Assembly: GCF_014652795.1 (NCBI RefSeq)
Contig: NZ_BMZM01000001.1
Location: 868,001 to 932,000, forward strand
Direction: 5' to 3'
DNA from: Kushneria pakistanensis
Lineage (GTDB): Bacteria > Pseudomonadota > Gammaproteobacteria > Pseudomonadales > Halomonadaceae
Length of the DNA stretch: 64,000 nt
In this document: positions 1 to 64,000 of the stretch, one piece after another
How positions within the stretch are numbered: the stretch's first letter is position 1
Layout of the letters: each line of letters begins with the position of its first letter
Position numbers and translations under genes: made by a program
Notes under the pieces: model-generated
The model's input: only the letters and a program-made list of their open reading frames with translations
The model's database searches: none
Told to the model about the DNA's origin: nothing

Positions 1-31
1 CCGGGCGCCCTCCGGTGCTCTACTGTCATCA

Positions 32-247
32 TTACATATCGTTGTCCTGTTCCACGTCCGAGGCGCTGGGATTGCTTGAATCCTCGCGATTGAGCAGGTC
101 GCACTGCATCCTTGCTTCGTTTTCAGAGGCAAAGATGCCTGACTGATCACCGGTTTCTTCGTCGTAGACGATAAAGCTCTGATCGGTTTCAGCTGCAGCA
201 GTCGCATCCAGTGCATCCTGTGAAGCCGGTTTATAGGCGTAAGTCAT
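32..247 (-). CDS. Small acidic hypothetical protein (71 aa)
   Basis: I do not recognise a named family. The chosen ATG at 247 is preceded by a good ribosome binding site (GAGGGT, read on the minus strand). The frame stays open further upstream, but that extension has no such site. The protein has many Asp, Glu, Gln and Asn residues, no membrane segment and no signal peptide. It contains a short patterned stretch (FIVYDEETG, then FASENEAR) that could form a small alpha/beta fold. It lies divergently from comF across about 215 bases. The function is unknown, but the start signal and gene-like composition make it probably real. Confidence 0.55.
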   Translation of the reverse strand: MTYAYKPASQDALDATAAAETDQSFIVYDEETGDQSGIFASENEARMQCDLLNREDSSNPSASDVEQDNDM

Positions 248-317
248 GGCATGACCCTCAGTAGATGACCTTTTCAATGTAGCGCCGCGAAGCCTGTGTC
301 GATGATGTCCAATGGTC

Positions 318-333
318 CTGTCTCCTGAGACAG
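318..333. promoter_or_regulatory. Perfect 7-bp inverted repeat between divergent genes
   Basis: The sequence CTGTCTC-CT-GAGACAG is a perfect palindrome with a 2-base centre. It lies between the 71-aa gene and comF. Its size and position suit a binding site for a dimeric regulator, but I cannot name one. The rest of the 248-462 gap shows no clear promoter. Confidence 0.3.
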
Positions 334-462
334 ACAATCGAGGAGTCAGTGTTCACTAATCCATGTTTCATCGAATGTGACCGGCAGGTGCGGGTGGCAG
401 GGCAGTGTTTAGTGCAGGCCATATCTGCCGATAGCCTTTTGATACTGTCAAAAAGGCTTCGC

Positions 463-1221
463 ATGACAATCAGCTCAGGATACCCACTGCTGGTAAAAGG
501 CAGACGTCTTGTTGAAAGGCTTGATCGCACCCTTGCCTGGAGCATGCCGGGATACTGCAGCTTTTGTCTGGCGGGCACTGCAGGCAACAGACCCTGGTGT
601 GAGCCTTGCTTCAGGGCGTTGTCATGGCATACCAGTGCCTGCCCGCTGTGCAGTGAGCCACGGCCGGCTTCGGTGTCGGGGAGTATGCCCTGTGGTTATT
701 GTCTGAGGCAGCGACCGAATTTCGATGACAGCTGGGTGCCCTTTCTCTATGAAGGCGAGATTGCGCAGCTGATTCAGCGCTTCAAGTTCCGGGCCGAGCG
801 CCGCGCTGGCCAGGTTCTTTTGCAGCTCATGCTGCAGGCACTTGAGCTACGTCATGGCCCTCTCCCTGTGCAGGCCATTGTCACGGCGGATCTTCATGTC
901 AGGCGCGCACGAGAGCGTGGGTTTGATCAGACCCTGTGGCTGGGCAGGCGCATGGCTCGCGCGCTTGATCTGCCGCTGTATCGCGCCACGCGACTTCGCC
1001 TGACGCCAACGCAACGAGGGCTATCGCGCGCTGCCCGACAACGTAACGTCCGGCGCATCTATCATGTGCGCTCACCGCTGCCGGATGCTGTGTTGCTGCT
1101 GGATGATGTCATGACCACTGGTGCCACGCTTGAGGCGCTCTCTCGTGCCTGCCGCGAGCAGGGCGCCCGTCATGTCACTGTCTGTGCGCTTGCCCGTACC
1201 CCGGCGGCACGCGCAATCTGA
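463..1221 (+). CDS. comF: ComF family phosphoribosyltransferase-like protein
   Basis: ComF/GntX-type protein of 252 aa, linked in other bacteria to uptake or processing of DNA in competence. Its exact chemistry is not settled. The N-terminal part carries paired CxxC motifs (CSFC, CEPC, CPLC, CGYC), which should form zinc-binding knuckles. The C-terminal part is a phosphoribosyltransferase fold ending in the PRPP-binding signature LLLDDVMTTGATL. The ATG at 463 follows AAAAGG and matches usual ComF length; an upstream in-frame start would add 38 unlikely residues. srkA begins 31 bases after its stop. In many relatives comF neighbours biotin genes, but none is visible here. Confidence 0.85.
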   Translation: MTISSGYPLLVKGRRLVERLDRTLAWSMPGYCSFCLAGTAGNRPWCEPCFRALSWHTSACPLCSEPRPASVSGSMPCGYCLRQRPNFDDSWVPFLYEGEIAQLIQRFKFRAERRAGQVLLQLMLQALELRHGPLPVQAIVTADLHVRRARERGFDQTLWLGRRMARALDLPLYRATRLRLTPTQRGLSRAARQRNVRRIYHVRSPLPDAVLLLDDVMTTGATLEALSRACREQGARHVTVCALARTPAARAI

Positions 1222-1252
1222 TAGCATGGCGCCTTCAGACGCGGAGGTTGTT

Positions 1253-2230
1253 ATGGTGGCTCATCCCTTTGAACAGCTGGACCCGGCGCGCATTGTGGCG
1301 GCCATAGAAGCGCAGGGCTTTTACACCGAAGGCGAGCCCTTTGCGCTGAACAGCTATGAAAATCGGGTCTTTCTCTGGCGCGATGACGAAAACCAGCGCT
1401 TTATCGTCAAGTTTTACCGCCCGGACCGACTCGAAGATGCCGCCATCCTGGAGGAGCATGCCTTCGTCGATGAGCTTGATAGGGCGGGCTGCCCGGTCAA
1501 CCGGCTCTGGCGAAACGACCAGGGCGATACGCTGCTACAGCATGACGGTTTTCGCCTGGCGATCTTTTATTTCGTCCCGGGTCAGGCGCCGGAGCTGGAC
1601 AGTCCCGAGCACCTTTTTGCGCTGGGCGGCACGATTGGACAAATGCATGCCATCGCCCGGCGCAAACCCTTTACACATCGCGCCATACTGCGACCACACG
1701 CCATCGCGCACGAGAGTCTTGAAAGCATTCGTACCAGTCACTGGCTCAACGCACGTCAGCGTCGCGCCCATGAGCAGATCAGTCAGGCCCTGCTGGACAT
1801 GCTGCCCGAAAAGGCCTGGCCCGATGATGCCTTTCAGCGTGTGCATGGCGACTGCCATCTGGGCAATATTCTGGGGCGGGAAAGTCATTTCTCGCTGGTG
1901 GATTTTGATGACTGCGTCATGGCCCCGGCCGTTCAGGACCTCTGGATGCTCCTGACCGGAGAGGATGAGCCCACCTGGCAGGCACAGCTGGCGGAACTGG
2001 TCGAGGGTTACGAAGAGCACTGCCCGCTGGACCGGCGCCAGCTGGGATGGATCGAACAGCTACGAACGCTTCGTCTGGTACGTTATAGTGCCTGGCTGGT
2101 GGAACGCTGGAGTGATCCGGCCTTTCCGCGGGCCTTCCCCTGGCTTGCCAGTGAAAATTACTGGGATCAGCACATCAGAACCCTTGAACAGCAACGTGTT
2201 GCGCTGTCGTCACCCCGCTGGCTGGCCTGA
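1253..2230 (+). CDS. srkA: Stress response serine/threonine kinase SrkA (RdoA/YihE)
   Basis: 325-aa cytoplasmic kinase of the SrkA/RdoA family, which has an aminoglycoside-phosphotransferase-like fold and protects stressed cells from death. The catalytic loop HGDCHLGNIL and the metal-binding DFDD motif are intact. The N-terminal half holds the expected lysine-bearing strand (RFIVKFYRP). The ATG at 1253 has GGAGG six bases upstream; the longer in-frame version overlapping comF lacks such a site. In Enterobacteria this gene usually precedes dsbA. Here it lies between comF and folE, possibly in one transcript. Confidence 0.9.
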   Translation: MVAHPFEQLDPARIVAAIEAQGFYTEGEPFALNSYENRVFLWRDDENQRFIVKFYRPDRLEDAAILEEHAFVDELDRAGCPVNRLWRNDQGDTLLQHDGFRLAIFYFVPGQAPELDSPEHLFALGGTIGQMHAIARRKPFTHRAILRPHAIAHESLESIRTSHWLNARQRRAHEQISQALLDMLPEKAWPDDAFQRVHGDCHLGNILGRESHFSLVDFDDCVMAPAVQDLWMLLTGEDEPTWQAQLAELVEGYEEHCPLDRRQLGWIEQLRTLRLVRYSAWLVERWSDPAFPRAFPWLASENYWDQHIRTLEQQRVALSSPRWLA

Positions 2231-2324
2231 TGCAGTGCCGGCACAATTTCCGGATTGACCGGAAATGAAACACGACACGGTGTCCGACCGGGCACTGGAT
2301 ATACCCGAAACGCAGGAAAGAAAC

Positions 2325-2879
2325 ATGAGTCAGGAGATGGAAAACCATTATCGCGAGATCCTTTCTGCTCTGGGTGAAAACCCCGAGCGTGAAGGACTTC
2401 AGGACACGCCGGCACGGGCGGCCAAGGCCATGCAGTTTCTGACAAATGGCTATCAGCAAAGCCTTGGCGATATCGTCAACGACGCCGTGTTTTCATCGGA
2501 TACCGATGAGATGGTGATCGTGAAGGACATCGAACTCTATTCGATGTGCGAACATCATATGCTGCCCTTTATCGGCAAGTGTCATATCGGTTATCTCCCC
2601 CGCGGCAAGGTGCTGGGGCTTTCCAAGTTTGCCCGGATCGTGGACATGTATGCCCGTCGCCTGCAGATTCAGGAAGAGCTGACGCGCCAGATTGCCAATG
2701 CCGTACTCGATGCCACCGATGCTCGTGGCGTGGGCGTCATTGTCGAGGCGCGCCACATGTGCATGATGATGCGCGGCGTACAAAAACAGAATTCCAGCAT
2801 GAAAACCTCGGTCATGCTGGGCGATTTCCGTGAGAACCTGCCCACACGTCAGGAGTTTCTGACGCTCGTCTACAACTGA
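2325..2879 (+). CDS. folE: GTP cyclohydrolase I
   Basis: 184-aa type IA enzyme. It converts GTP to 7,8-dihydroneopterin triphosphate, the first step of folate synthesis, in the cytoplasm. The zinc ligands are visible: CEHH with the following LPF, and the later cysteine in the RHMCMMMRG segment. The conserved KTSVMLG end segment is also present. The start at 2325 follows CAGGAAAG and gives the normal length for the short bacterial enzyme; an upstream in-frame ATG at 2265 would add 20 residues with no family counterpart. Zinc dependence is inferred from the intact ligands. Confidence 0.95.
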
Positions 2880-3023
2880 TGGCCATACGCTGCTGCCTTG
2901 CTGGTCAGCCCTGACCAGAGGCGGTGGCGGTTCTTTTGTTCCCTGTCTTCAGTCCAGAGGCATGTCCTATGCTTGGTACATATCCCGAGTGCCTCAGGGG
3001 CGCCAAGCCGACAGGAGAACGAC

Positions 3024-4481
3024 ATGGATACGTTGAACGACAAAAGCCTTTACAGACCCTTTGCCTATATCGACGGTAACTGGGTAGCGGCCGACAGCGG
3101 TGAGCAGATCGAGGTCGATAACCCTGCCACGGGTGAGATCATTGCCCGCGTCCCGCGTCTGGGAGCCGTCGAGGCCCAGCGTGCCATCGAGGCGGCTCAT
3201 GCGGCCTTCCCTGACTGGCGCAGCCGTACTGCACTTGAGCGTGCTGACATCCTGTATCGCTGGTATGAGCTGATGATCGAGCACAAGCGCGATCTCGGCA
3301 GAATCATGACCCTTGAGCAGGGCAAGCCTGTCGCCGAGGCCGAAGGTGAAATTGTCTACGCGGCCAGCTTCATGCGCTGGTTCGCCGAAGAGGCGCGACG
3401 TGTCTATGGGGATACCATTCCCGGAGCGAAGGACAATCAGCGCATTATGGTGCTCAAACAGCCGGTGGGTGTGGTGGGTGCCATTACCCCATGGAACTTT
3501 CCCTCATCAATGATTACCCGCAAGGCAGCGGCCGCGCTGGCCTCGGGCTGTCCGATTGTCATCAAGCCGGCCGGCCAGACGCCACTGTCAGCCACGGCGC
3601 TGGCAGTACTGGCCGAGCGTGCCGGAGTGCCACGTGGTGTATTCAATGTGCTGCCGGGCAGCGCCAGTGAGATTGGCAAGGCCATGACCGAATCAAGCCT
3701 GGTGCGCAAGATCACTTTCACCGGTTCAACCGAAGTCGGGCGCAAGCTGATGTCCCAGGCCTCGACCCACATTCAGAAGATTTCACTGGAGCTTGGCGGC
3801 AACGCGCCCTTTATCGTGTTTGACGACGCCGACCTTGATGCAGCGGTTGCCGGCGCCATGGCGTCCAAGTTTCGCAACGCAGGGCAGACCTGCATCTGTA
3901 CCAATCGCTTTCTGGTGCAGTCAGGCGTGATCAATGCCTTTTGCGAAAAGATGGCAGCGGCCATGAATGCTGATCTGGTCGTGGGCGATGGCATGCAGGA
4001 CGGTATCAATATTGGCCCCATGATCAATGAAGAGGCGGTCAACAAGGTGCATGAGCACGTTCAGGATGCCATCGACAAGGGCGCCGAGCTCATGATCGGC
4101 GGTCATCAGCACACGCTGGGAGGCCGTTTTTATCAGCCTACCCTGATCAATGGTGCGGATGCATCGATGAAGGTGGCCTGCGAGGAGACGTTTGGACCAT
4201 TGGCGGCCGTTTTCCCCTTTGACGATGAAGCGCAGGCGATCAGCATGGCCAACGATACCGAGTTTGGTCTGGCTGCTTATTTCTACACGCGCGACGCCGG
4301 GCGTATCTGGCGTGTGGGCGAGGCACTTGAATACGGTATTGTGGGGGTCAATGAAGGTCTTGTTTCCAACGCAGCAGCGCCGTTTGGTGGCATGAAGGAG
4401 TCCGGGCTGGGACGTGAAGGCTCGCGCTACGGGCTGGAAGAATATATGGAAACGAAATATTTGTGCATGACGATCCAGTAA
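3024..4481 (+). CDS. gabD: Succinate-semialdehyde dehydrogenase, NADP-type
   Basis: 485-aa aldehyde dehydrogenase closest in pattern to GabD, which oxidises succinate semialdehyde to succinate at the end of 4-aminobutyrate breakdown. Visible landmarks are the cofactor-binding ITPWNFP and FTGSTEVGR segments, the LELGGNAP segment with the general-base glutamate, and the catalytic cysteine in GQTCIC. The ATG at 3024 follows AGGAG; the upstream in-frame ATG would add a 42-residue leader unlike the family. There is no gabT or gabP beside it. The substrate is inferred from family resemblance, and another semialdehyde is possible. A terminator follows closely. Confidence 0.88.
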   Translation: MDTLNDKSLYRPFAYIDGNWVAADSGEQIEVDNPATGEIIARVPRLGAVEAQRAIEAAHAAFPDWRSRTALERADILYRWYELMIEHKRDLGRIMTLEQGKPVAEAEGEIVYAASFMRWFAEEARRVYGDTIPGAKDNQRIMVLKQPVGVVGAITPWNFPSSMITRKAAAALASGCPIVIKPAGQTPLSATALAVLAERAGVPRGVFNVLPGSASEIGKAMTESSLVRKITFTGSTEVGRKLMSQASTHIQKISLELGGNAPFIVFDDADLDAAVAGAMASKFRNAGQTCICTNRFLVQSGVINAFCEKMAAAMNADLVVGDGMQDGINIGPMINEEAVNKVHEHVQDAIDKGAELMIGGHQHTLGGRFYQPTLINGADASMKVACEETFGPLAAVFPFDDEAQAISMANDTEFGLAAYFYTRDAGRIWRVGEALEYGIVGVNEGLVSNAAAPFGGMKESGLGREGSRYGLEEYMETKYLCMTIQ

Positions 4482-4517
4482 TCAGTACTTGCGCCTGATC
4501 CTCGCATGGGCCATCAA

Positions 4518-4543
4518 AAAACCCCGCCATGGCGGGGTTTTGC
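4518..4543. terminator. Bidirectional rho-independent terminator after gabD
   Basis: The stem ACCCCGCC / GGCGGGGT is flanked by A-rich sequence on the left and a T-run on the right. It can therefore end gabD on the plus strand and the small peptide gene on the minus strand. Confidence 0.85.
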
Positions 4544-4587
4544 GCACGTTGATGATCAGAACTCATCACGTCGATTGTTCAGGGTGC

Positions 4588-4743
4588 TCAGGAGCACATG
4601 CCAGGCGTGGCGTGTGCCGGTGTGAACCACCAGCTCTGCTCACTGGCGTAGCCATAGGTACCGGCAGTAGTCACGATGGTGATCGCGACAGCGACGGTGA
4701 TTTTCTTGATGGTCAATCCCTTGAGAGACAGTGCCTTCCACAT
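4588..4743 (-). CDS. Small membrane or exported peptide (51 aa)
   Basis: A 51-codon frame read directly from the sequence. It begins MWKALSLKGLTIKK, continues into a hydrophobic stretch (ITVAVAITIVTTAG) and ends in a Trp-rich and His-containing tail (SWWFTPAHATPGMCS). The pattern of lysines followed by about 15 hydrophobic residues fits one membrane helix or an uncleaved signal. A GGAG motif lies nine bases before the ATG. It reads toward the bidirectional terminator at 4518-4543, which fits a short independent transcript. I recognise no family, and the frame could be fortuitous, but start site, hydrophobic core and terminator agree. Confidence 0.5.
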   Translation of the reverse strand: MWKALSLKGLTIKKITVAVAITIVTTAGTYGYASEQSWWFTPAHATPGMCS

Positions 4744-4992
4744 GCGGTTTTACTCCGGACAATTTTTTTAATTTTTTGCCATTGCAGGTCACTGCTGCCG
4801 ACGCTGCCCGGGCAACGCATTATTGCCTGCAGCAATGTCTGGACACTATGCCGTTTGGATTAAGAAACATTTCAGGAGGGAATTATTTTTGCCCGGGTCA
4901 ATACACATCAATTGCGGGTACATGATCGGCATGCCATGGCTTTTGAACGAGACAATGTGATGAGCTGATCCGGCCTTGATCAAGCAGCAATA
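4744..4992. other. AT-rich intergenic segment upstream of the small peptide gene
   Basis: This stretch of about 250 bases holds no supported gene. It is richer in A and T than its surroundings, with runs of T near 4767-4782. Read on the minus strand it offers TTGATG followed after 17-18 bases by an AATAAT-like sequence near 4886-4912. That is a weak candidate promoter for the 51-codon gene. Confidence 0.35.
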
Positions 4993-5026
4993 AAAAGGCC
5001 ACCATCTCGCGATGGCGGCCTTTTTT
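4993..5026. terminator. Rho-independent terminator after purH
   Basis: The stem GGCCACCATC / GATGGCGGCC has one mismatch and a TCGC loop. It is flanked by AAAAA and TTTTTT, so it works on both strands. It sits 19 bases past the purH stop. Confidence 0.8.
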
Positions 5027-5044
5027 GATGGTCAGGGCGCAGAT

Positions 5045-6634
5045 TTAGTGCCTGAAATGGCGCATGCCGGTAAAGACCATGGCCATGCCGGCGTCATCGG
5101 CGGCCTGAATGACTTCCTCGTCACGCATCGAGCCACCGGGCTGGATCACCGCCGTAATACCCGCCGCCGCGGCGTTGTCGATGCCATCACGGAAGGGGAA
5201 GAAGGCATCAGACGCCATGACGCTGCCTTTTACTTCAAGGCCTGCATGATCTGCCTTGATGGCCGCAATGCGCGCGGAGTTGACACGGCTCATCTGACCG
5301 GCACCCACGCCGACCGTCTGGCCGTTGCGAGCGTAGACAATGGCGTTGGATTTCACGTATTTGGCCACTTTCCAGGCAAACAACAGGTCGTCAAGCTCTT
5401 CGCTGGAAGGCGCACGCTGTGTGACCGTGCGAAGTTCCTCGGCCGTGATCATGCCATCATCACGTGACTGCACAAGAAGACCACCGGTGACCCGCTTGTA
5501 GTCAAAGCTTTCAGGGGTACTTTCAGGCCAGGCGCCGCATTCCAGTAGCCGCACATTTTTCTTGTCGGCCACTGCCTGGCGAGCTGCATCGCTGATGGTG
5601 GGTGCGATAATGACTTCAACAAACTGGCGCTCGACGATGGCGGCCGCTGTCTCGCCATCGAGTTCACGGTTGAAGGCGATGATGCCGCCAAAGGCGGATT
5701 CGCTGTCGGTGGCGAAGGCAAGCTCATAGGCGCTCTTGAGCTGGCCGTCACGACTGATGCCCACACCACAGGGGTTGGCATGCTTGACGATGACGCAGGC
5801 CGGGGCGTCAAACGTCTTGACGCATTCAAGTGCGGCGTCGGTATCTGCCACGTTGTTATAGGACAGTTCCTTGCCCTGCAGCTGTACGGCGCTGGCGACA
5901 CTGCCCGGTGCCGGCTCGCGCTCGGTATAAAAGGCTGCCTGCTGATGCGGGTTCTCACCGTAGCGCATCTGCTGGCGCTTGTGGAACTGGGTCGACCAGG
6001 TGCGGGGCAGGGCAGCAGTATCGCTGTCATTGCTTTCGACGATGCCACCCAGATAGCTGGCAATGGCGGCGTCATAACCTGCCGTATGCTCAAAGGCCTT
6101 GACGGCCAGATCAAAGCGCAGGGTGTCATTAGTGCCCTGGTCTGCGCCTTCCAGCGCTTCAAGCACGCGGGTGTAATCGGCCGGGTCTACCACGATGGTG
6201 GTGTAGGCATGATTCTTGGCGCAGGCGCGCACCATGGTGGGCCCGCCGATATCGATGTTCTCGATGGCGCGCTCAAGTGTGCAGTCCGGATTGGCAATGG
6301 TCTCCTCGAAGGGGTAGAGGTTAACCACCACCATGTCGATCGGCGCGATGTCGTGCTCGGCCATGACGTCATCGTCCTGGCCGCGGCGGCCCAGAATGCC
6401 CCCGTGAATGCGTGGATGCAGGGTCTTGACCCGGCCATCCATGATTTCGGGGAATCCCGTATGCTCGGAGACTTCGGTGACGGCAATCCCCTGCTCGTTC
6501 AACAGACGCCATGTACCGCCGGTAGACAGAATCTCAACGCCAAGCGAGGCGAGGCGGCGGGCGAAGTCCACAATGCCTTCCTTGTCGGAGACACTGATCA
6601 GGGCGCGGCGAATCGGCAGGCAGGCGTGAGGCAT
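5045..6634 (-). CDS. purH: Bifunctional AICAR transformylase / IMP cyclohydrolase
   Basis: 529-aa enzyme for the last two steps of purine synthesis: formylation of AICAR with 10-formyltetrahydrofolate, then ring closure to IMP. The N-terminal third is the cyclohydrolase domain ([22 protein letters not shown]). The rest is the transformylase domain with the KHANPCG catalytic segment and the terminal MRHFRH typical of the family. The start at 6634 gives exactly the usual length; an in-frame ATG at 6658 is an alternative adding eight residues. It follows fis in the same direction. The usual partner purD is not downstream here, since the next gene is convergent gabD. Confidence 0.96.
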
Positions 6635-6710
6635 TGCAGTCTCTTCTTGATGAGTCATGGGATTTCCGTGGCAGGCAGTAAGCTTGTCGCGCGCGATCAA
6701 CGTATCAGGC

Positions 6711-7007
6711 TCAGATCAGGTCGTACTGTTTGAGCTTTTTGCGCAGTGTCCCGCGATTAAGACCCAGCATCTGTGATGCCTGGGTCTGGTTACCGCGGGT
6801 ATGGTTCATGACCGAGCGCAGAAGCGGCGCTTCCACCTCGGCCATGACCATGTTGTAAAGGTCGGTCACGTTTTCGCCATCAAGATGGGAAAAATAAAGC
6901 GACATGGCCTGATCGACCGCTTCGCGCAGCGTGCGCGACTGAGACGGATGCTGGTGAAGCTGAATGGGGCTTTCACCCTGGTGATCAGGCAATGGATGAC
7001 TACTCAT
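6711..7007 (-). CDS. fis: DNA-binding nucleoid protein Fis
   Basis: 98-aa Fis, a dimeric DNA-bending protein that activates stable RNA promoters in fast growth and helps site-specific recombination. The C-terminal helix-turn-helix ([17 protein letters not shown]) and the preceding GNQTQ turn are typical, and length is normal. Its ATG overlaps the dusB stop by four bases (ATGA), the classical dusB-fis arrangement, so it is almost certainly translated from a dusB-led transcript. purH follows 76 bases later and may be co-transcribed. Confidence 0.96.
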
Positions 7008-8017
7008 GCGGCACGCGTTCCATCTATAGGGGCGAACGGAGAATTTTCGGCGAAAAGCGCTTTCAGGTAGCGCTGCTGTTCATCGCAGCCTTCAAGCGTA
7101 TTGAACTCGCGGCGCCAGTGTTCGCCATGCTCGGCACCGGCGAGATACCAGCCAATATGCTTGCGGGCGATGCGCACGCCCATATGTTCGCCGTACAGCG
7201 CATAAAGGGCTTCCAGATGGCGGGTCATGACCTCGGCACGCTCAAGGGCGGTCGGCGCTGCGAGCAGACTGCCATTTTCAAGGTAGTGCTCGATCTCGCG
7301 AAAGATCCATGGATTCCCCTGGGCAGCACGGCCAACCATGACTGCATCGGCGCCGGTATAGGCCAGCACCTGACGCGCCTTTTCGGGCCCATCAATATCG
7401 CCGTTGGCAAAGACCGGTATGGAAAGCCTTGATTTGATCAGGGCGATGGTGTCGTACTCGGCATACCCCTGGTAGCGCTGCTCACGGGTGCGCCCGTGAA
7501 CGCTCAGTGCTGCAATGCCGGCCGACTCCGCCATGCGTGCAATGTTGAGCGCGTTGCGGGTTTTATCACACCAACCCGTGCGTATCTTGAGTGTCACGGG
7601 GATATCCACGGCACTGACAACCCGCTCAAGGATATCGGCGACCAGCGCTTCATCACGCATCAGAGCGGAGCCCGCAGCCTTGTTGCAGACCTTCTTGGCC
7701 GGGCAGCCCATGTTGATATCGATGATCTCGGCACCGTTGTCGGCGTTGATGCGGGCAGCGTCTGCCAGCATGGCGGCATCGCCACCGGCGATCTGCACCG
7801 AGCGCGGGCCGGGTTCGCCAGTATGATCCAGTCGCAGTCGCGATTTGGGCGTATGCCATAGCCGCTTGTCGGCGGTCACCATTTCAGAGACCACCAGGCC
7901 TGCGCCCAGCGTTCTGCAAAGCTGGCGAAAGGGGCGATCGGTAATTCCCGCCATGGGCGCAAGAATCACACGCCCGGCCAGCCGGTGGGGGCCGATACAG
8001 GGCAGTCCGCTAACCAT
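7004..8017 (-). CDS. dusB: tRNA-dihydrouridine synthase B
   Basis: 337-aa flavoenzyme that reduces uridines in the tRNA D-loop using NADPH and FMN. The TIM-barrel start (LAPMAGITDRPFR), the catalytic cysteine in NMGCPAKKVCNK and the FMN phosphate region (NGDI, VGRAAQGNPW) are all present. The gene precedes fis with a four-base overlap, which identifies it as DusB rather than DusA or DusC. About 94 bases separate it from prmA upstream. Confidence 0.95.
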   Translation of the reverse strand: MVSGLPCIGPHRLAGRVILAPMAGITDRPFRQLCRTLGAGLVVSEMVTADKRLWHTPKSRLRLDHTGEPGPRSVQIAGGDAAMLADAARINADNGAEIIDINMGCPAKKVCNKAAGSALMRDEALVADILERVVSAVDIPVTLKIRTGWCDKTRNALNIARMAESAGIAALSVHGRTREQRYQGYAEYDTIALIKSRLSIPVFANGDIDGPEKARQVLAYTGADAVMVGRAAQGNPWIFREIEHYLENGSLLAAPTALERAEVMTRHLEALYALYGEHMGVRIARKHIGWYLAGAEHGEHWRREFNTLEGCDEQQRYLKALFAENSPFAPIDGTRAA

Positions 8018-8052
8018 TGAAAGCTTTATCCGGAAAAGGGGAGGATATGATA

Positions 8053-8087
8053 GCGACCTGAACGCCGATCTTGAAGGGCCAGGTCGC
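8053..8087 (-). terminator. Possible hairpin between prmA and dusB
   Basis: The perfect 8-bp arms GCGACCTG / CAGGTCGC enclose a 19-base loop just past the prmA stop. There is no T-run, so it may only attenuate transcription or stabilise the RNA. Confidence 0.3.
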
Positions 8088-8111
8088 GTTGCTACGCCGA
8101 AAGAACGGTTC

Positions 8112-9032
8112 TCAGGTGGCGTTGCCGGGATGATAGCCTTCCACGCAAACCCAGCCCTCGCGCTCGCGGGGCTCGTTCATGTAAAGCCCTTGACTACGAT
8201 AGGCCTCGAGAATGTCTTCTGCCTGATGCGACAGAATGCCCGAGAGTGCCAGGCGCCCGCCCGGTGCGACATGGCCTGCAATCATCGGCGCAAGTTCCAC
8301 CAGCGGCCCGGCCAGAATATTGGCCACGACCACTTCAAATCGATCCTTCGGTGCCTGCTCCGGCAGATAAAGATCAAGGTCCTGCTCGGCAATATTGTTG
8401 CGTCCGGCATTGTCCCGGCTGGCCAGCAGGGCCTGCGGGTCAATATCGGTGCCGACAGCGTGGGCGGCCCCGAGCTTGAGGGCGGCAATGGCCAGAATGC
8501 CCGAACCACAGCCAATATCGATCAGACGCTTTTGGTCAAGCTCGCCGGCCACGGCCAGCTCGTCGAGCCACTGCAGACACAGGGCGGTGGTCGGGTGAGT
8601 GCCGGTGCCAAAGGCCAGCCCCGGGTCGAGCATCAGATTGACCGCATCGATCTCCGGCGGATCGAACCAGCTGGGCACGATCCATAGACGCTGACCCATT
8701 TTCATGGGTTCAAAGCCGTCCATCCATTCGCGGCTCCAGTCGCGATCCTCGAGAATTTCATATTCGATCTCGGGACAGGGATCATCGCTGGAAACGCTTG
8801 CCCAGTGCTCGCGCACCCGCGCGATCATGTCGCTGACGCCTTCAAGGTCGTCGTAAAGACCGGTCAATACGGTCTGATTCCACAGCGGCGTAGTGCCACG
8901 TTCAGGCTCAAATACCGGGTCATCGACGGCGTCTTCAAGCGTAATGGCCTGAGCACCTTCGTTGGTCAAGAGTTCTTCGAGCAGCTCGGCGTGTTCCGGC
9001 GCAATATGCGCCCTGAGTTGAAGCCAGGCCAT
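8112..9032 (-). CDS. prmA: Ribosomal protein L11 methyltransferase
   Basis: 306-aa S-adenosylmethionine-dependent enzyme that trimethylates ribosomal protein L11. The N-terminal L11-recognition domain begins MAWLQLR. The methyltransferase core shows motif I (IDIGCGSGILAI) and motif IV (VVANILAGPL). The ATG at 9032 is preceded by GCAGGAGG; the upstream in-frame start has no comparable site and would add 31 residues. It lies between accC and dusB on the same strand, a gene order shared with pseudomonads. Confidence 0.95.
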   Translation of the reverse strand: MAWLQLRAHIAPEHAELLEELLTNEGAQAITLEDAVDDPVFEPERGTTPLWNQTVLTGLYDDLEGVSDMIARVREHWASVSSDDPCPEIEYEILEDRDWSREWMDGFEPMKMGQRLWIVPSWFDPPEIDAVNLMLDPGLAFGTGTHPTTALCLQWLDELAVAGELDQKRLIDIGCGSGILAIAALKLGAAHAVGTDIDPQALLASRDNAGRNNIAEQDLDLYLPEQAPKDRFEVVVANILAGPLVELAPMIAGHVAPGGRLALSGILSHQAEDILEAYRSQGLYMNEPREREGWVCVEGYHPGNAT

Positions 9033-9074
9033 AAGGCCTCCTGCAAACCGGGTGAAAGGCAGTCGGACTGCCCT

Positions 9075-9110
9075 AAAAGCGTCAGGGGGCGATGCGATCG
9101 CCCCCTGACG
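9075..9110 (-). terminator. Rho-independent terminator after accC
   Basis: The perfect arms GTCAGGGGGCGAT / ATCGCCCCCTGAC are followed on the minus strand by GCTTTTAGGG. The site ends the accB-accC transcript ahead of prmA. Confidence 0.75.
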
Positions 9111-9143
9111 GGTCCTGAGTATCAATACGCTATCCGGCGGGTG

Positions 9144-10487
9144 TCAGTGCAGACCCAGCTTGTTTTCCAGATAGTGAATATTGACCCCGCCACGCTGGAA
9201 TTCGCCATCGCGGACCAAATCCTTTTGCAGATCGATATTGGTCTTGATGCCTTCTACCAGCAGCTCATCGAGCGCGTTCTGCATGCGGGTCAGCGCGCTT
9301 TCACGGTTTTCGCCCCAGGTGATCAGCTTGCCGATCAGCGAGTCGTAATTGGGCGGCACCGTATAGCCGGTATAAAGATGCGAATCCATGCGCACACCCA
9401 GACCGCCGGGAGCGTGATAGAAACTGATCTTGCCGGGAGAGGGCATGAAGGTGCGTGAATCCTCGGCATTGATACGACACTCAAAGGCGTGCCCGTTAAG
9501 CACCACATCTTCCTGTCGAATCGACAGGGGAATGCCGGAGGCAATCTTGAGCTGCTCCTTGACGATGTCAACACCGGTGACCATCTCGGTGACCGGGTGC
9601 TCCACCTGGACACGGGTATTCATCTCGATGAAGAAGAACTCGCCGTTTTCGTACAGGAACTCGAAGGTGCCCGCACCGCGGTAACCGATTTCAAGACAGG
9701 CATCGACACAGGCCTTGAGTACGTGTGCACGTGCCTGTTCATCGATATGTGGCGCCGGCGCTTCCTCGAGAACCTTCTGGTGACGGCGCTGCAGTGAGCA
9801 GTCACGATCATAAAGGTGAATGGCGTTGCCCTGACCGTCGGCCAGTACCTGAACCTCAACGTGGCGAGGACGTTCCAGATACTTCTCCATGTAGACGACA
9901 TCGCTGCCGAAGGCGGCGTTGGCTTCCGATTTGGTGACTGCTACGGCCGATACCAGCTGAGACTCTTCACGCACTACGCGCATGCCGCGACCACCGCCGC
10001 CGGCAGCGGCCTTGATCATGACCGGAAAACCGATGCGTCGACCGATTTCCAGTACTTCGGCCTCGTCGTCGGGCAGCGGACCGTCGGAGCCTGGCACCGT
10101 GGGGACACCCGCCTTTTTCATGGACTCGATGGCCGAGACCTTGTCACCCATCAGGCGAATGACATCCGCCGTCGGTCCGACAAAGACAAAGCCCGAGCGT
10201 TCGACCTGTTCGGCGAAATTGGCGTTTTCCGAGAGAAAGCCATAGCCGGGATGGATGGCGGTGGCATCTGTCACTTCGGCAGCGGAAATCAGGGCCGGAA
10301 TGTTCAGATAGGAGGCCGGCGAGGGCGCCGGACCAATACATACCGCTTCATCGGCAAGACGTACATGGATCAGATCACGGTCGGCCTTTGAATGAACGGC
10401 CACCGTTCTGATACCGAGCTCCTTGCAGGCGCGCAGTATGCGTAGTGCGATTTCGCCGCGATTGGCGATCAGTACCTTTTCCAGCAT
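9144..10487 (-). CDS. accC: Acetyl-CoA carboxylase, biotin carboxylase subunit
   Basis: 447-aa subunit that carboxylates the biotin carried by AccB, using ATP and bicarbonate, in the first step of fatty acid synthesis. The N-terminal [14 protein letters not shown], the ATP-grasp glycine loop ([11 protein letters not shown]) and the catalytic segment [14 protein letters not shown] are intact. The start at 10487 matches the family; a longer frame from 10508 would run into accB. It lies 13 bases after accB and must be co-transcribed with it. A strong hairpin follows. Confidence 0.97.
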
Positions 10488-10500
10488 GCTGAAAATCCTG

Positions 10501-10980
10501 TCAGACAATGATGATCATGGGCTGGTCAAATTCAACCGGCTCGCCATCTTCAACAAGGATGGCATCGATCACGCCGTCCTTGTCTGCTTCGATCTGGTTC
10601 ATCATCTTCATGGCTTCAACGATGCAGATGGTGTCACCCTTTCTGACGGTCTGGCCGATCTCGACGAATGACTTGGCACCCGGTGCCGGCGCACGGTAGA
10701 ACGTGCCTACCATGGGTGAGAGTACCTGGTGCCCGCTGGGCATGGCGGGTGCGGCTTCATCACTTGCTGCTGCTGATGCAACGCCGGAAACACCCTGCTG
10801 GGGCTGCGCCTGAGCCTGGGGGTAATAACCCATCGGCGCCTGCGGCATCATCATCTGGCCCTGCTGGCCGGGCAGATTGCGACTAATGCGGACGGACTCC
10901 TCGCCTTCCTGAATCTCGATTTCGCTGATGTTGGATTCTTCCAGCAGCTCGATGAGCTTCTTGACCTTGCGAATGTCCAT
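10501..10980 (-). CDS. accB: Biotin carboxyl carrier protein of acetyl-CoA carboxylase
   Basis: 159-aa carrier protein. The N-terminal dimerisation segment ([16 protein letters not shown]) is followed by a flexible Gln-, Pro- and Ala-rich linker at about residues 36-85. The C-terminal biotinyl domain carries the modified lysine in EAMKM (Lys125) and the thumb region. It is first in the accB-accC operon. In pseudomonads aroQ often lies between dsbD and accB. Here the 230-base gap upstream contains no such gene, only the presumed acc promoter region. Confidence 0.97.
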
Positions 10981-11210
10981 GACAATACCTGTTGATCGAT
11001 CGAGCCTTGGTCAGTGCAAGGCACGGGAAAGTAAACTTGGTTATCAGGCAGTAAATGCACCTTCAAACCCCTGATGGTTAACCTGCAGGTCAACCGGCAA
11101 GATAGCGACATGATCTCAGACGATCACGCCGCCGCAAATGTGTCGGGGGAGTTTGCCGAAAAAAGCGAACGGTGTCCAGAAAGTCACTGCCTGATAAAGG
11201 ACAATCCCGG

Positions 11211-13121
11211 TCAGGCGTTTTTCAGAACCTGCTTGAGCAGATCGCGCATTTGAAAGCGTTCGATTTCGCCCTGCGTACGCTGCGCGCGCATTTCCTGCCC
11301 GTCGCTGAAAAAGAGCAGGGCCGGCGGTCCAAAAAGGTTATAGCGCTTGAGCAGCGCACGCGCTTCTGCGTCGTTATCGGTGACATCAAGGCGCACCAGT
11401 GAGAATCCCTGTAGCTGTGCACGAATGCCGGGATCACCCAGAACATCACGCTCGAAGCGGCGACAGCTGATGCACCAGTCAGCGTAGACATCAATCATGA
11501 CGGGCCTGTCAGCATTGGCCAGGATGGCATCCAGTGCCGGCCTGGTCGTGACCGTTGTCATCTCAAATGCTGCCGTGTCACTGGCCCTTGAGGTGGTAGT
11601 GTCACCTGCCAGTGGCGTCCAGGGATCATCATGACCCATGGCGGCGCCGACCAGACACAGAGCACCCCAGAGCAGTACGATCAGGGCAATCGCCTGACGT
11701 AGTCGCGACCAGAGTTCCTGGCCGGACCATGACAGCGCGCCCATACCCACGCCGGTCAATACTGCAAGCCCACCCCACAGCGCCAGAGACAGCGTCGGGG
11801 CCAGAAGACGGTCAAGCAGCCACAGGGCCACGCAGGCCAGTGCCACGGCGAAAAGGCTGCGGATACCTTCCATCCAGGGCCCGCTGCGCGGTAACCATCC
11901 GGCACCGAGTGTGGCGACCAGGATTAGTGGAATGCCCATGCCCAACCCTAGTGCCAGTAGTGCAAGCATGCCCGCCAGCGGATCGGCGCCTGCCGAGAGA
12001 TAGACCAGCACGCCCGCCAGCGGTGCTGAAATGCAGGGAGACACAATCAGGGTAGAGAGTGCGCCAGCCAATGTCGCTCCCGGTACTCCGACCTGTCGCA
12101 GCCGATCCTGCCAGGCGTTGATGCGCTGTTGAGTGCGTGTTCCTGTGGGCAGCTGCCAGACATCCAGCAGCCACAGGGCAAACACAACAAACAGGCAGGC
12201 AAAGGGAATCAATACCCATGGTGACTGCAGGCGTGCCTGAAGGTTGAGGCTGGCCCCAAACAGGCCCATCAGGGTGCCAAGAGCAGCGTAGGTCAGTGAC
12301 ATGCCTGCCACGTAGGCCGATGACAGCATCAACGCGCGACCCTTGCCTGCATTCTGGCCGACCACCAGCGTAGTCACGATCGGCAGCATGGGCAGCACAC
12401 AGGGCGTGAAGGCAAGCCCCAGTCCTGCCAGAAGGAAAATCCCCATCATGACCGGCAGACTGGACTGGCCGGGCAGAGTAGAAGTTTCAGTATCACGCGG
12501 TTGATCCATGTCCTGCGCTTTTGCGACAGGTGCAGGATCACCTGGCATTTGCGCACCGATAAAACGCTCGGGCGTTGTGCCGGGTAATGCCTGAAGATGC
12601 CTTGTTTCGGGGGAGTAGCAAAGACCTGCTTCGGCGCATCCCTGAAAATCGATGCGAAGCGGCACGGGGGCACTGTCGGGCAGCGGCGTTTTCAGCGTCG
12701 CCGTGATGATCAGCGGGTGGTGAAATACTTCCACATCACCCAGAAACTCATCATGAATGGCTTCGCCGCGCGGGATGTCGGGAGCCTCCAGCGTGATGTC
12801 AGCGCTGTCGCTGCGGATATCAAAGCGGTGGCGATAGAGGTAGTAGGCCTCGGCACTGGTAAACCCCACCTTGATCGTATTGCCTTCACGCCATGTCCTG
12901 TAGGTAAATGCTTGATCGACCGGCAGGAAATCGCTGTCGCTGGCGGTGTCTTCGGTCTGCGTCTGCCACGGCATGTCGGCCGTGCTGTCGCGTTCAATAC
13001 GACTGGCGCCTTCAACGCCAACAGTATCATCGGATGAAGAAAAGAAATTGCTGGCCGGCGCTGTCGCTGACAGCAGAACACCCAGCAGTGCAATAATTAA
13101 AAAAAACAGGGCGCGCGACAT
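11211..13121 (-). CDS. dsbD: Thiol:disulfide interchange protein DsbD
   Basis: 636-aa inner membrane protein that carries electrons from cytoplasmic thioredoxin to periplasmic DsbC and DsbG. Order of parts: signal peptide (SRALFFLIIALLGVLLS), periplasmic domain with its cysteine pair (GCAEAGLC), eight-helix membrane domain with one cysteine in each half (FTPCVLP and VSPCISAP), and a C-terminal thioredoxin-like domain with the WCISC active site. All six redox cysteines are present. Of two adjacent ATGs, the one at 13121 is better spaced from GGAG. It neighbours accB, as in pseudomonads. Confidence 0.94.
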   Translation of the reverse strand: MSRALFFLIIALLGVLLSATAPASNFFSSSDDTVGVEGASRIERDSTADMPWQTQTEDTASDSDFLPVDQAFTYRTWREGNTIKVGFTSAEAYYLYRHRFDIRSDSADITLEAPDIPRGEAIHDEFLGDVEVFHHPLIITATLKTPLPDSAPVPLRIDFQGCAEAGLCYSPETRHLQALPGTTPERFIGAQMPGDPAPVAKAQDMDQPRDTETSTLPGQSSLPVMMGIFLLAGLGLAFTPCVLPMLPIVTTLVVGQNAGKGRALMLSSAYVAGMSLTYAALGTLMGLFGASLNLQARLQSPWVLIPFACLFVVFALWLLDVWQLPTGTRTQQRINAWQDRLRQVGVPGATLAGALSTLIVSPCISAPLAGVLVYLSAGADPLAGMLALLALGLGMGIPLILVATLGAGWLPRSGPWMEGIRSLFAVALACVALWLLDRLLAPTLSLALWGGLAVLTGVGMGALSWSGQELWSRLRQAIALIVLLWGALCLVGAAMGHDDPWTPLAGDTTTSRASDTAAFEMTTVTTRPALDAILANADRPVMIDVYADWCISCRRFERDVLGDPGIRAQLQGFSLVRLDVTDNDAEARALLKRYNLFGPPALLFFSDGQEMRAQRTQGEIERFQMRDLLKQVLKNA

Positions 13122-13179
13122 CATGGACTCCGCAGCGCTGGCATGGGTAATGCCGAGGGTGAAAGAGGATAGAGTCTGA

Positions 13180-13218
13180 ATAAAACATGTCGCGGCGCAA
13201 TAAAGACGCCGCGACATG
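13180..13218 (-). terminator. Rho-independent terminator after ppa
   Basis: The perfect 12-bp arms CATGTCGCGGCG / CGCCGCGACATG are followed on the minus strand by TTTTATT. The site lies 77 bases past the ppa stop and ahead of dsbD. Confidence 0.8.
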
Positions 13219-13294
13219 CTGGTATGAAGACCTTTTTTCAGCGAAAGGGTTCGCCAATCAGTCTTTCTGGCACCACTGGATCATGACTGAATGA

Positions 13295-13831
13295 TCAGTG
13301 GCTATCCTTCTGGAAGGCATCGATGGATTTTTCGATGGCCTTGATGGCAGCGGCCTTGTCACCCCAGGTGTCAATCTTGACCCACTTGCCCTTTTCGAGA
13401 TCCTTGTAGTTCTCAAAGAAGTGCGCAATCTGCTGGCGCAGAAGTTCGGGGAGGTCGGTGACTTCCTCAACATCGTCATAGGCGGCAGAAAGCTTCTGAT
13501 GCGGGACGCAGATCAGCTTGGCGTCTTCACCGGCTTCATCGGTCATGTGCAGGATGCCGACCGGACGGGCACGAATCACACAGCCAGGCTGCACCGGGTA
13601 GGGTGTGACGACCAGCGCATCCAGCGGGTCACCGTCGTCGGCCAGCGTATTGGGAATGAATCCGTAGTTGGCCGGGTAGAACATCGGGGTCGGCATGAAA
13701 CGATCGACCAGCAGGGCGTCGAGATCCTTGTCAATTTCATACTTGATTGGCGTATGGTTGGCAGGAATTTCAATCGCCACGAACAGATCGTGGGGAACAT
13801 CCTTGCCGGCGGGGATCTTGTCGAAACTCAT
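13295..13831 (-). CDS. ppa: Soluble inorganic pyrophosphatase
   Basis: 178-aa family I pyrophosphatase, which hydrolyses PPi to phosphate in the cytoplasm. The signature DDGDPLD with three metal-binding aspartates, the substrate region [15 protein letters not shown], and normal length support this. The ATG at 13831 follows AAGGAC. The frame extends upstream, but those residues do not resemble the family. It is divergent from a kinase/phosphatase-like gene and close to a PPi-dependent phosphofructokinase, so enzymes competing for PPi lie together. Confidence 0.96.
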
Positions 13832-13987
13832 CGATCGAGTCCTTGCGTTTGCGGGTTGAAAATTCGAGAGTGAAAATCGTGGAAAATTATACGAACCAGG
13901 CACGACGATTACCAATCCGGTCGATCGGCAGCCCCCGATCCGCACAATACGATAAATCCGTTGTCTCGTAAAAAGGATGCCAGTGAC

Positions 13988-15745
13988 GTGCAAAGTGGCC
14001 TGTCATTAAGTTTCGGACACGCGTTCGTGGCGCCCGATCAACGACGTCATCGCTCGTCGATGGCAGTTCAGATTCCCGACAATCCACGCCAGCTCGAGAT
14101 CAAGGGTGCCTGTGCAATCATTGCCGATTCCACCTGGCGTAATGCGATTGCACGTCAGGCCGGTGATATCTCGGTGCGCGGGTTTCTGGCCGATTACTAT
14201 TCCACACCCGATCACTGGGACATCAAGACCTCGGCTACCAGAGTGCTGCGTGCACTCAATGGCTGGTGCTACAGCCAGAGTCGCTACGTACAGGGCGGCA
14301 GCTATATCAGTTCGCTGTCCGCCATTATCTTTCGTGGCCGGGAAAGTTTTCTGTTTCATATGGGCGATACGCTGGTCTTTCGCCTGCGCGGTGCCGAGTT
14401 CGAACAGATATCACGTGATCATGTCACGGATCTGGGGGGCTATCGCTATCCTTCCCGGGCGCTGGGCATGGATAACAATGTCGATATTGATCACATGAAT
14501 CTGTCGCTCAAGACCGGCGATGTGTTCCTGTTTACCTCTCAGGCCGTGCGGGGGACGCTGACGCCCACGGACTATATGCACGCCATACGACAGCAGGCAA
14601 GCGACCTTGATGGTGCCTGCGAACGCCTCGCCGGTATTGCGCGTGAGCGTGCCGGTGCACGCGGCTATGGTGCTGAAGCCTTCTGCTTCCAGCTGGTACG
14701 GGTCGATAGTCTACCCGCGCAGGACATGGGGCCTCCCGTTCAGTTGCCCGGACAGCTGCCGATTCCGGCCGAGCTCGAGATCGGGGACCGGATTGATGGA
14801 TTGCTGATCGAGTCGATCATTTCCAGAACGGCCCGGGCGCATGTCTATGGCGTCAGGGATGAAGCGTCGCTGCGTCGAATGGTGATGAAGACCCCCAGCC
14901 CCGCGCTTTCCTCGCGCAATCCCTATCTGGAGCATTTTCTGCTGCAGCAGTGGATCGGCGAACGGGTGCGCTCCTCCTTCGTCGTGCGCATCGTGGCGCC
15001 TCCGCGTCCCCGTCGGCATCTCTATTACCTGATGCGCCCGATTGAAGGACAGCCGCTGGATCACTGGCTGGAACAGCATCCCGAGGCCTGCATCGAACAG
15101 CGTCTGGATATTGCGCGCCAGCTGGCCCGCGCCGTACATGCCCTGCATCGACGCGACATTCTTCATCAGGCCATTCGGCCTGAGAACATCATGATCGACC
15201 AGCATGAGCAGGTGGTGCTGATTGATTTTGGCGCCTGCGCGCGCCGGCTCGATGATGACAATAATGCGGCGCTGGCACTGGCCCGTGATGCCGGGCTTGG
15301 CATGCACAGTGCACCGGAGTACGCCCTGGGTCTGGGTGTGAGTCGTCGCAGCGACCAGTATTCGCTGGCCTCCACCATTTACTGGCTGCTGACCGGGGCC
15401 ATGCCCTACGACATGGCGCCGGACATGCTTGAAGATGAACAGGGGCTGTCATTGCTCACCTATCGTCGCGCCCGTGATATCAACCCACAGGTGCCGGCTA
15501 TTCTGGACAATGCGCTGCAGCGTGCGCTGTCACCGTGTCGGGCGCTGCGTTTTCGGCGGTTGTCGGAGCTGATTCATGCGCTGCGTCATGCCATGACGTT
15601 TGCCGATGCCGATGAGGAGGATGAATCCTCGCCGTTACCTGAAAAAACGCTGGACGCACCTTCCCGGCACAAGGCGCTTCGCCTATGGCAGGGCATTGCG
15701 GCAACGCTGCTGCTGTCGCTGGTCGCTGTCATGTTGATCAAGTAG
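13988..15745 (+). CDS. Fused PP2C-like and protein-kinase-like protein, both centres degraded
   Basis: 585-aa protein matching the layout of bifunctional serine/threonine kinase/phosphatases: PP2C-like domain (about 1-240), kinase-like domain (about 265-540), and one C-terminal membrane helix ([13 protein letters not shown]). Several residues expected for catalysis are missing. In the phosphatase half, the first aspartate motif is replaced by RRHRSS, the DG(V/I)xG motif reads ADSTWR (only Asp47 kept), and the SDG motif reads TSQAV. In the kinase half the glycine-rich loop has no glycines and the HxD catalytic motif reads HQAIRPEN (Ala395), while Lys301 and DFG (Asp413) remain. It may be a regulatory pseudoenzyme. 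GTG at 13988 is chosen for its upstream AAAAGGA; TTG at 13961 is an alternative. Confidence 0.8.
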
Positions 15746-15772
15746 GTCGTCACGCATGGCCAGGCGCATTAA

Positions 15773-15802
15773 AAAACCCCGGTCACATGACCGGGGTTTT
15801 TG
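15773..15802. terminator. Bidirectional terminator between convergent genes
   Basis: The arms ACCCCGGTC / GACCGGGGT have a four-base loop, with AAAAAA to the left and TTTTT to the right. The site serves both the kinase-like gene and the phosphofructokinase gene. Confidence 0.88.
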
Positions 15803-15851
15803 TATTGACGAAAGCCGGAATGGCTATATCGTCAAAGGCGTGCTGCAGCGC

Positions 15852-17111
15852 TTAGAGATGGTATTCGGGCAGCTTTTTGGCAATGCGTTCCAGCCGCAGA
15901 TTGGCCACTTTGGGCAGGCCATTTTCAAAGGGCGGGAAATCTTCTCCCTGAATCAGCGGGCGCAGGTAGCGGCGACCGGCATCGTTGATGCCAAAGCCAT
16001 CCTCTCGGATGTACTCGGCCGGCATGAATTTTTCCTGATTGGCCACCTTTTCAAGCGGTGCATCAATGATCGACCAGCGGTACGGGTCCTCGCTGTCACG
16101 CTGGATGGCCGGCATGACGGCGTTCTTGCCTTCCAGGGCGCACTCAACGGCGCGCTGACCCACGGCGTAGGCCTGTTCGACGTCAACGGCCGAGGCCAGG
16201 TGACGCGCTGCACGCTGCAGGTAATCGGCAACAGCCCAGTGATACTTGTAGCCCAGATCCTGCTTGACCATGCCGGCAAGCGTGGGGGCAACACCGCCGA
16301 GCTGGCGGTGGCCAAAGGCATCGGTGTTGCCGGCATCGGCCAGGAAGGTGCCGTCTTCGTAGCGTGCGCCTTCGGAGACCACGACCACGCAGTAGCCGTG
16401 CTTTTTGACCGCAGCATCGATGTGGTTCATGACGCGCTGGCGGTCAAAGGGCACCTCGGGCAGCAGGATCATGTGCGGCGGGCCATCATTGGTTTCACTG
16501 GCCAGTGCGCCGGCGGCCGCAATCCAGCCGGCATGACGCCCCATGGATTCAAGGATAAACACCTTGGTGGACGTTGAGCACATCGAGGCGATGTCCAGCG
16601 CCGCTTCACGGGTTGAGGTGGCAATGTACTTGGCCACCGAGCCAAAGCCGGGCGAGTTGTCGGTAATGGGCAGGTCATTATCGACGGTCTTGGCCACGTG
16701 GATGGCCTGCAGAGGATAACCCATGCGCTCGGAAAGCCGGGAGATCTTCAGGCAGGTATCGGCACTGTCGCCGCCGCCGTTGTAGAAGAAATAACGAATG
16801 TCATGGGCCTTGAAGACTTCGATGAGCCGCTCGTACTGACTACGGTGGGTCTCGATGTCCTTGAGCTTGTAACGACAGGAGCCAAAGGCGCCGCCGGGGG
16901 TATGTCTCAGTGCTGCGATGGCCTCGTCACTTTCCAGGCTGGTATCAATCAGGTCTTCGGTCAATGCACCGATAATGCCATTGTGCCCGGCATAGAGTGT
17001 CCCAATGCGATCGCTGTGCTTGCGGCATGTTTCGATGACGCCGCAGGCACTGGCATTGATAACAGCCGTCACACCACCTGATTGTGCGTAAAAGGCGTTA
17101 TTGGAGGTCAT
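15852..17111 (-). CDS. pfp: Pyrophosphate-dependent 6-phosphofructokinase
   Basis: 419-aa phosphofructokinase-fold enzyme that interconverts fructose 6-phosphate and fructose 1,6-bisphosphate. Two positions distinguish PPi users from ATP users. The loop reads GGGDS, with Asp where ATP enzymes have Gly, and AKTVDNDL has Lys where ATP enzymes have Gly. Both point to PPi as phosphoryl donor and a reversible reaction. Other landmarks are the substrate-binding ESMGRHAGW and the SEGARYEDG segment. The ATG at 17111 follows CAGGAAG; a longer frame to 17180 lacks family support. Nearness to ppa is notable because both enzymes consume PPi. Confidence in the PPi assignment is good but rests on motifs. 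Confidence 0.88.
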   Translation of the reverse strand: MTSNNAFYAQSGGVTAVINASACGVIETCRKHSDRIGTLYAGHNGIIGALTEDLIDTSLESDEAIAALRHTPGGAFGSCRYKLKDIETHRSQYERLIEVFKAHDIRYFFYNGGGDSADTCLKISRLSERMGYPLQAIHVAKTVDNDLPITDNSPGFGSVAKYIATSTREAALDIASMCSTSTKVFILESMGRHAGWIAAAGALASETNDGPPHMILLPEVPFDRQRVMNHIDAAVKKHGYCVVVVSEGARYEDGTFLADAGNTDAFGHRQLGGVAPTLAGMVKQDLGYKYHWAVADYLQRAARHLASAVDVEQAYAVGQRAVECALEGKNAVMPAIQRDSEDPYRWSIIDAPLEKVANQEKFMPAEYIREDGFGINDAGRRYLRPLIQGEDFPPFENGLPKVANLRLERIAKKLPEYHL

Positions 17112-17388
17112 GAGCTTCCTGCTTCTTATGAATGAAGGTCGGCCAACGCCGTTGTTGCTGACCGCGCTGTCTCTCGGCAACGTGGCGCGCCTCTTGTGGG
17201 CTGCGCTGCTGTTGGTTGGTCAGCGGATCGATGGCCGGCATCGGGTATTACCCGTGGGGCGATCATATCCATTACCTGCAGGCCTGATCCAGTCAGAGAT
17301 GAATAGAGTTGCAGGCGAACCGGAGCCTGACGTCGATTCACGGGCCATGCTAGGCTGATTCGGCTTTTGACGGAGAGCCCTATTTTTC

Positions 17389-18774
17389 ATGCATATTCAT
17401 ATTCTCGGCATCTGTGGCACTTTCATGGGCAGCCTGGCGCTGCTGGCGCGTGAGCTTGGCCATCGTGTCACCGGCTCGGACAAGGGGGTCTATCCCCCCA
17501 TGAGTACACAGCTTGCAGCACACGGCATCGATGCCGGGCACGGCTTTGATGAGGCCAATCTGCACCCCAGACCCGACCTGGTCATCATTGGCAATGCGTT
17601 GTCGCGCGGCAACGTCGAGGTCGAGGCCGTCCTCAATCAACGCATTCCTTATACATCCGGGCCACAGTGGCTGGCGGAAAATGTGTTGCGAAAGCGTCGG
17701 GTGCTGGCGGTGGCTGGCACCCATGGCAAGACCACCACGGCCAGCATGCTGGCATGGATCCTCGAGCAGGCCGGTCTGGCGCCGGGGTTTTTGATCGGTG
17801 GTATTCCGCGCAATCTGGGCGTATCGGCGCGTGCGGGGGCAGATGACGGGGTCTTCGTGATCGAGGCCGATGAGTACGACACAGCCTTTTTCGACAAGCG
17901 CTCCAAGTTTGTTCACTACCTGCCGGAAGTGGCCGTGCTCAATAATCTGGAATTTGATCACGCCGACATCTTCAGCGACCTGGCCGCCATCGAGCGTCAG
18001 TTCCATCACCTGGTGCGTCTGGTACCGGGCAATGGACAGTTGGTGGTAGCGGATGATGAAGCGGCGCTGTCGCGTGTGCTGGACATGGGTGCCTGGTCAC
18101 CCGTGGCGCACTTTGGACGTACGGATCAGGCCCAATGGCAACTCGGTGATGGCACCGATGATCAGCAGTTTATCGTCAGGGCGCCTGAAGGTGAGGTCGT
18201 GGTGCAGTGGAGAATGAGTGGCGAACACAACCGACGCAATGCCCTGGCCGCGATGGCGGCCGCCAGTGCCGTTGGCGTGACGCTTGAACAGTCTGCCGCG
18301 GCGCTGGCCACATTTGCCTCGCCGCGACGCCGACAGGAGGTGCGCGGCATCGTCAACGACATTCAGGTCATTGATGATTTTGCCCATCATCCCACGGCCA
18401 TTGCCATGACGCTGGAGGGGCTCAAGGCCGTGCCATCACGCGGGCGTTTGATTGCCGTGATCGAACCGCGCTCCAATACCATGAAACTTGGCACCATGAA
18501 GGCGCGCCTGCCGGAAAGTGTCGCCAGTGCAGATCAGGTCTACTGGTACCAGCCGGCCACGCTGGACTGGCCGGTGGCGGAGGTGGCCGGGGCCTGCTCG
18601 GTGCCGGCCCATGCCATGACCACCACCGAGCAACTGATTGAAGCGCTGGTGGACCATGCCTGTCCGGGAGATCGCATTGTCATCATGAGCAATGGCGGCT
18701 TTGACAACATCCATGAGCGCTTGCTTGAAGCGCTGCGGCAGCGCCATGGTCAGACGGTGGAAACCGGGGTGTAA
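17389..18774 (+). CDS. mpl: UDP-N-acetylmuramate:tripeptide ligase (murein recycling)
   Basis: 461-aa Mur-ligase family enzyme. It joins recycled L-Ala-D-Glu-meso-Dap tripeptide directly to UDP-MurNAc in the cytoplasm. Features are the N-terminal nucleotide-sugar fold (HILGICGTFMGSLA), the ATP loop AGTHGKTTTASML, the EADEYDTAFFDKRSKF segment and the C-terminal Mur domain. The GICGTFMG start separates Mpl from MurC. It sits apart from the mur/dcw cluster, as usual for this recycling enzyme, and ends at a strong terminator. nagZ, another recycling gene, lies at 44.1 kb. Confidence 0.95.
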   Translation: MHIHILGICGTFMGSLALLARELGHRVTGSDKGVYPPMSTQLAAHGIDAGHGFDEANLHPRPDLVIIGNALSRGNVEVEAVLNQRIPYTSGPQWLAENVLRKRRVLAVAGTHGKTTTASMLAWILEQAGLAPGFLIGGIPRNLGVSARAGADDGVFVIEADEYDTAFFDKRSKFVHYLPEVAVLNNLEFDHADIFSDLAAIERQFHHLVRLVPGNGQLVVADDEAALSRVLDMGAWSPVAHFGRTDQAQWQLGDGTDDQQFIVRAPEGEVVVQWRMSGEHNRRNALAAMAAASAVGVTLEQSAAALATFASPRRRQEVRGIVNDIQVIDDFAHHPTAIAMTLEGLKAVPSRGRLIAVIEPRSNTMKLGTMKARLPESVASADQVYWYQPATLDWPVAEVAGACSVPAHAMTTTEQLIEALVDHACPGDRIVIMSNGGFDNIHERLLEALRQRHGQTVETGV

Positions 18775-18798
18775 TACATCGGCCCCTGCCTGAGCCAG

Positions 18799-18842
18799 CG
18801 CCGGAGGCCATCAGCAGGTTGTGATGGCCTCCGGCGTTTTTG
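18799..18842 (+). terminator. Rho-independent terminator after mpl
   Basis: The perfect 15-bp arms CGCCGGAGGCCATCA / TGATGGCCTCCGGCG enclose an 8-base loop and are followed by TTTTTG. This is the longest stem of its kind in the window. Confidence 0.9.
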
Positions 18843-18867
18843 TATCCGCGATAGGGCGCCAAAAGGG

Positions 18868-20286
18868 TTAAAAGGCAGGCAGCCATACAATGCGCGCAAT
18901 GACCAGCACTACCGAGGTCAGCGTTAGCAGGATCAACTGCCCGGGATTGACGGCGTCGGTCAGATAGCGGCGTGCAAAAAAATGGTAGCTGATGCGGGTG
19001 GCACCGCAGATGATCAGACCCAGCAGGGCACCACCTACAAGATCACTGAGCCAGTGCACGCCAAAGGTCAGCCGGGACAGGGCAACGATCCCTGCGGCCA
19101 CGATGGCCACCCAGTAGGGCCAGCGTCTGGCACGACTTGATAGTCCTTCGGCAATGAAGGCGGCACTCAAGCCCCAGAACACGACCGCGGTCGATGCATG
19201 AGCGCTTGGATAGGAATAGGAGCCGACCAGATGATCGGGTGTGTCCGGACGTACCCGACCGATCATCTGCTTGAGTGCCGTATTGCTGAAGGCCAGCAGT
19301 ACCAGCGCACCGCCCCAGTGCAAAAGGGCGGCCAGACGTTTTCGTAGCAAAAGCCAGCCAAGCCAGGGCAGCAGCATGGCGATAATGCCCAGGGCGTCGC
19401 CAATGCGATCCAGCACCATCGAGAGACGCATCAGGAGCAGATTGCCGGGACGTGAGAAGAAGCCCTGCGCCGCGACATCCAGCGCCAGCGGTTGATGAAG
19501 TCCGGCCACCAGCCATGTCCAGCCAATAAAGGCGAGTATACCCATGACCAGCAACACGATAGAGGCCAGTGGAATTTCACCGCCGACTCGTTGCTGGCGA
19601 AGGCTCAGCCATATCCTGCGTGTGATGCCATGACGTCGCGCCCTGACCAGAAGGCCGCGATAGAGGTGGCTGTCCCGATCCAGACGCCGTCGTAGCCATG
19701 ACAGCGCAAAGCCAAGCATGATGAAAATGAACACCAGGACCGACAGCCACTGTTCGGTTCCGGGTGGCAGGTGCAACAGATGTTGCCAGCTTCGTCCCAG
19801 ATAATACCCGGGCAATAGATAGGCCGGTGCCCACAGCAGCGCCGAGATCACGTTGACCACCAGAAAGCGCGCCGGGGGCATGTACATCATGCCGGCTACC
19901 ATGGGAATGACGGGACGGACCGGGCCGACAAAGCGGCCGAACGCCACCGACAGGGCGCCGTGGCGAGTGAAGAACTGCTCGCCCTTGTCGACCCAGTGTG
20001 GATAGCGGTTGAACGGCCACCAGCCGCGAATGCGATCGCGCTGTGTACGCCCAAGCCAGTAACTGGCCCCATCGCCGATGACGGCACCAGCAAAGGCACT
20101 CAGCAGCAGGGCGACAATGGATATCTGGTCATGACCTGCCAGTGAGGCGGCTGCCGTTAGCATGACCACACCGGGCATGACCAGGCCTACCAGCGCCAGG
20201 GATTCGAGCAGGGCAACAACACCGACAATCAGGATCAAAATCGTCGGGTTATGTGCCCACTGATCAATCAGGGCAACAGGATGCAT
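18868..20286 (-). CDS. DedA-PAP2 fusion membrane protein
   Basis: 472-aa polytopic membrane protein. The first half is a DedA/SNARE-associated domain (about 10-200) with the FGRFVGPVRP motif of lipid-carrier flippases. The second half is a PAP2 phosphatase with its motifs KQMIGRVRP, SYPSAHAS and SRLTFGVHWLSD. The catalytic histidines are present, so the PAP2 half is probably an active lipid phosphatase, perhaps on undecaprenyl pyrophosphate or phosphatidate. The ATG at 20286 follows GGAG; upstream in-frame residues run into proA promoter territory. Having a carrier-recycling phosphatase fused to a likely translocase suggests the two steps are coupled. Confidence 0.88.
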   Translation of the reverse strand: MHPVALIDQWAHNPTILILIVGVVALLESLALVGLVMPGVVMLTAAASLAGHDQISIVALLLSAFAGAVIGDGASYWLGRTQRDRIRGWWPFNRYPHWVDKGEQFFTRHGALSVAFGRFVGPVRPVIPMVAGMMYMPPARFLVVNVISALLWAPAYLLPGYYLGRSWQHLLHLPPGTEQWLSVLVFIFIMLGFALSWLRRRLDRDSHLYRGLLVRARRHGITRRIWLSLRQQRVGGEIPLASIVLLVMGILAFIGWTWLVAGLHQPLALDVAAQGFFSRPGNLLLMRLSMVLDRIGDALGIIAMLLPWLGWLLLRKRLAALLHWGGALVLLAFSNTALKQMIGRVRPDTPDHLVGSYSYPSAHASTAVVFWGLSAAFIAEGLSSRARRWPYWVAIVAAGIVALSRLTFGVHWLSDLVGGALLGLIICGATRISYHFFARRYLTDAVNPGQLILLTLTSVVLVIARIVWLPAF

Positions 20287-20494
20287 CAGACAGGACTCCA
20301 CACAATGACTTGCCGCGCCTGGCGCGGTTTTTACTGCTGCCGGCAACTGACTTATAGTGACGAACAATAAGTATCGGACGAGCAAACATAAAATCGTCGG
20401 CCAGTATAGTCAGCCGCTGTGCACTCCGATAGCGTCAGGTTACGACAACAGACAAGCGCGGCCGCGCTTATTGGGACACAGGAGAACAGCGCAG

Positions 20495-21775
20495 ATGATG
20501 TCTGAGGTGCAAAAGGAAAGTATCGATACTGCCACACGCATGACCCTGCTGGGCCAGCAGGCGCGCAAGGCGTCTCAAGTACTTCGCAGCAGTACCACGC
20601 AGCAGCGAAACAATGCGCTGGGGGCGATTGCCGCCGAGCTTTCGCAGCAACGCGACACGCTTTTAAAAGCCAATGCTCACGATATTGCGCGTGGTGAAAG
20701 GGAGGGGCTCTCCGAGGCGCTCATGGATCGGCTGTTGCTGACGCCTGCGCGCATTGACGCCATGATCGCGGGCCTTGAGACCGTCGCTGCGCTCCCGGAC
20801 CCGGTGGGCGGTATCGATGAGCTTCGCACGCAGGCCAATGGGCTGCGTATCGGGCGCATGCGCACGCCGCTGGGCGTGATCGGTATCATCTACGAATCGC
20901 GTCCCAACGTGACGGTGGACGCTGCTGCACTGTGTCTCAAGTCAGGTAACGCCGTCATTTTACGCGGCGGTTCGGAAGCCTTCGAATCCAATTGCGCCAT
21001 TGCCCGCTGTATCGCCTCGGGTCTTGAACAGGCCGGATTGCCGGGTCATGCCGTGCAGCTGGTGGAAACCACCGATCGTGACGCCGTGGGGGCGCTGATC
21101 ACGGCCAGCGAGTATGTGGATGTCATCATTCCGCGTGGCGGGAAGTCGTTGATCAAACGCATCTCGGAGCAGGCCACCATACCGGTCATCAAACATCTGG
21201 AAGGGCTGTGCCATGTCTTTGTCGATCGTCATGCATCGCTCGAGATGGCATCTACTATCGCCTTCAACGCCAAGTGTTTTCGTTACGGTATCTGCGGCGC
21301 CATGGAAACGCTTTTGGTGGATCGGGACATTGCCGATGCCTTTTTGCCTGACATGATCACGCGTTTTAAGGACGCTGGCGTCACCGTACGTGGCTGCGCT
21401 GCAGTACAGGCACTGGCAGATGTCGAACCGGCCACCGAGGAAGACTGGCAGACCGAATACCTGGGTCCGTTTTTGTCCATTCGGGTAGTCGAGGGGCTTG
21501 ATGCAGCGATTGAACACATCAATCACTACGGCTCACATCACACCGACGCCATTGTCAGCGACCACTTCGGGCATACCCAGCGCTTTTTGACACAGGTGGA
21601 TTCAAGCTCTGTCATGATCAATGCACCGACCTGTTTTGCCGATGGCGCGCAGTATGGGCTGGGTGCCGAGATCGGTATTTCGACCGACAAGCTGCATGTT
21701 CGCGGGCCGGTAGGGCTGGAAGGGCTGACCACGCGTAAATACATCGTGCTGGGCGATGGTCATGTCAGAACATAA
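20495..21775 (+). CDS. proA: Gamma-glutamyl phosphate reductase
   Basis: 426-aa NADPH-dependent enzyme of proline synthesis that reduces glutamyl-5-phosphate to the semialdehyde. The cofactor region ([13 protein letters not shown]), [12 protein letters not shown] and the catalytic cysteine in NAKCFRYG are visible. Of two adjacent ATGs, 20495 is placed 10 bases from GGAG. proB is not adjacent. The gene leads a long run of same-strand genes (nadD, rsfS, rlmH, mrdA, rodA and so on) conserved in pseudomonads. nadD starts inside its last codons. Confidence 0.96.
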
Positions 21776-22424
21776 CCCGCGTGTCGCCATGTTTGGCGGC
21801 ACGTTTAATCCCATTCATATTGCGCATCTGCGCGCGGCCGTGGAGCTGCGTGATGCGCTTTCGCTGGATGCCGTGCATATGGTGCCGGCCCATCTGCCGC
21901 CGCATCGCAGCGCCCCGGGGGTCAGTTCCGGGGATCGCCTGCGCATGTTAAAGCTGGCACTGGCAGATACGCCGGGGCTGATTGCCGATGATCGCGAAAT
22001 CCGTCGGGATGGACCGTCCTGGTCGCTGGATACGCTCAAATCGCTGCGCGAGCAGTACGGTGAGACGGCGCGTCTTCTCATGGTGCTGGGGCGGGACGCT
22101 TTTCTAAAACTGCACGAGTGGCATGAACCTGCGGCACTGTTTGATTATGCCCATATTCTGGTAATCGGGCGCCCGGAGAGTCAGGAGCTGCAGTGTCAGG
22201 TCCTTGAGGATCTGGTTGAATCGCGGCGTGTGGACAGTGTCGAGGCCATGATGGCGGCGCCTTTCGGGCGGGTGCTGGATTATGATCAGACCACTGCGAT
22301 GGCCGTCTCCGCGACCGCCATCCGTCAGACACTGGCGGCAGGTCGCAGCGTGAGGTACCTGATGCCATCGGCCGTTGAGGCCTTCATCAGTGAGCATGGG
22401 CTGTACGGTGAAGCAGCAGACTAA
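21762..22424 (+). CDS. nadD: Nicotinate-nucleotide adenylyltransferase
   Basis: 220-aa enzyme making nicotinate adenine dinucleotide from nicotinate mononucleotide and ATP in NAD synthesis. The nucleotidyltransferase signatures [12 protein letters not shown] and SATAIRQTL are intact. It overlaps the end of proA by 14 bases, implying coupled translation. The ATG at 21762 has a GGG(CG) element at suitable distance; another ATG two codons earlier is possible. Confidence 0.95.
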
Positions 22425-22515
22425 CGCCATCAGGGTGTCAAAAGCGTCAAATGTCTATGGTGCATGCGCCTGACAGCGGTACAATGCGGTTTGAACCGTT
22501 TATATCCGAGGAGCT

Positions 22516-22881
22516 ATGCAGACAGTACTTTCATCTCTGGTGGTTGACGCCCTGGAAGAGCTCAAGGGGCGTGATATCGCCGAGCTCGATGTATCCAGAC
22601 TGACCAGCGTGACCGATGTCATGGTGGTCGCCAGCGGTACTTCCAGCCGACACGTCAAGGCACTGGCAGACAATGTGGTAGAGCGCGCCAAGAATGAGGG
22701 CGTTCGCCCGCTGGGCGTAGAAGGTGAGGCCGGCAGCGATTGGGTGCTGGTGGATCTGGGCGATGTTGTGGTCCACGTCATGATGCCGGACGCCCGCAGA
22801 CTCTACGACCTGGAAAGGCTCTGGAGCGAGTTGCCCAATGATCTGGGCCGTCATGAGGCGGTCAGCGAGCAACATTCTTGA
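22516..22881 (+). CDS. rsfS: Ribosome silencing factor RsfS
   Basis: 121-aa factor (Iojap/YbeB family) that binds ribosomal protein L14 and blocks subunit joining when nutrients are scarce. The conserved core [19 protein letters not shown] and the [15 protein letters not shown] strand pair are clear. It is preceded by an AGGAG site. Its stop overlaps the TTG start of rlmH, so two ribosome-directed genes are translationally coupled. Confidence 0.94.
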
Positions 22882-23345
22882 AATTGAGGATGCTTGCTGT
22901 CGGCACGCGAATGCCGGGTTGGGTCACGCAGGGCGTTGAAGAATATCGCAAGCGCCTGCCGCGTGAGATGGCGCTTGAGATCATTGAGCTGCCACCCGGT
23001 CCGCGTCAGAAAAGCGCGGACCCTGCGAAGGCAATACGCGTTGAAGGCGATCGTCTGCTGTCGAAAATCAGGGACAGTGAACTCGTGGTGGCGCTCGATG
23101 TCGAAGGCAAGCCATGGTCGACACCGACGCTGTCCGAGCGCATGAGCGACTGGCAGATGTCCGGCAGCGACGTATCACTCCTGATCGGTGGCCCTGACGG
23201 CCTTGATCAGCGCTGCCTGTCACGTGCCGATCTTCGCTGGTCCCTGTCGCCTCTGACGCTGCCTCATCCACTGGTGCGTGTATTGCTGGCCGAACAGCTC
23301 TACCGTGGCTGGACGCTGATGACCGGGCATCCCTACCATCGCTAG
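22878..23345 (+). CDS. rlmH: 23S rRNA pseudouridine-1915 N3-methyltransferase
   Basis: 155-aa SPOUT-fold methyltransferase acting on the assembled ribosome. The knotted cofactor site (LLIGGPDG) and the C-terminal [20 protein letters not shown] with terminal HPYHR are diagnostic. The start is a TTG overlapping the rsfS stop by four bases (TTGA); this gives the exact family length and the expected N-terminus (MKLRMLAVG). The first in-frame ATG, four codons later, would shave the first strand. Confidence 0.94.
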
Positions 23346-23418
23346 CGGGGCCTGAGCATGCAGCACGTTGTGCCTGCCGGGCGGCTTATCCGTTTATTGT
23401 TTTTGGGCAATCTTCTCA

Positions 23419-25335
23419 ATGCGCCCACGTCGCGCCACGCTTAAGGATTCCGAACAACAGGCACGCATCTTTCGCCACCGCAGTATCGTGGCGGCGTTTT
23501 TTGTTCTTATCATGTTTTCCGGCCTCATCGGGCGCATGGTATGGCTGCAGGTTGTTCAACACGACATCTTCATCACGCGCTCGGATAAAAACCGTATGCG
23601 GGTCGAGCCGTTGCCGCCCAATCGTGGTCTGATCCTTGATCGCAACCACGAGGTGCTGGCCGAAAATCGACCGACCTACAACCTCACCCTGGTGCGTGAG
23701 CAGGCCGGCGATGTCGGCCAGACCATTGCTCGCCTGATCAATATTCTGGATCTTCCCGAGGATCAGCATGATGTGCTGACGCAGCGATCACGCGAGCGTC
23801 TGCGCTCCTATGAGCCTGCGCTGTTGCTCAGTGATCTCAACGAAGACCAGATTGCCAGGGTCGCGGTCAACCGTTACCGGCTGCCCGGGGTAGAGGTCGA
23901 GGCCCAGCTCATTCGCTACTATCCCGACGGCGAGTGGATGTCACATGTGCTGGGGTATGTCGGGCGTATCAGCCAGGACGATCAGCAGCGCATCGATACC
24001 AGCAACTATGCTGGTACCCACTTTATCGGCAAGACCGGCATCGAGCGGTTTTATGAAGATGAGCTGCATGGCCAGGCAGGGGTGCGGCGCATCGAAACCA
24101 ACGCCCGGGGCAGGGCCCTGCGCGAGATCAGTCGTACGCCGCCGCAGCCGGGTAAAAATCTGACGCTGACGCTGGATTCGAAGCTTCAAAAGCTTGGCCA
24201 CGAACTTCTGAAGGGCAAGCGCGGCGCCATCGTTGCCATTGAACCTGATACCGGGGCCATTCTGGCCATGGTGTCGGAGCCCGGCTTTGATAACAACAAG
24301 TTTGTCACCGGCATCGATACCAAATCCTATGCAGCCCTTCGTGATGACATTGACATGCCGCTGTTCAATCGTGCCTCGCGAGGTGCCTATCCACCGGCGT
24401 CCACGGTCAAGCCCTACATGGCTTCCGCGGGTCTGGAATATGGTCTGGTTCAGCCATCCGACTCCGTATACGACCCCGGCTATTACCAGTTGCCCAACGA
24501 CTCCCGACGCTATCGCAACTGGCTGCGCTGGGGGCATGGCCGGGTCGACATGAAGCGTGCCATCACGGTTTCCAATGACACCTATTTCTTCAGTCTTGCC
24601 CATCGCATGGGCATCGATCGCCTCTCCGAATTCATGCATAAATACGGGTTTGGCGAGGATCACAGCCTGGATGTCTGGGGCGCCGGCAGTGGCCTGATGC
24701 CCAGCCGCGACTGGAAGCGTGGCCGCTACAACCAGGCGTGGTATCCAGGGGAGACCCTGTCGGTAGGTATCGGGCAGGGCTACTGGCTGGCTACGCCCCT
24801 GCAGATGGCTACCGCCGTTGCCGTGCTGGCCAATGATGGCCGATGGGTGCGTCCCCACCTTGCCATGCAGGTGGGCGATCAGCAGATTGAGCCACCTTTC
24901 GAGAACACACCGGATAATGTTGAGCTGGACAATCCGCGCTGGTGGGATCTGATTCATCAGGCCATGGAAAATGTCATGGTTGGCGGTGAAGGCTCGGGAC
25001 GCGCCTCGGGGCGCAACCTTCAGTATCGCATGGCGGGCAAGTCAGGCACGGCGCAGGTATTTACCCTGGGGCAGAAGGAAAAATACAACGCTGCCGAGCT
25101 TGAGGAGCGCCTTCATGACCATGCCCTGTTTACGGCGTATGGTCCGGTGGATGATCCCAAAATCGCGCTTGCCGTCATTATTGAAAACGGCGGTGGCGGC
25201 AGTAAGGTAGCGGCGCCCATTGCGCGTGAGATGCTGGATGCCTGGATACTGCCGGGTCTGAAATCCAGCGAGGAAGCGCAGCGTCATGCCCGGCAAAATG
25301 AAAGTGCCGCTCAGCAGATCGTGACGGGAGACTGA
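23419..25335 (+). CDS. mrdA: Penicillin-binding protein 2, elongation transpeptidase
   Basis: 638-aa class B penicillin-binding protein that crosslinks new side-wall peptidoglycan with RodA. An N-terminal membrane anchor (about 21-45) is followed by the pedestal domain and a transpeptidase domain. The catalytic Ser328 is in STVK, and SND and KSGT are also present. Length is typical. The ATG at 23419 lacks a strong ribosome site, but the frame further upstream carries non-family residues. rodA starts three bases after the stop, the classic pair. Confidence 0.96.
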   Translation: MRPRRATLKDSEQQARIFRHRSIVAAFFVLIMFSGLIGRMVWLQVVQHDIFITRSDKNRMRVEPLPPNRGLILDRNHEVLAENRPTYNLTLVREQAGDVGQTIARLINILDLPEDQHDVLTQRSRERLRSYEPALLLSDLNEDQIARVAVNRYRLPGVEVEAQLIRYYPDGEWMSHVLGYVGRISQDDQQRIDTSNYAGTHFIGKTGIERFYEDELHGQAGVRRIETNARGRALREISRTPPQPGKNLTLTLDSKLQKLGHELLKGKRGAIVAIEPDTGAILAMVSEPGFDNNKFVTGIDTKSYAALRDDIDMPLFNRASRGAYPPASTVKPYMASAGLEYGLVQPSDSVYDPGYYQLPNDSRRYRNWLRWGHGRVDMKRAITVSNDTYFFSLAHRMGIDRLSEFMHKYGFGEDHSLDVWGAGSGLMPSRDWKRGRYNQAWYPGETLSVGIGQGYWLATPLQMATAVAVLANDGRWVRPHLAMQVGDQQIEPPFENTPDNVELDNPRWWDLIHQAMENVMVGGEGSGRASGRNLQYRMAGKSGTAQVFTLGQKEKYNAAELEERLHDHALFTAYGPVDDPKIALAVIIENGGGGSKVAAPIAREMLDAWILPGLKSSEEAQRHARQNESAAQQIVTGD

Positions 25336-25337
25336 CG

Positions 25338-26477
25338 ATGATGATGGACTACTGGCAGCGGGTCTATCGCCGCAGCCGTCGACAGTATCAGCGTTTGAGC
25401 TGGCGGACCCTGCATCTGGACCCCTGGCTTTTGCTGGCACTGCTGACCATTGTCGCAGGCGGTCTGATCGTACTTTACAGCGCTGGCGGTGAATCCACCT
25501 ATCTGGTGGAAGCTCAGGCGCTTCGCTTTGCTGCCGCGCTTTTGATCATGTTGCTGATCGCGCAGTTTTCACCACGCACCATGCAGCGCTTTGCGTGGTT
25601 TTTTTATGTCGTGGTCACCCTGATGCTGGTGGCAGTGGATGTGATTGGTACTCATGCCATGGGGGCACAGCGCTGGCTGACCATCCCCGGTGTCATTCGC
25701 TTTCAGCCCTCCGAGCTCATGAAGCTTGCCATGCCCATGACCATTGCCGCCTATCTGTCACGCAGGGTGTTGCCGCCCGGATGGCTGGATCTTCTTGTCT
25801 GCCTGTTGCTGATGGGAATTCCGGTTGGGCTGATTGCCAATCAACCCGATCTGGGCACCTCCATGCTGGTGACGGCTTCGGCGGTATTCGTGATACTGCT
25901 GGCAGGCCTGTCCTGGCGCTTTATTGCCGTCTGCGTCGGGCTGGGGGTCGCGGCCATGCCGCTTTTGTGGTTCAACATGCATCAGTACCAGCGTCAGCGA
26001 GTACTGACCTTTCTGAACCCGGAAAGTGATCCGCTGGGCACAGGCTGGAACATCATCCAGTCCAAGACGGCGATCGGTTCAGGCGGTATCCATGGCAAGG
26101 GCTGGATGCAGGGGACACAGTCGCAGCTTGAGTTTTTGCCCGAGCGGCATACCGATTTCATTGTGGCCGTGCTTGCCGAGGAGTTCGGGCTGATCGGCAT
26201 GGCCGTGCTGATGAGCTGTTATCTGCTGTTGATATGGCGTGGCCTTTATATGGCCAGTCAGGCACATGACACTTTTGGCCGCTTGCTGGGTGGCAGTCTG
26301 GTGCTGACCTTTTTCGTTTATGTGTTCGTCAACGTGGGTATGGTCAGCGGTGTTCTGCCGGTGGTGGGTGTGCCGTTGCCGTTGATCAGCTATGGCGGTA
26401 CTGCCAGCGTGACCCTGATGGCCGGCTTCGGTATGCTGATGGCCGTTTTTACCCACCACAAGACCACGCCACGCTAG
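25338..26477 (+). CDS. rodA: Rod-shape peptidoglycan glycosyltransferase RodA
   Basis: 379-aa SEDS-family inner membrane polymerase for side-wall peptidoglycan, partner of PBP2. It has about ten hydrophobic segments, and the conserved QPDLGTS loop plus the ERHTDFIVAVLAEEFG and PLPLISYGG segments identify it. It is directly coupled to mrdA and is followed 11 bases later by mltB. Confidence 0.96.
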   Translation: MMMDYWQRVYRRSRRQYQRLSWRTLHLDPWLLLALLTIVAGGLIVLYSAGGESTYLVEAQALRFAAALLIMLLIAQFSPRTMQRFAWFFYVVVTLMLVAVDVIGTHAMGAQRWLTIPGVIRFQPSELMKLAMPMTIAAYLSRRVLPPGWLDLLVCLLLMGIPVGLIANQPDLGTSMLVTASAVFVILLAGLSWRFIAVCVGLGVAAMPLLWFNMHQYQRQRVLTFLNPESDPLGTGWNIIQSKTAIGSGGIHGKGWMQGTQSQLEFLPERHTDFIVAVLAEEFGLIGMAVLMSCYLLLIWRGLYMASQAHDTFGRLLGGSLVLTFFVYVFVNVGMVSGVLPVVGVPLPLISYGGTASVTLMAGFGMLMAVFTHHKTTPR

Positions 26478-26488
26478 AGAGAGTCGGG

Positions 26489-27514
26489 ATGAAGCTGGAT
26501 CGATGTCATTCAGGTAGAAAATGGCGCTGGGCCATGGCAATGCTGTTGGCGGTATCGCCGCTGGTGAACGCCGCGGGCGAGTATGATCCGGCCACCAGCG
26601 AACAGGCGCGTGCCATGGTCGACAGGCTGGTCGATGCAGGACTTGATCGTCGAGAGCTGACCACCACACTCGCGCAGGCCAGTCGTCAGCAAAAGATCAT
26701 CGATGCGATTTCAAAACCCGCCGAGCGCCATCTGCGCTGGGACCAGTATCGCGACATCTTTATCAAGCCCGAGCGCGTGGCTGGCGGGGTGGATTTCATT
26801 CGTGCCCACCGTGATGCCATGGCGCGCGCCGAGCAGGAATATGGTGTGCCGCGTGAAATCATTGCCGCCATCATTGGCGTCGAAACCTGGTATGGACGCC
26901 ACACCGGCAGCTATCGCGTCGTTGATGCCCTGACCACGCTGGCTTTTGACTATCCGCCTCGCAGCGATTTCTTTGGTCGTGAGCTTGAGGCCTTTCTGAC
27001 CCTGACCAGTGAGCAGGGACTTGATCCGCTGGAGCTCAAGGGCTCCTACGCCGGCGCCATGGGGCTGCCGCAGTTCATGCCCAGCAGCTATCAGGCCTAT
27101 GCCGTTGATTTCAATAATGATGGCATCAAGGATCTCTGGAAGGAGCCTGTCGATGCCATCGGCAGTGTGGCCAACTACTTCGCCGAGCATGGCTGGCGTT
27201 CGGGCCAGCCGCTGACGGTGGCTGCGCATCTGAGCGCGTCGCAAAAGCCCGAAAGTGTCGAGTTCAATCAGGCAAAACCGCCCTATGCGCGGGTCGGTAC
27301 GCTAAAAGAGCAGGGCATTGTTGCCGACATCGCCATTCCCGAGGATGAAGAGGTCATTCCGCTGGCGCTCGATTACGCCGATGGGCACGACGATTATCTG
27401 TTTGGCCTGCATAACTTCTATGTGATTACGCGCTATAACCATAGCCATCTCTACGCCATGGCCGTGACGACGCTGGCCGAACAGATTCAGGCCGCACTGC
27501 AGCGGGAGGATTAG
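26489..27514 (+). CDS. mltB: Membrane-bound lytic murein transglycosylase B
   Basis: 341-aa periplasmic enzyme that cleaves glycan strands to 1,6-anhydro-muropeptides. The signal peptide (WAMAMLLAVSPLVNA) lacks a lipobox cysteine, unlike E. coli MltB, so this version is probably soluble or only loosely attached. The catalytic glutamate lies in GVETWYGR, and the YAGAMGLPQFMPSSY segment is typical. rlpA follows immediately. Confidence 0.92.
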   Translation: MKLDRCHSGRKWRWAMAMLLAVSPLVNAAGEYDPATSEQARAMVDRLVDAGLDRRELTTTLAQASRQQKIIDAISKPAERHLRWDQYRDIFIKPERVAGGVDFIRAHRDAMARAEQEYGVPREIIAAIIGVETWYGRHTGSYRVVDALTTLAFDYPPRSDFFGRELEAFLTLTSEQGLDPLELKGSYAGAMGLPQFMPSSYQAYAVDFNNDGIKDLWKEPVDAIGSVANYFAEHGWRSGQPLTVAAHLSASQKPESVEFNQAKPPYARVGTLKEQGIVADIAIPEDEEVIPLALDYADGHDDYLFGLHNFYVITRYNHSHLYAMAVTTLAEQIQAALQRED

Positions 27515-27515
27515 G

Positions 27516-28469
27516 GTGTCGCCCGGAGAAGATGCGTTGTCTGGTGGCTTCTGGCGGCCGGTTGTGCTGCTGATGATGATAACGCTGGTGGCGGGCTGTG
27601 CCAGCGGTGGCGGTGGTTCGGGCGGGCGTTATGCCATGTCCCGGGACGCCTATCCCGATCGTCATGTTGATGTGTCTCAGGTGCCTGATGCTGTTCCACG
27701 GGTCGAGCCCCTGTCGCGCAGCGGCAATCAGTCCAGCTACCAGGTGCTGGGCAAACGCTATCACGTTCTCTCGTCGAGCGAAGGCTATAGCCAGACAGGG
27801 CGGGCCTCTTTTTACGGTCAAAAATTTCAGGGCTACGATACCGCCAATGGTGAGCAGTACGATATGTATGCCATGTCGGCAGCGCACCGCTCCCTGCCGC
27901 TGCCTACCTTTGCACGCGTCACCAATCTGGATAATGACCGCTCCGTGATTGTTCGCGTTAATGATCGTGGCCCGTTTCATGATGATCGTTTGATTGATCT
28001 CTCCTATGCAGCGGCGTCTCGCCTGGATATGCTCGGCGCTGGCACTGCCAGAGTGCGGGTCACTGCCATAAACCCGCAGAAGTGGCAGGCACAACACAAC
28101 AATGATCAGCAGGTAGCCACCCGGTCAGGGCGTACTGAAGACTCTCCGGGAGCTTCAAGAGCCCATGACACTGCTCAGCAAGGCGCTGGTACATCCCCGG
28201 AACAGGAGATCGCACCCGTGACGAGCAGTAATGATCAGGGAGGCGCTGTCTATCTGCAGGTGGCGGCCCTTGGATCGGATGAGCATGCTCGGGCGCTCAG
28301 GGACAAGCTCGAAGCGCGTCTTTCCAGGCCGGTTCGGGTAACACGACATGCCGCCATGCATCGGGTACAGGTGGGCCCACTTGACGATCCGATCATGGTG
28401 GAATCAGTCAGGTCCGAACTGCATGAAGCAGGTTATGACCAGGTACATCGGGTAGCTGGTACGGACTGA
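27516..28469 (+). CDS. rlpA: Septal lipoprotein RlpA with SPOR domain
   Basis: 317-aa outer membrane lipoprotein that cleaves denuded glycan at the septum. Parts are: signal peptide with lipobox VAGC (Cys28), a double-psi beta-barrel (GRASFYG to RLDML, with the conserved RVNDRGPF), a low-complexity linker, and a C-terminal SPOR domain that targets septal glycan. The start is GTG at 27516, supported by GGGAGG six bases upstream within the mltB end. It lies between mltB and the D-Ala carboxypeptidase gene. Confidence 0.93.
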   Translation: MSPGEDALSGGFWRPVVLLMMITLVAGCASGGGGSGGRYAMSRDAYPDRHVDVSQVPDAVPRVEPLSRSGNQSSYQVLGKRYHVLSSSEGYSQTGRASFYGQKFQGYDTANGEQYDMYAMSAAHRSLPLPTFARVTNLDNDRSVIVRVNDRGPFHDDRLIDLSYAAASRLDMLGAGTARVRVTAINPQKWQAQHNNDQQVATRSGRTEDSPGASRAHDTAQQGAGTSPEQEIAPVTSSNDQGGAVYLQVAALGSDEHARALRDKLEARLSRPVRVTRHAAMHRVQVGPLDDPIMVESVRSELHEAGYDQVHRVAGTD

Positions 28470-28494
28470 ATACAAGCAAACAGAGAAAGGCAAT

Positions 28495-29688
28495 ATGATC
28501 CTTTTTGCAGTAAACGTACGCCGTTGGCGCCACCTTGTCGCGTTCTCCTCACTGGCGCTGACACTGACCGCTGCCCCTGCAATGGCATCCGATGGGCCGT
28601 CACCTTCAAGCTTTGTTCCTTCGCCGCCCGGGCTTGCAGCCACGTCGTGGGTATTGATGGATGCCAAGTCCGGCCGTGTACTGGTTGAGCATGATGGCAA
28701 CGAGCGTGTTCCGCCGGCCAGCCTGACCAAAATGATGTCAGCCTATATTGCTGAAAGCGAGATCGAAAGCGGCAACATGTCTCCCACTGATGAAGTTCGC
28801 ATCAGCAAGGAAGCCTGGCAGACCGGTGGCTCGCGCATGTTCGTCAAGGTCAACAGCCATGTGCCGGTGCAGGCACTGATGCAGGGTATCGTGGTGCAGT
28901 CCGGCAATGATGCCACGGTGGCCATGGCCGAACATATTGCCGGCAGCCAGTCATCGTTTGCAGACCTCATGAATGAGCATGCACGTCAGATGGGACTGCA
29001 GAATACGCACTTCATGAACCCGACCGGTCTGCCGGACCCGGAGCACTACTCCTCGGCGTATGACATGGCCGTGATTGCACGCCATATCATCAATGATTTC
29101 CCTGACCATTATTCGCTTTATGCCGAGAAATACTTTACCTGGAACGGCATCAAGCAGCCCAATCGTAATCTGCTGCTGTGGCGTGACAAGACGGTCGATG
29201 GTCTGAAAACCGGTCATACCGAAGAGGCAGGCTACTGCCTGGTCGCCTCGGCCCAGCAAAGCGACACGCGTCTGATCGCCGCCGTCATGGGTACCAACTC
29301 TGAAGAAGCCCGCTCTCAGGAAACCCAGAAGCTTCTGAGCTACGGCTTTCGCTATTTCCAGACCCAGAAGGTGTATGACGCCGGGCAGGAGCTTACGCGC
29401 GCGCGTGTCTGGGGCGGGACCCAGGATGAGGGCAGCTTCGGTGTAGCCAATGATGTTTACCTGACGGCTTCCAGACAAAACGATGCTGGACTTTCCAACC
29501 GGATCAATATCAACGGTGATCTGCAGGCGCCCATTCAGGCCGGCCAGCAGTATGGTACCGTTCAGATCGTGCAAAATGATGAAGTCATCGATGAGCAGCC
29601 GCTGGTCGCGCTCGAAAGCATCGAGCAGGGCGGTCTGTTCAAGCGTCTCTGGGATGGCCTTTTGAAGTTTGTTCAGGGACTTTTCTAA
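28495..29688 (+). CDS. dacA: D-alanyl-D-alanine carboxypeptidase (PBP5/6 type)
   Basis: 397-aa class C penicillin-binding protein that trims the terminal D-Ala of pentapeptides. Signal peptide, then Ser76 in SLTK, SGN (QSGNDAT) and KTG (LKTGHTEEAG) complete the active site. The C-terminal amphipathic helix (FKRLWDGLLKFVQGLF) attaches it to the inner membrane. Which of dacA or dacC is the better name cannot be settled here. A terminator follows, ending the wall-gene run. Confidence 0.93.
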   Translation: MILFAVNVRRWRHLVAFSSLALTLTAAPAMASDGPSPSSFVPSPPGLAATSWVLMDAKSGRVLVEHDGNERVPPASLTKMMSAYIAESEIESGNMSPTDEVRISKEAWQTGGSRMFVKVNSHVPVQALMQGIVVQSGNDATVAMAEHIAGSQSSFADLMNEHARQMGLQNTHFMNPTGLPDPEHYSSAYDMAVIARHIINDFPDHYSLYAEKYFTWNGIKQPNRNLLLWRDKTVDGLKTGHTEEAGYCLVASAQQSDTRLIAAVMGTNSEEARSQETQKLLSYGFRYFQTQKVYDAGQELTRARVWGGTQDEGSFGVANDVYLTASRQNDAGLSNRININGDLQAPIQAGQQYGTVQIVQNDEVIDEQPLVALESIEQGGLFKRLWDGLLKFVQGLF

Positions 29689-29720
29689 GTGATCTGAAGC
29701 AGGACAGGTCCATGACCATG

Positions 29721-29755
29721 AAGGGGCGATTCGGCTGACGAATCGCCCCTTTTTA
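29721..29755 (+). terminator. Rho-independent terminator after dacA
   Basis: The perfect arms AGGGGCGATTCG / CGAATCGCCCCT have a five-base loop and are followed by TTTTT. Confidence 0.9.
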
Positions 29756-29812
29756 AGTAACATGGTGGGCAATCGGGCGAACGTTCAGCCTGCAATGCTC
29801 AAGAGGTTTATC

Positions 29813-30139
29813 ATGTCCAGGCCGTCATCCAAAAAGCCTGCCGCTATCCTGTCGTCACCCGTTGACAGCAACAAGACGCCGGAGGCGCCAAAGATCGAGT
29901 TTCCCTGCGATTACGCCATCAAGATCGTGGGCAACAACGATGTCGATTTTGATCGTGACATGCTCGATATCGTGGAAGATTTTTCTCCGGAACTTGATCG
30001 TTCCCGGGTGACCCATCGCGATAGCCGCAATGGCAAGTATCGCTCCTTGCATGTCACCATTTACGCCACCGGCGAAAAGCAGCTCAATGATCTTTTTCTG
30101 GCACTCAAGGCTACTGGCCGTGTCCAGATGGTGCTGTGA
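29813..30139 (+). CDS. ybeD: YbeD/DUF493 family protein
   Basis: 108-aa cytoplasmic protein of the DUF493 (YbeD) family with a small ACT-like fold. The family is widely conserved beside dacA and lipB, but its role is not settled. Visible are FPCDYAIKIVG, a GKYRSLHVTI strand and the C-terminal GRVQMVL. The ATG at 29813 follows AAGAGG; upstream in-frame residues overlap the dacA terminator and are unlikely. The N-terminal 30 residues are Pro- and Lys-rich and probably disordered. Confidence 0.88.
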   Translation: MSRPSSKKPAAILSSPVDSNKTPEAPKIEFPCDYAIKIVGNNDVDFDRDMLDIVEDFSPELDRSRVTHRDSRNGKYRSLHVTIYATGEKQLNDLFLALKATGRVQMVL

Positions 30140-30188
30140 TATCCCTGCCGGCTGGTGAACGCCTTGTGTCTTCCCTGAGGTAGCGCTG

Positions 30189-30926
30189 ATGAGTGACACA
30201 CACCTGGATGATCGGCAGGCATCTGCCTGCACATCCCGAAATGATCAGCCCATTGCCGTGTATCGTCTGGGTACCCGGGACTACACGACAACATGGGAGG
30301 CCATGCGTCGCTTCACCGATGAACGTGACAGCACAACGCCGGATCAGATCTGGCTGGTAGAACATTTCCCCGTTTTTACCCAGGGGCGTGCCGGCAAGCC
30401 CGAACATCTGCTCAATCCTGGCAATATTCCGCTGGTACACAGTGACCGGGGCGGGCAGGTCACCTATCATGGGCCCGGCCAGCTGATCATGTATCCCCTG
30501 ATTGATGTCAAAAGGCGAGGCATTGGGGTACGTGCCATGGTAGAGGCCCTTGAAAATGCCGTGATCAATACGCTGCGTGAGCACGATATCGATGCCCGCT
30601 CGCGAACGGATGCGCCGGGTGTCTATGTCAATGATGCCAAGATTGCCTCGCTGGGCCTGCGTATCCGCCGGGGCAGCAGCTTTCACGGTATCGCCTTCAA
30701 TATCGATATGGATCTTTCTCCCTTTGACCATATCAATCCCTGCGGTTATGCAGGGCTTAGAATGACCCAGCTTCGCGATCTGCTGTCGCAACCGCCGAAC
30801 ATGGCGCGTGAAGCACAAGGATTGCTCGGAGCCTTTGCCGCCGAACTTGGCAACCCCGAGCTTCAGGAGATGGTGAGCGCACCCGGGGTGCTGACCCACA
30901 TTTCTCGAGTAACAGGATCAAACTGA
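30189..30926 (+). CDS. lipB: Octanoyl-[ACP]:protein octanoyltransferase
   Basis: 245-aa enzyme that moves octanoyl groups from acyl carrier protein to lipoyl domains. The family segment [12 protein letters not shown], the catalytic lysine in [10 protein letters not shown] and the catalytic cysteine in NPCGYAG are present. It is about 25 residues longer at the N-terminus than E. coli LipB; the GAGG site supports the ATG at 30189. Its stop overlaps the lipA start by one base (TGATG). Confidence 0.95.
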
Positions 30927-31900
30927 TGACCGAGACAACTGCTACCACCCCCAAACATCGGGCTGAAAAAGGTGTCAAACTTCGCGGTGCCGACAAGGTC
31001 GCGCGCATTCCGGTAAAGGTCATTCCGACCGAGACCCTGCCGACCAAGCCGAGCTGGCTCAAGGTGCGCATGCCGATCTCGAAAGAGGTCACGCGTATCA
31101 AGGAAACGTTGCGTCGGCACAAGCTTGTCACGGTATGCGAAGAGGCGTCCTGCCCCAATCTTGGCGAATGCTTCAACGGCGGTACAGCCACCTTCATGAT
31201 CATGGGAGATATCTGCACGCGTCGCTGTCCGTTCTGTGACGTCGCCCATGGCAGGCCCAATGCACTCAATGAAGATGAGCCGCGTGAACTTGCCGAAGCC
31301 ATTGCCGAGATGCGTCTGAAGTATGTGGTTATCACCTCCGTGGATCGTGATGATCTGCGTGATGGCGGTGCACAGCACTTCAATAACTGCATCGAAGAGA
31401 TCAGAAAGCGCAGTCCGGATCTCGAAATCGAGGTGCTGGTACCCGATTTTCGCGGTCGTATGGACAAGGCGATCGATATCATGCGTCAGGAACCGCCGGA
31501 TGTGTTCAATCACAACCTTGAGACGGTGCCCTCGCTGTATCGTCGTGTTCGACCAGGCGCGGACTATCAGTGGTCGCTTGATCTTCTCAAGCGCTACAAG
31601 GAAGTCCGCCCGGAAGTATTGACCAAGTCCGGGCTGATGCTTGGCGTAGGTGAAACCGACGACGAGGTGGTCGAGGTCATGCGTGATCTTCGCGCCCACA
31701 ATGTCGACATGCTCACCCTTGGCCAGTACATGCAACCCTCACGCAATCACCTGCCGGTGGATCGCTGGGTGCATCCCGACACTTTTGCCTGGTTTGCCGA
31801 GAAGGGACGCGAGCTGGGCTTCAAGCATGTCGCATCAGGTCCGCTGGTACGTTCAAGCTATCATGCTGACAAACAGGCGCATGGTGAAAAGGTGTCCTGA
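30926..31900 (+). CDS. lipA: Lipoyl synthase
   Basis: 324-aa radical SAM enzyme that inserts two sulfurs into protein-bound octanoyl chains. Both iron-sulfur clusters are represented: the auxiliary cluster cysteines in [12 protein letters not shown], and the radical SAM triad CTRRCPFC. The C-terminal SYHAD segment carries the conserved serine ligand. It is translationally coupled to lipB and followed by a hairpin at 31947. Confidence 0.96.
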
Positions 31901-31946
31901 GACTCAAAAGGCAAAAGGGCAGGTTTCCCCTGTAGGTCATATCTGT

Positions 31947-31970
31947 CACGCCCGGTACTGCCGGGCGTTG
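31947..31970 (+). terminator. Probable terminator after lipA
   Basis: The arms ACGCCCGG / CCGGGCGT with a short loop are followed by TGTCGT. The T-run is weak. Confidence 0.5.
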
Positions 31971-32064
31971 TCGTATCTGCTGGATGTACATTGCATTTGA
32001 GCGTCTGAAACTATTATTTGATGTAACGGTCAGTAATCGTAACGATTGTTCAGTGGAGGGTGCC

Positions 32065-33075
32065 ATGCTGCTCAAGACACGCAAGCGTCACCATATTGGT
32101 GAAAACGAGGTTACCTCGGAGTCGGTCTATCATGCGCGACGCCACTTCATGGCAGGCGTGGCAGGCCTGGGCATGGCCGCGGCTCTGCCGCGCGGGGCTT
32201 GGGCGGCCTCGCACTATGATGACGTCGAAAAGGGGGCGCGTCCCGAGTGGTTTGCCTCCCGTCTTGAGAAGGCAAAGTGGGAAGCAGTGACGGCGGGGGA
32301 CAGCGATAAGCTCACGCCCTTTAACGACGCCTCGCACTACAACAATTTTTTCGAATTCGGTACCAGCAAGGATGACCCCTACAAGCGCGCCGGCGCCATG
32401 ACCACCGAGCCCTGGACCATCGAGATTGATGGCGAGGTGGCCAGACCCGGAACGCTAAATGTAGATCAGCTGCTGGGCGAGCATCAGCTTGAAGAGCGCA
32501 TCTATCGGCTGCGCTGCGTCGAGGCCTGGTCGATGGTCATTCCCTGGCTGGGTGTGCCGCTGTCAGCCATCCTCAAGCGTGCCGAGCCAACCAGCGATGC
32601 GAAATTCGTGCGTTTTCAGACTCTGATGCGCCCTGAGGAAATGCCCGGTCAGCGTTCCCGTTTTGGTTTGATTGATTGGCCCTATCAGGAAGGGCTGCGC
32701 ATGGATGAAGCCATGCATCCACTGACGCTTTTGAGCGTGGGCATGTATGGTCGAGTACTGCCCAACCAGAACGGCGCCCCCGTGCGGCTGGTGGTTCCCT
32801 GGAAGTATGGCTTCAAGAGCATCAAGTCAATCGTTCGTATTTCGCTGGTCAAGGAGCAGCCCTCAACGGCCTGGCCCACCATCAATGCCAATGAATATGG
32901 CTTTTACTCCAACGTAAATCCTGAGGTAGATCACCCACGCTGGAGTCAGGCGCGTGAGCGGCGACTGCCCAACAGCCTGTTCAGTACCAACATGATTGAT
33001 ACACAAATGTTCAACGGCTACGGGGAAGAAGTGGCGTCACTCTACAAGGGCATGGACCTGCGGAAGTATTTTTGA
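32065..33075 (+). CDS. msrP: Protein-methionine-sulfoxide reductase catalytic subunit
   Basis: 336-aa molybdopterin enzyme (YedY family) that repairs oxidised methionines in periplasmic proteins. The twin-arginine signal reads ARRHFMAGVAGLGMAAALP, so it is exported folded through Tat. The molybdenum-ligating cysteine is in RLRCVEAW. The ATG at 32065 is preceded by GGAGGG; the upstream frame is not family-like. It overlaps msrQ (TGATG), its haem-containing electron donor. Confidence 0.95.
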   Translation: MLLKTRKRHHIGENEVTSESVYHARRHFMAGVAGLGMAAALPRGAWAASHYDDVEKGARPEWFASRLEKAKWEAVTAGDSDKLTPFNDASHYNNFFEFGTSKDDPYKRAGAMTTEPWTIEIDGEVARPGTLNVDQLLGEHQLEERIYRLRCVEAWSMVIPWLGVPLSAILKRAEPTSDAKFVRFQTLMRPEEMPGQRSRFGLIDWPYQEGLRMDEAMHPLTLLSVGMYGRVLPNQNGAPVRLVVPWKYGFKSIKSIVRISLVKEQPSTAWPTINANEYGFYSNVNPEVDHPRWSQARERRLPNSLFSTNMIDTQMFNGYGEEVASLYKGMDLRKYF

Positions 33076-33692
33076 TGCGATTCTGGCGATGTGGCATTTT
33101 CGTGGCAGCGTTGTTGCCCTTTCTCTGGTGGGCCTGGCAGGTGGCAGCGGGGCAGGCCGGCCCCGAGCCCGGACAGTATCTGCTGCTCAATTTCGGCCAG
33201 TGCGCGCTGATTCTGTTGCTTTTGACGTTGAGCCTGACTCCGCTCATGAAGCTGACCCGCTGGAAGGGGTTCGCCGTGATTCGTCGCCAGCTGGGGCTTT
33301 GGACCTTCAGCTATGGCGTGCTGCATCTGACGAGTTATCTGCTGTTCATACTGGGGCTTGATTTTTCGGCGCTGGGAGAGGATTTACAGCGTCGGCCTTA
33401 CATCATTGTCGGATTTGCGGCACTTTTGATGCTGCTGGCGCTGGCGGTTACCTCCAATCGCTATTCCATGAAGCGACTGGGCAAACGCTGGAAGTTTCTG
33501 CACCGAATTGTCTATATCGCCCTGGCACTGGTGCTGCTGCACTTTTTCTGGGTTGTGCGTGCCGACATGACACAGTGGAGTGGCTACGCCTTTGTCGGCG
33601 TCATATTGATGCTGCTTCGAATTCCCGTCATCTCACGGGCACTCGGCAGGGTTCGCCCGCGCCGTGGCCGTATCTCCGACACGCAGCATTGA
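33075..33692 (+). CDS. msrQ: Haem-binding membrane subunit of MsrPQ
   Basis: 205-aa inner membrane b-type cytochrome that passes electrons from the quinone pool or a flavin reductase to MsrP. It shows about six hydrophobic segments and conserved histidines, such as those in YGVLHLTSY and KFLHRIVYIA. The ATG at 33075 overlaps the msrP stop. A TTG one codon earlier is possible but unlikely. Confidence 0.93.
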   Translation: MRFWRCGIFVAALLPFLWWAWQVAAGQAGPEPGQYLLLNFGQCALILLLLTLSLTPLMKLTRWKGFAVIRRQLGLWTFSYGVLHLTSYLLFILGLDFSALGEDLQRRPYIIVGFAALLMLLALAVTSNRYSMKRLGKRWKFLHRIVYIALALVLLHFFWVVRADMTQWSGYAFVGVILMLLRIPVISRALGRVRPRRGRISDTQH

Positions 33693-33697
33693 TCCTG

Positions 33698-33729
33698 AAA
33701 AAACGCCGGCCATGAGGCCGGCGTTTTTG
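33698..33729. terminator. Bidirectional terminator between msrQ and the oxidoreductase gene
   Basis: The arms ACGCCGGCC / GGCCGGCGT have a short loop, with AAAAA to the left and TTTTT to the right. The site serves both convergent genes. Confidence 0.88.
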
Positions 33730-33741
33730 ATGCAGTCCAAA

Positions 33742-34764
33742 TCAGTCCTGTGGCATCGCGGTCAGTACCAGCTTGCCGATGGTATGGCCCTCTTCCAGCA
33801 TCTGGTGCGCGCGGGTGAGGTTCTCGACACTCAGAGGCCCGACAATTTCACCCAGTGTACTGCGCAGGCGACCTTCGTCCAGCAGGCGCGCCATGGTGGC
33901 CAGCGCCGCACCCTGTTGTTCACGCTGCACGTCATGCAGGGGGCGGGCAAACATGAACTCCCAGTGGAAGCTGGCCGCCTTGCCCTGTAGTGCGTTGAGA
34001 TCCACTTGCGTTTTGGTCTCGGCGATCGCCACGATCTCGCCCAGCGGCTTGATCAGGGAGACCATGTTGTCCCAGTGAACACCGATGTCGTGACAGTTGA
34101 AGATATAATCAACCGTTTCAATGCCCAGACCATCAAGCTCATTGACCAGATCATGATGGTCCACCACGTCATGGGCGCCCATCTCACGGCACCACTGCAC
34201 GGATTGCTCTCGTGAGGCCGTGGCAATCACGTGAATATTGGTTAACTGACGCGCCAATTGAATGGCGATCGAGCCCACACCGCCGGCGCCGTTGATGATC
34301 AAAAGCGTCTGATCAGCGTGATCACTGGTGTCCTGTGCCAGACGCAGCTTGTCAAACAGCGCCTCCCATGCGGTCAGTGCCGTCAGCGGCATGGCTGCAA
34401 TTTCCTCGATATCAAGCGTCTGAGGGGCGCGTGCCACCAGACGAGAATCGATCAGCTGGTACTGGGCATTACAGCCGGGGCGGCTGACTTCACCCGAGTA
34501 ATAAATGCGCTCACCAATGTCCAGATCGCTGACGTTATCACCCAGGGCTTCCACGATGCCCGTAGCGTCCCAGCCCAGAATGGTGGGTTCTTTGATCTCG
34601 CCCAGCGCACCGGCGCGAACCTTGGTATCTACCGGGTTGACCGAAATGGCCTCAATGCGTACCAGCACGTCTTCCTTGCCGGGGGAAGGGCGCTCGATGT
34701 CGATTTCTTCAAAAGCGTCGGGCGCGTTGATGTCGCTGGCACCGCGCGTGGCAATGGCTTTCAT
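33742..34764 (-). CDS. Zinc-type alcohol dehydrogenase-like / quinone oxidoreductase family protein
   Basis: 340-aa medium-chain dehydrogenase/reductase. The N-terminal GroES-like domain (VRIEAISVNPVDTK, GWDATGIVEALG) and the nucleotide-binding domain (INGAGGVGSIAIQLAR) are clear. Structural and catalytic zinc cysteines typical of true alcohol dehydrogenases are not visible, so an NADPH-dependent reductase acting on quinones or enones is more likely. The ATG at 34764 follows GGGAGAGG. It is transcribed alone, and the substrate is unknown. Confidence 0.82.
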   Translation of the reverse strand: MKAIATRGASDINAPDAFEEIDIERPSPGKEDVLVRIEAISVNPVDTKVRAGALGEIKEPTILGWDATGIVEALGDNVSDLDIGERIYYSGEVSRPGCNAQYQLIDSRLVARAPQTLDIEEIAAMPLTALTAWEALFDKLRLAQDTSDHADQTLLIINGAGGVGSIAIQLARQLTNIHVIATASREQSVQWCREMGAHDVVDHHDLVNELDGLGIETVDYIFNCHDIGVHWDNMVSLIKPLGEIVAIAETKTQVDLNALQGKAASFHWEFMFARPLHDVQREQQGAALATMARLLDEGRLRSTLGEIVGPLSVENLTRAHQMLEEGHTIGKLVLTAMPQD

Positions 34765-34904
34765 GACCTCTCCCTGAGTTAACGAACGCATGCTCATGCG
34801 TCATCCACTAGAATATCAGCCATCAATCTGGACCATGATGACAGCCGATGCCAATCGCTGTGCTTGTGGTAACACGGCGTGACAGAAAGCAGGAGAGGCG
34901 TGGC

Positions 34905-35528
34905 ATGACGCATGACTGGTTAGTCTTTGCAAAAGAACTCAGATCCATCGCCCAGACCGGGCAGACCTACACCACCAACAAGTATGAAATGGAGCGCTAT
35001 CAACAGCTGGAAAAACTGACCAACCAGATGTTTGCCGTCCTCGGTGATGTACCCATCGAACGGATCGAAAATCTGATTATCCCTGATCGGGGATATGCCA
35101 CGCCCAAGGTGGACGTGCGTGGTGCGGTCTTTGATGACAGTGGTCGTGTGCTGCTGGTGCGCGAAATAAAGGACGGGCTCTGGACGCTTCCCGGTGGCTG
35201 GGCCGATGTCAATGAAAGTCCCGGTGCCAACGTGCTCAAGGAGATCCTCGAGGAATCCGGGCACCGGGCGAGCCAGCCGCGTCTGGCCATGCTCAAGGAT
35301 CGCAGCCTTCATCCCTATGCCTACTATTCACCGGATCATATCTACAAGCTTTTTTATGTCTGTACCCATGAGGGCGGTGAATTCGTGCCCAACAATGAGA
35401 CGGATGCGGCAGCGTTTTTCGATCTGGACGATCTGCCCCCGCTGTCGGAAGGGCGAACGCTGCCCATCGATATTCATGAATGCTGGGCCTTTGCCGCCTC
35501 TAGCGCCACAGGGGTCTACAGCGACTGA
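34905..35528 (+). CDS. Nudix hydrolase with N-terminal Nudix_N domain
   Basis: 207-aa protein. The first 60 residues (WLVFAKELRSIAQTGQTY) match the small helical domain that precedes some ADP-ribose-type Nudix enzymes. A full Nudix box follows, with GGWADVNESP and then KEILEESGH; the usual Arg of REU is Lys. A nucleoside diphosphate-X such as ADP-ribose is the likely substrate class, but the exact one is unknown. The ATG at 34905 follows AGGAGAGG. Its stop overlaps the start of the next gene (TGATG), so both are expressed together. Confidence 0.87.
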   Translation: MTHDWLVFAKELRSIAQTGQTYTTNKYEMERYQQLEKLTNQMFAVLGDVPIERIENLIIPDRGYATPKVDVRGAVFDDSGRVLLVREIKDGLWTLPGGWADVNESPGANVLKEILEESGHRASQPRLAMLKDRSLHPYAYYSPDHIYKLFYVCTHEGGEFVPNNETDAAAFFDLDDLPPLSEGRTLPIDIHECWAFAASSATGVYSD

Positions 35529-36478
35529 TGGTCATTGCCGGCATCGATCGACTGCTGCATGCCGACTGGAGCCTGTCGCCTTCAAAGCGATGGTACGCCC
35601 AGGCCCGGCGCATCGATGGTCAGTGGCTGGTCAGTGATGCTGCCCGTATTGAGCATGTCTACCGCTGGCGTGACAACGTACTGATGTCGTCGGATCACGG
35701 TACAACGCTTGCCGGGTTCGACTTTCCGATTGGTGTGCCCGCGCAGTGGGCCGCACGGGCTGGTGTCACGGATTTCAGAGCGTGGCTGGCAATGCTGGAT
35801 ACGCCGCGGTGGCAGCAATTTTTTGACACGGCATCTACACCGGAAGAGATCTCGCTGACGCGCCCCTTTTATCCGCAACATGCCACAAGGGGCGTGAGCC
35901 AGTCGGATCTGACGCAGGCGCTTGACGTTGAGGACTTTGACGCGCTGCGTCGAGGCTGTGAGCGCGACATGCCCGGGCGCAAGCCCTGTCCGCTTTTCTG
36001 GACGCTGGGCGCCAATCAGGTTGGCAAGGCTGCCCAGACGGGCTGGTGTGAGGTAATCCTGCCGGCGCTTGATCAGGGGGTGGCGCTCTGGCCCTTCGAT
36101 GGCGCGCTCGAAGACCTTGCGCAAACGCATCACTGCATTCTGTGTGAGACCTGGCCAACACTTGCCGCCAGGCTGATGAGAGCTGGCTTTTCAGGGCGTC
36201 AGAGCAAGCGTCGTCAGACAGACCGGCTTGATGCCTGTCGTCACCTGCTGGAAAGCGATCTGCCGGTGACGTGGGAGGTATCCGCAAAGGCATCGCTCGA
36301 ATCAGGGTTCGGTGAGCGTGCCGACGGTGAAGATGCCTTTGACGCCATGCTGGGACTTTTGATGATGATTGCAATCGTTGAAGGGAAACTGCCGGTTTCT
36401 TCAGTCCTGTCCTGCGAAGAGCGTTATCTTGAGGGCTGGATACTGGGACTCTGTCGAGACGCCACCGCCGTCCAATAG
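35528..36478 (+). CDS. DUF429-like protein (predicted RNase H-fold nuclease)
   Basis: 316-aa cytoplasmic protein without signal or membrane segments. Its pattern recalls DUF429 proteins: an early acidic strand (MVIAGIDRLL), the FDFPIGVP segment, LCETWPTLAA in the middle and a late EDAFDAMLGLL acidic motif. These spaced acidic residues could build an RNase H-like metal site, but the assignment is from memory of the pattern and is tentative. Translation is coupled to the Nudix gene, which hints at a shared nucleotide or nucleic acid task. A terminator follows. Confidence 0.55.
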   Translation: MVIAGIDRLLHADWSLSPSKRWYAQARRIDGQWLVSDAARIEHVYRWRDNVLMSSDHGTTLAGFDFPIGVPAQWAARAGVTDFRAWLAMLDTPRWQQFFDTASTPEEISLTRPFYPQHATRGVSQSDLTQALDVEDFDALRRGCERDMPGRKPCPLFWTLGANQVGKAAQTGWCEVILPALDQGVALWPFDGALEDLAQTHHCILCETWPTLAARLMRAGFSGRQSKRRQTDRLDACRHLLESDLPVTWEVSAKASLESGFGERADGEDAFDAMLGLLMMIAIVEGKLPVSSVLSCEERYLEGWILGLCRDATAVQ

Positions 36479-36501
36479 ATTTTGAACGGGCGCCTAAACA
36501 T

Positions 36502-36529
36502 GAAAGGCCTTCGAATGAAGGCCTTTTTT
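36502..36529. terminator. Terminator after the DUF429-like gene
   Basis: The arms AAAGGCCTTC / GAAGGCCTTT have a four-base loop and are followed by TTTT. From the opposite strand it may also end pyk, with a weaker T-run. Confidence 0.85.
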
Positions 36530-36564
36530 GAGGCTGTAGGAACGCTCTGAAAGGGCGAAGACGA

Positions 36565-38034
36565 TCAGCCGATGTGTTCGCCGACCTGCACGATTTTCAT
36601 GGCGTTGGTACCCCCCTGGGCGCTGACGTGGTCACCACGGGTGAGGATGACATAGTCGCCCGGGTTGGCCAGCGCGCGCTTTTCAAGCTCGGCCACGGCA
36701 CGCTGATTGACCTCGGCGTTGGGCATGTTGTCGGTGTTGAACTCGATGGCAAAGACACCGCGATAAAGTGCCATGCGACGCAGCGTGCGCGGATGCGACG
36801 ACAGGGCCACGATGGGCAGGCCGGAGCGAATGCGCGAGGCGATCAGCGGGGTGTAGCCGGTCTCGGTCAGGCAGGCAATGGCAGCCACACCCTCAAGATG
36901 ATTGGCCGCATACATGGCAGACAGCGCCACGGTTTCATCGATGCGATGAAACTCATCGGCCATGCGGTGCTTGGATTCCTGGGCGGCACGTTCGCGCTCG
37001 GCACCCATGCAGCAGCGATCCATTGCTTCAATGGTTTCTACCGGGAAGCTGCCGGCGGCCGTTTCGGCCGACAGCATGACAGCGTCGGTACCATCAAGTA
37101 CGGCATTGGCGACGTCAAAGACCTCGGCGCGCGTGGGCAGCGGGGATTCGATCATCGATTCCATCATCTGCGTGGCCGTGATGACGGCACGATTGAGCGT
37201 GCGCGCGCGGGCAATCATGCGCTTTTGTACACCGATAAGCTGGGCATCACCGATTTCGACACCCAGATCACCACGCGCCACCATGACGGCGTCAGAGGCA
37301 ATGATGATCTCATCAAGCGTGGCTTCATTGGCTACCGCTTCGGCACGCTCGACCTTGGCCACCAGGGCAATGTTTTTGCCGGCCTCGCCGAGCAGATCAC
37401 GCGCCAGCTCCATGTCGGCACCGGAACGGGGGAAGGATACCGCAAGGAAATCGACTTCCAGCTCGATCGCGGTTTTCATGTCCTCGCGATCCTTGTCGGT
37501 CAATGCCGCCGCCGACAGACCGCCACCCTGTTTGTTAATGCCCTTGTTATTGGAGAGCTTGCCCCCCACCTTTACAGTGCATTCAATCCGCCCGCCATCG
37601 ACACGTTTGACTTCCAGTACGACGCGACCGTCATCAAGCAGCAGCACATCGCCGCCTTCAACGTCATCGGCGAGTTCCTTGTAGTCACAGCCGACCTGGT
37701 GCTGGTCGCCTTCATCGCGGCCCAGGTTGATATCAAGAGCAAAGTCCTGACCATTTTCAAGCTCGACCGAGCCGTTGGCGAAACGGGCAATACGAATTTT
37801 AGGGCCCTGAAGGTCGCCGAGAATAGCCACATTACGCTGCTGGTTTTTAGCCGCTTCACGCACGGCAACCACACGGCGACGATGGTCTTCGGCGCTGCCG
37901 TGGGAGAAGTTGATTCGAACGACATCAACGCCCGCGTGCACCATGGCATCGAGGACACCCTCCTTGTCACTGGCAGGACCAAGGGTGGCAACAATCTTGG
38001 TGCGGCGAATCGGACCGGCGGTCGCTTTCGTCAT
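36565..38034 (-). CDS. pyk: Pyruvate kinase
   Basis: 489-aa glycolytic enzyme converting phosphoenolpyruvate and ADP to pyruvate and ATP. The start (RRTKIVATLGPAS), the substrate region INFSHGS, the catalytic lysine region ALVAKVERAEA, MVARGDLGVE and the TATQMMESMI segment are all typical. The C-terminal domain is complete. AGGAG precedes the ATG. It is transcribed away from topA across a 321-base gap. A long frame on the opposite strand is an artefact of codon use. Confidence 0.96.
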   Translation of the reverse strand: MTKATAGPIRRTKIVATLGPASDKEGVLDAMVHAGVDVVRINFSHGSAEDHRRRVVAVREAAKNQQRNVAILGDLQGPKIRIARFANGSVELENGQDFALDINLGRDEGDQHQVGCDYKELADDVEGGDVLLLDDGRVVLEVKRVDGGRIECTVKVGGKLSNNKGINKQGGGLSAAALTDKDREDMKTAIELEVDFLAVSFPRSGADMELARDLLGEAGKNIALVAKVERAEAVANEATLDEIIIASDAVMVARGDLGVEIGDAQLIGVQKRMIARARTLNRAVITATQMMESMIESPLPTRAEVFDVANAVLDGTDAVMLSAETAAGSFPVETIEAMDRCCMGAERERAAQESKHRMADEFHRIDETVALSAMYAANHLEGVAAIACLTETGYTPLIASRIRSGLPIVALSSHPRTLRRMALYRGVFAIEFNTDNMPNAEVNQRAVAELEKRALANPGDYVILTRGDHVSAQGGTNAMKIVQVGEHIG

Positions 38035-38355
38035 GAAGCATTCTCCTGATGCGGTGTCTGAATGTATTCACTATACCTTCTTCACCCCTTTGGGTGCGAC
38101 GGCTACGCGCCAAAGTCTTGATGACTCCCGCGAGAATGTCGAGGCATTCGACGTGTCCTGAAGCGTCGATGTGCTCACGAAGATGGCAGATCATTGTCGT
38201 GCACCGTTTTTTATCCGGTGGCGCCATGGATAAGGCCAGGGTAGGGTAGTCGCATTTTCAGGGTGTCTGAAGCTGTCCCGATCACGGGACACTCACACAT
38301 GCTGGCTTTTCTGACATGACAGTGCCGGCAGGACCGGCAGAAGAGACGGAGATCT
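38035..38355. other. Divergent control region between pyk and topA
   Basis: No gene is supported in these 321 bases. Near the topA side there are two short perfect inverted repeats: TGTCCCG-ATCA-CGGGACA at 38274-38291, and TGCCGG-cagga-CCGGCA at 38323-38339. The second lies 17 bases before the topA start and could fold in the leader. I see no convincing sigma-70 promoter for either gene. Confidence 0.4.
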
Positions 38356-41025
38356 ATGGGCAAGTCACTGGTGATCGTCGAGTCGCCGGCCAAGGCCAAG
38401 ACCATCAACAAGTACCTCGGCAACGATTTCATCGTGAAATCGAGCGTGGGTCATATTCGTGATCTGCCGACCAGTGGTAGTGGCAAGAATGCCACTGACC
38501 CTTCCGAGCGTGCGCGCCAGGCCGCTGCCACACGCAAGATGTCTGCCGAGGAAAAGGCAGTCTATAAAAAGCGCAAGAGCCATGATCAGCTGATCCGCCG
38601 TATGGGCGTTGATCCTGAAAATGGCTGGCAGGCGCATTATGAGATCCTGCCGGGCAAGGAAAAGGTCGTCGATGAGCTCAAAAAGCTCGCCGAAAAGGCA
38701 GACGCCGTCTATCTCGCCACCGACCTTGACCGCGAAGGGGAGGCCATTGCGTGGCACCTGCGCGAAACCATTGGTGGGGATGCGTCACGCTATCGCCGTG
38801 TGGTGTTCAACGAGATCACCAAAAATGCCATTGCCCAGGCGTTTGAAACGCCCGGCGAGCTCAAGCTGGATCGTGTTCATGCCCAGCAGGCTCGACGTTT
38901 TCTGGATCGTGTGGTGGGCTTCATGGTATCGCCGCTGCTCTGGAACAAGGTGGCACGCGGACTATCGGCAGGGCGTGTTCAATCCGTGGCCGTGCGTCTG
39001 ATTGTCGAGCGTGAGCGTGAAATTCGCGCCTTTACGCCGGAAGAGTTCTGGGATGTTCATGCAGATCTTGAGGCCCACAGTGGTGATAGCGTCCGCTTTG
39101 AAGTGGCACGCCATGCCGGTCAGGCGTTCCGGCCTGTCAGTGAGGCACAGACAACGTCGCTGATTGCGCCGCTTGAAAAGGCCGAGTACGTCATTACCGG
39201 ACGTGAGGATCGCCCGACCTCCAGCAAGCCCGGCGCGCCCTTTATTACGTCTACCCTGCAGCAGGCCGCCAGTGGTCGTCTGGGCTTTTCGGTCAAAAAG
39301 ACCATGACCCTGGCGCAGCGCCTGTATGAAGCAGGCTTTATTACCTATATGCGTACCGATTCGACCAACCTGTCGGCCGATGCCATCAGCATGGCCCGGG
39401 ACTATATCGAATCGGAAATGGGCAGCAACTACCTGCCCGATGCGCCCAACGTCTATTCCAGCAAGGCGGGCGCGCAGGAGGCACACGAGGCCATCAGGCC
39501 CACGGATGTGCGTCGTACGGCAACTGATCTCAATGGCATGGAGCGTGACGCCGAGCGTCTTTATGAGCTGATCTGGCGTCAGTTCCTGGCCTGCCAGATG
39601 GTGCCGGCGCAGTATTTGTCGACCACGCTGAGCATTGAAGTGGAAAACTTCGAGCTGCGTGCGAAAGGGCGTGTATTGCGCTTTGATGGTTACACCCGGG
39701 TGCTCAAGCCTTCCTCCAGAAAGGAAGAGGATCAGCAGCTGCCTGACCTGGGCAAGGGCGAGAGACTTTCGCTCAAGGCACTTGATCCGCGGCAGCATTT
39801 CACCAAGCCGACCGCACGCTACACCGAGGCCAGTCTCGTCAAGGAGCTTGAGAAGCGTGGTATTGGCAGGCCTTCGACCTATGCCGCCATCATCTCCACG
39901 ATCCAGGAGCGAGGCTATGCCAAGCTTGATAGTCGCCGCTTTTACGCCGAGAAGCTCGGTGAAATCGTAACCGACAGGCTGGTAGAGTCCTTTCATGACC
40001 TGCTGGATTATGGTTTTACGGCACGCATGGAAGATGAGCTCGACCATGTAGCCGATGGCGATCGTGACTGGCGGGATCTGCTCAACAGTTTCTACGGCGA
40101 TTTCCGCGCCCGGCTTGATCATGCCGAGGGCGAAGAGGGCATGCGGCCCAATCAGCCCATCGAGACCGACATTCGGTGTCCGACCTGTGACCGGGCGATG
40201 CAGATCCGCATTGCCTCAACCGGTGTCTTTCTGGGCTGTTCAGGCTACAACCTGCCGCCCAAGGAGCGTTGCAAGACCACCATCGATCTTTTGCCGGGCG
40301 ATGAGGCGGTACCGGCCGATGCCGATGACAATGCCGAAACCGATGCCCTGCGCGCCAAGCGCCGTAATCCGAATACGGGCACGGCCATGGACAGCTATCT
40401 CATCGACGAGACGCGCAAGATCCATATCAGCAACGACGATGATGGCTACTACGAAATTGAAGAAGGTCACTTTCGTATCAAGGGCTATGAAGGTCCGACC
40501 ATCGAATGTGACAAGTGCGGCTCAGAGATGCAGCTTCGTACAGGCCGATTCGGCAAATATTTCGCCTGTACCAATGACGACTGCAAAAATACGCGCAAGC
40601 TGCTGAAAAGCGGTGAACCTGCGCCACCCAAGATGGATCCGATCCCGATGCCGGAGCTGGCCTGTCAGAAGGTGGACGACCATTACGTGCTGCGTGATGG
40701 CGCCAGCGGACTTTTCCTGGCCGCCAGTCAGTTTCCCAAAAATCGTGAAACACGACCGCCGCTGGTCAGTGAGATCAAAGGGCATGATGAGGCGCTGCCC
40801 GAAAAGTATCATTTTCTTTTAAAGGCACCCGAGCAGGACCCGGATGGCCACCCGGCGCAGATCAGGTTCTCTCGCAAGACCAAAAGCCAGTACGTGCTGA
40901 CCGAGGCGGACGGCAAGGCAACCGGCTGGAAGGCACTGTGGGACGGTGCGCGCTGGCAGGTTGAAGACAATCGAAAGGTTGCTGGTGCCAAAAAGGGCGG
41001 CAAGGCAGGGCAGCAGGCCTCATGA
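38356..41025 (+). CDS. topA: DNA topoisomerase I
   Basis: 889-aa type IA topoisomerase that relaxes negative supercoils. The Toprim domain starts at [15 protein letters not shown] and includes the [13 protein letters not shown] metal motif. The active tyrosine is Tyr331 in [10 protein letters not shown]. The C-terminal part has at least two visible four-cysteine zinc modules (CPTC with its later cysteines, and CDKCG with CTNDDC), then basic repeats ending in a Lys- and Gly-rich tail. Length is normal. The next gene starts within its last codon. Confidence 0.97.
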
Positions 41026-41480
41026 GTCATCAGGGTCGAACCAATCAGCTGCTGTATCAGGCCATGCTGCTGCTCGATCAGCCGGCAGGTAATGATGAGC
41101 ACGCCGATGCGCGGCATCGGGCGCTCGAGGAAGGCGCGCTTTCAATGCTTGAAATGGCGCTTGAAAGTGTGATCAGGGAAATTGCGCATACCTGTCGGTG
41201 GCCCCAGGCACACTGGCGTACGGTGCTTGAGCAGCCGCCGGCGCCTGTTGCGGAAATTGAACTGCTGCGGGGGCTTATGGCCCAGCCGGAAAGCTGGCTT
41301 GCCAGATTATTGCATCTGCTTGATCGCCTTCATGATGAAAGTGGTGCTGCGCAGCTGCAGCGCCATGACAACATGATTGCGTCCAGTGGGCATGAGGCAC
41401 TTGCCCAGCAATTGGCCAGGTGTCTTGATGATTTCAGGGCATTGCTCCCAAGACTTCGTGAAACCAGTTATGAATGGTAA
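41022..41480 (+). CDS. Small helical protein linked to topA (DUF6586-like)
   Basis: 152-aa predicted cytoplasmic protein, almost entirely helical. It begins with an RTNQLLYQA motif recalling the DUF6586 proteins that follow topA in pseudomonads. Its ATG overlaps the topA stop by four bases (ATGA), so the two are translated together. There is no membrane segment or catalytic signature. The coupling suggests a role tied to topology or replication, but no function is known to me. Confidence 0.72.
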
Positions 41481-41569
41481 TTTCTTGTATTTGATAAACG
41501 TGACATCGCCATTAAAGGGCCTTAACATTGCTTTAATGTTCTTCGCTGATTGGATCGGTGAGGTGGCCC

Positions 41570-41815
41570 ATGACTGAAGCTGCTGTATTTGAAATCGTTG
41601 AGCTTGAGGATGGGCAGTTTGTGCTGCGCGCTGCTGACAGCGATGAAGAACACGAGCCGCTGGTCAGCATTCGTTTTTCATCCCAGACGCTTGAGCTGCT
41701 GCGCCATCATCGCTTTGATGTCGCCCGCGAGATGCTTGATCATCTAATCTCCCGCTCCGTGCTGGCAGAAGAAGATGATGCCATCGATGCCCTCAGTCCT
41801 GCCGCCATTCATTGA
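41570..41815 (+). CDS. Small conserved-looking acidic protein (81 aa)
   Basis: 81-aa protein beginning MTEAAVFEIVELEDGQFVL, with a strand-strand-helix pattern and an acidic C-terminus (LAEEDDAIDAL). It lies between topA and lexA, where pseudomonads carry a similar small gene. A GGTGAGG site precedes the ATG at 41570; an earlier in-frame ATG at 41558 is less well placed. Function is unknown. Two hairpins follow it. Confidence 0.62.
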   Translation: MTEAAVFEIVELEDGQFVLRAADSDEEHEPLVSIRFSSQTLELLRHHRFDVAREMLDHLISRSVLAEEDDAIDALSPAAIH

Positions 41816-41835
41816 TCCACCTTTTTGATCTGATC

Positions 41836-41888
41836 GATACCTGTCCATGGGCAGGTATCATCGTTTCAGGTCTTCGGGCCTGAAAAAT
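41836..41888 (+). terminator. Tandem hairpins after the 81-aa gene
   Basis: The first hairpin is GATACCTG / CAGGTATC. The second is TTTCAGGTC-TTCG-GGCCTGAAA, with a stable TTCG loop, followed by AAT. Either could end transcription before the InaA-like gene, though T-runs are short. Confidence 0.5.
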
Positions 41889-41904
41889 CCGGAATCAATG
41901 TGTT

Positions 41905-42606
41905 ATGTCAGAGACCCCGCAGGGCGATTTTGACTTCTGGTGGCAGGCACCGGGAGAGTGGGTAGAGCCTCCCAATGAGCGCAAGGGTGGCCTCAGCGGT
42001 GTGCGCTTTATCAGGCCCGACCCACAAGGGCCTTCCTTCTATGTGAAGATTCAGCACGGCCATTTATTTCATAGCCTGCGCTATCCATTTGGCCAGCCCA
42101 CCACGGTACGTGAGTGGCAGGCCCTCAAGCGATGCCAGAGGCTGGGTGTCAGTGCACCTCCCCCTGTCTTTTTCAAGGCCAGAAAAGGCGAGCAGGGATG
42201 GCAGGCCGTCATGGTGACCAGGGCGCTACTGGGGTATCAAAGCCTGCAGGCCATGCTAATGGCGGATCAGCTTGAGCAGATGCAGCGCACGGCAATATTC
42301 GAGGCACTGGCGAATAACCTGATCAGACTGCACCGCAGCCGCTACAAGCATGGGCATCTGTATCCCAAGGAAGTACTGGTTCGAATCGATGACGATGGCC
42401 AGGCAAGTACGGCGCTTGTAGATCTTGAGAAGTGCCAGCGACGTCCATCGGCGCGTCTGGCCGCCATGCGGGATCTCACACGCCTTTTTGGCGATGCGCG
42501 TCCAATGGGAATGCGTGATGAGGAGTGCCATCTGATGATGGACATTTATCAGCGCTCGGGAATTGCCCTGGACAGGGCGCGGCTCATGTTGCCACGAGTG
42601 CGTTAG
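41905..42606 (+). CDS. inaA: InaA-like protein of the lipopolysaccharide kinase fold
   Basis: 233-aa protein of the InaA/WaaP-like kinase fold. It has an N-terminal strand region with a likely ATP lysine (FYVKIQHG), then a catalytic-loop region reading HGHLYPKEVLV and a metal-loop region LVDLEKCQRR. In canonical members the loop is HxD; here a histidine stands in place of the catalytic aspartate. Acid- or weak-acid-induced InaA proteins are known to be atypical here. Activity is therefore uncertain. It converges on lexA with only 35 bases between. Confidence 0.72.
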   Translation: MSETPQGDFDFWWQAPGEWVEPPNERKGGLSGVRFIRPDPQGPSFYVKIQHGHLFHSLRYPFGQPTTVREWQALKRCQRLGVSAPPPVFFKARKGEQGWQAVMVTRALLGYQSLQAMLMADQLEQMQRTAIFEALANNLIRLHRSRYKHGHLYPKEVLVRIDDDGQASTALVDLEKCQRRPSARLAAMRDLTRLFGDARPMGMRDEECHLMMDIYQRSGIALDRARLMLPRVR

Positions 42607-42627
42607 GTGCGCCCGGAGGCGCACCTT
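42605..42627. terminator. Hairpin between convergent inaA and lexA
   Basis: The perfect arms AGGTGCGCC / GGCGCACCT have a CGGA loop and overlap the inaA stop. There is no long T-run on either side, so function as a terminator is only likely. Confidence 0.5.
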
Positions 42628-42641
42628 CATGCATTCAGTGC

Positions 42642-43271
42642 TTACAGGCCGTTGCCATCATCACCGCGTATGACACCAACACCCACACCTTCGATATCAA
42701 GACTCTGTCGGGTCAGATCAATCATGATGGGTTCAAAATCAGGGTTTTCGGCAATCAGGCTGACAATGCTGCCCTGGCGTTTAAAGCGCTTGACCGTGAC
42801 GTCGTCTCCCAGACGGGCCACGACAATCTGGCCGTCGCGCGCATCATGTGTGCGATGAACGGCCAGCAGATCCCCATCAAGAATTCCGGCATCACGCATG
42901 GAAAGCCCGCGTACGCGAAGCAGATAATCAGCACCGGGATTGAAGAAATCGGCAGGCATCGGGCAGTAACGAGAGATATGTTCTGCTGCAAGAATGGGGC
43001 TGCCAGCGGCGACTTCTCCGATCACCGGCAGGCCGGCTGTCGCGCTTTCCTGCTCCTGACCGGAAATGCGAATGCCGCGGGAAGTGCCGGGGATCATTTC
43101 GATAACGCCCTTTTTACGCAGGGCACGCAGGTGCTCTTCGGCGGCATTGGGTGAGCGAAACCCCAGTGCGCCGGCAATTTCGGCACGCGTAGGCGGGTAG
43201 CCGAGTTCACTGATGGTCCTCGCAATGAAATCGAATACGGCCTGTTGGCGTGCGGTCAACGGTCGTGTCAT
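42642..43271 (-). CDS. lexA: SOS repressor LexA
   Basis: 209-aa repressor of the DNA damage response. The N-terminal winged helix ([23 protein letters not shown]) binds the operator. The self-cleavage bond is Ala89-Gly90 (EVAAGSP), and the Ser124/Lys161 dyad is intact (GLSM and VKR). It is divergent from a psrA-like regulator, the order found in pseudomonads. An SOS box lies 13 bases before its start. Confidence 0.97.
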
Positions 43272-43283
43272 GTGCAGTGGCCA

Positions 43284-43299
43284 TTGTTGATGTATACAG
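43284..43299 (-). promoter_or_regulatory. SOS box (LexA operator) of lexA
   Basis: On the minus strand the sequence CTGTATACATCAACAA matches CTGT-N8-ACAG except for the last base. It lies 13 bases before the lexA ATG, as expected for self-repression. Confidence 0.75.
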
Positions 43300-43436
43300 T
43301 ATGTGATTGTATCCAGTCATCAGGCCAATGCAAGCATTTGGAGGCTGGCGTGAGTACACGGGTCAAGTGGCAATGGTGATATCATCAAATGCTGGCCTGT
43401 ACGTTTTATTTTCATGACAGAGAACTGATATTTTCC

Positions 43437-44147
43437 ATGGTGCCATCCGATACCGTGACCCGAATCCTTGATGCGGCCGAAGTTCTGTTTGCCGAGCATG
43501 GCTTTTCCGAAACTTCCCTGCGTCGGATCACCGGCCGAGCCGAGGTCAACCTTGCTGCTGTCAATTACCACTTTGGCTCCAAGCAGGCGCTGATTCAGGC
43601 TGTTTTCTTCAGATACCTGGATCCGTTCAGTGCAGATCTCAATGCGCGCCTTGATGCGCTCGAGACCCATGAGGCGGGGCCAGCGGATCTTGAAGGACTT
43701 CTCGATACGCTATTTGCCAGTGTGCTGGAGATGCCTTCTGAAAGTCATGATCTGAGAACGTTCATGAAGCTTCTGGGGCTTGCCTACTCACAGACACAGC
43801 GTCATCTTCGTGACGAGCTCGGAAAGCGTTATGGCAATATCTTTTCACGGTTTTTGAAACTGCTCAGGCAGGCCACGCCGGAACTGGCCGATGATGAACG
43901 CTTCTGGCGACTGCATTTCATGCTGGGGTCGGTCATCTTTACCCTTTCCGGGCTCAATACGCTGCGCGATATTGCAGAGCATGACTATCATCAGCGCATT
44001 ACGATTCGAGAACTGGCTCAGCGGTTGAAGCCGGTTGCCCTGCATGCCCTGCGCGCACCTGTTACCGATATCGGGTCGGCGTCTGTGCCGGGTTATCACT
44101 CGGATGTTGATGTGACTCACCACGCCAGAACAGGAACGCATTCATGA
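43437..44147 (+). CDS. psrA: TetR-family regulator, PsrA type
   Basis: 236-aa TetR repressor. The N-terminal helix-turn-helix (TSLRRITGRAEVNLAAVNYHFGSKQALIQAVF) closely follows the PsrA pattern, a fatty-acid-sensing regulator of beta-oxidation genes in pseudomonads. The ligand-binding domain fills the rest, and the last 25 residues look disordered. The ATG at 43437 fits the family start, although no good ribosome site is visible. It overlaps nagZ by four bases (ATGA). Position beside lexA supports the PsrA name; the PsrA operator was not found upstream. Confidence 0.82.
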   Translation: MVPSDTVTRILDAAEVLFAEHGFSETSLRRITGRAEVNLAAVNYHFGSKQALIQAVFFRYLDPFSADLNARLDALETHEAGPADLEGLLDTLFASVLEMPSESHDLRTFMKLLGLAYSQTQRHLRDELGKRYGNIFSRFLKLLRQATPELADDERFWRLHFMLGSVIFTLSGLNTLRDIAEHDYHQRITIRELAQRLKPVALHALRAPVTDIGSASVPGYHSDVDVTHHARTGTHS

Positions 44148-45181
44148 TCGATTCTCAAGCCCCAGCCTTCGGAGGGGCTCTCATGTGCGATGTCCAGGGC
44201 ATGCGCCTGAGTGACGAAGAGCGTGACTGGCTATTACATCCTGCCGTGGGCGGTATCATTCTCTTTGCGCGCAACGTTGAATCACCCGACCAGATGCGTC
44301 GTTTATGTGACGACATTCGCCGGTGTCGCCCCAATATCGTGATCGGCATCGATCAGGAGGGCGGGCGTGTCCAGCGTCTTCGCCATGGCGTGACAGCACT
44401 GCCGCCCATGGCATGTCTTGGCCGGTATTATCGGGACGCTCCGGATAATGCCCTGACGCTCGCTCGTGACACTGGCTGGCTACTGGCCATGGAAATGGCG
44501 GCCTGCGGGGCGGATTTTTCCTTTGCGCCGGTGCTGGATCTGGATGATGACCGTTGCCCGGCCATCGGCAATCGTGCCTTTTCTGATGACCCGCAACATG
44601 TGGTTGCACTGGCCGGGGCCTTTATCCAGGGATTTGAGGATGCCGGCATGGCCAGTGTCGGCAAGCACTTTCCGGGCCATGGGGGTGTCACGCTCGATTC
44701 CCATCTCGTGATGCCTGAAGATACCCGCACACTTGAGGCGCTTGAAGCGCATGATCTGATTCCCTTCAGGTCACTGTCTGACAGATTGACCGGGATCATG
44801 CCGGCTCACGTACGTTTTACGAACATCGACGACCGACCCGCAGGTTTTTCACGCCGCTGGCTGGATTATCTGCGTCAGAATATCGGCTTTGAGGGCGTCA
44901 TTATTTCCGATGATCTCTCCATGGAAGGGGCGGCCATGGCGGGTGGGCCTGGCGAGCGTGTCATGGCAGCACTTGATGCCGGTTGTGATCTTGGTCTTTT
45001 ATGCAACGATGCCCAGGCAGCCGCGCTTGCCCGCCAAACGCTTGAGCAGCACACCATGCATGAGGAAACGCGCCAGCGCCTGGCAACGCTTCACTTTAAA
45101 GGCGAACGCATGACGCTTGAAGCTCTGAGGGCATTGCCAAGATGGCAGAAAACCGCCGAGGACCTGGCAGCACTTGACTGA
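44144..45181 (+). CDS. nagZ: Beta-N-acetylhexosaminidase NagZ
   Basis: 345-aa cytoplasmic glycoside hydrolase family 3 enzyme. It removes GlcNAc from anhydro-muropeptides in cell wall recycling and so affects AmpC induction in related species. The KHFPGHG loop carrying the catalytic histidine, GIDQEGGRVQRL and the nucleophile aspartate in ISDDLSMEGA are present. It is translationally coupled to the psrA-like gene. Confidence 0.95.
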   Translation: MIDSQAPAFGGALMCDVQGMRLSDEERDWLLHPAVGGIILFARNVESPDQMRRLCDDIRRCRPNIVIGIDQEGGRVQRLRHGVTALPPMACLGRYYRDAPDNALTLARDTGWLLAMEMAACGADFSFAPVLDLDDDRCPAIGNRAFSDDPQHVVALAGAFIQGFEDAGMASVGKHFPGHGGVTLDSHLVMPEDTRTLEALEAHDLIPFRSLSDRLTGIMPAHVRFTNIDDRPAGFSRRWLDYLRQNIGFEGVIISDDLSMEGAAMAGGPGERVMAALDAGCDLGLLCNDAQAAALARQTLEQHTMHEETRQRLATLHFKGERMTLEALRALPRWQKTAEDLAALD

Positions 45182-45380
45182 CCTCCTGCCAGCCTTGCAA
45201 AGGGTGTTGTGTTGATCTGTGGGATCCTGTCTGGACTTTCTGACGTTGAGTCACTTGAGCCCGGCCGCGATTCCCGGCAGGATAGCGCCCCTTTCAAATC
45301 CCGTGCCACCGCCGTGCGTACCTCGCAGCGATATGAGCGGCGCAAGGCCTCCTTCGATACCGATCCAGACAGTGAGTCAG

Positions 45381-45974
45381 ATGGCGATAACTGAAAAGCA
45401 CGATGATCATCTCGAGATAGCCCAGTATCACAATGACATGAAGGTCTTGATGGAAGAGGCGGACTGCCTGATCGATCTGCCTGCTGTCGAAAAGGCACTG
45501 GATGACATGGCCGAGCAATTGACGCGTACGCTTTCCGATCGGCTGCCGGTCTTTTACTGCGTCATGAATGGCGGGTTGATCGCGACCGGCCATCTGCTGA
45601 CAAGACTGGGGTTCCCGCTGGAGGTCGATTATCTTCATGCGACGCGCTATCGCGGTGGCCTGCGCGGCGGTGAACTGTTCTGGCGGGTTTCACCCGAGAT
45701 CCCGATGGCAGGGCGCCATGTGGTCATTGTTGACGATATTCTGGATGAGGGAGCCACGCTTGCTGCCATTCTTGAATATTGCCACCAGGCGGGCGCAGCA
45801 AGTGTCTCATCGGCGGTGCTGGTCGAAAAAATGCATGACCGCAAGGCAGTCCCGGATCTCAAGGCAGACTACTGTGGCCTGGAGGTCGAGGATCGTTACG
45901 TATTCGGCTTCGGCATGGACTACAAGGGCTACTGGCGCAATGCGCCAGGCATCTTTGCCCCACGTGGACTCTGA
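45381..45974 (+). CDS. hpt: Hypoxanthine-guanine phosphoribosyltransferase
   Basis: 197-aa purine salvage enzyme joining hypoxanthine or guanine to PRPP. The PRPP site reads VVIVDDILDEGATL, with the CVMNGGL loop upstream and a C-terminal DYKGYWRNAPGIF. The ATG at 45381 is the family start; the longer frame from 45219 is not family-like. It sits 199 bases after nagZ and converges on mfd. The exact base preference is inferred. Confidence 0.88.
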   Translation: MAITEKHDDHLEIAQYHNDMKVLMEEADCLIDLPAVEKALDDMAEQLTRTLSDRLPVFYCVMNGGLIATGHLLTRLGFPLEVDYLHATRYRGGLRGGELFWRVSPEIPMAGRHVVIVDDILDEGATLAAILEYCHQAGAASVSSAVLVEKMHDRKAVPDLKADYCGLEVEDRYVFGFGMDYKGYWRNAPGIFAPRGL

Positions 45975-45981
45975 CCAATAG

Positions 45982-46030
45982 CCTGTCATCTGCTGCTCAT
46001 CAGCGAGCCTGATGGGCAGCAGATGACAGG
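45982..46030. terminator. Long perfect hairpin after hpt
   Basis: The 15-bp arms CCTGTCATCTGCTGC / GCAGCAGATGACAGG enclose an inner CATCAG / CTGATG stem. There is no T-run. It may stop transcripts or protect the 3' end of the hpt RNA. Confidence 0.55.
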
Positions 46031-46057
46031 GCAGAGCATCATATGTATCCGAGCGAT

Positions 46058-46086
46058 AATGAACCGGCCATCATGGCCGGTTCATT
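46058..46086. terminator. Second hairpin between hpt and mfd
   Basis: The 13-bp arms AATGAACCGGCCA / TGGCCGGTTCATT have a 3-base loop. It is symmetrical, so usable from either side, and lies 25 bases past the mfd stop. Confidence 0.6.
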
Positions 46087-46111
46087 GCATTGTGCCCCGT
46101 AATATCTCCTC

Positions 46112-49100
46112 TTAGGCAGCCCTTGTTTTCTGGTTGAACCGATCAAGCAGCGCCTCGATGGCAGCAAAGCGTGCCTCGGCGGTTTCCATGGGTTGTTCAA
46201 ATCGCAGCATGTCAGCGCCATCAAGGCGGTACTGGCTGGGTGCTTTCTGCATCATCTGTACCAGCGTCATGGGTTCAACCGAGGTTTCCGCGCTGAACTG
46301 TATGCGACCGCGGCTATCGCCTGCCTCCAGACGTGTAATGCCCAGTTGTTCGGCACGCAGGCGCAGGCTGGCCTGACGGAAGAGGTATTTGACGGATTCC
46401 GGAAGTAGCCCGAAGCGGTCAATCATCTCGACCTGCAGCTCTCGCAGTTCACCATCGTTTCTGGCATTGCTGATCCGCTTGTACATGATCAGGCGCTGCT
46501 GAACGTCATGCATGTACTCCTCGGGGATCAGCGCCGGCAGGCCCAGGTTGATATCGACGCCTTCCGACATGGGCGCTTCAATGTTGGGCGTCTTGCCGCT
46601 TCGGATGGCATTTACGGCGCGGTCGAGCATTTCCATGTAAAGGCTGTAGCCAATGGTCTCGATCTGACCACTTTGCTCTTCACCCAGCAGCTCGCCGGCA
46701 CCACGAATCTCCAGATCATGGCTGGCAAGGGTAAAACCGGCACCCAGATCTTCGGCCTGTGTAATGGCCTCAAGGCGCTTGGTCGCATCCGAGGTGATCT
46801 GTTTGGGCGGCGGCGTGAGCAGGTAGGCGTAGGCCTGGTGATGCGAGCGGCCCACGCGGCCACGCAGCTGATGCAGTTGCGCAAGACCGAACTTGTCGGC
46901 ACGCTCGATAATGATGGTATTGGCACTGGGGACATCGATGCCGGTTTCAATGATGGTGGAGCACACCAGTACATTGAAACGCTTGTGATAGAAGTCCGAC
47001 ATGGCGCGCTCGAGTGCGCGTTCGGCCATTTGTCCATGGGCAACCCCCACACGTGCATCGGGCACCAGCTCACGGACCTTCTCGGCCGTAGCCTCGATCG
47101 ATTTGACTTCGTTGTGCAGATAGTAGACCTGACCGCCACGCAGCAGTTCGCGCAACACGGCCTCCTTGAGGACGGCCTGGTTGCGCTGCTGCACGAAGGT
47201 CTTGACCGAAAGCCTGCGAGCAGGCGGCGTGGCAATGATCGAAAGGTCGCGCATGCCGCTCATGGCCATGGAAAGCGTACGCGGGATCGGCGTGGCCGTC
47301 AGTGTCAGGATGTCGACCTCGGCACGCAGCGTCTTGAGCTTTTCCTTTTGATGCACGCCAAAGCGATGTTCTTCATCAATGATGACCAGCCCCAAGTTGG
47401 CAAACTCAAGCTCCTTGCCCAGAAGCTTGTGCGTGCCAATGACGATATCAATACGCCCATCACCGAGCCGCTCGAGCGTCTGTGATTGCAGCTTGCCACC
47501 CTGAAAGCGTGACAGGATATCGATATTGATGGCCGAGTCGGCGAAACGGTCGCGGAAGTTGTCAAAGTGCTGCTGTGCCAGCAGTGTCGTGGGCACCAGC
47601 ACCGCCACCTGCCGGCCGGACTGCACGGCCAGAAAGGCGGCCCGCATGGCCACTTCCGTCTTGCCAAAGCCGACATCACCGCAGATAACACGATCCATTG
47701 GCTGGGGCGAGGTCATGTCATGGATCACCGCGTCTATCGCCATGCGCTGATCGGGCGTTTCTTCGAAGGGGAAAGTGGCAGCAAAGCGGGCGTATTCCGG
47801 ACCCGGCGGTTCGCAGGCAAAGCCTTCGCGCGCTTCACGCCTGGCATAGACATCCAGCAGTTCGGCGGCCGTATCCCGGACTTTTTCTGCCGCCTTGCGG
47901 CGCGCCTTTTCCCACTGATCACTGCCCAGCTTGTGCAGCGGCGCGCTTTCATCGCTGGCGCCAGCATAGCGCGAAATCAGGTGCAGACTATCCACGGGAA
48001 CATACAAGCGTGCGCCGCCGGAATATTCGAGCGTCAGAAACTCGGCCGGCATGCCACCAGCGTGCAGGGTTTCAAGTCCCAGATAACGGCCTACGCCATG
48101 GGCCTTGTGAACGACCGGCGCGCCTTCCCTGAGCTCGGAGAGATGACGTATGGCCAGCTCGTTATCGTCCGTGGCACGACTGCGGCGCCGGCTCTGGCGC
48201 ACGATCTCACCATGCAGCTCGGTCTCGGTCAGGACCAGAATTTTTTCACTTTCAAGCCACAGCCCGCGCTCAAGCCCGCCTTCAACCAGCGCATGAGGCT
48301 GCGTGGCATCGAGAAAGCTCTGCCAGCTGTCGGTATCACCCAGGGACAGGTTCAAGGGGGCCAGCGTCTCGTGCAACGCTTCCTGCCTGCCTCGAGACTC
48401 TGCCACGAACAGCACGCGTAGATCGCTGTGGGTGTTTAGAAACTGCTCCAGCGCCGCCAGTGGTTTGGGCGCCCGGCCATCGATGGCAATGTCGGGCAGC
48501 GCTGTACCGTCGACCGGTGTGCCTTCATCATCCGTGCGCCACTGCAAGCGTGGATAACGGTTGATATGGCCGAAGAGTTCTGCCACGGGCACGAAGGCTC
48601 TGGTGGGTGGCAGCAGCGGGCGGGTAGGATCAACGCCCAGATTTTCATAGCGTCCCGTAATGGACTGCCAGTGACTTTCAGCGGCCTCGTAGCTGCCCGG
48701 TAGCAGCGCGCAGCGCAGCCTGTCACCAATATGGTCAAAAAGCGTTGAAGTTTGCTCAAAAAAGAGCGGCAGATACTGCTCAAGACCCGGGGATGGAATG
48801 CCCTGCAGGGCATCCAGATAAAGCGGGCAGTGGCGTGGGTCAACATCAAAAAGTGTTTCGAAGCCTTCACGAAAGCGCGCAATGGCGTCCTGGGTCAACG
48901 GGTATTCATGGGCCGGCAGTAGTTCGACACGGTTGATACGTTCACTTGAACGCTGCGTATCCGGATCAAAATGGCGCAGCGTATCAACCTCATCATCAAA
49001 AAGATCAATACGCAGCGGCTGCTCGCTGCCAACCGGATAAAGATCGATCAATGCACCACGAAAGGCATATTCGCCCGGCTCATAAACGGTCTCGACGGCG

Positions 49101-49570
49101 CGATAGCCGGCCCGATGAAGCTGTTCGCGAAAATGCTGGCGGTCCAGCGACATGCCTGTTTCAAGGTGCAGCGCCTGAACGGCAACATAATCGGTAGGTG
49201 GCAGGCGCTGCATGAGGGTATTGATAGGCGCCAGTATGATGCTTTGATACTGGTGCTGCAGCTGACGAAGGGTGCGAAGCCGCTCCGACACAATATCCTG
49301 ATGCGGTGAGAAGCTGTCATAGGGCAGCGTTTCCCAGTCCGGAAAGACCAGAACTTCCTGATCGCTGAAAAAGCGCAGTGACGCCGCCATACGCTGTGCG
49401 GCCGCCGAGTCCGGCGTAATCACGAGCAAAGGGGTGTTTTCTGCACTGGCCAGATGGGCCATGGCAAGTGCATCAGCGCTGCCCTCGGGCAGTCGCCAGC
49501 GTGTGTTTTCCCGGGCAGGGGCAAGCGCAGGAGGCGCAAGGGGGCTAATGGTGTGGCTATGCGATGGCAT
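46112..49570 (-). CDS. mfd: Transcription-repair coupling factor
   Basis: 1152-aa DNA translocase that removes stalled RNA polymerase from lesions and recruits UvrA. An N-terminal UvrB-like region (about 1-340) precedes the RNA polymerase-interaction domain and the RecG-like motor with Walker A GDVGFGKTEVA and the DEEHRFG box. The TRG and C-terminal autoinhibitory domains are present; length is typical. It faces hpt and diverges from gap. Confidence 0.96.
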   Translation of the reverse strand: MPSHSHTISPLAPPALAPARENTRWRLPEGSADALAMAHLASAENTPLLVITPDSAAAQRMAASLRFFSDQEVLVFPDWETLPYDSFSPHQDIVSERLRTLRQLQHQYQSIILAPINTLMQRLPPTDYVAVQALHLETGMSLDRQHFREQLHRAGYRAVETVYEPGEYAFRGALIDLYPVGSEQPLRIDLFDDEVDTLRHFDPDTQRSSERINRVELLPAHEYPLTQDAIARFREGFETLFDVDPRHCPLYLDALQGIPSPGLEQYLPLFFEQTSTLFDHIGDRLRCALLPGSYEAAESHWQSITGRYENLGVDPTRPLLPPTRAFVPVAELFGHINRYPRLQWRTDDEGTPVDGTALPDIAIDGRAPKPLAALEQFLNTHSDLRVLFVAESRGRQEALHETLAPLNLSLGDTDSWQSFLDATQPHALVEGGLERGLWLESEKILVLTETELHGEIVRQSRRRSRATDDNELAIRHLSELREGAPVVHKAHGVGRYLGLETLHAGGMPAEFLTLEYSGGARLYVPVDSLHLISRYAGASDESAPLHKLGSDQWEKARRKAAEKVRDTAAELLDVYARREAREGFACEPPGPEYARFAATFPFEETPDQRMAIDAVIHDMTSPQPMDRVICGDVGFGKTEVAMRAAFLAVQSGRQVAVLVPTTLLAQQHFDNFRDRFADSAINIDILSRFQGGKLQSQTLERLGDGRIDIVIGTHKLLGKELEFANLGLVIIDEEHRFGVHQKEKLKTLRAEVDILTLTATPIPRTLSMAMSGMRDLSIIATPPARRLSVKTFVQQRNQAVLKEAVLRELLRGGQVYYLHNEVKSIEATAEKVRELVPDARVGVAHGQMAERALERAMSDFYHKRFNVLVCSTIIETGIDVPSANTIIIERADKFGLAQLHQLRGRVGRSHHQAYAYLLTPPPKQITSDATKRLEAITQAEDLGAGFTLASHDLEIRGAGELLGEEQSGQIETIGYSLYMEMLDRAVNAIRSGKTPNIEAPMSEGVDINLGLPALIPEEYMHDVQQRLIMYKRISNARNDGELRELQVEMIDRFGLLPESVKYLFRQASLRLRAEQLGITRLEAGDSRGRIQFSAETSVEPMTLVQMMQKAPSQYRLDGADMLRFEQPMETAEARFAAIEALLDRFNQKTRAA

Positions 49571-49958
49571 GGTTCACTTCAATCGATGGGCACAGGGACA
49601 AAATGCGGACAGTATCGTCGAAATGGAAGCGCTTTGCGTTGACACCTGTCTCCTTCAACAATTGCAGATCCCGCAACCATACATGATCACGCCGGTCAGG
49701 CGCGCCCATGTGGCGCTTTTCAATACTGACAAAAGGCAAAAAGCTGACGGCTGCGCGGGAGCATTGTCAACACATGCTTTGGTGTAGTCAGGCTACATAT
49801 TTGCGACTACGCAACCATTGTGGGGAAGCTTCACTCTTTCGATAATGCCGCCACCTTAAGATTGCAGCTGCCGAGAGAGTGCCCACGATACCAACATGGA
49901 TATCACATAAAACAAGGGCAGGCGCTGCAGGTTTTCGATCACTGCAAGGAAACCTGAC
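49571..49958. other. Divergent region between mfd and gap
   Basis: No gene is supported in these 388 bases. Two short inverted repeats stand side by side: TGTAG-tcagg-CTACA at 49783-49797 and TTGCG-acta-CGCAA at 49801-49814. They could be operators for gap. On the minus strand a perfect TTGACA occurs near 49768, but no good -10 follows at the right distance. Confidence 0.4.
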
Positions 49959-51407
49959 GTGAGTATGGAAAAAGAAGAAACGTGTCTGCAGCAGTGGCAG
50001 GCACAGGAAGCCCTGGCCGAGGAGATGATCCCGCTATTGGGTCGTCTCTATCGGACCTGTCAGGTCGTACCACTGATGTATGGCCGTTCCATGGTCAATC
50101 AGTCGGTCATTCAGTTATTGAAACATCATCGCTATGCCCGACATGCTGAAAACGTCGAGCTGGAGGTTAGCGACACCTTCGCCCTGATCAAGCGATTGAT
50201 CGAGCTTGAGCCCGGCCCCGCCCATATCGATATTGGCAAGCTCGCCGTAGCGTACAAGCGCAGTGGCGAGCACGATGTGATGGGCTTTTTAAGAAAGTCC
50301 CTTGAGCCGATCGTGGGTCAGCAGGGCAAGGGGGCAGGGGCGGCTTCGCGGGATGTGGTGCTTTATGGTTTCGGTCGCATCGGTCGACTGCTGGCCAGAC
50401 TGCTTATTGAGCGAACCGGCAGCGGGCGTACGCTGAGATTGCGTGGTGTGGTGGTGCGCGGCGACAGCTCTGATCTGGAAAAGCGCGCCAGTCTGTTACG
50501 TCGCGACTCCATTCACGGGCCCTTCCCCGGCACGCTGACACTGGATCATGATAACGACGCCATCATTGCCAACGGCAATTATATCCAGTTTATACGCGCT
50601 GAATCACCCGACAGCATTGATTACACCGCCTATGGTATCGACAACGCCATCGTGGTGGACAACACTGGCAAGTGGCGTGATCGGGAAGGGCTATCGAAAC
50701 ACTTGTCCGCAAAGGGGGTAGCACGAGTGCTGCTCACAGCGCCGGGCAAGGGCGATATCAAGAATATCGTTTATGGCATTAATGAGCATGAGGCTGGTGA
50801 GGACGAACAGATCCTCTCAGCGGCATCGTGCACCACCAATGCCATTGTGCCGGTTCTGAAATGTCTTTCGGATCGTTACGGCATTGAGCGCGGTCATGTG
50901 GAAACGGTACATGCCTACACCAATGACCAGAATCTGACCGATAACTATCACAAGGCAGAGCGTCGTGGACGCAGCGCTCCCATGAACATGGTGCTGACCG
51001 AAACGGGCGCGGCAAAGGCAGTCGCTCGCGCGTTGCCGGAGCTTTCCGGCAAGCTGACCGGCAACGCCATCCGGGTGCCCATCCCCAATGTCTCCATGGC
51101 GATCCTGAATCTGACACTGGAAAAGGCCTGTGACAGGGAATCCCTGAACGGCTATCTTCGCGAAATGTCGATTGATTCGAAACTGCGCAGGCAGATCGAT
51201 TTCGTCGATTCACCGGAAGTCGTGTCATCGGACTTTGTAGGTAACCGTCATGGTGGCATTGTTGATGGCAAGGCCACGATCGTCGACGGCAGAAATATCG
51301 TGCTGTACGTGTGGTACGACAATGAGTTTGGCTACAGTGCTCAGGTGATTCGGCTGGTGCAGCATATGGCGCATGCGCGTCTTCCTTCTTTCCCTTCGCC
51401 AAACTGA
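49959..51407 (+). CDS. gap: Glyceraldehyde-3-phosphate dehydrogenase with N-terminal extension
   Basis: 482-aa enzyme. The first 130 residues are a helical extension (EEMIPLLGRLYRTCQVVPLMYG) not found in classical GAPDH. The usual enzyme then follows, with the NAD loop YGFGRIGRLLARLL, catalytic Cys291 in SAASCTTNAIVP, and EFGYSAQVIRL near the end. Similar long GAPDHs occur beside mfd in pseudomonads and may favour the gluconeogenic direction. The start is GTG at 49959, nine bases after AAGGA; an ATG two codons later is less well spaced. Confidence 0.92.
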   Translation: MSMEKEETCLQQWQAQEALAEEMIPLLGRLYRTCQVVPLMYGRSMVNQSVIQLLKHHRYARHAENVELEVSDTFALIKRLIELEPGPAHIDIGKLAVAYKRSGEHDVMGFLRKSLEPIVGQQGKGAGAASRDVVLYGFGRIGRLLARLLIERTGSGRTLRLRGVVVRGDSSDLEKRASLLRRDSIHGPFPGTLTLDHDNDAIIANGNYIQFIRAESPDSIDYTAYGIDNAIVVDNTGKWRDREGLSKHLSAKGVARVLLTAPGKGDIKNIVYGINEHEAGEDEQILSAASCTTNAIVPVLKCLSDRYGIERGHVETVHAYTNDQNLTDNYHKAERRGRSAPMNMVLTETGAAKAVARALPELSGKLTGNAIRVPIPNVSMAILNLTLEKACDRESLNGYLREMSIDSKLRRQIDFVDSPEVVSSDFVGNRHGGIVDGKATIVDGRNIVLYVWYDNEFGYSAQVIRLVQHMAHARLPSFPSPN

Positions 51408-51421
51408 AGTCAGCTCCTGCT

Positions 51422-51443
51422 CTCCTGGACTTTGGTCCAGGAG
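51422..51443 (+). terminator. Probable terminator after gap
   Basis: The perfect 9-bp arms CTCCTGGAC / GTCCAGGAG have a four-base loop, 15 bases past the gap stop. The following sequence has no T-run. Confidence 0.5.
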
Positions 51444-51479
51444 AGACCCTTTCCCCGTGTGAATCCCCTGTAACTCATG

Positions 51480-51508
51480 TGGTTTTTCATGTTCCAGCTC
51501 CTTATAAT
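51480..51508 (+). promoter_or_regulatory. Candidate promoter of the nqr operon
   Basis: A perfect -10 TATAAT lies at 51503-51508. The -35 about 17 bases upstream (TGGTTT) is weak. If used, it gives an RNA leader of about 170 bases before nqrA. That leader holds a direct repeat of AACGGTT (near 51606 and 51633). Confidence 0.4.
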
Positions 51509-51685
51509 ACGGCTGGTTTTTTAAACGGGTTAAACCATGTCCGCTCTGGCGGATCACCGAAACACCTCATCTGATTGATCATCACCCAAGGGGATCACCG
51601 GGAATAACGGTTGCTATCAATAGCTTGCGTCAAACGGTTATCAAACCCTGCATGACTGCATCAGATTCGACTACTGGGCGAGACT

Positions 51686-53041
51686 ATGATCGAAGTCAAA
51701 CGAGGCCTGGATCTCCCCATCGCGGGTTCACCTTCCCAGACCATCGATAATGGTCAGCCGGTGAAGCATGTGGCCGTCCTTGGTCCCGACTACATCGGTA
51801 TGCGGCCGACCATGGAAGTGCGCGAGGGAGACCAGGTATCGCTTGGTCAGGTACTTTTCACTGACAAGAAGACCGAAGGCGTTCGTTATGTAGCGCCTGC
51901 CGCCGGTGAAGTAGTAGCCATCAACCGTGGTGAGAAACGCCGCCTTTTATCGGTGGTTATTCGCCTTGATGACAGCAGCGATAGTCAGGCGCCAGCCTTC
52001 GAGCGTCATGATGCCAGCCGTCTTGAGACACTTGAGCGTCAGACGGTTGTCGACCAGCTGGTCGCCGCCGGGCTGTGGACCAGCTTTCGAAAGCGTCCCT
52101 TTTCCCGGGTACCATCCGTTTCCGAGCAACCGCTCAATATCTTCGTAACAGCCATCGATACGCATCCTCTGAGTGCTGATCCGGCGCCCATTATCCAGGA
52201 GCGCCGCGAAGATTTCGTCAACGGACTCAAGGTCATTCGTCGATTGACCGAGGGACAGGTATATCTTTGTACTGCGCCTGCTGCCGAGATTGCAGGGAGT
52301 GAGCTTGAAGGAATAAGACACGAAAGCTTTTCCGGTCCTCATCCGGCAGGACTTGCAGGTACTCATATACATTATCTGTCCCCGGTGGGCATCAGCCGTC
52401 AGGTATGGCACCTGAACTATCAGGATGTCATGGCCATCGGTACGCTTTTCACGGAAGGTCGCCTGGATACGCGTCGGGTTGTCGCACTCGGTGGTCCTGC
52501 CGCTACAAGGCCACGTCTGGTACGTACGCGTCTGGGAGCAAGCCTTGATGAACTCCTTGCCGGTGAAGTTGAAACCGATCGCGATGTTCGCGTTATCTCG
52601 GGATCGGTGTTTGGTGGCAACACTGCCAGGGAGGCAACGGCCTATCTCGGGCGTTATCACCTGCAGGTGTCGCTGATTGATGAAGGCCACAAGCGTGCGT
52701 TGTTTGGCTGGCTTTCCCTGGGGCTTGATCGGCATTCCGCGACCGGTATCTACCTGTCGCGCCTGACGCGTCCGGCTTCCTTTCGCCCCAATACCAACAC
52801 CAATGGCTCCGAGCGTGCCATGGTGCCGATCGGCTCATATGAGCAGGTCATGCCGCTGGATATCCTGCCGACCCAGCTTCTGCGCTCGCTGATCGTGGGT
52901 GATATTGAAGTGGCCATGCAGCTTGGCTGCCTGGAACTCGACGAAGAGGATCTGGCGCTGTGCACCTATGTCTGTCCGGGCAAGTATGAATATGGCCCGA
53001 TCCTGCGCGACAATCTGACAACGATCGAGAAAGAGGTCTGA
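51686..53041 (+). CDS. nqrA: Na+-translocating NADH:quinone reductase subunit A
   Basis: 451-aa peripheral subunit of Na+-NQR, involved in quinone binding on the cytoplasmic side. The start [13 protein letters not shown] and the [16 protein letters not shown] segment near the C-terminus are characteristic. It leads the operon nqrABCDEF; its stop overlaps the nqrB start by one base. Confidence 0.96.
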
Positions 53042-54270
53042 TGATGGGGATTCGTCGTTTTCTGGATAATATCGAGCCCCATTTTCATGAGGGCGGAAAG
53101 TATCAACGCTTCTACGCACTGTATGAAGCGGTTGATACGATCTTTTATGCCCCGGGTCATGTGACCGGGTCGACTGCTCATGTCCGTGATGGCATTGATC
53201 TCAAGCGCATCATGATCACGGTCTGGATATGTACCTGGCCGGCCATGTTCTTTGGCATGTACAACACTGGCCTTCAGGCCAACGTGGCTATCGCTGGCGA
53301 CTATGGCGCGCTGGCAGGCTGGCGAGAGTCGATCGTCATGGCGTTGGCAGGTAGCCATGACCCAGGCAGTATCTGGGCCAACTTTGTACTCGGTGCGACA
53401 TGGTTTCTTCCTATTTATGCAGTTACCTTTATCGTGGGTGGCTTCTGGGAAGTGCTGTTTGCCATGCGTCGTGGCCATGAGGTCAACGAAGGCTTCTTTG
53501 TAACCTCCGTACTGTTTGCATTGATTCTGCCTGCGACCGTGCCGCTGTGGCAGGTGGCGCTGGGAATCACCTTTGGTGTGGTCATTGGCAAGGAAGTCTT
53601 TGGTGGTACCGGCAAGAACTTTCTTAACCCGGCCCTGACCGGCCGTGCCTTCCTGTATTTTGCCTATCCGGCACAGTTGTCCGGTGACGCCGTGTGGGTA
53701 CCGGCTGATGGCTATACCGGCGCTACGGCACTATCTACCGTGGCACAGGGTGGCGTGGATCAACTGGTCGAGCAAACGCCCTGGCTCAACGCCTTTCTGG
53801 GCTTCATTCAGGGCAGTGTCGGCGAGACGTCTACGTTGTTGATTCTGCTCGGCGGGCTGGTCATGATCTGGACCCGTGTGGCCTCCTGGCGCATCATCCT
53901 GGGTGTTTTCCTGGGGATGGTGGCTACGTCGACGCTCTTCAACCTTATCGGTTCCGATACCAACCTGATGTTTGCAATGCCCTGGTACTGGCATCTGGTC
54001 ATTGGCGGTTTTGCCTTTGGCATGGTCTTCATGGCGACCGATCCTGTGTCAGCCTCGATGACCAATACGGGCAAGCTCATTTTTGGTGGGTTGATTGGTT
54101 TCATGACGGTACTGATCAGGGTGGCCAACCCGGCATTTCCTGAAGGCATCATGTTGGCCATTTTGTTTGCCAATCTATTCGCCCCACTGATCGACCACTT
54201 TATCGTTCAGGCCAATATCAAACGTCGGCAGAAGCGTCTTATGCCGTCAAGGGATAAGGAGGTTGCCTGA
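53041..54270 (+). CDS. nqrB: Na+-translocating NADH:quinone reductase subunit B
   Basis: 409-aa membrane subunit that holds a covalent FMN and riboflavin. The flavinylation motif reads TGATALS, with Thr229 as the expected FMN-bearing residue. About ten hydrophobic segments are visible. It overlaps both nqrA and nqrC by one base, fitting tight translation coupling. A second ATG one codon in is also possible. Confidence 0.96.
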
Positions 54271-55055
54271 TGGCCAGTAATGATTCGATCAAGAAAACGC
54301 TGACAGTAGCCCTGTCACTGTGTGTTGTCTGCTCGGTGGTCGTTTCCACGGCAGCCGTGGCACTCAGGCCCACGCAGCAGCAAAACCAGGAACTTGATCG
54401 CAAGACCAATATCCTGCAGGTTGCCAATCTGCTGGAGCCCGGGCAGAGCGTTGACCAGCAGTTTGGGGAAATTACGCCGCGCGTGGTGGATTTGCGTAGC
54501 GGCGAGTATGTTGATGATATTGACCCCGATCGCTTCGATCAGATTGCCTCTACCCAGGACCCGGCCATGTCGCGAACCCTGGGTGGCGGTCAGGACCGTG
54601 CAGGTATTGGCGGACGCGTCGAGAATTACGCCACGATCTACCTGGTAGGCGATCCCGAAAATCCCGATGAGATCATTTTACCGGTACGCGGCCAGGGGCT
54701 GTGGTCACTGATGCTGGGTTATCTGGCCCTTGAAGGTGATGGTAATACGGTGGTCGGTCTCTCGTTTTATGAGCAGGGAGAAACGCCCGGGCTTGGAGGC
54801 GAAGTCGATAACCCCCGCTGGAAGTCTCTCTGGCCCGGTAAGGAAATTTACCCTGAAGGCAGCAACGAGCCCGCCATTCGATTGGTCAAGGGTGGGGTTG
54901 GCAGCAATACGCCTGACGCCGAGCACAAGGTCGATGCACTTTCCGGTGCCACGCTGACCAGCACGGGCGTCACCAATCTGCTGCAGTTCTGGATGGGCGA
55001 CGAAGGCTTTGCCAATTATCTGGCGCGCTTTCGCGACACTTCACAAGGAGCTTGA
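54270..55055 (+). CDS. nqrC: Na+-translocating NADH:quinone reductase subunit C
   Basis: 261-aa subunit with one N-terminal membrane helix and a periplasmic domain. It carries the second covalent FMN on the threonine of the SGATLTS motif. The GQGLWSLM and [10 protein letters not shown] segments are typical. Confidence 0.96.
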
Positions 55056-55057
55056 TC

Positions 55058-55738
55058 ATGGCAAAAACTGATACGGCCAGAGGTCTGCTGATAACTCCCA
55101 TTTTTCAGAATAACCCCATTGCGCTGCAGATCCTCGGGATCTGTAGTGCGCTGGCGGTGACCAACTCCATGAGCACTTCTCTGGTCATGGGGCTGGCAGT
55201 CATTGCAGTGACAGCGTTTTCCAACATGTTTGTATCGCTGATTCGCAATCACATGCCGTCATCGATTCGTATCATCATCCAGATGACCATTATTGCTTCG
55301 CTGGTTATCGTGGTGGATCAGCTCTTGAGGGCGTTTGCCTATGATCTTTCCAAGCAGCTATCGGTCTTTGTTGGTCTGATCATTACCAACTGTATTGTCA
55401 TGGGGCGTGCCGAAGCTTATGCCATGCAAAATGGTCCCGGTCTCAGCTTCCTGGATGGTGTCGGCAATGGTCTGGGATATACCTTCATCCTGCTGGCTGT
55501 GGGCTTTTTCCGCGAGCTTTTGGGGTCTGGGTCGATCTTCGGGATCACCATCCTGCAGACGGTTAATGATGGTGGCTGGTATCTGCCCAACGGTCTCATG
55601 TTGCTGCCGCCTTCGGCATTTTTCGTCATTGGGTTGCTGATCTGGGCGATCAGAAGTTTCAGTCCCCAGCAGATCGAGACCAGCGAGTTCAAGATCACGA
55701 CCAATACCAAACCGCATACTGCACAGGGGAGCGTGTAA
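55058..55738 (+). CDS. nqrD: Na+-translocating NADH:quinone reductase subunit D
   Basis: 226-aa membrane subunit that, with NqrE, binds an iron centre and forms part of the sodium path. It has six hydrophobic segments, and [14 protein letters not shown] contains the conserved cysteine. The ATG at 55058 follows AAGGAG; a TTG two codons earlier overlaps nqrC but is unlikely. Confidence 0.95.
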
Positions 55739-56358
55739 TGTTTGAACATTACCTGAGCCTTTTCATCAAGGCCGTATTTGTTGAAAACATGGCGCTGGCG
55801 TTCTTTCTGGGCATGTGTACGTTTCTGGCCGTGTCCAAGAAGGTGTCCTCTGCCATCGGGCTTGGCGTGGCGGTCATTGTTGTTCTGACCATTACGGTAC
55901 CGGCCAACAATCTGATCCTTAACTACCTGCTCAAGGCTGGCGCGCTCTCCTGGACAGGCGTCGAAGGTGCCGAAAATATCGATCTGTCGTTTCTGGGTCT
56001 TTTGAGCTATATCGGCGTTATTGCCGCCATTGTTCAGATCCTTGAGATGTTTCTCGACAAGTTTGTGCCGGCGCTCTACAACGCACTTGGTGTCTACCTG
56101 CCGCTGATTACGGTGAACTGTGCCATCCTGGGGGCGGCGCTTTTCATGGTGCAGCGCGACTACGCCTTCGGCGAATCGGTAATTTACGGTCTTGGCGCAG
56201 GGTTTGGCTGGGCGCTGGCCATTGCAGCACTGGCCGGCATTCGTGAAAAACTCAAGTACAGTGATGTGCCGGCCGGCCTGCAGGGACTGGGAATTACCTT
56301 CCTGACGGTCGGACTGATGTCACTGGGCTTCATGTCGTTTTCCGGCGTTCAGCTGTAA
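55738..56358 (+). CDS. nqrE: Na+-translocating NADH:quinone reductase subunit E
   Basis: 206-aa membrane subunit similar in fold to NqrD and inserted in the opposite orientation. Conserved [19 protein letters not shown] and TVNCAILG segments each bring a cysteine to the shared iron site. The start overlaps the nqrD stop (TAATG). Confidence 0.95.
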
Positions 56359-56392
56359 GCGGCGGTTTTTCGACTGAGCAAGGAAACGAGTC

Positions 56393-57625
56393 ATGGTAGA
56401 TACATCTGTCATTATCGTTGGCGTGGTCATGTTCACGCTGATTATTCTGGGGCTGGTGGCCATTATCCTGACGGCGCGTAGCCGGCTGGTCAGCAGCGGC
56501 GAGGTCACCATTGAAATCAATGGGGATCCCGACAGCACCATCAGGACCCAGGCCGGCGGCAAGCTTTTGCAGACACTGGCAGGCCAGGGCATCTTTCTGT
56601 CTTCTGCCTGTGGCGGTGGCGGCTCCTGCGCCCAGTGCAAGTGTCGTGTGCAGGACGGTGGTGGTTCCATTCTTGCCACCGAAGAAAGCCATTTCACCAT
56701 GCGTGAAAAGAAGGAAGGCTGGCGTCTTTCCTGTCAGGTGCCCGTCAAGCAGGACATGAAAATTGAAGTGCCTGAAGACGTCTTTGGGGTCAAGAAGTGG
56801 GAGTGTACGGTCGTTTCCAACGATAACGTGGCCACCTTTATCAAGGAACTGACACTGCGTCTGCCTGAAGGCGAAAATGTAGCCTTCCGCGCGGGTGGTT
56901 ACATGCAGCTTGAAGCGCCTCCTTATGACGTCAACTTCAGCGATTTTGATATTGCTGAAGAATATCGAGGCGACTGGGACAGGTTCGGATTTTTCAATCT
57001 AAGGACCAAAACAACCGAGCCGGTCATTCGTGCTTACTCGATGGCCAATTACCCCGAAGAAAAGGGTATTCTCAAGTTCAATATCCGTATTGCCACGCCG
57101 CCGCCCAATTCCGATCATCAGCCGGGTCTCATGTCGAGCTGGGTGTTTAGTCTCAAGGAAGGCGACAAGGTTACGGTATATGGTCCCTTCGGCGAGTTTT
57201 TTGCCAGAGATACCGATGCAGAGATGATTTTCATTGGTGGTGGGGCCGGTATGGCGCCCATGCGCAGTCATATCTTTGATCAGCTCAAGCGACTGGGGAC
57301 GGATCGCAAGATCTCTTTCTGGTATGGCGCACGCTCGGTCCGCGAATCGTTCTATAATGAAGAGTACGATCGGCTACAGGAAGAAAATCCCAACTTTGAA
57401 TGGCACCTGGCCCTGTCGGACCCACAGCCTGAAGATAACTGGACCGGCAAGACAGGGTTTATCCATAATGTATTGTATGAGGAGTACCTCAAGGATCATC
57501 CTGCGCCTGAAGATTGTGAGTACTATATGTGCGGGCCGCCGATGATGAATGCGTCGGTGATCAAGATGCTCCTGGATATGGGCGTCGAGCCGGAAAACAT
57601 TTTGCTTGATGATTTCGGTGGTTGA
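56393..57625 (+). CDS. nqrF: Na+-translocating NADH:quinone reductase subunit F
   Basis: 410-aa subunit where NADH is oxidised. Order: N-terminal membrane helix, 2Fe-2S ferredoxin domain ([12 protein letters not shown] and a distal cysteine), FAD domain (RAYSMANYP) and NADH domain ([19 protein letters not shown]). It is last of the six structural genes and is followed by a strong terminator. Confidence 0.96.
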
Positions 57626-57641
57626 TCCATCGCTTCCCATG

Positions 57642-57674
57642 ACGGCATCGGTATCCCCGATGCCGTTTTTGTTT
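57642..57674 (+). terminator. Rho-independent terminator after nqrF
   Basis: The perfect arms ACGGCATCGG / CCGATGCCGT have a four-base loop and are followed by TTTTGTTT. The site separates nqrA-F from nqrM. Confidence 0.88.
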
Positions 57675-57802
57675 GGCACCTATTAATATTATTGCACTGC
57701 CTGCGTTGGTACTCATGGGGGCAGGGCGGTTAAAATAACCGTTACGGTTGAGCGCCAGTCATCTGCGGGCCGGCAATTACCGACAACGAACAGGAGCAAT
57801 CC

Positions 57803-58054
57803 ATGCTGTTATGGTTGATGGTTCTGGCAGTCATGCTGCTTGTCGTGGGCGTCATGTCAGTTGGTGTGCTGTTGGGGCGCAAGCCCATCAGCGGTTCATG
57901 TGGTGGTCTCAATAATCTGGGCCTCAAGCAGGGCTGCGATATCTGTGGCGGCAAGGATGAGGTTTGCGAGGAACAGCAGCGCAAGGAAAAGCTGAAGCTT
58001 GCCGCCTACAAACCCGAGCTGGCCTTCGATGCAAGCCGCAAGCCCGGAGCATAA
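57803..58054 (+). CDS. nqrM: Na+-NQR maturation protein NqrM
   Basis: 83-aa protein with one N-terminal membrane helix and a cysteine-rich tail (SCGG, then CDICGG, then a further Cys). It is needed to assemble the iron centre of NqrD/NqrE in related bacteria. The usual flavin transferase gene apbE, often found between nqrF and nqrM, is absent. In its place is a 177-base gap with a terminator and a small CGGTTA-aaa-TAACCG repeat near 57728. sthA begins six bases after its stop. Confidence 0.92.
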   Translation: MLLWLMVLAVMLLVVGVMSVGVLLGRKPISGSCGGLNNLGLKQGCDICGGKDEVCEEQQRKEKLKLAAYKPELAFDASRKPGA

Positions 58055-58060
58055 TGCGTC

Positions 58061-59452
58061 ATGTCGAGCTATCAGTATGATGTAGTGGTGCTGGGTGCAG
58101 GGCCTGCCGGCGAAAGTGCCGCTGTCAATGCGGCCAAGCATGACAAGCGCGTAGCCATTGTCGAGCTGCAGTCATCCGTGGGTGGTAACTGTACCCATAA
58201 GGGCACTATTCCTTCGAAGACACTGCGCCACGCTGTCAAGCAGGTTGTGCAATTCAACAATAATCCCATGTTCAGGGATTTGGGAGAGCCTCGCTGGGTC
58301 TCCTTTCCTCGCATGCTTGAAAGGTCCCGTCGGGTCATCGAAGATCAGGTTGCCATGCGAACGCGCTTTTATGCGCGAAATCGCATTGATGTCTTTTTCG
58401 GTACTGCCTCCTTTGCCGATCCGCATACGATTCAGGTCACTGATGGGCATGGCACCAGGGAATCGCTGGTAGCCGAAAATATTGTCATTGCGACCGGCTC
58501 GCGTCCCTATCGGCCGGCCGATGTCAATTTCAGGCATCCGCGAATCTACTGCTCGGATACGATTCTGGGGCTATCTCATACGCCAAGGCGCATCATGATT
58601 TATGGTGCCGGTGTTATCGGCTGCGAATACGCCTCGATCTTTTCCAATCTTGGCGTCAAGGTGGACCTGATTGATACCCGCGATCGGTTGTTGTCATTTC
58701 TTGATGATGAGATCAGCGACGCGTTGTCCTATCACCTGCGCAACAATGGGGTACAGATTCGCCATAACGAAGAGTATTCCCGCATCGAGGGTGACGAGTC
58801 AGGCGTAACCCTGCATCTCAAGTCGGGCAAGAAGATGCGCGCTGATGCCTTCATGTGGGCCAACGGCCGTACGGGTAACACCGATACGCTTAAACTTGAA
58901 AACGCCGGTCTTGAGGCCAACTCGCGCGGCCAGTTGCAGGTGGATACCAATTACTGCACCAGGGTCGAGCATATTTACGCTGCCGGAGATGTCATCGGCT
59001 GGCCAAGCCTTGCCAGTGCCGCCTACGATCAGGGGCGCTCAGCATCCGGTGATGCGCTGAGCAAGGCCTCCCGCTTTGTGGACGATATTCCGACCGGAAT
59101 TTATACCATTCCGGAAATCAGTTCATTGGGCAAGACCGAGCGGGAACTGACGGATGCCCGAACGCCCTATGAAGTGGGTCAGGCCTTTTTCAAGGACACC
59201 GCGCGTGCGCAGATTACCGGCGACACGGTGGGCATGCTCAAGATCCTGTTCAATCCGCGAACGCTTGAGATCTATGGCATCCACTGCTTTGGCGATCAGG
59301 CTTCGGAAATCCTGCATATCGGTCAGGCGATCATGAATCAACCCGGCGAGTCGAATACGCTGGCATACTTCGTAAATACCACCTTCAATTATCCGACCAT
59401 GGCAGAAGCCTATCGGATCGCGGCGCACAACGGTCTCAACCGGCTGCACTGA
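58061..59452 (+). CDS. sthA: Soluble pyridine nucleotide transhydrogenase
   Basis: 463-aa flavoprotein that moves hydride between NADPH and NAD in the cytoplasm. The FAD loop [14 protein letters not shown] and the second nucleotide loop ([13 protein letters not shown]) are intact. The redox site reads [13 protein letters not shown], lacking the second cysteine of the disulfide reductases, which is diagnostic of SthA. It is only six bases from nqrM and so probably expressed with it. A symmetrical hairpin follows. Confidence 0.94.
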
Positions 59453-59477
59453 AGGTTATCAAGGCATCTCGGAAATA

Positions 59478-59512
59478 CAATGACGCCGACCTCGGGTCGG
59501 CGTCATTGTGTC
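59478..59512. terminator. Symmetrical hairpin between sthA and the Tus-like gene
   Basis: The perfect 14-bp arms CAATGACGCCGACC / GGTCGGCGTCATTG have a four-base loop. Tails are TGTCC on the right and TATTT (reading leftward) on the other strand. A likely shared terminator. Confidence 0.65.
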
Positions 59513-59595
59513 CAGGGGTACTATCATGAGGTCATATCACGTCTGATTCCGTCCGGGCCGGCATTCAAGGCGCAGGCATGGTGGCTTTTAAAGGT

Positions 59596-60456
59596 TCAGC
59601 GGCGATAACGATGAATGCGCAGACTCGGAATAAAGGGTTCACTCTCGATTTTCGAATCTGCACGTAATGCACGAGTCCGCTGCTCCGGAGGCTGCGGGGA
59701 GGGCTGATTGATCTGCGGCAGACGTTTATCCGATGCCGGTACGAATAATGGCAGGGCTACATTCATGGCGCGGCGTGTGTGGCCGTCTTCCAGTGGTTCT
59801 CGAAAAAACAGATTGGCTCGCATCAGGGGGGCCTGCGTCTGTACCTGTGCCAGCATCTCACCATCAGGCAGACCTGCCAGTAGTCGATACTGAATCTGGA
59901 CGTGCGCGGCTTCGTTGTTCAGCCTGGCCAGTTTGGCTTCTACCTCGGCGACACTCATGCGCTTGATGGAGCGTCCGCTGGAATACCATGCGAGCCGAAT
60001 GCGCGATACCGGGGCATCCGCGATCGGGAGACGCCGCCAGCACTGTTTGAGATGCAGGCGCGCCATGCCGCTTCCCTTGAGATGATCATGCAGAACAGGG
60101 TGGCGAAAGGGCAGCGTTGCCTTGAGCTCGGCAATCATATTGGGGTGTTGTTTTCGGGCAACGCTCAGCTGATGAGCAAAGGCATCCTTGCAACGATTTA
60201 CCTGCCATGCCTGCTCAAGCAGGGCGTCACTGGCCACCACGACGCCAATATGATCACGTGTCGCACGGCCGTCCTGCCCATCCTGATACCAGTAATCGGT
60301 CAATGCCCGCATCAGCCAGTCAATATCGGCTTCACCATCAAAGCGCCACATGGCCGGCGGCTGTTGTCTTGCCGATGCAATGAGTGCTTCCGTGGCTTCC
60401 ACCAGCTCGTCAAAACTCTTTTCCAGTTCCGCCATCAATTGATAGTGCAATGACAT
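59596..60456 (-). CDS. tus: DNA replication terminus site-binding protein, Tus family
   Basis: 286-aa basic protein whose pattern matches E. coli Tus, the fork-trap protein that binds Ter sites and blocks DnaB-led forks from one side. Matching stretches include: the N-terminal helices; a GVVV...NRCKDAF region that lines up with the GV...NKLKTTF region; LHDHLKG against the VHRHLPG segment that holds the lock histidine and glycine; RIRLAWYSS...VAEVEAKL against RFGWANK...RDEVLAQL; and the C-terminal IPSLRIHRY against IPRLHLYV. Overall identity is low, so the call rests on this ordered run of matches. It is transcribed from a promoter overlapping a Ter-like sequence. Confidence 0.75.
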   Translation of the reverse strand: MSLHYQLMAELEKSFDELVEATEALIASARQQPPAMWRFDGEADIDWLMRALTDYWYQDGQDGRATRDHIGVVVASDALLEQAWQVNRCKDAFAHQLSVARKQHPNMIAELKATLPFRHPVLHDHLKGSGMARLHLKQCWRRLPIADAPVSRIRLAWYSSGRSIKRMSVAEVEAKLARLNNEAAHVQIQYRLLAGLPDGEMLAQVQTQAPLMRANLFFREPLEDGHTRRAMNVALPLFVPASDKRLPQINQPSPQPPEQRTRALRADSKIESEPFIPSLRIHRYRR

Positions 60457-60492
60457 GACCGTGCCATCCCTGCGCTTGGAATATACCGTTAT

Positions 60493-60527
60493 CTTTTAGC
60501 ACGGGCCGAAACAGTTAACAATCCTGT
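60493..60527 (-). promoter_or_regulatory. Promoter of the Tus-like gene overlapping a Ter-like sequence
   Basis: On the minus strand the -35 TTGTTA (60516-60521) and -10 TAAAAG (60493-60498) are 17 bases apart. The -35 lies inside ACAGGATTGTTAACTGT, which resembles the E. coli Ter core (ATGTTGTAACTA), most clearly in its TAACT end. In E. coli a Ter site also overlaps the tus promoter and serves self-repression. Confidence 0.45.
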
Positions 60528-60587
60528 AATGGCTATCAGCATTCGCACTTAAAGGGTGTTATGACAGATGCTGATAGCCTGAATGCC

Positions 60588-61487
60588 TTAGCGGTCCAGG
60601 TATCGCTCGGTAATGTCGCCATAGGCGTCGATGCGACGATCACGCAGATAGGGCCAGATACGACGTACCTGTTCACTGCGTGCCGGGGACAGCGTGACCA
60701 AAAGCTCTTCGGTATCTTCACCGGCCAGCGCCAGAAGCTCCCCCTGAGCGCCGGCAATGAAACTGCCGCCCCAGAAATCGATTCCGTCGCCCACCTGACT
60801 GGGATCCTCTTCATGGCCTACCCGATTGGCAGCCAGTACCGGAATGCCATTGGCTACCGCATGCGAGCGCTGGATCAGAGTCCAGGCATCCTTTTGACGC
60901 TGCTTTTCATCCGGCTCATCCTTCGGGTCCCAACCAATGGCTGTGGGATAAAGCAGCATATCAGCGCCGGCCAGTGCCATCAGACGTGCGGCCTCGGGGT
61001 ACCACTGATCCCAGCACACCAGTACGCCCAGACGACCCACTGATGTGTCGATGGGCGTGAAGCCCTTTTGACGACCGACGTCTCCGGGGGTGAAGTAAAA
61101 CTTTTCATAGAACCCCGGATCATCCGGAATATGCATCTTGCGATAGATGCCAGCCAGGCCGCGATCGGTATCCAGCACGACTGCCGTATTGTGATAAAGC
61201 CCGGGCGCACGACGCTCAAAAATGGAGCCCACAATCACAATATTCAGCTCTCTGGCCAGTGCAGCCAGGAACTGGGTCGTCGGGCCTTCCAGCGGTTCTG
61301 CCAGATCAAAGACCTCGGTATCCTCACACTGACAGAAGTATCTTGTAGCGTGGAGCTCCTGAAGCAGTACGAGACGTGCGCCACGCTCTGCCAGCGCGCG
61401 GATGCCGCGCTCGCTCTCGGCAAGACTTCGCTGCTTGTCGTTCCAGGCCTTTTGCTGAACGACACCAACTTGAATGCTATCCATCAT
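60588..61487 (-). CDS. aguB: N-carbamoylputrescine amidase
   Basis: 299-aa nitrilase-superfamily enzyme that hydrolyses N-carbamoylputrescine to putrescine, CO2 and ammonia. The catalytic triad is visible: Glu in LLQELHA, Lys in RKMHIPDDPG, and Cys in VCWDQWYPE. It begins one base after the aguA stop, so the two form an operon for putrescine synthesis from agmatine. The Tus-like gene follows downstream. Confidence 0.94.
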   Translation of the reverse strand: MMDSIQVGVVQQKAWNDKQRSLAESERGIRALAERGARLVLLQELHATRYFCQCEDTEVFDLAEPLEGPTTQFLAALARELNIVIVGSIFERRAPGLYHNTAVVLDTDRGLAGIYRKMHIPDDPGFYEKFYFTPGDVGRQKGFTPIDTSVGRLGVLVCWDQWYPEAARLMALAGADMLLYPTAIGWDPKDEPDEKQRQKDAWTLIQRSHAVANGIPVLAANRVGHEEDPSQVGDGIDFWGGSFIAGAQGELLALAGEDTEELLVTLSPARSEQVRRIWPYLRDRRIDAYGDITERYLDR

Positions 61488-61488
61488 G

Positions 61489-62568
61489 TTATTTCTCCGC
61501 GTATCTGTTTTCGATCGCTTTTAACGTACCCGTAGGCAGCTGCATGGTCAGGCAGTGCAGGCTGCCGTGCTGTCGAATGACCTGGCGACAATCAATGGGG
61601 ATGATGTCGCGTCCTGGAAAGGCTTCTGACAGGGCCTGCATCGCGGCGTAATCGGCCCGGTCTGCATAGGACGGCATCAGGACTGCGTCATTGATGATCA
61701 AAAAATTGGCATAGGTGGCCGGCAGGCGGTGACCATCCTCCGGATCGAAGCAGGGCCCGGGCCAGGGCAGGGCAATCAGCCGATAAGGCTGGCCATCGCA
61801 ACGGCGAAACGCCTTCAGTTCGCGCTCCATGGCACTCAAGGCTTCAAAGTGTGGATCGGTCGGGTCATCGCAGCGTACGTAGGCTATGGTCTGCTCGTCA
61901 CAAAAGCGCGCCAGCGTGTCGATGTGGCTGTCGGTGTCATCGCCTTCCAGATACCCGTTTTCGAGCCACAGAACACGCTGGATGCCCAGATGATCCCTTA
62001 AATGCGCCTCGATTGCCGCCTGATCAAGATGAGGGTTGCGATTGGGATTTAAAAGGCAGCTGCGGGTAGTCAAGAGCGTGCCCTGGCCATCGGTCTCCAC
62101 GCCGCCGCCTTCCAGCACGATCTGCTGCATGCTCTCAAGCTCGGGCGTGAAAATACCCTGATCTGCCAGCACACCATTGAGGGCGTTATCACGTTCGGCG
62201 GAAAACTTGCCCCCCCAGCCGGTAAAACGATAGTCCAGCAGTCGCGCAGTGCCGTGTTCGATCACGGTCAACGGGCCGTGGTCGCGGGCCCAGGTGTCGT
62301 CACTGGGGGCAATGACCAGCGATAACCGGTTGTCGGGAACCCCCAGATGGGAAAGCGTCATGGCAAGCCGTTGACGGGTGCTTTCGTCTGGCAGGGTAAC
62401 AAGAACATGCTGATAGCGGGCGATAACCTCGATCAGGGTAATGAACGTGGTTTCGATGGCATCAAGCAGTGACGCCCAGTCGCTGTCACGGCCGGGCCAG
62501 CTGAGCATGACAGCCTGCTGAGGCGTCCATTCGGGTAAAAACTGACGGGATGAAGAGCCCTGGTTCAT
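61489..62568 (-). CDS. aguA: Agmatine deiminase
   Basis: 359-aa enzyme converting agmatine to N-carbamoylputrescine and ammonia. It belongs to the peptidyl-arginine deiminase fold. The WARDHGP and EGGGVETDGQGT segments and the catalytic cysteine in GSLHCLTMQ near the C-terminus are present. It is the first gene of aguA-aguB. No aguR-type regulator is next to it. Confidence 0.94.
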   Translation of the reverse strand: MNQGSSSRQFLPEWTPQQAVMLSWPGRDSDWASLLDAIETTFITLIEVIARYQHVLVTLPDESTRQRLAMTLSHLGVPDNRLSLVIAPSDDTWARDHGPLTVIEHGTARLLDYRFTGWGGKFSAERDNALNGVLADQGIFTPELESMQQIVLEGGGVETDGQGTLLTTRSCLLNPNRNPHLDQAAIEAHLRDHLGIQRVLWLENGYLEGDDTDSHIDTLARFCDEQTIAYVRCDDPTDPHFEALSAMERELKAFRRCDGQPYRLIALPWPGPCFDPEDGHRLPATYANFLIINDAVLMPSYADRADYAAMQALSEAFPGRDIIPIDCRQVIRQHGSLHCLTMQLPTGTLKAIENRYAEK

Positions 62569-62731
62569 GGCAACAGTGTTATCCGCTCAATCGGTGGGGC
62601 AGAAATCTGCAGGTTTGGCACATGGCCTGAGCCAATATTTTACCATTGACGGTGATTAAGGTGACGCCTGATGCAGATTGGTATAAAAATCCGTACCATA
62701 TCGGCTCCCGTCACTGGACCCCAGGCCAATA

Positions 62732-63973
62732 ATGCTTGATCGAATTCCCTTCCTGATCGGGCTTCGCTATACGCGAGCCAAGCGGCGTAACCATTTTATC
62801 TCCTTTATCTCGCTGACTTCCATGCTCGGCCTGACGCTGGGGGTGGCAGTGTTGATTCTGGTGCTTTCAGTGATGAATGGTTTCGACCATGAACTGAGGA
62901 CACGCGTGCTGGGGATGGTTCCGCACACCCGCATTGAAGCGCAAAACGGCGTGAACGACTGGCGTGCACTGGCAGAGCAGATGCAGCGACATGACCACGT
63001 GGTCGGTGCGGCGCCCTACATTGAGCAGCAGGGCATGTTCTCCTCCAATGGTCAGACACAGGGCGCCATGATAGAGGGCATTCTTCCTGAAGCTGAAGAG
63101 AAGGTCTCCATCATTGGCAGCCATATGGTGGGTGGCGAGCTTGCCTCGCTGCAAAAGGGCGAATGGAATGTCGTGCTTGGGAGTCTGCTGGCCAGAAATC
63201 TTGGTGTCGGCATCGGGGACAGTGTAACCCTGCTGGTGCCCGAGGCCTCCATTACGCCCGGCGGCGTCTTTCCAAGGTTGAAGCGTTTTACGGTTTCGGG
63301 CATTTTCCAGGTCGGGGCACAGCTTGATGGCGGCCTGGCCTACACAAGTCTTGGGGATATGAAAACGCTGGCGCGACAGTCCGGTGAAGCCCAGGGCGTG
63401 CGCTTGAAACTTGATGATCTCTTCAAGGCCCATAGCGTTACCCGCGATATTATTAACACCATGCCGCCCGGCTACCGCGGTATTGACTGGACCTACACAC
63501 AGGGCAACCTTTTCCAGGCCATTCAGATGGAAAAGCGCATGATCGGTCTGTTGCTGATGGTCATCGTGGCCGTGGCAGCGTTCAATATCGTCTCGACGCT
63601 GGTCATGGTCGTCACCGACAAGCATGCTGATATTGCCATCCTGCGCACACTTGGTGCCACGCCCGGCTCCATCATGGGCATCTTCATGGTGCAGGGAATT
63701 ACCATCGGCATCATCGGCATTGTACTGGGCGTTATTGCCGGTATCGGTCTGGCGCTGTCGATCGCCGATATCATCAGCTGGGTCGAATCAGCGTTCGGCA
63801 TTCAGTTTCTGGATCCCAGTGTCTACTTCATCAGCTATCTGCCTTCACGTCTTGAGTTTTCAGACGTCATCGTCGTGACCGGTATTGCGCTTCTTCTGAG
63901 CTTCTTGTCGACGCTTTATCCTGCGTGGCGGGCTGCACGTGTACAACCGGCCGAGGTGCTGCGCTATGAGTAA
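62732..63973 (+). CDS. lolC: Lipoprotein-releasing ABC transporter permease LolC
   Basis: 413-aa inner membrane permease that frees outer membrane lipoproteins for transfer to LolA. It has one N-terminal membrane helix (after RNHFISFISLTSMLG), a large periplasmic domain and three C-terminal helices (IVAVAAFNIVSTLVMV and others). The MNGFDHELR segment is typical of LolC/LolE. The downstream lolD start overlaps its stop. Confidence 0.93.
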   Translation: MLDRIPFLIGLRYTRAKRRNHFISFISLTSMLGLTLGVAVLILVLSVMNGFDHELRTRVLGMVPHTRIEAQNGVNDWRALAEQMQRHDHVVGAAPYIEQQGMFSSNGQTQGAMIEGILPEAEEKVSIIGSHMVGGELASLQKGEWNVVLGSLLARNLGVGIGDSVTLLVPEASITPGGVFPRLKRFTVSGIFQVGAQLDGGLAYTSLGDMKTLARQSGEAQGVRLKLDDLFKAHSVTRDIINTMPPGYRGIDWTYTQGNLFQAIQMEKRMIGLLLMVIVAVAAFNIVSTLVMVVTDKHADIAILRTLGATPGSIMGIFMVQGITIGIIGIVLGVIAGIGLALSIADIISWVESAFGIQFLDPSVYFISYLPSRLEFSDVIVVTGIALLLSFLSTLYPAWRAARVQPAEVLRYE

Positions 63974-64000
63974 TTCACATGAAAGGGTAGAGACCGCCAC
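63966..64000 (+). CDS. lolD: Start of lolD, ATP-binding subunit (cut by the window end)
   Basis: An ATG overlaps the lolC stop by eight bases and opens a frame (MSNSHERVETA) that runs off the window. By position this should be LolD, the ATPase of LolCDE. The eleven visible codons cannot prove it. Confidence 0.55.
   Translation, partial: MSNSHERVETA

Follow-up and report, generated by a model that had tools for sequence, protein, structure and literature searches.

The locus and its features

The window analysed here is a stretch of 64,000 nucleotides (64 kb) from the genome of Kushneria pakistanensis. It contains a gene of the Tus family and, upstream of it, a candidate Ter site and possible promoter elements, all on the minus strand:

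59596..60456, minus strand: gene for a diverged Tus protein of 286 amino acids (stop codon included in the coordinates), identified by its open reading frame, a profile match and a fold match
60481..60495, minus strand: candidate Ter site AAGATAACGGTATAT at the promoter of the gene, of the general form AAGATAACGGTATAW
60493..60498, minus strand: possible -10 element TAAAAG (after TGC), assigned by eye, overlapping the candidate Ter site
60516..60521, minus strand: possible -35 element TTGTTA, assigned by eye, within the 17-mer discussed below and with a spacer of 17 to TAAAAG

The gene is flanked by sthA on one side and by agmatine genes on the other. In the K. pakistanensis genome, it is located 175 kb from dif and thus in the terminus half of the chromosome, even though the genes next to it are not terminus markers. 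Its transcription runs away from dif, as does that of tus in E. coli. A homologue was found in 40 of the 58 genomes searched (own genome counted) and in 35 of the 37 Halomonadaceae genomes examined. Moreover, 80 loci out of 258 confirmed matches were kept as the set of named homologues; among them are four Kushneria records, three with 91-93% identity and one with 87%, in keeping with a genome in or near Kushneria. The neighbourhood of sthA, two agmatine genes and a lolC-like gene is common to the window and 30 of these 80 loci, while 40 loci have none of the four neighbours, five have sthA alone and five all but sthA. In one complete Kushneria genome (G001), the tus reading frame (L009, C1:3012212-3013065) is broken near its 3' end by one TGA and one TAG, and the oriented sites described below are still present despite the interruption. 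This locus with its internal stops was excluded from the alignments.

Kinship with Tus

Searched as a single sequence, the window protein matches no Pfam family up to an E-value of 10, the Tus family PF05472 included, and it yields neither a PDB chain by phmmer nor a Tus match in NCBIfam. An NCBIfam match to HrpB2 (E 0.05) is far under the cut-off and was rejected. From the broader set of relatives described below, 3 of 31 sequences reach PF05472 (best E 2.8e-5); the values for L044 (4e-4) and L032 (0.0051) are under the curated cut-off. Since 4 of the 31 also reach the UreE_N model, surely by chance and with values down to 3e-4, such single-sequence matches to PF05472 count for little.

The kinship becomes visible when families are compared. 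Profile A2 comprises 62 Halomonadaceae sequences (61 of the 80 named loci and the window), and the broader profile A1 comprises 31 sequences (30 loci and the window), two distant members among them. The profile on the Tus side combined the E. coli protein with four members of PF05472 from the same order. By using hhalign, A2 was matched to the Tus profile with a probability of 97.4 (E 1e-11) and A1 with a probability of 98.6 (E 4.9e-16). Searched against PDB sequences, A1 retrieved no Tus; its two weak matches were to a designed bundle (3.9) and to the design of an ice-binding protein (0.16). The structure predicted for the window protein has a pLDDT of 83.8, and a fold search of the PDB gave only four matches below an E-value of 0.001, all of them Tus structures from E. 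coli (6.5e-14 to 3.3e-12; TM 0.65-0.68 by query), the next one being at 0.12. Thus, by computed homology and fold, the gene product is a Tus protein that has diverged past the PF05472 model. An earlier note, made from the letters of the window, had assigned the 286-residue product to this family and proposed a profile search and a structure prediction as checks; the assignment is borne out by the family profiles and the fold, but not by the single sequence.

The earlier note had also pointed to the segment with the lock histidine and glycine, and the profile alignments agree with it. F140, H144 and G149 are listed as residues of the E. coli lock pocket in Table 1 of a recent review (PMC10331603). 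H123 of the window protein pairs with H144 and is kept in 60 of the 62 close vs 22 of the 31 broader sequences; G130 pairs with G149 and is kept in all 62 and all 31. In the profile alignment, F140 is paired with a histidine, H119, and I79, which we take to be a further residue of the E. coli pocket, with Y57. The structural model is weakest at residues 128-135, which adjoin the pocket (pLDDT <50). According to the same table, E47, E49 and R198 of E. coli Tus stabilise the lock or slow the fork via the helicase (PMC10331603). In the alignments with both A1 and A2, these three residues fall opposite gaps.

The candidate Ter site at the tus promoter

The earlier note had named the 17-mer ACAGGATTGTTAACTGT at 60511-60527 as a Ter-like sequence on the promoter of the gene. 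The 17-mer does precede the gene, and its last letters resemble TAACT. However, a genome scan for oriented copies near the terminus yielded one exact copy and one with three mismatches. With up to three mismatches allowed, the 300 bases preceding the homologues contain the 17-mer in 1 of 40 cases, which is the locus of the window genome itself, and the best match in the 80 named loci (of 258) has five mismatches. A single exact copy that is not conserved upstream of homologues refutes the 17-mer as a multi-copy terminator, and we consider its being the Ter site practically negligible as an explanation. The TTGTTA inside it may be a -35 element. A sigma-70 promoter scan upstream of the gene returned nothing at the threshold of the scanner, so the -10 element is a putative one.

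The element that does recur upstream of the homologues, GATAACGGTATA, is closer to the gene than the 17-mer. In what follows, the candidate Ter site is used in three forms, the 15-base AAGATAACGGTATAW, the 12-mer GATAACGGTATA and the 10-mer TAACGGTATA; as a short duplex, it is AAGATAACGGTATAA. The 10-mer has a single copy in the 64-kb window on either strand, and this copy lies within the candidate site. It is present upstream of the tus homologue in 35 of the 80 named loci (80 of 258), in each case as one copy on the strand of the gene, with 13 to 42 bases between it and the matched start; no further copy was found on either strand across the 976 kb of the 80 loci. Likewise, it lies at most 150 bases from the start in 20 of the 35 family loci from the genome search. 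All 35 named loci with the 10-mer retain at least one side of the window neighbourhood, and none of the 40 named loci that have none of the four neighbour genes contains it. The fetched loci of the other 45 named homologues hold no 10-mer, and autorepression via the exact site is therefore not universal. In one genome (L021 in G031, C1:1324258), a perfect site is located just downstream of tus, inside an inverted repeat AGAGATAACGGTATAAGTCGTTATCTCT. What the earlier note had said of a Ter-type site at the gene's own promoter, with a sequence other than the enterobacterial one, is supported (GATAACGGTATA here vs GTTGTAACTA in E. coli), but the sequence that it named was wrong and the likely Ter is AAGATAACGGTATAW.

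Oriented sites around dif

The exact 12-mer GATAACGGTATA occurs 15 times in the K. pakistanensis genome, and around 5 to 15 exact copies are present per chromosome, on both arms. A recognisable dif is present in 11 genomes, and on the contigs that carry it 106 of 107 exact copies of the 12-mer read away from it, the sole contrary site being in G031. In this genome, a distance of only 0.75 Mb separates dnaA from dif on a chromosome of 3.73 Mb, which points to either an extensive rearrangement or a faulty assembly. With its arms defined by dnaA instead, 3 of its 8 sites are contrary and the count becomes 104 of 107 (by hand). The binomial value of 7e-31 for the polarity is too favourable, since related species have sites in common and the 107 sites are therefore not independent. 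In all 11 genomes, dif lies between the innermost sites, at a distance of 14-55 kb from each, so that the innermost pair spans 40-81 kb. In the window genome, the cumulative GC skew peaks at C1:1081651, which is 21.5 kb from dif, and the skew switches within the interval bounded by the innermost sites (1050811 and 1120654). The oriented copies that the earlier note had proposed to look for near the terminus are thus found for a sequence other than the one that it named, and they speak for the diverged fork trap that it had suggested.

The count covers dif-bearing contigs; in G000 and G009, dnaA is on a contig other than that of dif, and four exact sites of the former and three of the latter that lie elsewhere were excluded, as were single-mismatch rows from G016 and from the contigs of G000 and G009 that do not carry dif. 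The dif pattern was not found in G032, G034, G011 and G041, which are therefore outside the count. G041 has four exact sites, three on the minus strand up to 1655836 and one on the plus strand at 2095238. G030, also outside the 107, has nine exact sites with a strand switch between 1596162 and 1713262, and a weak dif candidate at C1:1664068 (three mismatches, one of three such matches).

Variants of the site differ in polarity. Sites with a change in the first two bases are all in polarity (31 of 31; GG 15, TA 8, AA 5, GT 2, GC 1). In the core, the picture is uneven: polarity is kept by GATACCGGTATA (8/9), GATATCGGTATA (8/9), GATAACGGTACA (5/6) and GATAAAGGTATA (4/4), and it is lost by GATAACGGTGTA (2/6), GATAACGGAATA (0/3) and GATAACGGTAGA (2/5). 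With zero or one mismatch, all sites read away from dif in the complete chromosomes of Halomonas beimenensis (6/6), Halomonas socia (8/8) and Cobetia amphilecti (9/9), and matches with two mismatches in these three chromosomes are not polar (about 4-5 of 10; 1/2, 1/4 and 2/4). The Ter core of E. coli was rejected as the site in this organism, being absent or not polar: GTTGTAACTA has no copy in the 400-kb terminus stretch, and GTTGTAAC has five vs 8.2 expected, three of them in polarity.

Could the polarity of GATAACGGTATA be an artefact of strand composition or chance? Other 10-mers, mostly GC-rich ones, are polarised in the 400-kb terminus stretch as well, and by raw difference TAACGGTATA ranks about 18th among 40 listed, with TTGGCTTCAG counted 11 to 0. 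Against this, composition predicts 0.2 copies of GATAACGGTATA in the genome where 15 are seen, the G-rich strand runs opposite to it on both sides of dif, and the reversed 15-mer has 0-3 matches per strand and genome. Moreover, 7 of the 8 exact sites of the terminus stretch lie outside open reading frames of at least 150 codons (two GG variants are inside such frames). AA and A/T, which were not part of the query, flank 38 of the 47 exact sites that lie up to 200 kb from dif and 11 of the 24 farther out; one of the locus sets was picked by the pattern itself, so that only flanking columns are informative. An artefact of this kind is therefore very improbable. In the same terminus stretch (G000, C1:806174-1206173), overlapping 10-mers of TTCTTGGCTTCAGCCTC occur 8-11 times, all away from dif, and are perhaps repetitive coding sequence.

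Co-occurrence of the gene and the sites

At least three sites (AAGATAACGGTATAW, up to one mismatch) are present in all 36 genomes that have a homologue of at least 46% identity and in 1 of the 20 other genomes (G057, with four). The two genomes of the same family without the gene have no AAGATAACGGTATAW sites at up to one mismatch, and one of them, G013, retains one exact 12-mer. In the four genomes whose homologues are distant (26-31%), the counts are 0, 2, 0 and 2, which is no more than in the controls.

In a quick tree, the proteins cluster strongly by genus, with 12 changes for 10 groups (minimum 9; shuffled mean 29.8). A resident gene would be expected to show such clustering, although more than one change each is required for Halomonas, Modicisalibacter, Billgrantia and Kushneria under their present names. 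The longest end branch belongs to the Cobetia protein. In Cobetia amphilecti (L122, NZ_CP084115.1) and in G015, four of the five perfect matches each are AAGATAACGGGATAA, and Cobetia tus is preceded by AAGATAACGCGATAA 45 bases before the matched start. The shifted motif and the long branch could possibly reflect co-evolution of Tus and Ter.

Proposed mechanism and its rival

Homology and fold of the protein, conservation and polarity of the sites, their enclosure of dif and the co-occurrence of gene and sites are computed observations. They point to a diverged chromosomal Tus and its Ter sequence AAGATAACGGTATAW, with sites reading outward from dif that would trap forks and a promoter copy that would serve self-repression; we give this joint reading a probability of roughly 0.9. 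The protein would bind AAGATAACGGTATAW as a Ter sequence other than that of E. coli. By homology, the bound protein would let forks pass into the terminus and stop those leaving it; as the sites read 5' to 3' away from dif, forks would enter the terminus zone and be stopped on leaving. The copy of the site at the promoter would allow the protein to repress its own synthesis, and a flipped base is predicted to lock the complex. Aligned by eye in the same polarity, both Ter sites share AAG......GTA (AAGTATGTTGTAACTA in E. coli and AAGATAACGGTATA here), which is short enough to be chance. The G opposite the C that flips into the pocket may thus have been kept, with the first G absent from 13 of 138 oriented TAACGGTATA sites.

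The protein could also be a Tus descendant that acts as a self-repressor only, with the oriented sites belonging to a different terminus system, for instance a protein of segregation or of the macrodomain. Other systems do have oriented motifs in the terminus, KOPS being one of them; fork arrest by the Halomonadaceae protein is a prediction, and the segments through which E. coli Tus contacts the helicase are missing from the profiles. However, the identical sequence occurs in the tus promoter and around dif, the sites accompany a close homologue in 36 of 36 genomes and are lacking in the two family genomes without the gene, and Cobetia, whose protein sits on the longest branch, has an altered site upstream of tus and alterations in most of its terminus sites. 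We therefore regard a separate terminus system as improbable and prefer a fork trap built on the diverged Tus. A bolder version of the fork trap is more speculative and, in our judgement, somewhat doubtful: a further chromosomal trap with a different Ter code and no known helicase contacts, shifted once again in Cobetia. In this version, the lack of the helicase-contact residues would mean that arrest is achieved by the DNA lock alone or by a new contact.

Previous surveys and implications

A survey based on PF05472 found resident tus genes in most Enterobacterales, in Pseudoalteromonas and in Aeromonadales save one, and argued for few and recent domestications of tus (Galli 2019; PMC6549158). 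The three resident groups are repeated in a 2023 review (PMC10331603), and Halomonadaceae are not among them in the accessible parts of either text (PMC6549158; PMC10331603). The survey probably overlooked the Halomonadaceae trap because the protein falls below the profile. We found no report of a fork trap in Halomonadaceae or of its Ter in the literature searched, which mostly excludes subscription papers and preprints. Combining Tus, Halomonas and replication termination gave nothing there, and a match for a terminus site-binding protein and Halomonas concerns, in its accessible part, plasmids of Azotobacter. Among the matches listed, the literature on Tus/Ter termination does not mention Halomonadaceae, and newer work on fork traps reports no trap in them. 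The 10-mer TAACGGTATA occurs by chance in a few of the papers searched, none of which contains the 12-mer GATAACGGTATA. Within this scope, the resident trap and its Ter sequence have apparently not been described in print; the terminus-binding label already stands on relatives in RefSeq.

If the prediction is true, Halomonadaceae would provide a second Ter code together with the protein that reads it. The system would test in nature whether arresting a fork requires contact between Tus and the helicase or only the base-flip lock, and it might serve as an orthogonal fork barrier in the laboratory. The more speculative version would add a natural series of co-evolving Tus-Ter pairs, Cobetia included.

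Comparison with known systems

The sequence data suggest that Halomonadaceae have a fork trap of a familiar type that uses another Ter code, with binding and arrest as predictions. It resembles the Tus-Ter system of E. coli (PF05472) in fold, profile similarity and the aligned lock histidine and glycine, as well as in a Ter site at the tus promoter (TerB in E. coli) and opposed sites of the same polarity around dif; TerB and TerC of E. coli read away from dif. The upstream layout is also alike, with GTGCTATAAAA followed by TerB in E. coli and GTGCTAAAA running into the candidate site in the window. It differs in the Ter sequence, in a protein that falls below the PF05472 model, in the gaps at the E47/E49 and R198 segments and in H119 opposite F140. 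The type II layout of fork traps is matched by opposed sites, several per arm, and by a tus-linked site that is not the innermost one (window genome), but not by an innermost pair 40-81 kb apart in 11 genomes or by the 45 of 80 named loci without a site near tus.

Relatives are also found on plasmids, with 40 records from Vibrio (16), Marinobacter (9), Pseudomonas (5), Halomonas (3) and others (7), many of them annotated as hypothetical. Two relatives on Halomonas plasmids (49% and 47% identity) bear the RefSeq name DNA replication terminus site-binding protein, so chromosomal copies may carry this label too. Five plasmid stretches that were fetched contain no TAACGGTATA. Five PF05472 genes elsewhere in the order (L033, L034, L035, L037 and L039) are preceded by other elements, recognised by eye, for instance GCATGTTGGTCTAA, GCATGATGGTCTAA and GGATGGTCTAAA, which are possibly further Ter types. 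Finally, the RTP fork trap of B. subtilis is similar in its opposed terminators and autoregulation and unlike the present system in using an unrelated dimeric protein (PMC10331603).
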